Assembly (NCBI GenBank): GCA_031260925.1
Contig: JAISKN010000088.1
Span: 1-32,018 of the forward strand
Direction of reading: 5' to 3'
Source of the DNA: Prevotellaceae bacterium
GTDB lineage: Bacteria; Bacteroidota; Bacteroidia; Bacteroidales; Paludibacteraceae
DNA length: 32,018 nt
The position numbers were made by a program, and so were the translations under genes. The notes under the pieces were generated by a model. The model did no database searches, was not told the DNA's origin, and saw nothing but the letters and a program-made list of their open reading frames with translations. Positions 1 through 32,018 of this stretch are shown here, one piece after another (position 1 is the stretch's first letter; each line of letters opens with the position of its first letter).

Positions 1-1190
1 GAGCCGCGATAGTTCATTACGGCTTTGCGGTCGTAATAAACTGAGGCGTTGTTTGCCATAGCAACAATACTGTTGTTGTTTCCGTTTTCATTCCAAAGAA
101 TTTTTACATCAACATCAATTTTTGTTTTGTCTGCATAACCACTGCCCGATATTTGACTGCAACCGCCTTGCGGATTTGGGAAATTATTATTGCCTGTATT
201 TACAACAATAATGGGCAAGTTTGAAGTCAGATTTCCGTTTAAATAATTGCTTGTGGGCGCAGCATTTGCGGTAATAATTATTTCGTTGGAATAATATGCT
301 GCGGCATTGCCTGCAAAGACAATTTTGCAGCGGTAAGTTCCTGCCATAGAGGGACGTATGTTGTTGTTGTTGTAATTTTTGCCTGTGTAGGTAACAAAAT
401 CTGCGCCGCCGACTGATTTTACCTGCCACAAATACGAACTGACACTGCCAAGAGTGGAATTTGTGCTGCTAACTCTCAATGCTGCAAAGTTAGAGCCGTT
501 TGTAAAAAGGTTTGTTCTGCCTGACGAACTGATAGTAACATCTGAAAAAATAGGCACTACGCCGTAGTTATTTGTGTTGAGGCGGTGGTCTACCGAATTG
601 CTAAAAGTATTGATTTGTGCAACACGAATATTTGCTGTAGAATTTCCCTGATTAATGCCGAGTTCCATTTTTACAGTGCTTGAAACTGTCAAATTGCTAA
701 TGCCAAAATAAGACAAAGGCAAACTTGCCTCAAGCAGATAACCTGTCGGCGTATCTTTCATATAAAAACTGCCGCCTGTGTCGGTTTTGCCGTATCGCCG
801 CATAACAGCCGTATTTACTACATAACCGAACCCTATTTGATTTGCCGTATTTCCATTGTCTGATGCGATGTAAATTTCCACAGCATCGCCATTCCAATAG
901 TTGTTGGCGGTTGCATTTCCCCATTTGTTGTTGTCAATAACTTCTATGAGGTAATAAAAATTGGCATTGTCGGACATAACTCGCCAAGTACCTGCGGGAT
1001 TGTTGGTTGGAGTGCCAACAGAGGTAACTTTATCTATCGTAAAAGTCGGCACATTATTCCACACAGCATCTATTGTGCCGTCAATAGTGGGCGGAGTGGA
1101 AGTTAGAACAATGGAATTGGAAAAAGAATTTCCTGCGCAAGCACATAAGAAAAGCGTTGCGCAAAGCATTTTTTGGACTGTGTGTTTCAT
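1..1190 (-). CDS. Partial secreted protein (3' end outside window): signal peptide, CBM9-like/sugar-binding N-terminal domain, Ig-like segment, possible start of a CotH-kinase-like module
   Basis: Read by hand on the minus strand from ATG at 1190: MKHTVQKMLCATLFLCACAGNSFSNSIVLTSTPPTIDGTIDAVWNNVPTF... stays open to the window edge (absent from the ORF track because no stop is in the window). 'TIDGTIDAVWN...' and 'NNYWNGDAVEIYIASDN' resemble CBM9-like domains; the distal 'LPIIVVNTGN...DVDVKILWN...YYDRKAVMNYRG' resembles the N-terminus of CotH-type proteins. Confidence 0.75.
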   Translation of the reverse strand, partial: MKHTVQKMLCATLFLCACAGNSFSNSIVLTSTPPTIDGTIDAVWNNVPTFTIDKVTSVGTPTNNPAGTWRVMSDNANFYYLIEVIDNNKWGNATANNYWNGDAVEIYIASDNGNTANQIGFGYVVNTAVMRRYGKTDTGGSFYMKDTPTGYLLEASLPLSYFGISNLTVSSTVKMELGINQGNSTANIRVAQINTFSNSVDHRLNTNNYGVVPIFSDVTISSSGRTNLFTNGSNFAALRVSSTNSTLGSVSSYLWQVKSVGGADFVTYTGKNYNNNNIRPSMAGTYRCKIVFAGNAAAYYSNEIIITANAAPTSNYLNGNLTSNLPIIVVNTGNNNFPNPQGGCSQISGSGYADKTKIDVDVKILWNENGNNNSIVAMANNASVYYDRKAVMNYRG

Positions 1191-1294
1191 AATATTTTAA
1201 AATTTCTGTAAAAAAAATCGTACAAAGATAGTGATAAAAAATTAGAATTTTAGCGATAAGTAGTATAAATATTTTAATGTTATATTTTTTGCCC

Positions 1295-4129
1295 CTACAT
1301 TTGCGGGCGACCACCGCCTTCGCCGCCACCGCGACCACCTCTGCCCGTAGGAGTAGGTGTAGCCTCTGAGGCTGTCATTCCTGAGAACTTGCTGATTTTC
1401 CAAGTGAGCGTTGCCAAAAAGTACGATTGCAGCGTGTTTGATTCCGAATATTGAATGTAGTTGTCGCCGATTGTCTGCACTATGTTTTGTTTTTGATGCA
1501 GAATATCAAAGCATTTGAGCGACAAATTCAGCGATTTTTTAAGAAATGCCTTGTCGATGCTGGCGTTCCAAATGATTTCGTTTTTACTGAAATTTTTGTA
1601 TCCGCTGCGCGTGGTAAAATTAACATCAGTAGAGATTGTAAAATCGAGCGGCAGGCGCACAAGTACGTTGCCTGTGGCAGTCATATCGTGCGTTACGGCA
1701 TTCTCTTTTGTAAAGTTGTTCCAAGTGTTTGTGTAGCGGTAGTTGCCTTTTGCGCCCACTTCGAGCCAGTCGTTGTTGTATGAAAGCGAAAGCAGTTCCG
1801 AAAAATTGTAGTTGTCAATCGCGTTCTCGTAGCCGAGCGGCAGATTGGTAATATCGTCTATTTCAGTCATATCTCTATCAGCAGTGTAACCGTAACGCCG
1901 CGCATATCCGCCGCGAGTGCTGGTGCTGAAATTAATTTTCTTTTTGAAAATCGGCATATTAAAAGTAATTCCCGCGTTAAAATTTATCGGCAAATTTTGT
2001 GCATTAACCGTCTGTGTATATTCTTTTCCGCCATATCCGCCATAAACAAGAATTGTGTTTGAAACCAGCGCGTCTTGAACTAAATTTGCGTTTAACATAA
2101 CATTTAACGAGGAGGCATTTTTGCTGCTGTAACGGTTATAATTCAACATCAAAGAGTGATTAAAAGCAGGGTCAAGGTCAGGATTTCCGATTGTTTCGTT
2201 CATCAGATTTGAGTTGTCTTTTACTGGTTGCAGTTGATTTACAGACGGTTGCGTGGTACGTCCGCGATAATTTATTCTGATATTGTGTTTTGTATCAAAA
2301 TTATATTGAAATCTGAATGTCGGCGAGTAGTTTATCACATCGTCATTAACAAAATTTCTGTTTCTGCCATCGCCGTAATTTACAAAATTGTACTGTTGGC
2401 TCGGCTCAATGTGAAAACCTGCTGTCAAATTATATTTTGCCTGCATAAATCTGTAATTCAACTCAAATGTTTCGCTAAAAAACTGATTTTTAATTGTATT
2501 GCTGTAAATAGAATCATAAACTGTGTAATCTGTTCCGTCATAGTTGCTTTGCGCTTTTTGGGAATTGGAAAAATTGCCTTTGAACCCCGCTACAATCTCC
2601 AACAGATTTTGCTTGTTCCACAGCGGCTCTACCCACGACAAACGCAGGTCAGCACTGTAATTCTGCGATGTTTGAATTGTCTGTTGATTGAGCGTAGTGT
2701 CGGCAAGAATGCGAGAAACGCCATTTTGCCCTTTGTTGTAACTTGTGTTGTCGCTGCCCGAAAGGTTGCCCGCCAAACGCGCCGTAAAAGTTCTGCCGAT
2801 GCGGTTCTGCGATTTAAAATTGTACATTGCCGTAAAACCGCCGTTAAGCGAATTTTTAGTACCTTCATTACGCGAAAAACCGCTGCTCATAAGCATTGTG
2901 TCGTTGGAAATGGAGTAGTCCTGATTTTTGTAACTTGTTGTATAGTTGTAGCCAATATTAGGCTGAAAAATAAATGTGTTGCTGCTGTCTTTTTTCCATT
3001 CAAGTTCAAATCTGGCATTTATTGAGTAAAAGTCTGTTAATGAAAGAGTTGTATCTCTGCGGTGGCTTGAGCCGTTTTCCAAAAAAGTCTCTTTGTCGGC
3101 TTTGGTGTCGGAGTTGTTTGCTGAGTGGTTGAAGGTAATATCGCCGCCGACAGTGAGTTTCGGGTTGATATATGTAGAATTATTTATGCCGATATTTTGG
3201 CTTGATGTGATGCCGTTGCCGCCGCCGACACCTCCGCGTCCGCGAGAACTGCGCACGTTATTGGTGTTGTTTGCACCAGCAGTAATGGCAGTTTGGGTGT
3301 TGTTGTTGATAATATTTACAAAAGCGTTTGAGTTGTATCGAAAATTATCGTTAAAATTCCACTTTTGCCAATCTGGTTTTGCTCTCAAAATATCGCTGCC
3401 CACACCAGCCTCGATATTGCCGAATACGCCGCGTTTTTTGTCCGCCTTAAAAGTGAGGTTGATAATGCGCTCGGTGTCGTCATCTTCAAAGCCTGTGAGT
3501 TGCGCCATTTCCGATTTCTGCTCAATTACCTGCACTTTGTCAATCAATGCAGCGGGAATGTTTTTTGTCGCCATTTCGTTGTCGCCGTCAAAAAACTTTT
3601 TGCCATCAACGCGAATTTTGGTAACTTCCTGTCCATTAACAGTGATTTTGCCGTCAGAGGAGATTTCCACTCCCGGCAGTTTTTTCAAGAGGTCTTCCAG
3701 CACGGAGTTTTCGGCAAGCCTTATTGTGTTGGCGTTAAACTCGATTGTGTCGCCTCTCATCACTACCTGTACCGCTCTGCCTTGCACCACAATTTCTTTG
3801 AGTTGCTGCGAATCTTCCTGCAAAACAAGCGGTTTCAAAGTCAGATTTTCGGTTTTCACTTCAATAGTTTGATAAACTGTTTGATAACCAAAAAAGCGAA
3901 TTTCAAGCAAATAATTGCCCGAATTAACGTTATTTAACGCAAAAATTCCTTCGGAATTTGTTGTTGCTCCGTTGATAAGTGCGCTGTCGGCAACGTTCAG
4001 CAACCTTACAGTTGCGCCTGCCATTTCAGAATTATTACTGCCGTCAATCACTTTCGCCGAAATCGAATATTGAGCATAAATCGCTGAAAACGAAAAGTTT
4101 AGCAAGCAAAGCAAGAGTAGTTTTTTCAT
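1295..4129 (-). CDS. Outer membrane beta-barrel / TonB-dependent receptor-like protein with N-terminal carboxypeptidase-regulatory-like domain and plug; Gly/Arg-rich C-terminus
   Basis: 944 aa; signal peptide; 'ISAKVIDGSNNSEMAGATVRLLNVADSALINGATTNSEGIFALNNVNSGNYLLEI' CarboxypepD_reg-like; 'LEDLLKKLPGVEISSDGKITVNGQEVTKIRVDGKKFFDGD' plug motif; upstream TAACTTTG promoter-like motif on the minus strand. Confidence 0.9.
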   Translation of the reverse strand: MKKLLLLCLLNFSFSAIYAQYSISAKVIDGSNNSEMAGATVRLLNVADSALINGATTNSEGIFALNNVNSGNYLLEIRFFGYQTVYQTIEVKTENLTLKPLVLQEDSQQLKEIVVQGRAVQVVMRGDTIEFNANTIRLAENSVLEDLLKKLPGVEISSDGKITVNGQEVTKIRVDGKKFFDGDNEMATKNIPAALIDKVQVIEQKSEMAQLTGFEDDDTERIINLTFKADKKRGVFGNIEAGVGSDILRAKPDWQKWNFNDNFRYNSNAFVNIINNNTQTAITAGANNTNNVRSSRGRGGVGGGNGITSSQNIGINNSTYINPKLTVGGDITFNHSANNSDTKADKETFLENGSSHRRDTTLSLTDFYSINARFELEWKKDSSNTFIFQPNIGYNYTTSYKNQDYSISNDTMLMSSGFSRNEGTKNSLNGGFTAMYNFKSQNRIGRTFTARLAGNLSGSDNTSYNKGQNGVSRILADTTLNQQTIQTSQNYSADLRLSWVEPLWNKQNLLEIVAGFKGNFSNSQKAQSNYDGTDYTVYDSIYSNTIKNQFFSETFELNYRFMQAKYNLTAGFHIEPSQQYNFVNYGDGRNRNFVNDDVINYSPTFRFQYNFDTKHNIRINYRGRTTQPSVNQLQPVKDNSNLMNETIGNPDLDPAFNHSLMLNYNRYSSKNASSLNVMLNANLVQDALVSNTILVYGGYGGKEYTQTVNAQNLPINFNAGITFNMPIFKKKINFSTSTRGGYARRYGYTADRDMTEIDDITNLPLGYENAIDNYNFSELLSLSYNNDWLEVGAKGNYRYTNTWNNFTKENAVTHDMTATGNVLVRLPLDFTISTDVNFTTRSGYKNFSKNEIIWNASIDKAFLKKSLNLSLKCFDILHQKQNIVQTIGDNYIQYSESNTLQSYFLATLTWKISKFSGMTASEATPTPTGRGGRGGGEGGGRPQM

Positions 4130-4227
4130 ATTTTTTAAAATTTGTTTAATATTTTAGACAAAAAAATTGGGGCAAAGTTAAAAAAAATAATCAAAAAAAT
4201 AGATAAAGGCATTTTTAAAATAAAAAA

Positions 4228-4323
4228 CAGGTGTCATTCCCGCGCAGGCGGGAATCTCCCTGTTTCGTTGCAGTAAGGGGATTCCCGAGTTCCCCGCCTA
4301 CGCGGGGACGGGAATGACACCTG
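4228..4323. repeat. Palindromic intergenic repeat, family 'GTCATTCCCGCG...CGGGAATGAC' (diverged copy 1)
   Basis: CAGGTGTCATTCCCGCGCAGGCGGGAATC...CCCCGCCTACGCGGGGACGGGAATGACACCTG; ends are inverted repeats; related copies at 21249-21326 and 31774-31850. Confidence 0.85.
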
Positions 4324-4359
4324 TATCTGTTTTTTTGGGAAAATGTTGAGGTGTTTTTA

Positions 4360-4845
4360 TCAATTATTAATTAATCTGTAAGTTATAGGCAAAGTAAAAA
4401 ATACTCTTACTTTTTTGCCATCTTTTTCCCCTGCCTCCCATTTCGGCATTAATTGTATTAATCGAACAGCCTCTTTATCACCATCGGGGTACAATTTTTT
4501 TATAACTTCAATATTGGTAATGCTGCCATCTTTTTCTACAATAAATTGACAGGTTACTCTGCCTTGTATGCCTCTTTCCATCATTGACAAAGGGTACCTA
4601 ATATTGTTATTCAGAAATTTGTACAATTCCTTTTCGCTGCCTGGAAATCGCGGCATTTTATCAACAACTCTCCATACTGTGTCATTGTCGATTATTTCAA
4701 AATCTGGTTGAGAAGAAATTTGCTGTTCGTTATAAACAACATTGATGTTTGAATAGTAGTCAATTTTTGGCTTTTTAGCATTTGCCGTTGCCGCTACGCC
4801 GAGAATTACAGCGCAAATAAAAAATTTAATAAGATTGTTTTTCAT
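4360..4845 (-). CDS. Energy transducer TonB-family C-terminal domain protein
   Basis: 161 aa; signal peptide; 'FLNNNIRYPLSMMERGIQGRVTCQFIVEKDGSITNIEVIKKLYPDGDKEAVRLIQLMPKWEAGEKDGKKVRVFFTLPITYRL' is a TonB C-terminal signature. Confidence 0.85.
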   Translation of the reverse strand: MKNNLIKFFICAVILGVAATANAKKPKIDYYSNINVVYNEQQISSQPDFEIIDNDTVWRVVDKMPRFPGSEKELYKFLNNNIRYPLSMMERGIQGRVTCQFIVEKDGSITNIEVIKKLYPDGDKEAVRLIQLMPKWEAGEKDGKKVRVFFTLPITYRLINN

Positions 4846-4924
4846 AATGATTGGTTTTTTATAAATTAATGTTTTGCAAAGTTAATAAAAATTTTAATAC
4901 AACAAAAATTGCAGAATTTTTTTG

Positions 4925-4932
4925 TACTTTTG
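4925..4932 (+). promoter_or_regulatory. Bacteroidetes-type -7 element (TACTTTTG) of lolD
   Basis: Matches the TAnnTTTG consensus 20 nt upstream of ATG 4952. Confidence 0.6.
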
Positions 4933-4951
4933 TGCAAAAAATTACAAAAGA

Positions 4952-5602
4952 ATGATTAAGGCATCAAATATTACAAAAAGTTTCGGGTCGCTGCAAGTGC
5001 TGAAAGGCGTTGATTTGCAGATTGCCGAAAAAGAAATCGTTACCATAACAGGCGCAAGCGGCGCGGGAAAAACCACACTTTTGCAAATTCTCGGCACTTT
5101 GGACAAAGCCGACAGTGGAATTATTGAAATTAATGGCGTGAATATCAATAAATTAAACTCCAATTCGCTGTCGGAATTTCGGAACAGAACAATCGGTTTT
5201 GTGTTTCAGTTTCACCAACTTATGCCCGAGTTTTCCGCTGTGGAAAACGTAATGATGCCTGCGCTGATTTCGGGTGAAAGTTTTAAATCTGCCGAAATCA
5301 AAGCAAAAAAACTGCTTGATTTTCTGCAACTTTCGCACAGATTGCAGCATCGTCCAGCCGAACTTTCCGGCGGCGAAAAGCAGCGCGTTGCCGTTGCCCG
5401 CGCCCTGATAAATACGCCGAAAGTGATTTTTGCAGACGAGCCGTCAGGCAGCCTCGACAGCAAAAACAAAGCCGAACTGCATCGGCTTTTCCTCGACCTC
5501 CGCGACAACTTCAACCTCACAATCCTAATCGTTACCCACGACAGAGAACTCTCCTCTTTCGCCGACAGAAACCTCGTAATGTCAGACGGAATGTTTGTTT
5601 GA
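4952..5602 (+). CDS. lolD: ABC transporter ATP-binding protein, LolD/MacB type
   Basis: Walker A 'GASGAGKTT', '[32 protein letters not shown]', H-loop 'VTHD'; ORF track starts at 4922 but ATG 4952 ([12 protein letters not shown]) fits the promoter position. Confidence 0.88.
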
Positions 5603-5729
5603 CAGAAGACAAGTTTTACAAGTATGGAATAATTTTGCAAAAAAATAACCTGCTAAATCTATATAAAAAATAGCAACACTTTTGTCCATTATACCTATTT
5701 TTGAAAAAAAATTGTGTTGTATAAAAAAA

Positions 5730-5758
5730 ACGCAGATAATCAAAAAAATTATCTGCGT
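5730..5758 (-). terminator. Intrinsic terminator of mdh
   Basis: 11-bp perfect stem ACGCAGATAAT/ATTATCTGCGT; on the minus strand followed by TTTTTTTT. Confidence 0.6.
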
Positions 5759-5804
5759 AAATCTGTTTAATCCGTGTCATCTGCGTGCTTTTGGACAACT
5801 CTTA

Positions 5805-6734
5805 TCAAAGTTTTAAATCCTTATTTACTTCTCTTACAGCGGCAGCAGATGCAGCAAATTTTTCTGCTTCTGCGCCTTCGAGTTGCAGGTCAATGATTTG
5901 TTCAACGCCGTCTTTGCCGATGATTACTGGTGCGCCGAGGCAAATGTCGCTTTGTCCGTATTCGCCGTTGAGCATTACTGAGCAGGGAATAAGTTTTTTC
6001 TGGTCGCACACAATCGACTGAACGAGTGTAGAAACCGCTGCGCCCGGAGCGTACCAAGCCGATGTGCCGAGCAGTTTTGTGAGTGTTGCGCCGCCAACTT
6101 TGGTTTCTTCTATAACGTAATTCACTTTTTCTTCGCTCAAAAATTCCGTTACGGCAATTCCGCGATAGGTTGCTCTGCTAATCAACGGCAACATTCCTGT
6201 GTCGCTGTGCGCTGCAATCACCATTCCATCAACGTCTGATGCGGGAACTTCCAACGCCTCAGCCAAACGATAGCGGAAACGCGCGCTGTCCAACGCGCCG
6301 CCCATTCCAATAACGCGGTTTGAGGGCAAGCCCGAAATTTTCTGCGTGAGATACGCCATTGTGTCCATTGGGTTGGACACCACAACGATAATCACGTTCG
6401 GCGAATATTTTACCAAATTATCAACCACGCTTTTCACGATGCCTGCATTTACGCCGACAAGTTCCTCGCGCGTCATTCCCGGCTTGCGCGGAATGCCCGA
6501 TGTGATAACGGCAACCTGCGAATTTGCTGTTTTGGAGTAATCGCCTGTTACGCCTGTGATTTTGGTATCAAAACCGTTTAATGTGGCTGTTTGCATCAAG
6601 TCCATTGCTTTGCCTTCGGCAAGTCCTTCTTTAATATCAACGAGAACAACCTCCGATGCAAAATTTTTAATTGCGATGTATTCTGCGCAACTTGCGCCCA
6701 CTGCGCCCGCGCCTACTACTGTTACTTTTGACAT
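5805..6734 (-). CDS. mdh: Malate dehydrogenase
   Basis: 309 aa; 'VTVVGAGAVGASCAEYIA', 'VDIKEGLAEGKAMDLMQTA', 'ITSGIPRKPGMTREELVGVNAGIV', 'VSNPMDTMAYL'. Confidence 0.95.
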   Translation of the reverse strand: MSKVTVVGAGAVGASCAEYIAIKNFASEVVLVDIKEGLAEGKAMDLMQTATLNGFDTKITGVTGDYSKTANSQVAVITSGIPRKPGMTREELVGVNAGIVKSVVDNLVKYSPNVIIVVVSNPMDTMAYLTQKISGLPSNRVIGMGGALDSARFRYRLAEALEVPASDVDGMVIAAHSDTGMLPLISRATYRGIAVTEFLSEEKVNYVIEETKVGGATLTKLLGTSAWYAPGAAVSTLVQSIVCDQKKLIPCSVMLNGEYGQSDICLGAPVIIGKDGVEQIIDLQLEGAEAEKFAASAAAVREVNKDLKL

Positions 6735-7018
6735 AATAATATAAATTTTAGATTTGTTATTTACGATTTTAGATTTATGATTGTGTCTGTTTTTTTAACC
6801 TGAAATCATAAATCTGAAATTATTTTTTCGGGCGCAAAATTACTCTTTTTTTCTGATAAAATCAAAAAATAATCGGTATTTTTTTATCTAAAAAACAACC
6901 ATTTTTGTTAAGTGGTAATAAAAAATTAATGTAATATTTTGCAATTTAATTATTTCACGCAAAGAGCGCAAAGTTTTTTGCATTACTTACTTATTTTTTG
7001 AAAATAAATCGTGCTGCG

Positions 7019-7094
7019 TTTTTTGTTAATTCTATACTACTATTTGATAATTTTTGCCTATTTTTATCATTGGAAAATATATAATTTTGTTGCG
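7019..7094 (+). promoter_or_regulatory. Shared upstream cis element plus TAnnTTTG promoter of the GH3 gene (most diverged of four copies)
   Basis: tttttgttaattctatactactatttgataatttttgcctatttttatc...tataattttg; aligns with 12503-12578, 15217-15290 and 19979-20052. Confidence 0.6.
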
Positions 7095-7169
7095 TTAAAT
7101 TTTAAATCTAATTATCTGCGCAAATCTGCGTTTTCAGCGTAATCTGCGTTCAAAAAATCATCTAAAACA

Positions 7170-9557
7170 ATGAAGAAATCTGTTTTCACAATGTTAATCA
7201 TTGCAACATTAGCGGCTTGCAGTCAAAAAGCCGATTTGTACAAAGACGCATCGCAACCTGTCGAAAAGCGCGTTGAAAATCTTTTAAGCCAAATGAATTT
7301 GGAAGAAAAAGTCGGACAAATGAACCAGTTTGTCGGGCTGGAACATATGAAAGCGGCGTTGGGCAACCTCACCGAAGAGGAGTTGTACAACAACACCGCC
7401 AACGCTTTTTATCCTAACACCTCCGTTGCTGACGTGGAAAATTGGACAAAGCAGGGTTTAATCGGCTCGTTTCTGCACGTTCTCACTATCGAGGAGGCAA
7501 ATTACCTGCAATCGCTCGCAATGGAAAGCCGCCTGCAAATTCCGATAATTTTCGGCATTGATGCCATTCACGGCAACGCAAACTGTCCCGACAATACGGT
7601 TTATGCCACAAATATAAACCTTGCCTGCTCGTTCGATACGGCAATGGCATACACTATCGCCCGACAGACCGCTGCCGAAATGCGCGCAATGAATATGCAC
7701 TGGACTTTCAACCCCAATGTCGAAGTTGCCCGCGATGCACGTTGGGGCAGAGTTGGCGAAACCTACGGCGAAGACCCATATCTTGTTGGTTTAATGGGAG
7801 TTAAGTCGGTTGAGGGTTATCAGGGCAATCTTAATTCCGCAAACGATGTTCTGGCTTGCATCAAGCATTTTGTCGGCGGCTCTCAGCCAGCCAACGGCAC
7901 AAACGGCTCGCCGACAGATATTTCCGAAAGGACTTTGCGCGAGGTGTTTTTTCCGCCGTTTAAACTTGGCGTTGATGCGGGCGCAATGTCGCTAATGACC
8001 GCCCACAACGAACTCAACGGCGTTCCCTGCCACGAAAACGACTATCTTATGAACGAGGTTTTGCGCAAAGAATGGGGTTTTAAGGGTTTTGTGGTGTCCG
8101 ACTGGATGGATATTGAGCATATTTTTGATGTTCACGCCACCGCCGAAAACTTGAAAGAGGCGTTCTATCAGTCGATTACGGCAGGAATGGATATGCATAT
8201 GCACGGCATAAAATGGAACGAACTCGTGTGCGAACTTGTGCGCGAAGGCAGAATTTCCGAAAAGCGAATTGACGAAAGCGTGCGCAGAATTTTAACAGTA
8301 AAATTTCAACTCGGTTTGTTTGAACAGCCCTTTGCAGATGTTGAAAATTCTATGAAAATCCGTTTGAATGACGAACATCGCCAAACCGCATTGGAAAGCG
8401 CAAGAAATGGTATTGTTTTATTAAAAAATAGCAGTTTTCCCGTCATTGCGGCGAAAGCCGCAATCTCCTCAAAACAGGAGATTGCGGGTCAAGCCCGCAA
8501 TGACACGCCTTTGTTGCCTCTCGATTTTTCAAAATATAAAAAAGTTTTGGTTACGGGCATTAACGCTGATGATGAGAATATTCTCGGCGATTGGAGCGCG
8601 CAGCAAAAGCCCGAAAATGTTATCACCGTTCTCGAAGGGCTTAAAATGATTTCGCCCGAAACAAATTTTGACTTTGTAAATCAGGGCTGGGACCCGCGCA
8701 ATATGGACAAAGCGCAGGTGGAACTTGCAGCGCAAAAGGCAAAATCCGCCGACCTTAATATCGTTGTCGCAGGCGAATATATGATGCGCTACCGCTGGAC
8801 AGAGCGCACAGACGGCGAGGACACCGACCGCAGCGATTTGGACTTGGTCGGCTTGCAAAACGAGTTAATTCAAAAAGTGGCTGCGAGCGGCAAACCCACA
8901 ATTCTCATTCTGATAAGCGGTCGTCCGCTCGGCGTGGAATGGGCAGCCGACAATTTGCCCGCAATCGTTGAGGCGTTTGCGCCCGGAATGTACGGCGGGC
9001 AGGCGATAGCCGAAATTCTCGCAGGCAAAATCAATCCGTCAGCAAAACTCGCAATCACCATTCCGCGCAGCGTTGGGCAGTTGCAAATGGTTTATAATCA
9101 CAAGCCGTCAATGTATTTTCACCCTTACGCCGCCTACAAATCGAGCGAGCCGCTGTTTCCGTTTGGGTTTGGGTTGAGTTACACAAATTACGAATATTCG
9201 GATTTAAAAATAGAGCCAAGAGCCAAGAGCCAAGAGCCAAGACAGGCAAAGCCCGATTACAAAGTTTCTGTAAAAATCAAAAATACAGGCAATTTTGACG
9301 GCGTGGAAATTGTGCAACTCTACATTCGCGACAAATTTAGCAGCGTTACGCGCCCTGTGAAAGAACTCAAAGATTTTGCCCGCGTGCCTCTCAAAGCAGG
9401 CGAGGAGAAGACAGTTGAATTTACCGTTACGCCCGACAAACTTGCATTCTACGACAAAAATATGAATTGGGTTGTCGAAAAAGGCGAATTTGAAATTATG
9501 GTCGGCAAATCGTCAAAAAACGAGGATTTGCTCAAAGCAACGATTGTGGTTGAATAA
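7170..9557 (+). CDS. bglX: Glycoside hydrolase family 3 beta-glucosidase/xylosidase-like lipoprotein (BglX type)
   Basis: 795 aa; lipobox-like 'LATLAACS'; 'NPNVEVARDARWGRVGETYGEDPYLVG', catalytic region 'GFVVSDWMDIEH', GH3 C-terminal 'LFPFGFGLSYTNYEYSDLKI' and fibronectin-III-like end. Confidence 0.92.
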   Translation: MKKSVFTMLIIATLAACSQKADLYKDASQPVEKRVENLLSQMNLEEKVGQMNQFVGLEHMKAALGNLTEEELYNNTANAFYPNTSVADVENWTKQGLIGSFLHVLTIEEANYLQSLAMESRLQIPIIFGIDAIHGNANCPDNTVYATNINLACSFDTAMAYTIARQTAAEMRAMNMHWTFNPNVEVARDARWGRVGETYGEDPYLVGLMGVKSVEGYQGNLNSANDVLACIKHFVGGSQPANGTNGSPTDISERTLREVFFPPFKLGVDAGAMSLMTAHNELNGVPCHENDYLMNEVLRKEWGFKGFVVSDWMDIEHIFDVHATAENLKEAFYQSITAGMDMHMHGIKWNELVCELVREGRISEKRIDESVRRILTVKFQLGLFEQPFADVENSMKIRLNDEHRQTALESARNGIVLLKNSSFPVIAAKAAISSKQEIAGQARNDTPLLPLDFSKYKKVLVTGINADDENILGDWSAQQKPENVITVLEGLKMISPETNFDFVNQGWDPRNMDKAQVELAAQKAKSADLNIVVAGEYMMRYRWTERTDGEDTDRSDLDLVGLQNELIQKVAASGKPTILILISGRPLGVEWAADNLPAIVEAFAPGMYGGQAIAEILAGKINPSAKLAITIPRSVGQLQMVYNHKPSMYFHPYAAYKSSEPLFPFGFGLSYTNYEYSDLKIEPRAKSQEPRQAKPDYKVSVKIKNTGNFDGVEIVQLYIRDKFSSVTRPVKELKDFARVPLKAGEEKTVEFTVTPDKLAFYDKNMNWVVEKGEFEIMVGKSSKNEDLLKATIVVE
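8442..8503. repeat. Palindromic repeat inserted in frame inside the GH3 gene
   Basis: GTCATTGCGGCGAAAGCCGCAATCTCC-tcaaaaca-GGAGATTGCGGGTCAAGCCCGCAATGAC; translated as VIAAKAAISSKQEIAGQARND between 'LLKN' and 'LLPLDFSKYKKVLVTG'. Confidence 0.88.
9212..9242 (+). repeat. Heptanucleotide tandem repeat (AGAGCCA)x4+AGA inside the GH3 gene
   Basis: agagccaagagccaagagccaagagccaaga read directly; encodes EPRAKSQEPRQ. Confidence 0.95.
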
Positions 9558-9569
9558 AACGCGAACGTT

Positions 9570-9608
9570 AAACCTGTTAAGTTAAAAAAAACTTAACAGG
9601 TTTTTTTT
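9570..9608 (+). terminator. Intrinsic terminator after the GH3 gene
   Basis: aaacctgttaagttaaaaaaaacttaacaggttttttttg. Confidence 0.8.
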
Positions 9609-9704
9609 GTTAAATAAAAACATTCGCGCATTAGCGGCTAAAATATTTTTTTCAACCTTACACAATTAAAAAATAAATTTGTACATTTGCAGAAAAATTT
9701 GATT

Positions 9705-9902
9705 ATGAATACCGACATTAATTCTTATCGTTTTACCAGCGACACAGAGCCGACTGACGAACAACTTTTTACGATTATGAAAGAGGTTGAAAGCGATGTG
9801 CGCCGCGAAAATGCGGAAAATATTTTGCGAATACAGGAGAATATTCAACGAGAATATAGAAATACGCAGTCAATGTTTCAAAAATCATCTTTGAAAATTT
9901 AA
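9705..9902 (+). CDS. Small hypothetical protein (65 aa), possibly antitoxin-like
   Basis: ATG 9705: MNTDINSYRFTSDTEPTDEQLFTIMKEVESDVRRENAENILRIQENIQ...; promoter TACATTTG just upstream; acidic, helical, coiled-coil-like. Confidence 0.6.
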   Translation: MNTDINSYRFTSDTEPTDEQLFTIMKEVESDVRRENAENILRIQENIQREYRNTQSMFQKSSLKI

Positions 9903-9911
9903 AATAATTTG

Positions 9912-10120
9912 TACCTTTGCACTTTCAAAATTCAAAAAAATATGACTTAAAAAACTGAAAATATAACATAAAAATTTAGCGTTAAAAATAGAATTCTAAC
10001 TTCTGAAACTTCGCAACTTTCAACAGAATTTCTAAAAGAATATACGCTCGCATTGCGGGTTTATGTCTTTTAGAAAGGTAATGCGAAGACCTCAGAAGTG
10101 GATGTAAGTCCGCTTTTTTG
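9912..10120 (+). ncRNA. Candidate structured ncRNA unit, copy A: promoter, AU-rich 5' segment, nested hairpin, intrinsic terminator
   Basis: TACCTTTG at 9912; stems ACTTCTGA(9999)/TCAGAAGT(10092), CTTCGCA(10009)/TGCGAAG(10082), TTTCTAAAAGA(10029)/TCTTTTAGAAA(10066); terminal GCTCGC/GCGGGT; GTGGAT-gtaa-GTCCGCTTTTTTG. Confidence 0.72.
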
Positions 10121-10142
10121 TTTTTCAAAAATATAACAAAAT

Positions 10143-10360
10143 AATAATCAGCCATTGACGGTTTTGGCAGCCAAAAAGTTTATTGCAAAACTATAAATTG
10201 CAAAGTGAAATCTGCAACAACACTCAAAAAAATCTGCAGCGAGAGCAGAAACTCGTAAAAACGGGCAAGGCACTCGCAAAGCCAATCAGAGCGAGAAAAA
10301 AAACAAACAATTTTGCGTACCAGATGCACAAATAAGTCCCAAGGGTATGGGCGAAATAAA
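10143..10360 (+). promoter_or_regulatory. Conserved leader region upstream of a small secreted protein (copy A)
   Basis: Strongly similar to 14139-14356: cagccatt-acggttttggcagccaaaaag...gcagcgagagcagaaactcgtaaaaacgggcaag-cactcgcaaagccaatcagagcg...gcgtaccagatgcacaaataagtccca. Confidence 0.7.
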
Positions 10361-10729
10361 ATGATTAAAAAAAGTTTATTGGTTTTAGTAGCCGTTATCG
10401 GCTTTGGTTTAAGTGCAAATGCAGGAGGAGTTAACGCGGCTGTGCAAGCAGGGTTAAATGTAAATTTGAATGTCTCAGATTTGATACCTAATTCGAGTTA
10501 TTATTTAAAAATAACAAAGAATGGTGATATTGCATACGCCCCTATTTCTTCTTGTCAAATGGCTTTAGAAAAAACTTACGACCTGCTTAAAACGCAAGGT
10601 GTTAGTGAAGTAAGAATTATATCAGAGTCGCCTACACTAAATGGAAGTTGTAGAAATAAAACTTACACAAAGTATGATTTAGAAGAAGTTAAGAAAAGAC
10701 GTGATGGTTGGGCTGGTGGAAAAATATAA
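10361..10729 (+). CDS. Small secreted protein with signal peptide, 122 aa (MIKKSLLVLVAVIGFGLSANA family)
   Basis: Start at ATG 10361 rather than 10313; signal peptide near-identical to that of 14357-14731. Confidence 0.75.
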   Translation: MIKKSLLVLVAVIGFGLSANAGGVNAAVQAGLNVNLNVSDLIPNSSYYLKITKNGDIAYAPISSCQMALEKTYDLLKTQGVSEVRIISESPTLNGSCRNKTYTKYDLEEVKKRRDGWAGGKI

Positions 10730-10844
10730 TAATCTATGAGAAAACTGAAACATTAATTCAAAATTCTTAGGAAGAAAATCGTAAAAAAAACGTAGAATTG
10801 AGTTTGTGATTGAATAGTTTTGTAGATTTGTATTTTATTAAATC

Positions 10845-10878
10845 TGTTAAGTTTTCAGAAACTTAACAGATTTTTTGT
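10845..10878 (+). terminator. Intrinsic terminator
   Basis: aaatctgttaagttttcagaaacttaacagatttttt. Confidence 0.75.
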
Positions 10879-10889
10879 TTGCTAATTTT

Positions 10890-10944
10890 TCATTATTAAT
10901 TGCTATAAGTTGTTTTTTTTATGACTTATAGCAATTAATAATGA
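10890..10944. repeat. Large palindrome with 21-bp perfect arms, directly after the ATPase stop codon
   Basis: TCATTATTAATTGCTATAAGT-tgttttttttatg-ACTTATAGCAATTAATAATGA; core shared with 12435-12467. Confidence 0.9.
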
Positions 10945-10951
10945 TATTTAT

Positions 10952-12367
10952 TTACTTAAACAACTCATTCATAGTGATTTCCGACTGTATATTTCCACTG
11001 TACATATTACGTTTTACTCCGTATGTTGTAACAACGGTTGTATGCACTGCTTTTAGAGTTTTGGTTTCGTTGCGAAAAACCTGCTTTTTGTGGCGTAATT
11101 TTTCATCTAACTCTTTGTCAATCAGCAATAAATCGTTATAAAATTTCATTTCGCAGAGATTTATTATTTTATCGTTGCGGTCAATTACAAGGTCAATTTG
11201 TACATTGTTTTCCGATTTTTTGCTGCGCCATTCCGAAACATTTGTCAGCACTCCTGCAATACCAAGTTTTGCCTTAATCTGTTGTAAATGAGCAAGACAA
11301 ACAAGTTCAAACGCATATCCGCTCCAAGCCCTGTGTTGCGCATTGTCAATCAGATTTGTCCAAAAATTTTCATCATTATTTTTTATATTGTACAAAAAAT
11401 TGAAATAGAAAAGTGTGTAAAAATCAACAAGTTGAAATATGCTTTCACGATTTTTTTTACCAAATTCGTAATATTTTCTGATAAAACCGCACTGTTCCAA
11501 TTCTTCTAACATTCTGGTAGTACCGCCTCCATTGAGCAACCCTGAATTTTTAATAATTTCGGCTCGTGTCAATCCGCAATTTTTTTTGCTCAACATTTCT
11601 ACAATTTTTATATAGTTTTCCGAATGTTTAAAAAGCGAGGCATATAGATTTGAAAACTCTCGTTTCAGCGTTGCATTTTTCTTAAAAAACAGTAAATCAA
11701 TATTTTGAACAATGCTGTATTCTTTTTTTATCAAATTCAAATAATAGGGAATACCGCCCAAAATCATATAATATTCGAGAATTTGATGACGTTCTGCATC
11801 AATATTATTCTCACAAAAAAAACTTTCACACTCTGCAAGCGTAAATGGCTCTAAATAAAGTTGCTGCGTAACGCGGTTGTGCAGTCCGCCGTGATTTTTC
11901 AGAATTTTGCTGATAATCCACGAAGTAGCCGACCCGCAAACAATCAGCAAAATATTAGATTGTGCCGAAGCCCACGAATTCCAAAAATACTCCAATGCCG
12001 ACACAAAATCGGAGCGGTGCGTGTCCAACCAAGGCACTTCGTCAAGAAAAATAACCTGTTTTTCAGTTGTTTGGTTACATTCAAGCATATCGCGAAGTTG
12101 CGCGAAAACATCAAACCACGTTTTTGCTTTCGGGTAGCGCGTTTTGCCGTACAGATTAAGCGATTTTTGGAAATTTTGCAACTGTTTTTTCATATTGCTG
12201 TTGGCAAGTCCCGTATGATAAAAAGCAAATTTGTTATGAAAAAACTCTCTGATTAAGAATGTTTTACCTACTCGCCGTCTGCCGAAAATTACCACAAATT
12301 CGGGTCTATTTGATTCCAAAAATGAGTTTAACTGTTCCTGCTGTTCTATTCTTCCAATAATTTTCAT
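10952..12367 (-). CDS. ATP-binding protein, archaeal-type ATPase (ATPase/DUF234-like) family
   Basis: 'IGRIEQQEQLNSFLESNRPEFVVIFGRRRVGKTFLIREFF' Walker A; 'VIFLDEVPWLDT' Walker B; C-terminal 'WSGYAFELVCLAHLQQIKAKLGI...WRSKKSENNVQIDLVIDRNDKIINLCEMKFY' nuclease-like DUF234. Confidence 0.9.
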   Translation of the reverse strand: MKIIGRIEQQEQLNSFLESNRPEFVVIFGRRRVGKTFLIREFFHNKFAFYHTGLANSNMKKQLQNFQKSLNLYGKTRYPKAKTWFDVFAQLRDMLECNQTTEKQVIFLDEVPWLDTHRSDFVSALEYFWNSWASAQSNILLIVCGSATSWIISKILKNHGGLHNRVTQQLYLEPFTLAECESFFCENNIDAERHQILEYYMILGGIPYYLNLIKKEYSIVQNIDLLFFKKNATLKREFSNLYASLFKHSENYIKIVEMLSKKNCGLTRAEIIKNSGLLNGGGTTRMLEELEQCGFIRKYYEFGKKNRESIFQLVDFYTLFYFNFLYNIKNNDENFWTNLIDNAQHRAWSGYAFELVCLAHLQQIKAKLGIAGVLTNVSEWRSKKSENNVQIDLVIDRNDKIINLCEMKFYNDLLLIDKELDEKLRHKKQVFRNETKTLKAVHTTVVTTYGVKRNMYSGNIQSEITMNELFK

Positions 12368-12434
12368 ACACGAATAATTTTTCTGCAAAAATAGATAAAA
12401 TTAATGATATAAAAAAGTTTTTTGCAGTATTAAA

Positions 12435-12467
12435 TGCTATAAGTCATTTTTTTTATGACTTATAGCA
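12435..12467. repeat. Palindrome matching the core of 10890-10944, on the other side of the ATPase gene
   Basis: TGCTATAAGTCAT-ttttttt-ATGACTTATAGCA. Confidence 0.9.
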
Positions 12468-12502
12468 ACTAATAAGCGTATATTTTGCGTTTCTTTGTTT
12501 TA

Positions 12503-12578
12503 TTTTTTGTTAATTCCGTACCATTCTTTGCTAATTTTTCATTATTTTTATTGTTGAAAAATTTGTACTTTTACCACA
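12503..12578 (+). promoter_or_regulatory. Shared cis element plus TACTTTTA-type promoter of the GH26 gene
   Basis: ttttttgttaattccgtaccattctttgctaatttttcattatttttattgttgaaaaatttgtacttttaccac. Confidence 0.7.
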
Positions 12579-12623
12579 AAATTAATCTGCGCAAATATGC
12601 GTTTAAAAAAAAATCTAAATCCA

Positions 12624-13715
12624 ATGAAAAAACTCTCTTTTCTTTTAATCTCAATGTTTTTTATTGCCTGTTCTCAAAACAACGCTGTAAAAACCAAAGC
12701 CGAATTGCTCGAAGTTCTTAAAAAAACTGCCGAAAAAGGCGAAATTCTCTACGGACATCAGGACGACTTTTTTTATGGTCATTCGTGGGTTGGCGAAAAT
12801 GGGCGTTCCGACACGAAAGACGTTTGCGGCGCGTACCCTGCCGTTTTGGGCATTGATTTGGGCAAAATCGAGTATAACTCCGAGTTTTCGCTCGACAGCG
12901 TGCCGTTTGCTTTTATGCGCGAAAAAATTATCGAACATTGCTCGCGCGGAGGCATTGTCGCTGCCTCGTGGCACGTTGATAACCCAATGACAAACGGCAA
13001 TTCGTGGGACATTGCCTGCGATACTGTTGTCCGCGCCATTCTCAACGAAACGAGCGAAACGCACGCCGTTTTTATGCAATATCTGAAAAATCTGTCCGAT
13101 TTTCTGCTGACTTTGAAATACGAAAACGGCGAAAATATTCCGCTCATTTTCCGTCCTTATCACGAAAATTCGGGCAGTTGGTTTTGGTGGGGGAAAAACT
13201 TTTGCACCGAAAACGAATATATCGCGCTTTGGCGTTTGACAAAAAATTACCTTGACGCGCGCGGTTTAACCAATCTGATTTATTGCTATTCGCCCAATCT
13301 CGGCGCAGACAAAGCCGAATATCTGTCGCGTTATGCGGGCGATGATTTTGTCGATTTGCTCGGTTTCGACATCTATCAGTTTCCGCAGAAAAACGAAAAT
13401 GGCGAAATTGTCGATTTGGCAGACGGGGTTTATATTGAAAATGTAACGCGCTCTTTGTCGTTTTTGACCGAAATCGGCAAAGAACACAACAAGCCGATTG
13501 CCTTTACAGAAACGGGCTGCGAGAGCATTCCCAACCCAAAATGGTGGAGTGAAACGCTGTTGCCTGCAATCGAAAATTTCCCGATATGCTACGTTCTTAC
13601 TTGGCGCAACGCCCACAACCGCCCCGAACATTATTATTCAACATTCGCAGGCGAGCAGAGCGCAGACGATTTTTTGATTTTTTTTAACAATAAAAAAATC
13701 AGGTTTTTGGAATAG
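12624..13715 (+). CDS. Glycoside hydrolase family 26 beta-mannanase-like lipoprotein
   Basis: ATG 12624 (MKKLSFLLISMFFIACSQ); 'ILYGHQDDFFYG', 'YPAVLGIDLGKIE', 'GGIVAASWHVDNPMT', 'PLIFRPYHENSGSWFWWG', 'IAFTETGCE' are GH26 motifs. Confidence 0.9.
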   Translation: MKKLSFLLISMFFIACSQNNAVKTKAELLEVLKKTAEKGEILYGHQDDFFYGHSWVGENGRSDTKDVCGAYPAVLGIDLGKIEYNSEFSLDSVPFAFMREKIIEHCSRGGIVAASWHVDNPMTNGNSWDIACDTVVRAILNETSETHAVFMQYLKNLSDFLLTLKYENGENIPLIFRPYHENSGSWFWWGKNFCTENEYIALWRLTKNYLDARGLTNLIYCYSPNLGADKAEYLSRYAGDDFVDLLGFDIYQFPQKNENGEIVDLADGVYIENVTRSLSFLTEIGKEHNKPIAFTETGCESIPNPKWWSETLLPAIENFPICYVLTWRNAHNRPEHYYSTFAGEQSADDFLIFFNNKKIRFLE

Positions 13716-13783
13716 ATTTTTGTTAATTGTTTGTGGAATAAGAAATAAAATTTGTTCAATTCAAATATTATTTATACTTTTGT

Positions 13784-13816
13784 CGACTAATCTGCAATCT
13801 GATTGCAGATTAGTCG
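13784..13816. repeat. 33-nt perfect palindrome directly downstream of a promoter-like TACTTTTG
   Basis: CGACTAATCTGCAATC-T-GATTGCAGATTAGTCG. Confidence 0.9.
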
Positions 13817-13881
13817 TAATTATATTTAAATAACTTATTATCAATATGTTTTACAAAAGAGATATTGCAAAAGTAAATTTA

Positions 13882-14117
13882 TACCTTTGCACTTTCAAAT
13901 AATAAAAAAATATGACTTAAAAACAGAAAATATAACATAAAAATTTGGGCTTTGCTCTTATTTTCATACCTTTGATAACTGGTAATTTTCAAAAGCAATA
14001 GAAAATAAGTAGAGAAAGTTCGCGTTACGGCGTGAATTTTTCCTCTTATTTACTTGCATAAGTTTTACCAGTACTTCAAAGGTGTAAATACGAAAGAACT
14101 ATTTACGCTTTTTTGTT
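13882..14117 (+). ncRNA. Candidate structured ncRNA unit, copy B
   Basis: TACCTTTG at 13882; stems ACCTTTGA(13968)/TCAAAGGT(14076), ACTGGTAA(13978)/TTACCAGT(14065), AAATAAG(14003)/CTTATTT(14045); terminal TTCGCG/CGTGAA; terminator GTAAATA-cgaaagaac-TATTTACgcTTTTTTG. Confidence 0.72.
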
Positions 14118-14138
14118 TTTTAATATAACCAAATAATA

Positions 14139-14356
14139 ATAATAATCAGCCATTTACGGTTTTGGCAGCCAAAAAGATTAGCATAAAATCTATAAAAATG
14201 CAGTGAAACTGCAATAACACTCAAAAAATATGCAGCGAGAGCAGAAACTCGTAAAAACGGGCAAGACACTCGCAAAGCCAATCAGAGCGGGAAAAATAAA
14301 TTACAAAATCGCGTACCAGATGCACAAATAAGTCCCAAAGGTATGGGCAAATTAAA
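14139..14356 (+). promoter_or_regulatory. Conserved leader region upstream of a small secreted protein (copy B)
   Basis: See 10143-10360; the segment from gcagcgagag to the ATG is the same length in both copies. Confidence 0.7.
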
Positions 14357-14731
14357 ATGATTAAAAAAAGTTTATTGGTTTTAGTAGCCGTAATCGGCTT
14401 TGGTTTTAGTATTAATGCACAAGATTTTTGCGATAAAATTGGAAATCGCATAGAATTTTATCCAGAGGAAGATATGGACAAAAAAGTATCTTTTTTTAAT
14501 GGAGGAGAAGTTCAGTTAGAAGTAGAAGGAACTTTTATGTTAGGTAAATATAAAGTACAACAATCAACAAGTAGTTCACAGGATTATTTGGTAATAGAAT
14601 TCCGTGATAAAGGAAAAACTACTCTTTATGGAAAATACTTTCGAGGCGTAACTACTCGGGAGGGAACAGTACAGAGGGCAGCCTATATTCAGATTCTCGG
14701 AGTAAAACTTGAAAAATGTAAAAAGAAATAG
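14357..14731 (+). CDS. Small secreted protein, 124 aa, same signal peptide family as 10361-10729
   Basis: MIKKSLLVLVAVIGFGFSINAQDFCDKIGNRIEFYPEEDMDKKVSFF...; mature part unrelated to the 10361 protein. Confidence 0.78.
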   Translation: MIKKSLLVLVAVIGFGFSINAQDFCDKIGNRIEFYPEEDMDKKVSFFNGGEVQLEVEGTFMLGKYKVQQSTSSSQDYLVIEFRDKGKTTLYGKYFRGVTTREGTVQRAAYIQILGVKLEKCKKK

Positions 14732-14932
14732 TATTATGTATCTTCCGTCCTGCTGAATTTGCAATGCGCAAACAATGTAATAAAAACAGCAATAAAAATT
14801 TCTTTTACCGCTGTTTTGTTTTTTGCAAAAAATTATATTACCTTTGTGTTGTCATTTTATGATTATCATTTTATGACCAAATTTATAAAATTATGAATAA
14901 TCCATTCATTACCAACGGTTAAACTCAATAAA

Positions 14933-14972
14933 AAAAGCCCTGCAAAAACCTTAAAAACTTTTGCGGGGCTTG
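14933..14972 (+). terminator. Possible intrinsic terminator
   Basis: aagccctgcaaaaaccttaaaaacttttgcggggctt. Confidence 0.55.
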
Positions 14973-14990
14973 TATTTCGTTGCAAGTCCG

Positions 14991-15200
14991 CACTTTTGGC
15001 TGAAAGCCAAAAAATAATTTAGCCCAATCGCAAAGCGTAGCGGCGCGTTGGGTATTGGTTGGGTTATTCTTGGTATTTTCGGGTGTTTTTATAACGGCGT
15101 AAAAAATTATGCTGCCCTTTCAGGGCGCAAATGGTGGGTGGTATCAATTACCCAATGCGTTGCATTGGGCTGAAATATATTTGGCTTTCAGCCAAAAACT
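14991..15200. repeat. ~200-bp MITE-like repeat with imperfect terminal inverted repeats, copy 1
   Basis: cacttttggctgaaagccaaaaaataatttagcccaatcgcaaagcgtagcggcgcgttggg...cccaatgcgttgcattgggctgaaatatatttggctttcagccaaaaa; second copy at 19762-19945. Confidence 0.85.
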
Positions 15201-15216
15201 GCAAAAATCTGTTAAG

Positions 15217-15290
15217 TTTTTTGTTAATTCTGTACCATTCTTTGCTAATTTTACATTATTTTTATTATTAAAAAATTTGTACTTTTACCA
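15217..15290 (+). promoter_or_regulatory. Shared cis element plus promoter of the GH5 gene
   Basis: ttttttgttaattctgtaccattctttgctaattttacattatttttattattaaaaaatttgtacttttacc. Confidence 0.7.
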
Positions 15291-15353
15291 CAAATTTAAT
15301 CTGCGCAAATCTGCGTTTTATCTGCGGTATCTGCGTGCAAAAAAACTGAAAAT

Positions 15354-16331
15354 ATGAAAAAAATCTTTATTCTTTGTTCTTTGCTACTTGTTCTGAATAC
15401 AGGTTGCAACGGCGGTCAAACTTCGCCCGAAAACGACACCACTTTTGTCGGCACTCACGGCTTTCTTGCGGTGAAAGGCACTGCGCTGGTAGATAAAAAC
15501 GGCGAACCGATAGTGCTGCGCGGCGTAAGTTTCGGCTGGCATAATTGGTGGGCGCGGTTTTACAATGCCCAAACCGTTGCCACGCTCAAAAACGATTGGA
15601 AAGCGAACGTTGTACGCGCTGCAATCGGCGTTGAGCCGAACGGCGCGCTGCTCAACAACCCCGCGCTTGCCTACCAGTGTATGATGACCGTTGCCGATGC
15701 CGCAATCGACAATGATATGTACGTTATCATCGATTTTCACGCGCACAATATCAATCTTGACGCGGCAAAATCGTTTTTTACCCAAACAGCCGCGCGCTAC
15801 AAAAATTCGCCGAATGTGATTTACGAAATCTACAACGAACCCGATTACGAAACTTGGGCGGAGGTCAAAAGTTATTCTGTCGAAATAATAAAAACCATTC
15901 GCGAAATTGCGCCGAAAAGCGTTATCATTGTCGGCTCGCCGCATTGGGACCAAGACGTTGATGTTGCCGCCGCCGACCCGATTTTGAACTACGAAAACCT
16001 TATGTATTCGCTGCATTTCTACGCTGCCACGCACAAACAGGACTTGCGCACCCGCGCCGAAAATGCGCTAAAAACGGGCTTGCCGATTTTCGTTTCCGAA
16101 TGTGCAGGAATGGAGGCATCGGGCGATGGCGCAATAAACATTGACGAATGGAACGCTTGGGTTAATTTTATGGAAGAGCGGAAATTAAGTTATGCAATGT
16201 GGTCAATTTCAAACAAAGCCGAAACCTGTTCGATGATAAAAGACGAACAATCGCCTATTTCCGACTGGACAGAAAGCGATTTGAAAGAGTGGGGAAAAAT
16301 TGCAAGAAATCTGTTAAGGGGAAAAAATTGA
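15354..16331 (+). CDS. Glycoside hydrolase family 5 cellulase/mannanase-like lipoprotein
   Basis: 'FLAVKGTALVDKNGEPIVLRGVSFGWHNWW', 'MYVIIDFHAHN', 'VIYEIYNEPDYETW', 'IIVGSPHWDQDVD', 'LPIFVSECAGMEASGDG'. Confidence 0.9.
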   Translation: MKKIFILCSLLLVLNTGCNGGQTSPENDTTFVGTHGFLAVKGTALVDKNGEPIVLRGVSFGWHNWWARFYNAQTVATLKNDWKANVVRAAIGVEPNGALLNNPALAYQCMMTVADAAIDNDMYVIIDFHAHNINLDAAKSFFTQTAARYKNSPNVIYEIYNEPDYETWAEVKSYSVEIIKTIREIAPKSVIIVGSPHWDQDVDVAAADPILNYENLMYSLHFYAATHKQDLRTRAENALKTGLPIFVSECAGMEASGDGAINIDEWNAWVNFMEERKLSYAMWSISNKAETCSMIKDEQSPISDWTESDLKEWGKIARNLLRGKN

Positions 16332-16394
16332 AAAAACTTTTGTAAATAAAAAATAAAATCGTAATTTTGCTGTCGAATTTAAAAACAAAAAAAT

Positions 16395-16820
16395 ATGGAA
16401 AATAATATTGAAATTCCAAAAGGCGAAACATTGGAAGATGTAAAGTTGAGAAAGCAAATTATCAAAATTTTTTATGCTGTATGGAATGCAGCGAACCCTA
16501 CAAAACAAGTGTATAACGCCGATTTGAAGGACTTTATAAATGTACGTTTTTTGTCTATTAACGAAACCGCCGAATTGGCATCAAAGCGGTATTTATCAAC
16601 ATTTGCAGTTACGCATTATTTTACTGAAATATTGGAACTTTCAAAAGAGATACGGCGTACAAAAGCCAAACAGGAGAATGAAAATCAAAAACGTTTTTCC
16701 GAAATAATCGTATTGGAGTATGACAAAAAAGATTTTGGCAAAATAAAATTGACAGCAGGAGTATTGAAAGGCAGCAAACAGAAAATTCAGTATTGCATTA
16801 CAGCAATAGAAAACGACTGA
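16395..16820 (+). CDS. Hypothetical protein (141 aa)
   Basis: ATG with a TAATTTTG promoter-like motif upstream; no recognised family. Confidence 0.65.
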   Translation: MENNIEIPKGETLEDVKLRKQIIKIFYAVWNAANPTKQVYNADLKDFINVRFLSINETAELASKRYLSTFAVTHYFTEILELSKEIRRTKAKQENENQKRFSEIIVLEYDKKDFGKIKLTAGVLKGSKQKIQYCITAIEND

Positions 16821-16993
16821 AAATCAATTAATTATCAGTCGTTTATGTGAATTGCTTAAAAACCCGTCCCGATTTTCCGACAATAGTTATTAAGTAATCA
16901 TTTCTATTGCAAAATTACAACATTATTTTTTATCAACCAAACAATATTCAATATTTAACATTTTTTATATTTTAATAATTTAAAATAAAATTT

Positions 16994-17206
16994 TACCTTT
17001 GCACTTTGAAAATAAAAAATATGGCATAAAAAACTAAAAATATAACATAAAAAAATTAGCGTTATCGCATTATTGTTTTGGAAATCTCGAAAATTTCATA
17101 AGTTCAATATAAGAATAAACGCTCGTGTTTTTACACACGGGCTTATGATTTGAACTTATGGCATTCGAGAGCCACCGAAACGGATTTGTAAGTCCGCTTT
17201 TTTTGT
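16994..17206 (+). ncRNA. Candidate structured ncRNA unit, copy C
   Basis: TACCTTTG at 16994; stems GTTTTGG(17075)/CCGAAAC(17175), CTCGAA(17086)/TTCGAG(17164), CATAAGTTCAA(17097)/TTGAACTTATG(17150); terminal GCTCGTGT/ACACGGGC; terminator CGGATT-tgta-AGTCCG-cTTTTTTT. Confidence 0.75.
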
Positions 17207-17213
17207 AAAAAAA

Positions 17214-17429
17214 ATGAAAGTAAAAAGAATACATATCGGCAATTTGATAAGCGAAAAATTAACATTGCAGGAACGTAATGCAGGTTGGCTGGCGCGGCAC
17301 ATTGGAATGGAAGAGAGTGCCTGCCGCAAAATGCTGAAACGGCACAAAATTGACACTGAACGTATGCAAGATATTTGCTGTGCAATGTCATACGATTTTT
17401 TTACTGATTTGTCCCATTCATTGGAATAA
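17214..17429 (+). CDS. Small helix-turn-helix-like DNA-binding protein
   Basis: 'ISEKLTLQERNAGWLARHIGMEESACRKMLKRHKIDTERMQDICCAMSYDFFTDLS' resembles a Cro/XRE-like HTH. Confidence 0.65.
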   Translation: MKVKRIHIGNLISEKLTLQERNAGWLARHIGMEESACRKMLKRHKIDTERMQDICCAMSYDFFTDLSHSLE

Positions 17430-17598
17430 AACAGGAAGTTTTTGCCCGAAAAACAGGAAAATTATGTTCATTTTACAGGAATATTATTCCAATATAAAAT
17501 GGTGATTATTAATAAATTATGTTGTAATTTTGCGAAAGTTTTTTTTCTAACCTACATTTGTCTGCGAAAAGGCGCGGACTTTAAACTAAAATTTTATT

Positions 17599-17928
17599 AT
17601 GGCAGAATTTACAGTAAGCGGACGTATGTCTGTGGCTACTTTGAAAAAGAATTTCAAAGAAGAATTTGGTGCAACTTTGAGGGTGTACAATGGAGCAAAA
17701 TTTGCAGATGAAAAAGCAACGCTTGTCTCACTCCGAAAAGGTGATGCTCAAAAAGGCAGTGCTGACTTTAAAGCAAGCGGTAATATGCAGGTCGGAACTT
17801 TCGAACAGAAATTTTTAGATGTGTTCGGCATCAAGGTGCGAATTTCAGAAAAAGATGACCGTTGGACATTGTTAAAAACGGATACTTTATCACAAGTGAT
17901 GCAATACTCCAAAGGAGAAACAAAGTAA
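17599..17928 (+). CDS. Hypothetical protein with an internally duplicated ~28-aa domain
   Basis: 'FTVSGRMSVATLKKNFKEEFGATLRVY' versus 'FKASGNMQVGTFEQKFLDVFGIKVRIS'; TAATTTTG promoter upstream at ~17524. Confidence 0.75.
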   Translation: MAEFTVSGRMSVATLKKNFKEEFGATLRVYNGAKFADEKATLVSLRKGDAQKGSADFKASGNMQVGTFEQKFLDVFGIKVRISEKDDRWTLLKTDTLSQVMQYSKGETK

Positions 17929-17948
17929 CATCTAATTAATGAGAAATT

Positions 17949-18485
17949 ATGGCAAATAAAGTCAGAGTTTTCGGCAAAGCCCAAAACCGCACTGTACAAG
18001 GTATTTTCAATGCCTATTTAATTATGTACCCTAACGCTACATTAAAGGATTTAAACCAAGCGTTTCCCCAAGAACTTCGTTGGGCAAAAGATGATTTTCC
18101 GCTTTTTGTAGATATGAAAGATGCCCCAAAATTTGATAAAATTATATCAAGAGGCGAGCGCAAAGGCGAAAAAGATAATAAGTTTGATTTTGAATATTTT
18201 ACAAATGCAAAAGATATTTTTAATCTCAAAGATGGCACCAAAGCGGTAATGCGGCAAATGTGGTGGGAAGAAGCCTATAAGAATGTTGCAAAACACGCTG
18301 AACAATACGGCATTGAAGTGGCAAATTTTGAATATCGAGAACCTTTTAGCAAAGGTGAATACAGGTTAGAGTATTTGAATGGCTATGTTCCGCCTGTTTC
18401 GGCAAAGAAACAATCGAAATGGTGGTTGTGGCTGTTGTTGGGGCTATTGCTCGTTGGCGGGGCTTTGTGTTTTTTGCTGAAATAA
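17949..18485 (+). CDS. Hypothetical protein with a C-terminal transmembrane anchor
   Basis: 178 aa; C-terminus KKQSKWWLWLLLGLLLVGGALCFLLK; 20 nt after the previous gene. Confidence 0.78.
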   Translation: MANKVRVFGKAQNRTVQGIFNAYLIMYPNATLKDLNQAFPQELRWAKDDFPLFVDMKDAPKFDKIISRGERKGEKDNKFDFEYFTNAKDIFNLKDGTKAVMRQMWWEEAYKNVAKHAEQYGIEVANFEYREPFSKGEYRLEYLNGYVPPVSAKKQSKWWLWLLLGLLLVGGALCFLLK

Positions 18486-18500
18486 AAAAAGGTTGCAATT

Positions 18501-18785
18501 ATGAGTAAAGAATATTACAGAAAACTTATTGCTGACCATCGGGCGAAAATAGTGAAATTACGCGCCGAACTAACAAAGAAAAAGCAGGATAAGTCAAAGA
18601 AAATGAAAGATTTGGCAAATCAAATCAAATCTACAAAAATTGCCTCCAACAAAGAGCGGTATCGGAAACAAAAAATTACCGAAGCGGCTCGGTATGAAAA
18701 CGAGTTTGATTCGATAAAAAAGAGAATTGAAAGCGAGAAAAGAACGATAGAAGGTTATAAAAAAAGTCTTGCTAATGCAAAATAA
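18501..18785 (+). CDS. Small Lys-rich coiled-coil hypothetical protein
   Basis: 94 aa, charged helical sequence; 15 nt after the previous gene. Confidence 0.7.
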   Translation: MSKEYYRKLIADHRAKIVKLRAELTKKKQDKSKKMKDLANQIKSTKIASNKERYRKQKITEAARYENEFDSIKKRIESEKRTIEGYKKSLANAK

Positions 18786-18817
18786 TAGTATGGATTATAT
18801 AGAAAAATATTTAACAG

Positions 18818-19582
18818 ATGAACTTCAAAGAAACAGTCAAGAAAAACTTTGACGAATGGCAAAATCGGGGTTTTTGTCAAGATGCCGTTGAGTTAAATAA
18901 TAATGTCGGCAAAGGATATTTTGATGTTGCCAATCCGCATTTTTTTACAGGCGATATTGCTGCAAAATTAGCATTTGTGCATTTAAACCCAAAACGAAAT
19001 CAAAAAGATTGGAATAGTAAGTGCAATTATGTTGATTTTGAGGATTATTGGGCAAAATATGCTCAATTTGGTGCAAATACTTATGGCATTAATTCTAAAA
19101 GAACGCACAAGTCGCCTTTTGACTTGAAACAAATACGATTTTTAAAACCATTTGGCATTCTTCCTTTTAATGATGATAAATATCACGATTTAGAGATAGT
19201 TATTGATAAAAAACTTCAATTAGAACTTGTGCCTTTTGGCTCGCCAAATTTCAATTATTTAGAAATTGACGTTAAAAACCTTAACCCGTTTGTAACTCGT
19301 TTGCTCAATCTTTTAATGGAAAATAAAAGAGATTATGTCTTTTTTTGCGGGCGTGTCTTTTTGGAAATTTTAAAAAAGTATATTGTAAAAGAAAAAAGAC
19401 ATTCATTCTATTTAACCAAAAATGATGGAAGTTTAACAAAATCAATATTTGAGGCAATCAATATAAAACTGCAATTAAATAATTCTGAAATAACTGCTTG
19501 CATTCTTCCGCAGTATGCAAAACAAGGTTACCCTGTTTCTGAATATGGAAAAGAAGTATTTAACCGCTACGGTCAGTTTTAA
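18818..19582 (+). CDS. Hypothetical protein (254 aa)
   Basis: Long ORF continuing the 17599-18785 cluster; no confident family. Confidence 0.75.
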   Translation: MNFKETVKKNFDEWQNRGFCQDAVELNNNVGKGYFDVANPHFFTGDIAAKLAFVHLNPKRNQKDWNSKCNYVDFEDYWAKYAQFGANTYGINSKRTHKSPFDLKQIRFLKPFGILPFNDDKYHDLEIVIDKKLQLELVPFGSPNFNYLEIDVKNLNPFVTRLLNLLMENKRDYVFFCGRVFLEILKKYIVKEKRHSFYLTKNDGSLTKSIFEAINIKLQLNNSEITACILPQYAKQGYPVSEYGKEVFNRYGQF

Positions 19583-19707
19583 AATAATGAAAAATTAAAC
19601 CTCTAAACCTACCAAATTTCCAAAGCCCCTATTTGTCGCAAGTTTGAGCGAAGCGTAACTTGTGCCTGCAAAACTCAAAAAAGTCTGTCAGCAAAAATAT
19701 AAAACGA

Positions 19708-19747
19708 TAAACTTTTCCAAAGTTCAAAACTTTGGAAAAGTTTTTTG
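19708..19747 (+). terminator. Intrinsic terminator of the 17599-19582 cluster
   Basis: acttttccaaagttcaaaactttggaaaagttttttg. Confidence 0.7.
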
Positions 19748-19761
19748 TTCATTGCAAATTC

Positions 19762-19945
19762 GCACTTTTGGCTGAATGTCAAAAAATAATTCAGCCCAAT
19801 CGCAAAGCGTAGCGGCGCGTTGGGCGTTAAATGGAACGGCGTAAAAAATTATGCTGCACTTTCAGTGCGCAAATGGCGGGTGTTGTCAATTACCCAATGC
19901 GTTGCATTGGGCTAAAATATATTTGGCTTTCAGCCAAAAAATGCA
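19762..19945. repeat. ~180-bp MITE-like repeat, copy 2
   Basis: gcacttttggctgaatgtcaaaaaataattcagcccaatcgcaaagcgtagcggcgcgttggg...acccaatgcgttgcattgggctaaaatatatttggctttcagccaaaaa; lacks a ~39-nt stretch present in copy 1. Confidence 0.85.
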
Positions 19946-19949
19946 AAAG

Positions 19950-19985
19950 TCCTGTTAAGTTTCAAAAACTTAACAGGGCTTTTTT
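19950..19985 (+). terminator. Intrinsic terminator-like hairpin
   Basis: gtcctgttaagtttcaaaaacttaacagggcttttttg. Confidence 0.7.
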
Positions 19986-20052
19986 GTTAATTTCATACCA
20001 CTTTTTGCTAATTTTACATTATTTTTATTCTGCAAAGTTTCGTACTTTTACC
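19979..20052 (+). promoter_or_regulatory. Shared cis element plus promoter of the GH130 gene
   Basis: ttttttgttaatttcataccactttttgctaattttacattatttttattctgcaaagtttcgtacttttaccgc. Confidence 0.7.
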
Positions 20053-20089
20053 GCGCAAAATTCCATAAAAATCAAGTAAAAAATAAATT

Positions 20090-21247
20090 ATGAATTTTAA
20101 CCAAAGATTAAATCAATTAAAAGAAAATCACGATAAATTTTTGGCTTTAAAAAATGAGCCAACAAGTGATTATAACGGCATTTACGAGCGTTACCAAAAT
20201 CCGATTTTGACGGCTGCGCACACGCCTTTGACTTGGCGTTACGATTTTGACCAAGCAGCAAATCCATTTTTAATGGAGCGTTTTGGCATCAACGGCACAT
20301 TCAATGCGGGCGCAATCAAATGGAACGGCAAATATCTGCTCGCGGCGCGTGTGGAAGGCAACGACAGAAAATCGTTTTTCGCCATTGCCGAAAGCCCTAA
20401 TGGCATCGACAATTTTCGTTTTTGGGACTATCCGATTACAATGCCCGAAACCGAAAATCCAGACACAAACGTTTATGATATGCGGCTGACGGCGCACCAA
20501 GACGGCTGGATTTACGGCGTTTTTTGCTCAGAGCGCAAAGACCCTGACGCGCCTGCGGGTGATTTGTCGAGCGCGGTGGCTGCTGCGGGCATTGCGCGGA
20601 CAAAAGACCTCAAAACGTGGGAACGCCTGCTCGATTTGAAATCGACATCGCAACAGCGAAACGTGGTGCTGCACCCCGAATTTGTATCTGGCAAATACGC
20701 CTTTTACACCCGTCCGCAAGACGGATTTATAGACACAGGCAGCGGCGGCGGCATTGGTTGGGCTTTGGTTGATGATATTACAAACGCCGAAGTGAAAGAC
20801 GAAAAAATCATCAATGTACGCTATTATCACACCATAAAAGAGGTAAAAAACGGCGAAGGTCCGCATCCGATTAAAACCTCAAAGGGCTGGCTGCACCTTG
20901 CGCACGGCGTACGAAATTGCGCTGCTGGTTTGCGCTATGTGCTGTATCTGTATCTCACCGATTTGCACGACCCGACAAAACTCATTGCCGAGCCGTCTGG
21001 CTATTTCCTTGCGCCGCAGGGCGATGAGCGTATCGGCGATGTGTCGAATGTGCTGTTCTCAAACGGCTGGATTGCAGACGAAGACGGCAAAGTATTTATC
21101 TACTACGCCTCGTCAGACACGCGAATGCACGTTGCTACAAGCACTATCGACAGGTTGCTCGACTATGTTGTCAATACCGCGCCTGACGGCTACCGCTCGG
21201 CAAACTCGGTAGAAACAATAAAGAAAATTATTGAGAAAAACAAATAA
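20090..21247 (+). CDS. GH130 4-O-beta-D-mannosyl-D-glucose phosphorylase-like protein
   Basis: '[69 protein letters not shown]...' and '[36 protein letters not shown]' are GH130 signatures. Confidence 0.92.
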
Positions 21248-21248
21248 A

Positions 21249-21326
21249 CAGGTGTCATTCCCGCGCAGGCGGGAATCCCATTTGTACAGTGAAATAAGGA
21301 GATTCCCGCCTGCGCGGGAATGACAG
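21249..21326. repeat. Palindromic GTCATTCCCGCG repeat, copy 2
   Basis: CAGGTGTCATTCCCGCGCAGGCGGGAATCCCATTTGTACAGTGAAATAAGGAGATTCCCGCCTGCGCGGGAATGACAG. Confidence 0.9.
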
Positions 21327-21385
21327 TTTTTTTCTAATTATGTAAATCTTGAAAAATTTGTTAATTCTGTAAAAAATATATAACG

Positions 21386-22798
21386 ATGGAAAAAATAAAA
21401 ATTAAAGAAAAAATCGCCTACGGTTTTGGCGATGCGGCGAGTTCGATGTTTTGGAAAATTTTCGGAATGTACGCTCTCTTTTTCTACACCGATGTTTTCG
21501 GCATTACTGCGGCGGCGGCTGGAACAATGTTTCTCGTGGCGCGGCTTTGGGACTCGTTTTTCGATGTTTTTGTCGGTATCGCAGCCGACCGCACCAAGTC
21601 GCGCTGGGGCAAATATCGCCCCTATCTGCTTTGGTTTGCAGTGCCGTTTGCCGTAATGGGCGTGATAACGTTTTTCACGCCGAGTTTTGCCACCACAGGC
21701 AAAATCATTTACGCCTACGTTACCTATTCGCTGATGATGGTTGTCTATTCGCTGATAAACGTGCCGTATGCTTCGCTTTTGGGCGCGATTTCCGCCGACC
21801 CAAAGGAGCGTAATTCGCTGTCGAGTTACAGAATGACGTTCGCATTTATCGGCTCTTTTGTAACGTTTATGCTGTTGCAGCCGTTGATTAATTTTTTCCA
21901 AAAAACATTCGACCCGCAGCACCTTGCCGAAAGCGCAACGGCTACCGTCAGCACTTCGGGCATTGCTTGGGCTTTGGGCGTGGGAACGATTGGAATATTG
22001 TGCGTGGTGCTGTTTTTCCTCTGTTTCAGTTGGACAAAAGAGCGCGTTGTGCAGATTGATAACGAGGAAAATGTGTCGGTAAAAAGCGATTTAAAACAAC
22101 TTTTCCGCAACAATACCTGGTGGATTTTGGTTGCCACAGGTTTGGCTGCTCTGCTCTTCAACGCAATGCGTGACGGCGTGGCAATATATTATTTCCGCGA
22201 CTATCTCGGCACTACCTACATTATGAGCGGTACGGGCTGGGATATGACCACGATTTATTTTCTTATCGGGCAGGCGGCGAATATTATCGGTGTGATTGCT
22301 GCGCCAATGATTTCGGCGCGTTACGGCAAACGGCTGACCTATATGATTGCGATTTTGCTTGCGGGCGTGTTCAGCGTTGCTTTCTTTTTCGCGCCGAAAA
22401 GCGTGGCAACGGTGCTTGTGCTGCAATTTTTCACCTCAATTTTCGCGGGTTATGTGCTGCCGCTGCTGTGGAGTATGTTCGCCGATATTGTTGATGACCA
22501 AGAAATTAAGACAGGGCGGCGAGCCACAGGGCTGATTTTCAGCAGTTCGTCTATGTCGCAAAAACTCGGTTGGGCGTTGGGCGCAGCATTGAGCGGCTGG
22601 ATTTTGGCGTGGTTTCACTACTCGCCCGATGCAGCCGTACAAAGCGCGGAAACCATTTTTGGCGAAAAACTTATGATTTCGCTTTTGCCCGCCGCCTGCG
22701 CTGTGCTGGCATTTGTCGGAATGTTTTTCTACCCATTGAGCGACAAAAAAGTTAAAGAAAATACGGAAAAACTGGAGAAACGCAGAACGAAGAAATAA
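21386..22798 (+). CDS. Glycoside-pentoside-hexuronide (GPH)/MFS sugar symporter
   Basis: 470 aa; 'IAYGFGDAASSMFWKIFGMYALFFYTDVFGI', 'RLWDSFFDVFVGIAADRTKSRWGKYRPYLLW'; many TM segments. Confidence 0.93.
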   Translation: MEKIKIKEKIAYGFGDAASSMFWKIFGMYALFFYTDVFGITAAAAGTMFLVARLWDSFFDVFVGIAADRTKSRWGKYRPYLLWFAVPFAVMGVITFFTPSFATTGKIIYAYVTYSLMMVVYSLINVPYASLLGAISADPKERNSLSSYRMTFAFIGSFVTFMLLQPLINFFQKTFDPQHLAESATATVSTSGIAWALGVGTIGILCVVLFFLCFSWTKERVVQIDNEENVSVKSDLKQLFRNNTWWILVATGLAALLFNAMRDGVAIYYFRDYLGTTYIMSGTGWDMTTIYFLIGQAANIIGVIAAPMISARYGKRLTYMIAILLAGVFSVAFFFAPKSVATVLVLQFFTSIFAGYVLPLLWSMFADIVDDQEIKTGRRATGLIFSSSSMSQKLGWALGAALSGWILAWFHYSPDAAVQSAETIFGEKLMISLLPAACAVLAFVGMFFYPLSDKKVKENTEKLEKRRTKK

Positions 22799-22816
22799 TA
22801 TTGATTGGGGGCTAAA

Positions 22817-22850
22817 CGTAACAGAGTAAAAAAACTGTTACGTTTATTTG
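22817..22850 (+). terminator. Intrinsic terminator of the symporter gene
   Basis: aaacgtaacagagtaaaaaaactgttacgttta. Confidence 0.65.
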
Positions 22851-23028
22851 TGAAATAAATAAAATTTTGTAATTTTGCGATAGTTTGTTACCAACATTTT
22901 ATTTAAAAACAAATGCCTTTCTTGACAAAAATAGGCATTTATTTTTATAAAAAAACGAGTGTTAAATTTATCATATTTCGATTTGTAATTTAGCACAATA
23001 TGATTATGTAATTTCTAAAAGATATACT

Positions 23029-23703
23029 ATGAAATATTTATATGTATTATTTTTAATGGCATTATTGCTTATGGGTTGTGCTTCAAATAAATTGGATAGA
23101 TGCTATTCGGATTCAAATAATATTGTAGAAGATATATCTATAAGTTTTACACCAAAATTATTACCTTTAACTATAACGTATAGTTGGGAAAATGGTTTTT
23201 ATATAAGCCCATCCTTTACTTTTTATACGGAATATGGAGATATAACCTTTTCAGCATCATTGAAAAAAACAAATTCAAAGCATGATGTAAAAATAATATT
23301 AAGAAATAATTCAGAAAATGGTTGGGGAGATAGAACTTATTACTTGGAAAATACAGATAATATAGAAGTTCATACAACTCATGGAATAGGAAACTTTACC
23401 ATAGAATATCACAAAGATGTTTTGCTGATAGACTTGACAGAAGAGACAGATTTACAAGTAGAAGTATTAGTTAATAATGTATATAGTTCGGTGTATTCAA
23501 CAAAAAATCAATTAAAAGTAACTGCTAAAACTGTTCTAAATGTTAGATATGGACCAGGAAAAGATTATGAAATTTATGATAAATTAAATAATGGGGAATA
23601 TGTTGAAAATACAGGCGTTTATAAATATGTTAAGGGAAATAAATGGATAGAAATATGTTACAATGGGTATAAATTATGGGTAAGTGCAAAATATGTTCAA
23701 TAA
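23029..23703 (+). CDS. Lipoprotein with C-terminal bacterial SH3-like domain
   Basis: 'LLLMGCASNK' lipobox; 'VTAKTVLNVRYGPGKDYEIYDKLNNGEYVENTGVYKYVKGNKWIEICYNGYKLWVSAKYVQ' SH3_3-like; markedly AT-rich. Confidence 0.85.
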   Translation: MKYLYVLFLMALLLMGCASNKLDRCYSDSNNIVEDISISFTPKLLPLTITYSWENGFYISPSFTFYTEYGDITFSASLKKTNSKHDVKIILRNNSENGWGDRTYYLENTDNIEVHTTHGIGNFTIEYHKDVLLIDLTEETDLQVEVLVNNVYSSVYSTKNQLKVTAKTVLNVRYGPGKDYEIYDKLNNGEYVENTGVYKYVKGNKWIEICYNGYKLWVSAKYVQ

Positions 23704-23855
23704 ACAAATATTGTCTATATTCAATACCTACGAACTCTTCTAACTATACTCAAAATCAAAACACAAGAACAATAAAAATTTTGAACTTTGGAAAAGTTAC
23801 AAGATTGGAATAAACAAAATCACTACCTTATAGAGTATGAAAATTTAAAAATATT

Positions 23856-25415
23856 ATGCTTACAAGCGACCAAATAAAAACATTGCTTGGCGATATTGAA
23901 AATGAACGGGTTGAGCGTACAACCTCAACAAAAGACACCGATAAATATGCGAGAGCCGTCTGTGCTTTTGCCAATGATTTGCCAAACAAAAAACACGCGG
24001 GTTATCTGTTGCTCGGTGCTTTTGACGATGGCTCATTGAGCGGGCTAAGGGTTGATGATGAACTTTTGCGCAACCTTGCGGGCTTGCGTTCCGATGGAAA
24101 TATCTTGCCGCAACCGGCACTAATGGTGTATAAAGTATCTTTCCCCGAAGGCGATATTGCGGTGGTGGAAGTGCAGCCGAGTAAAAATACGCCTGTCAAA
24201 TACAAAGGTACAACTTACATTCGCATTGGCGCACGCAGAGGCGAGGCAAATGAGGAAGAAGAGCGTATTTTGCGTGAAAAAAGCGAAGTAAAAACGCAAA
24301 CTTTTGACACAACGCCTTGCTTGCAGACGACTATAAACGATTTAGATTTGGACTTATTCAAAAAGGAATATTTGCCGAAATTCGTCAAAGAAAGTGTGTT
24401 GAAAAGCGACAAACGAGGAATAAAGCAGCAATTGGCATCATTAAAATTGTATGATACAAATCACGATTGCCCCACCGTTGCAGGCATTTTGTTGATAGGC
24501 AAAGACCCTGTGCATATTCTTTTTGGCTCTTATATTCAATATGTTAAGTTTGCAGGCAAAAATCGGGCTTCCAAAGTTCTTAACGAACGTCAATTTTCGG
24601 GAAATATTCTCTCAATTTTGAAGGAATTGGAAGCGTTTATCAAATACACCATTCAGACGCAACGACCTGTATTTGTGAGTGTTTTGCGTGAAGAGATGCG
24701 CATTAATTTTCCATACGAAGCAATACGGGAGTTGGCGATGAATATGGTAATGCACCGCAATTATCAAACAAATTCTCCTGCCAAATTCTACGAATATCAA
24801 GACAGAATTGAGATAGACAACCCCGGAAATCTTTACGGCAAAGTGCGCCCCGATAATTTTCCCAATGAAAGCGACTACCGCAATCCCGTGATAGCGGAAG
24901 CGATGAAAACGTTCGGTTATGTCAATCGTTTCAGTCGCGGCATAAATATGGTGCAGGAAATGTTGGAAGAAAACAAAAACGGTTTAGCAACATTCTCGCT
25001 CAATGATATGACTACTTTCAAAGTAACGGTTATAAATGCAGACCCTGACCCTGTAATTGATACAGAAAATGATACAACAAATGATACAGTAAAAGTCCCT
25101 GAAAAAGTCCTTGAAAAAGTCCCTGAAAAAACAATAAAACAAATTGACAATCAGAATATTACAAAACAACAAAACAAAAATGGTGCAGGAAACATTACAA
25201 GAAACATTACAGGAAACATTACAGGAAACATTACAGAAAGGCAACAATTAATTTTAAATAGTATAGCCAAAAATCCATATATTACATCAAGTGAGTTGGC
25301 TGCTTGTGTTGGTATTGATGCTGTAAATATTAGAGTTAATATTGCAAAACTAAAGAAAGAAGGCATTTTACAGCGTATTGGGGCAACCAAAAACGGTTAT
25401 TGGAAAATAAATTAA
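23856..25415 (+). CDS. AlbA_2/Schlafen-type putative DNA-binding ATP-binding protein with C-terminal winged HTH
   Basis: 'ERVERTTSTKDTDKYARAVCAFANDLPNKKHAGYLLLGAFDDG', 'TPVKYKGTTYIRIGARRGEANEEEE', 'PYEAIRELAMNMVMHRNY', 'SRGINMVQEML'; C-terminal 'LNSIAKNPYITSSELAACVGIDAVNIRVNIAKLKKEGILQRIG'. Confidence 0.88.
   Translation: MLTSDQIKTLLGDIENERVERTTSTKDTDKYARAVCAFANDLPNKKHAGYLLLGAFDDGSLSGLRVDDELLRNLAGLRSDGNILPQPALMVYKVSFPEGDIAVVEVQPSKNTPVKYKGTTYIRIGARRGEANEEEERILREKSEVKTQTFDTTPCLQTTINDLDLDLFKKEYLPKFVKESVLKSDKRGIKQQLASLKLYDTNHDCPTVAGILLIGKDPVHILFGSYIQYVKFAGKNRASKVLNERQFSGNILSILKELEAFIKYTIQTQRPVFVSVLREEMRINFPYEAIRELAMNMVMHRNYQTNSPAKFYEYQDRIEIDNPGNLYGKVRPDNFPNESDYRNPVIAEAMKTFGYVNRFSRGINMVQEMLEENKNGLATFSLNDMTTFKVTVINADPDPVIDTENDTTNDTVKVPEKVLEKVPEKTIKQIDNQNITKQQNKNGAGNITRNITGNITGNITERQQLILNSIAKNPYITSSELAACVGIDAVNIRVNIAKLKKEGILQRIGATKNGYWKIN
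25092..25127 (+). repeat. 12-nt tandem repeat x3 (AAAGTCCCTGAA) in the AlbA_2 gene
   Basis: aaagtccctgaa aaagtccttgaa aaagtccctgaa; encodes KVPEKVLEKVPEK. Confidence 0.9.
25189..25236 (+). repeat. 12-nt tandem repeat x4 (GAAACATTACAG) in the AlbA_2 gene
   Basis: gaaacattacaa gaaacattacag gaaacattacag gaaacattacag; encodes NITRNITGNITGNITE. Confidence 0.95.
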
Positions 25416-25427
25416 CGTTAATATTTT

Positions 25428-26594
25428 ATGAAACAACAAATCTCCCAAGAATTAACCCGCAACATTCTCCCATTTTGGCAAAAAATGGTAGATACCAAAA
25501 ACGGCGGTTTTTACGGACAAATGACAGGCGAAAATGTGCTTATGCCGAATGCCGAAAAAGGCGGAATATTAAACGCACGAATATTATGGTCGTTTTCTTC
25601 GGCGTATTTGGAGTTGAAAAATTCGGAATATTTGAAAACTGCCAAAATAGCAAAAATTTATATTCTCAAAAACTTTTTTGATAATGAATTTGGCGGCACA
25701 TTTTGGTCGCTCAATGCTGACGGCTCGCCTGCGGACACCAAAAAACAGATTTACAGTCAGGCATTTTTCATTTACGCGCTCGTGGAGTATTATCGCGCAA
25801 CAGGCGATAAAATTTGCCTCGACAAAGCGATTGAGTTATTTTATTTAATCGAAAAACACAGTTTCGATACTGCGCAAAACGGTTATCTCGAGGCATACAG
25901 CCGCGATTGGCAGTTGCTCGAAGACCTGCGCCTGAGCGACAAAGATGCCAACGAAAAAAAGACGATGAACACGCATCTGCACATTTTGGAGGCATACACA
26001 AACCTCTATCGCGTGTGGAAAAACGAGCATTTGGCGGCGCAACTCAAAAACTTGATAGAGATTTTTACCGATAAAATTATCAACCCAAAAACGCACCACC
26101 TTGACCTGTTTTTTGACGAAAATTGGACTTGCAAATCAACTGTAATTTCCTACGGACACGATATTGAATGTTCGTGGCTGCTGCTCGAAGCCGCCGAAGT
26201 TTTGGGCGATAAGTTGTTGATTAACAGCGTAAAACAAATCAGCGTACAAATGGCAACCGCCGCCGCCGAAGGTTTGTTGCCCGAAGGCGGACTGATTACC
26301 GAAAAAAATTACGACACAGGACAGGTTGATAATTACCGCGATTGGTGGAGCCAAGCCGAAGCCGTTGTAGGTTTCACAAACGCCTATCAACTGACAAAAG
26401 ACGAGCAATTTGCCCAAAAAGCCGGCGATGTGTGGGCTTTTATCAGCGACAAAATTATTGACCGCGAGAATGGCGAATGGCATTGGGGAGTTGATGCCAA
26501 CGGCAACATCGACACCGCCAACGACAAAGCGGGCTTTTGGAAATGTCCGTATCACAACTCAAGAATGTGCTTGGAAATGATAAGAAGAATGTAA
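25428..26594 (+). CDS. Cellobiose 2-epimerase / N-acylglucosamine 2-epimerase family
   Basis: 'NILPFWQKMVDTKNGGFYGQMTGEN', 'EFGGTFWSLNADGSPADTKKQIYSQAFFIYALVEYYRATGD', 'SYGHDIECSWLLLEAAEVLG', 'RDWWSQAEAVVGFTNAY', 'EWHWGVDANGNI'. Confidence 0.92.
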   Translation: MKQQISQELTRNILPFWQKMVDTKNGGFYGQMTGENVLMPNAEKGGILNARILWSFSSAYLELKNSEYLKTAKIAKIYILKNFFDNEFGGTFWSLNADGSPADTKKQIYSQAFFIYALVEYYRATGDKICLDKAIELFYLIEKHSFDTAQNGYLEAYSRDWQLLEDLRLSDKDANEKKTMNTHLHILEAYTNLYRVWKNEHLAAQLKNLIEIFTDKIINPKTHHLDLFFDENWTCKSTVISYGHDIECSWLLLEAAEVLGDKLLINSVKQISVQMATAAAEGLLPEGGLITEKNYDTGQVDNYRDWWSQAEAVVGFTNAYQLTKDEQFAQKAGDVWAFISDKIIDRENGEWHWGVDANGNIDTANDKAGFWKCPYHNSRMCLEMIRRM

Positions 26595-26687
26595 AATGTA
26601 GAATTTAAAATTTAAAATTACAAAAAACATTTCTAAAAAATTGGGAACGTTTTTTTTGTAAAATTTTGTTAATAATAAAAAAATATT

Positions 26688-26695
26688 TAACTTTG
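26688..26695 (+). promoter_or_regulatory. TAACTTTG -7 element of the M6 protease gene
   Basis: TAnnTTTG match 36 nt before ATG 26724. Confidence 0.55.
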
Positions 26696-26723
26696 CAAAA
26701 AATTATATAACCTTTTTAGTATT

Positions 26724-29700
26724 ATGAAGAAATTTTACTTTTTATTTTTAGCAGCGTTTTTCTGCCTCACAGTGCAGAGAGCGGCTGCTGTGCCTGCGTA
26801 TCCGTATCCAATTGAGATAACGCAACCAGACGGCACCACATTGACAGTTACACTCAAAGGCGACGAATTTGCCTCGTGGGCGGAAAGCGAAGACGGCTAT
26901 ACGCTGTTGCGCAACTCAACACACGCTTTTGAGTACGCCGTAAAAAACGCACAGGGCGACCTTGTGCCTTCGGGCAGAATAGCCAAAAGTCCTGCACAGC
27001 GCACTGCAAGCGACAATGCGTTTCTGCTGCAAACACCTAAAAAATTGGGTTACAGCAGCACGCAAGCAGTAGCATTTAGGCAGTTGAGGCAAGTACGGCA
27101 ACAAGCACTTGAAAATTTTGTTTCGCAACAAGCACCAGCACAAAATGGTTCTCAACCTGCACCTGCCGTTAGCGGCATTGTACACGCGCCTGTTATTTTG
27201 GTGCAGTTTCAGGGGAAACCATTTACCAAAACACAAACCAATTTTCAAAATTTGTGTAATCAAGTGAATTACAGCGTTGGAACAGCCACAGGCAGCGTTC
27301 ACGACTATTTTTTGGCGGCATCATACTCTCAACTTGATTTTCAGGTAGATGTGTATGGACCTTATACTTTGGCTAATACTATTGATTATTACGACAGCAA
27401 GTCGGGTGCAAGCAGCAGTCAGGTAACTTCGATAGTATCGGAGGCAACAACTTTGGCGCAGGCAGACGGCTGCAATTTTGCCAATTATGATGCAAATAAT
27501 GATGGAAAGGTTGATGGCATACATTTGATTTATGCAGGTTATGACCAGTCGGCAGGTGCGCCTGTGGGAACGGCTATTTGGGCAACGGCTTGGAGTACGT
27601 CTGGCAGTTTTTGCACAAGAGATGGAAAAACAGTACCGCGTTTTTCAATGTCTTCTGAATTGCGAGGGACATCAGGTACGACAATCACGCCGATTGGTGT
27701 GATAGCGCACGAACTTTCACACGTTTTCGGTTTGCCTGATTTGTACGATACCGATTATGAAGAGAGCGGCGGAGAATCTATTCATTTGGGAACGTGGGAC
27801 ATTATGGCATCAGGCAGTTGGAACAATAGCGGCGATACTCCGCCATATCATTCGGCTTGGTGCCGTGACAAAATTGGCTGGGTACCTGCGGTAACACTTG
27901 CAGACCCTGCTATTATTACACTGCCAAATCCTGCTACAACAGGAGCAGTCTATAAAGTTACAACCACAACGGCAGGCGAATATTTTTTGATAGAAAATCG
28001 TCAAAAACAGGGAATTTGGGAAAATTATATTCCCGCAAGCGGAATGTTGGTTTATCACGTTGATGAAAATATAGGAACGCATATAAGTTATGGTCCAGGT
28101 TGGAGAGACATTAATGTTAACCCTGCACATCGCGGTTTGTATATTAAACAGGCGGGCGGAGGGGCAGGCAGTGCAAGTTCTACACGAACAACTGACCCCT
28201 ATCCACAACCTTCACACGATTCATTTACAGATGCATCTGTTCCAAACTCAAAATCGTGGGCAGGAGCAAATACTGCAAAACCAATTACAGACATTACGCA
28301 CAATACAGGTGCAAAAACAGTAACATTTACTTTTATGGGCGGACCAAGTTCCTGCCCGCGCCCCACTGCTATTTCCGCAGGCAGCGTAACCGCAAGCGGT
28401 GCAACTATCAGTTGGGTGCCAATAGGCAGCGCAACTTCGTGGTATTTTCAATATTCCGCTAATCCCGATTTTTCAAGTCCTACATCATATACTGTAAGCA
28501 CGCCAAGCAAAGCCATTTCGGGTTTAAATGCTAACACAACTTACTATATTCGTGTTCGTTCTGTTTGTACAGGCGAAAACAGCGAATGGCGCGAGGGAAA
28601 TTTTACAACTTTGTGCGCGGTTGCTACTTTGCCTGTAACTCAAGATTTTGAAAATTACGCAAATGTACAGGGCGCAACGGCTATCAATAATGCTGTGGCT
28701 GCTGACTGCTGGAGTTTTACGGCAAATATAGGAACTGATGACGACTTGAAAATTACTGATGCCGCAGGTATATCCGATTCACACGGTTGGGTATTATCAG
28801 GCACAAAATCTTTAATTTTTTCTACTTATTACACAGGTAGCGGTGCTGCACCTGGCGACGAACAGATACTTATTTCGCCGCAACTGCCCACAGTAGATAA
28901 AACACTTACATTTACTTACAGAAGTTATGGTAGTAACGACCCGTTGATTGTTGGCTACGGCACAACAAATATGCCTTCAGCAGCAACGTGGCTTTCGCCA
29001 TCTTACATCGCAGCAGTTCAAACAACAGTAACAGATATTTTTATACCTGCTTCTGCGCAATATATTTTCTTCAAATATGCTGCCGATTACGCATATTACG
29101 TTGCGCTTGACGATATAATTATTGCTGCTGCACCTTCTTGCGCTCAAAAGCCAACTGGACTTACATCGGGCAGCGAAACCACAGGCGGCGCAACTATCTC
29201 TTGGACGGCGGCATCGCCTGCACCTGCCGACGGTTACGAATATTACTATTCAACAATAAACACTGCTCCTGCAAATACTGCGGCGATTGTATCTGAAAAT
29301 GTAGTAACAGGTACTTTAAAAACACTTACAGGATTGAACTCAAGTACAACTTATTATTTCTGGGTGCGCTCTCTTTGCAGCATAAGCGGAAATGAAAAGA
29401 GCAATTGGACAAGTTCGGGGTCTTTTACAACACTATGCTTTCCAGTCGGCATTTACCCTTATAATGAAGGTTTTGAAGATTATACAGGAACAACCTACAA
29501 CACAGCAGGGGTTTTACCTAATTGCTGGTATGGCTCGCCAACAGGTTATAATGGCAATGCACCGCATATTACAAGTAGTGGATATTATTGGTATCCGCAC
29601 AATAGCACAAAGGCACTTACAATGACCTCTGCAATTGAAGGAGGTAATGTCTATGCAGTTTTGCCTGCATTCGACAAACCAATTAACCAACTTTCAATTT

Positions 29701-31565
29701 CATTTTGGTATAGATATGAAATTGCAACAGATGGCGAAATGACCATTGGTTACATTACAGGAAGCCAAGATAATGTATCTTCGTATGTTCCATTATTTAC
29801 ACCAACAAAGACAACTACTATATCACAAACGCCAGAATATATTTTTGCAGATGCAGGAGTAGATTTATCAAGTGCAACATATATCGCAATAAGATATAAT
29901 CACCCCTCATATTTTTATAGTGTAGGTATTGATGATATTAATGTAAATTTCATAATTGCACCGACAGTTACAACACAAGCAGCCACAGGCATAACGCAAA
30001 CTTTGGCAGTATTGAACAAAACTGTTACCGTTGGCACGGAAACAATTACTGCACAAGGTTTTAAGTACAAAAAAGTGAGTGAAACAGATTGGGTTAATTC
30101 CGCAAACGGCATTTTAAGCAATTTAATTCCAAATACCGAATATGAGTTTTATGCCTATGCCGCAACTGCAACTTATCCAAGCACTAACGGCGCAACATTG
30201 ACTTTCAGCACTTTGCCGCACGTTGCACCGATTGTTACAACACAGGCAGCCACAGACACAACGCAAACTTCGGCATTGCTTCACAAGACTGTAACCTTAG
30301 GCACGGAAACATTGGTTGCTACAGCGCAAGGATTTTCTTATAGAAAGGTTGGAGAAGATTGGATAACGTCTGAAGATGGCGTTTTAAGTGGTCTGACTCC
30401 AAACACAGAATATGAGTTTTTTGCTTTCTTTTGGGGGCTAACATCAAATGAAACTAACTTATGGGCTACAGGCGACACATTGACATTCAGCACTTTGGCG
30501 CACGTTCCGCCGACAGTTGTAACGCAAGTAGCCACAGAAGAAACACTAACTTCGGCTGTGTTGCATAAATCCGTAACAGCAGGCACAGAAACAATTACTG
30601 CGCAAGGTTTTAAGTACAAAAAAGTGAGTGAAACAGATTGGATTAATTCCATAGACGGCATTTTAAGCAATTTAATTCCAAATACCGAATACGAATTTTA
30701 CGCTTATGCAAATACGGCAACGTTCCCGAACAACAACGGCGCAACCTTGCCTTTCAGCACTTTGGCGCACACTCCGCCGACAGTTACAACTTTGCCTGTG
30801 GCAGATTTCGATACAACTTCGGCAATTTTGTTGAAAAATGTAACAGCAGGTACTGAAACAATTACTGTACAAGGGTTTAAATACAAAAAAGTCAGTGAAA
30901 CAGATTGGATTAATTCCACAGACGGAGTTTTGAGTGATTTAATCCCAAATACTGAATACGAATTTTATGCCTATGCAACAACTGCAACTTATCCAAGCAC
31001 TAACGGCGCAACATTGACTTTCAGCACTTTGGCGCACACCGCACCGATAGTTGTAACACAGGCAGCCACAGGCGAAACGCAAACTTCGGCAGTGTTGCAT
31101 AAAACGGTAACAGCAGGCACAGAAACAATTACGGCGCAAGGTTTTAAATACAAAAAAGTGAGTGAAACAACTTGGATTAATTCCACAGACGGAGTTTTGA
31201 ATAATTTAATTCCAAATACCGAATATGAATTTTATGCTTATGCAAATACGGCAACGTACCCTAACAACAACGGCGAAACGCTGCGCTTTACAACTGCCGT
31301 AACAGGCATAGACGATATTTTGGAAAATTCGATTTCAATCTATCCAAATCCTGTTACTGACGAATTGAATATTAAAACTGAAAATTCAAAGATTAATTCG
31401 GTAGAAATATTTGATGTTTCGGGTCGCGCAGTAGGGGCAGGGCGCGCCCTGCCCCTACACAGCGGCAGGAAGACAATCAATGTTTCTGCGTTGCCCGCAG
31501 GCGTTTATCTGATAAGAATAAACACCGACAACGGAGTGAAAACAGAGAGGTTTATTAAGAAATAG
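26724..31565 (+). CDS. Secreted M6-family metalloprotease with fibronectin-III and MAM/jelly-roll-like modules, five long repeats and a T9SS type A sorting domain
   Basis: 1613 aa; 'IGVIAHELSHVFGLPDLYD' HExxHxxGxxD; 'ISWVPIGSATSWYFQYSANPDF...GLNANTTYYIRVRSVC' FN3; C-terminal 'SIYPNPVTDELNIKTENSKINSVEIFDVSGR...LPAGVYLIRINTDNGVKTERFIKK'. Confidence 0.93.
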   Translation: MKKFYFLFLAAFFCLTVQRAAAVPAYPYPIEITQPDGTTLTVTLKGDEFASWAESEDGYTLLRNSTHAFEYAVKNAQGDLVPSGRIAKSPAQRTASDNAFLLQTPKKLGYSSTQAVAFRQLRQVRQQALENFVSQQAPAQNGSQPAPAVSGIVHAPVILVQFQGKPFTKTQTNFQNLCNQVNYSVGTATGSVHDYFLAASYSQLDFQVDVYGPYTLANTIDYYDSKSGASSSQVTSIVSEATTLAQADGCNFANYDANNDGKVDGIHLIYAGYDQSAGAPVGTAIWATAWSTSGSFCTRDGKTVPRFSMSSELRGTSGTTITPIGVIAHELSHVFGLPDLYDTDYEESGGESIHLGTWDIMASGSWNNSGDTPPYHSAWCRDKIGWVPAVTLADPAIITLPNPATTGAVYKVTTTTAGEYFLIENRQKQGIWENYIPASGMLVYHVDENIGTHISYGPGWRDINVNPAHRGLYIKQAGGGAGSASSTRTTDPYPQPSHDSFTDASVPNSKSWAGANTAKPITDITHNTGAKTVTFTFMGGPSSCPRPTAISAGSVTASGATISWVPIGSATSWYFQYSANPDFSSPTSYTVSTPSKAISGLNANTTYYIRVRSVCTGENSEWREGNFTTLCAVATLPVTQDFENYANVQGATAINNAVAADCWSFTANIGTDDDLKITDAAGISDSHGWVLSGTKSLIFSTYYTGSGAAPGDEQILISPQLPTVDKTLTFTYRSYGSNDPLIVGYGTTNMPSAATWLSPSYIAAVQTTVTDIFIPASAQYIFFKYAADYAYYVALDDIIIAAAPSCAQKPTGLTSGSETTGGATISWTAASPAPADGYEYYYSTINTAPANTAAIVSENVVTGTLKTLTGLNSSTTYYFWVRSLCSISGNEKSNWTSSGSFTTLCFPVGIYPYNEGFEDYTGTTYNTAGVLPNCWYGSPTGYNGNAPHITSSGYYWYPHNSTKALTMTSAIEGGNVYAVLPAFDKPINQLSISFWYRYEIATDGEMTIGYITGSQDNVSSYVPLFTPTKTTTISQTPEYIFADAGVDLSSATYIAIRYNHPSYFYSVGIDDINVNFIIAPTVTTQAATGITQTLAVLNKTVTVGTETITAQGFKYKKVSETDWVNSANGILSNLIPNTEYEFYAYAATATYPSTNGATLTFSTLPHVAPIVTTQAATDTTQTSALLHKTVTLGTETLVATAQGFSYRKVGEDWITSEDGVLSGLTPNTEYEFFAFFWGLTSNETNLWATGDTLTFSTLAHVPPTVVTQVATEETLTSAVLHKSVTAGTETITAQGFKYKKVSETDWINSIDGILSNLIPNTEYEFYAYANTATFPNNNGATLPFSTLAHTPPTVTTLPVADFDTTSAILLKNVTAGTETITVQGFKYKKVSETDWINSTDGVLSDLIPNTEYEFYAYATTATYPSTNGATLTFSTLAHTAPIVVTQAATGETQTSAVLHKTVTAGTETITAQGFKYKKVSETTWINSTDGVLNNLIPNTEYEFYAYANTATYPNNNGETLRFTTAVTGIDDILENSISIYPNPVTDELNIKTENSKINSVEIFDVSGRAVGAGRALPLHSGRKTINVSALPAGVYLIRINTDNGVKTERFIKK
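29961..31293 (+). repeat. Five ~266-281-bp tandem coding repeats in the M6 protease gene
   Basis: Repeated 'TTQAATGxTQTSAVLHKTVTAGTETITAQGFKYKKVSETDWINSTDGVLSNLIPNTEYEFYAYATTATYPSTNGATLTFSTLAH'. Confidence 0.92.
31431..31458. repeat. 28-nt perfect palindrome inserted inside the T9SS sorting-domain coding sequence
   Basis: GTAGGGGCAGGGCGCGCCCTGCCCCTAC, translated within 'GRAVGAGRALPLHSGRK'. Confidence 0.92.
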
Positions 31566-31738
31566 TGATTGTCTTTGAACCACGATTTTAATAAGATTAA
31601 AATGATTAACAGGATTTTGTTTTATCTTGGCAATCAAGAAAATCTTATTAAAATCTTGGTTCAGACAAAAATGGTTAATTATTAATCCTGTTAATCTTAA
31701 AATCTTGTAAATCCTGATTCAGACAGAAAGAAAAAGAC

Positions 31739-31772
31739 TGTTAAGTTTCAAACACTTAACAGTTTTTTTATT
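31739..31772 (+). terminator. Intrinsic terminator
   Basis: ctgttaagtttcaaacacttaacagttttttta. Confidence 0.75.
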
Positions 31773-31773
31773 A

Positions 31774-31850
31774 GGTGTCATTCCCGCGCAGGCGGGAATC
31801 CCATTTGTACAATGAAGTAAGGAGATTCCCGCCTGCGCGGGAATGACAGG
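31774..31850. repeat. Palindromic GTCATTCCCGCG repeat, copy 3
   Basis: ggtgtcattcccgcgcaggcgggaatcccatttgtacaatgaagtaaggagattcccgcctgcgcgggaatgacagg; nearly identical to 21249-21326. Confidence 0.9.
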
Positions 31851-32018
31851 TCTTTTTATTTTAATCAAGAAAATGTCAGAATCAGGATTTTCAGAATTAA
31901 AGAATTAGCAGGATTTTTATTTTAATCATATTAATCAATTAAATCTTATTAAAATCAAAGTTCAGACGATTAAAATCTTTGTTCAGACAAAAAAAATCTT
32001 TGTTCAGACAAAAAAAAA

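What the first reader, a model, noticed from the sequence alone, without database searches (positions are those of the whole stretch)
9912..17206. Three-copy structured-RNA family with almost fully covarying hairpin arms
Three intergenic units (9912-10120, 13882-14117, 16994-17206) share the promoter TACCTTTGCACTTT, the AU-rich 5' segment 'AAAAATATGacttAAAAAactgAAAATATAACATAAAAA' and an intrinsic terminator. Between these, the sequences differ almost entirely, yet each folds into the same plan of three stacked stems, a terminal hairpin and a terminator. Stems: A: ACTTCTGA/TCAGAAGT, CTTCGCA/TGCGAAG, TTTCTAAAAGA/TCTTTTAGAAA. B: ACCTTTGA/TCAAAGGT, ACTGGTAA/TTACCAGT, AAATAAG/CTTATTT. C: GTTTTGG/CCGAAAC, CTCGAA/TTCGAG, CATAAGTTCAA/TTGAACTTATG. 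Changes in both arms that preserve pairing are the hallmark of a selected RNA (or ssDNA) structure. I cannot assign it to a known family. The hypervariable arms could be specificity-determining, as in guide, decoy or immunity RNAs; that is speculation.
Basis: partly seen in the sequence, partly recalled or inferred. Interest (0 to 1): 0.85.

Follow-up and report, generated by a model that had tools for sequence, protein, structure and literature searches.

The report
Leader-RNA family with locus-specific stems
The three look-alike folds are real members of a large RNA family not found in Rfam, scattered through many Bacteroidota genomes just upstream of defence and surface-protein genes, whose paired stems are copied faithfully between species but usually differ between copies in one cell, as if each copy carried its own address tag.

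Summary
A covariance model built from other loci ranks the three window copies first, second and third (E 2.9e-9, 4.3e-9, 2e-7; next best 0.12); copies B and C were not in its training set. They belong to one RNA family absent from Rfam 15. The window's own draft genome holds more than 40 copies. The family occurs in 107/358 genomes of its family, 116/393 of its order and 28/396 of its phylum.

Across 102 mostly unseen members, 95.7% of pairs hold and covariation is 0.949 (shuffled 0.231). Stems 1-3 almost lack G-U pairs; the apical stem has 16%.

The unit points at a co-directional gene (183 versus 5), median 96 nt downstream: restriction-modification, small HTH or exported/surface proteins. 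Upstream often lie toxin- or antirepressor-type genes. Promoters are enriched before it, and 193/213 have a U-tract after it. I infer a transcribed leader acting as an attenuator.

Stem sequences behave as tags: 22/22 pairs identical between genera with diverged surroundings, yet rewritten between same-genome paralogs with 94% identical flanks. One same-genome pair with identical stems breaks the rule. The tags' partner is unknown. RNA synthesis and read-through are inferred.

The parts
9912..9919 (+). promoter -7 box TACCTTTG, copy A
   Evidence: sequence; TAnnTTTG is enriched upstream of family members, 66 of 162 versus 18.0 expected
9942..9950 (+). micro-ORF ATG-ACT-TAA in the AU-rich leader, copy A
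   Evidence: sequence; ATG-NNN-stop found 78 times in 213 leaders, against 17-22 for neighbouring lengths
9999..10099 (+). RNA1 core, copy A: stem 1 ACTTCTGA/TCAGAAGT, stem 2 CTTCGCA/TGCGAAG, stem 3 TTTCTAAAAGA/TCTTTTAGAAA, apical hairpin
   Evidence: R3 E 4.3e-9; descriptor scan rank 1; fold z -5.1
10098..10120 (+). terminator-like hairpin and U-tract, copy A
   Evidence: sequence GTGGATGTAAGTCCGCTTTTTT; U-tract present in 193 of 213 members
10204..10303 (+). RNA2, DUF805-like leader element, copy A
   Evidence: conserved in nine other places of the genome at E<=3e-3; Rfam DUF805 hit 10235-10299 at only 17.5 bits; better-scoring relatives in the same genome 62.6 and 49.9 bits
10361..10729 (+). 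small exported protein gene downstream of copy A
   Evidence: ORF with signal-peptide-like start MIKKSLLVLVAVIGFG; no Pfam match
13882..13889 (+). promoter -7 box TACCTTTG, copy B
   Evidence: sequence
13912..13920 (+). micro-ORF ATG-ACT-TAA, copy B
   Evidence: sequence
13968..14083 (+). RNA1 core, copy B: stem 1 ACCTTTGA/TCAAAGGT, stem 2 ACTGGTAA/TTACCAGT, inner stems and apical hairpin
   Evidence: R3 E 2.9e-9, not in the training set
14082..14115 (+). terminator-like hairpin and U-tract, copy B
   Evidence: sequence GTGTAAATA...TATTTACGCTTTTTT
14195..14301 (+). RNA2, DUF805-like leader element, copy B
   Evidence: close homologue of the copy A element; DUF805 hit 14231-14297 at 20.1 bits
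14357..14731 (+). small exported protein gene downstream of copy B
   Evidence: ORF, signal-peptide-like start shared with copy A, different mature protein
16994..17001 (+). promoter -7 box TACCTTTG, copy C
   Evidence: sequence
17021..17029 (+). micro-ORF ATG-GCA-TAA, copy C
   Evidence: sequence
17075..17181 (+). RNA1 core, copy C: stem 1 GTTTTGG/CCGAAAC, stem 2 CTCGAA/TTCGAG, stem 3 CATAAGTTCAA/TTGAACTTATG, apical hairpin
   Evidence: R3 E 2e-7, not in the training set
17181..17206 (+). terminator-like hairpin and U-tract, copy C
   Evidence: sequence CGGATTTGTAAGTCCGCTTTTTTT
17214..17429 (+). small HTH protein gene that starts 8 nt after the U-tract of copy C
   Evidence: sequence; the same kind of gene follows at least 14 other members, e.g. 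L112

Best explanation
RNA1 is a structured leader RNA of about 180-200 nt, a new family found in Bacteroidota. Shown: a three-stem rod with an apical GC hairpin, conserved internal loops (5' AA / 3' CC-U between stems 1 and 2; 3' AGGY between stems 2 and 3; AAGAATAAGT...CTTAT at the apex), a U-tract after it, more than 40 copies in this genome, and a co-directional gene about 96 nt further on. Inferred: it is transcribed from its own promoter or from the gene before it and stops at the U-tract, and the downstream accessory gene (restriction-modification, HTH, exported or surface protein) is expressed when transcription reads through, so RNA1 works as an attenuator. The stems carry a locus-specific tag kept by purifying selection and nearly restricted to Watson-Crick pairs. 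My best guess is that the tag keeps each switch's pairing specific to itself, so that many copies can work in one cell without cross-talk. That last step is the least certain.
For: Covariation on 102 mostly unseen members and on 33 copies of this genome. Downstream gene on the same strand in 183 of 188 cases, median 96 nt. TAnnTTTG before RNA1 in 66 versus 18.0 expected, but between RNA1 and gene only 29 versus 17.6. T5 tract within 70 nt in 193 of 213. Copy C's HTH gene starts 8 nt after the U-tract. Tags: different-genome pairs with flank identity of at least 0.82 have mean stem identity 0.86, same-genome pairs 0.49, P 7e-4. Examples: L185/L190/L290 all 22 pairs identical in two families while flanks and apical hairpin drift; L233/L234 flanks 0.94, stems 0.36. 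G-U share: stem 1 inner pairs 0.9%, stem 2 0.6%, stem 3 2.1%, apical stem 16.2%.
Against: No expression data. A local GC terminator hairpin is not clearly general (70 of 193 below -5 kcal versus 41 in shuffles). Many copies have no recognisable promoter and may end the upstream transcript instead. One pair in this genome (L347/L350) has identical stems, so tags are not strictly exclusive. Some same-tag loci precede unrelated proteins. No partner for the tags was found. The tag test has only 17 close pairs, some sharing loci.
Confidence: 0.5

Rival explanations
1. RNA1 is a free small RNA whose arms or loops pair with specific targets elsewhere (guide, decoy, antisense or incompatibility-type RNA); its place before genes is secondary.
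For: U-tract, own promoter in many copies, tag-like stems conserved between species.
Against: Almost always oriented towards a close downstream gene (183 versus 5). No second full match to the tag of A or B in the genome. No pairing with own flanks above other members' flanks. Arms are locked in stable stems.
Confidence: 0.15
2. The unit acts as single-stranded or cruciform DNA: a recombination or cassette-boundary site, comparable to an integron attC, around which accessory genes turn over.
For: Stems 1-3 nearly all Watson-Crick; same core in different gene contexts and same context with another core; cargo-like neighbours such as R-M and toxin-type genes, one copy next to a tyrosine recombinase; many copies near contig ends.
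Against: No conserved recombinase core in stem 1; copies dispersed over the genome rather than in short arrays; strict strand bias, promoters and U-tract; the apical stem tolerates G-U like an RNA.
Confidence: 0.15
3. A metabolite-binding riboswitch of ordinary kind whose stems drift freely.
For: Leader position, conserved internal loops.
Against: Stem sequences do not drift freely: they are fixed between some species while the apical hairpin changes. Genes downstream share no pathway.
Confidence: 0.1
4. Chance palindromes or plain terminators.
For: AT-rich intergenic DNA rich in terminators.
Against: Same 31-pair plan in 213 units from 101 genomes with compensatory changes in 30 of 31 pairs; descriptor control in shuffled DNA reaches lower scores only.
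Confidence: 0.01

Closest known systems
Transcription attenuators and other terminator-bearing 5' leaders (working analogue)
   Same: structured RNA, micro-ORF near the 5' end in many copies, U-tract, co-directional gene right after it
   Different: no amino-acid codon run, no shared pathway downstream, and stems that act as conserved locus tags; read-through not shown
Rfam DUF805 (RF03081) and DUF805b (RF02914) RNA, clan CL00115
   Same: a relative of DUF805 RNA follows RNA1 in many copies, window A and B included; L199 has DUF805b at 34.2 bits (cut-off 35.6) after RNA1
   Different: that is the neighbouring element (RNA2), not RNA1; DUF805 arrays without RNA1 were seen in the gene array read at L092
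Integron attC sites
   Same: hairpins of two or three short perfect stems with variable sequence, near accessory genes
   Different: no conserved RYYYAAC/GTTRRRY core, dispersed, transcribed orientation
Plasmid copy-control antisense RNAs (recalled from general knowledge, not tested)
   Same: stem-loop sequence sets specificity so that related units do not cross-react
   Different: no antisense partner seen here
Palindromic Bacteroidetes candidates HMP_4078 (109 bp) and HMP2_4205 (132 bp), Fremin and Bhatt 2021, PMC8040213
   Same: palindromic structured candidates of similar length in Bacteroidetes, one near integrase genes
   Different: sequences not available here, so identity could not be tested

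Membership tests
Any Rfam 15 family (6S RNA included) for RNA1 | covariance-model match | tested here: not met
   none over RNA1 at gathering threshold in the window nor at relaxed E-values in window copy A (best chance hits E 0.8 or worse), eight own-genome loci, 18 loci of other genomes or 11 loci outside the order
Rfam DUF805 RNA, for RNA2 of window A and B | score at or above 51.1 bits | tested here: not met
   17.5 and 20.1 bits; relatives in the genome reach 62.6, 49.9 and 42.3 bits
Integron attC | conserved RYYYAAC/GTTRRRY recombination core | tested here: not met
   no such conserved letters in stem 1 of 101 aligned members
Integron attC | cassette array with integrase | tested here: not met
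   copies dispersed; integrase next to 1 of 57 scanned upstream genes
Transcription attenuator leader | U-tract after a stable structure | tested here: met
   T5 within 70 nt in 193 of 213
Transcription attenuator leader | local GC-rich terminator hairpin | tested here: inconclusive
   clear in window copies; family-wide 70 of 193 versus 41 in shuffles
Transcription attenuator leader | promoter before the leader, gene after it on the same strand | tested here: met
   66 versus 18.0 expected; 183 same strand versus 5
Transcription attenuator leader | regulated read-through | not testable with these tools
   needs transcript ends and reporters
Trans-acting guide RNA | complementary target | tested here: inconclusive
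   none in own flanks above chance; no further exact or near-exact (two mismatches or fewer) match of the B tag and only look-alike sites for the A tag

The most novel reading that the evidence does not exclude
RNA1 stems are inherited address tags: a pool of stem sequences circulates between Bacteroidota, each tag is recognised in a sequence-specific way (by a second copy of itself or by an unknown factor), and new copies in a genome are driven to new tags so that more than 40 otherwise alike switches for defence and surface genes stay independent.
Probability: 0.3. Interest if true: 0.95.

Novelty: new variant of a known kind. Interest (0 to 1): 0.8.

Why it matters
A structured RNA present in more than 40 copies per genome and in about 30% of sampled genomes of an order has no entry in Rfam 15 and no account found in the papers searched. 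It sits before restriction-modification, HTH and surface-protein genes, whose control in Bacteroidota is poorly known. Its stems break the usual rule for RNA helices: they barely use G-U pairs and are fixed between some species but rewritten between paralogs. If the tags matter, they show how many alike RNA switches can work side by side, a directly testable question and a possible source of orthogonal parts.

Tried and rejected
First reading of own-genome loci used the wrong strand for minus hits; redone. MAFFT alignments of all members misplace stem 3; a seed of three type II sequences was used and widened by model-guided alignment. Retron, IS110 bridge RNA, OMEGA RNA, group II intron: considered from memory; no reverse transcriptase or transposase is a constant neighbour. 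6S RNA: no Rfam match. Integron attC: see membership test. Guide model: no complementarity to flanks, no repeated tag in the genome. Strict exclusion of identical tags within a genome: rejected, because L347/L350 are identical and because identical tags are rare between genomes as well, so absence within genomes proves little. 5'-3' closing stem shared by P0 and the U-tract: only weak support (own 3' segment better than other members' in 58% of comparisons). Viral contigs with an exact apical pattern, and one RNA1 sequence each against phages and plasmids: no match. Gapped identities were inflated and are not used; one search counts gaps as differences. Papers: Weinberg 2017 is not held; four searches gave no description of this RNA.
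Full report
1. The observation. Their hairpin regions fold with z-scores of -5.1, -5.6 and -5.5, and none of 200 shuffles does as well. A descriptor of three nested stems picks out the same three places first. The arms indeed differ: stem identity is 0.45 (A-B), 0.32 (A-C) and 0.14 (B-C).

2. One family, many copies. The 5' segment and the sequence after the terminator recur in the same draft genome (G000, 3.02 Mb, 357 contigs). Reading those places showed the same plan each time. A first covariance model from three copies found more; relaxed searches linked them down to window copy A. Model R2 from 21 members found the RNA in 107 of 358 genomes of the family, 20 of 33 genera. Model R3 from 101 members found 116 of 393 genomes of the order (73 of 207 genera) and, at a stricter limit, 28 of 396 genomes of the phylum. 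In G000 itself 44 hits pass E 0.01, and copy C adds one that this faster search did not list. In the window R3 ranks B, A and C first, with the next hit at E 0.12.

3. Structure is under selection. For 102 members, of which only window A was in the training set, 95.7% of cells pair; 30 of 31 pairs have changes on both sides; the covariation score is 0.949 against 0.231 in shuffles and at most 0.126 in slid controls. The same holds inside this one genome (33 copies: 0.953 against 0.215). The alignments are fitted to the structure, which favours it, but the slid controls and the untrained hits B and C do not depend on that.

4. Anatomy. Leader of about 60-100 nt, often AU-rich, with ATG-NNN-stop in many copies (78 against 17-22 for other short lengths); a small 5' hairpin in many copies (AATAGCG...GCTATT); stem 1 (8 bp); loop 5' AA / 3' CC-U; stem 2 (7 bp); loop with 3' AGGY; stem 3 (7 bp or more); apical AAGAATAAGT...CTTAT with a GC hairpin; then a U-tract (T5 in 193 of 213). 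Over all 213 units the G-U share is 0.9% in the inner pairs of stem 1, 0.6% in stem 2, 2.1% in stem 3 and 16.2% in the apical stem. The apical stem behaves like ordinary RNA; stems 1-2 do not.

5. Context. The gene after RNA1 is on the same strand in 183 cases and opposite in 5; the median distance from the end of stem 1 to ATG is 96 nt. The Bacteroidota promoter box is enriched before RNA1 (66 versus 18.0 expected) and hardly between RNA1 and the gene (29 versus 17.6). Of 97 downstream proteins scanned, the commonest Pfam match is DNA methylase (7), followed by restriction subunits, LRR_5, secretion tails and Fib_succ_major; PADLOC gives type II, III and IIG restriction-modification. About half of the nearest ORFs start like exported proteins and 14 are small HTH proteins, by crude motif. 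Upstream genes include DUF1016/YhcG, Bro-N, PIN, ORF6N, RhuM, HEPN, DUF3990 and one integrase, but also housekeeping genes. I had no random-locus control for these gene classes, so the enrichment is described, not tested.

6. RNA2. In A, B and many other copies a second conserved element follows. It is related to Rfam DUF805 RNA: C332 scores 49.9 bits (cut-off 51.1) and C9 62.6, but window A only 17.5 and B 20.1. DUF805 also occurs without RNA1 in a gene array (L092).

7. Tags. I compared stem identity (22 pairs) with flank identity (80 nt before, 140 nt after, gaps counted) for 213 units. For flank identity of at least 0.82, same-genome pairs average 0.49 stem identity (9 pairs) and different-genome pairs 0.86 (8 pairs; one-sided P 7e-4; some pairs share loci). 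The clearest same-genome case is L233/L234: flanks 0.94, near-identical genes, stems 0.36, which is the background level. Between genomes, L185, L190 and L290 share all 22 pairs although their flanks are only 0.67-0.74 alike and their apical hairpins differ; further pairs with complete identity are L117/L255, L108/L273, L138/L137, L188/L199, L172/L200, L264/L257 and L222/L223. Loci with the same tag mostly precede genes of the same class even when the proteins are unrelated, with exceptions (L108/L273, L263/L251). In G000, 528 pairs average 0.34 and one pair (L347/L350) is identical. So stems are kept by locus and lineage, and usually not shared by paralogs; exclusion is not absolute and could not be shown statistically.

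8. Mechanism. Shown: structure, U-tract, orientation, promoter enrichment, tag behaviour. Inferred: transcription, termination at the U-tract, regulated read-through into the gene, and insulation between copies by the tags. The Watson-Crick bias fits insulation, because wobble pairs would widen cross-pairing, but it also fits a protein that reads the helix or a role as DNA. Own-flank pairing was tested and not found.

9. Place among known things. It works like a leader attenuator in my reading, but it is not a member of any Rfam 15 family by test. Named relatives that carry the apical motif are Bacteroidales MAGs labelled Prevotellaceae, Dysgonamonadaceae, Tannerellaceae and Paludibacter; that they are gut-insect samples is my guess from the isolate labels.

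Noticed in passing
L044, L045, L046, L047, L052, L076, L078 (e.g. L046:853-920): The DUF805-like RNA lies inside an ORF: a conserved N-terminal peptide (…SAMERETISKNRVSPKNVRSRGN) is fused to varied signal peptides. Either DUF805 RNA is partly coding here or RNA and peptide overlap.
   Followed up: partly
window 10890-10944 and 12425-12475: Two near-identical palindromes (20-21 bp arms) flank the ATPase/DUF234 gene 10952-12388, as if the gene were a mobile cassette.
   Followed up: partly
window about 14990-15200; also L036 and L060: A repeat around GCCCAATCGCAAAGCG(T/C)AGCGGCGCGTTGGG...CCCAATGCGTTGCATTGGGCT recurs in the genome.
   Followed up: no
leaders of RNA1, e.g. window 9942-9950, 13912-13920, 17021-17029: Minimal ORF ATG-NNN-stop near the 5' end, about four times commoner than other short lengths; in L112 it coincides with the end of the upstream PIN gene.
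   Followed up: partly
window 17214-17429; L112, L125, L132, L169, L170, L179, L214, L222, L223, L225, L271, L276, L277, L281, L282: A small HTH protein family (about 70 aa, HIGxLIRxEL...DFF) starts right after RNA1 in many genera.
   Followed up: partly
L092 (G072:C350:7000-15500): DUF805 RNAs precede successive membrane or lipoprotein genes (DUF4190-like, WG repeats) in a tight array without RNA1.
   Followed up: no
L138/L137 leaders: A leader hairpin with loop TAGCGA covaries (CCGCTG/CAGCGG versus CAATTG/CAATTG) while the RNA1 core behind it is 97% identical.
   Followed up: no
L347 and L350 (G000:C189, C190): Two RNA1 copies with identical stems and 5' flanks but different downstream genes, both at contig ends: recent duplication or strain mixture.
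   Followed up: partly
L363, L364, L366-L368, L371: Outside the order RNA1 stands 250-440 nt before genes whose products look like TonB-linked outer-membrane proteins, with stem 2 mostly ACTGGTA as in window copy B.
   Followed up: no
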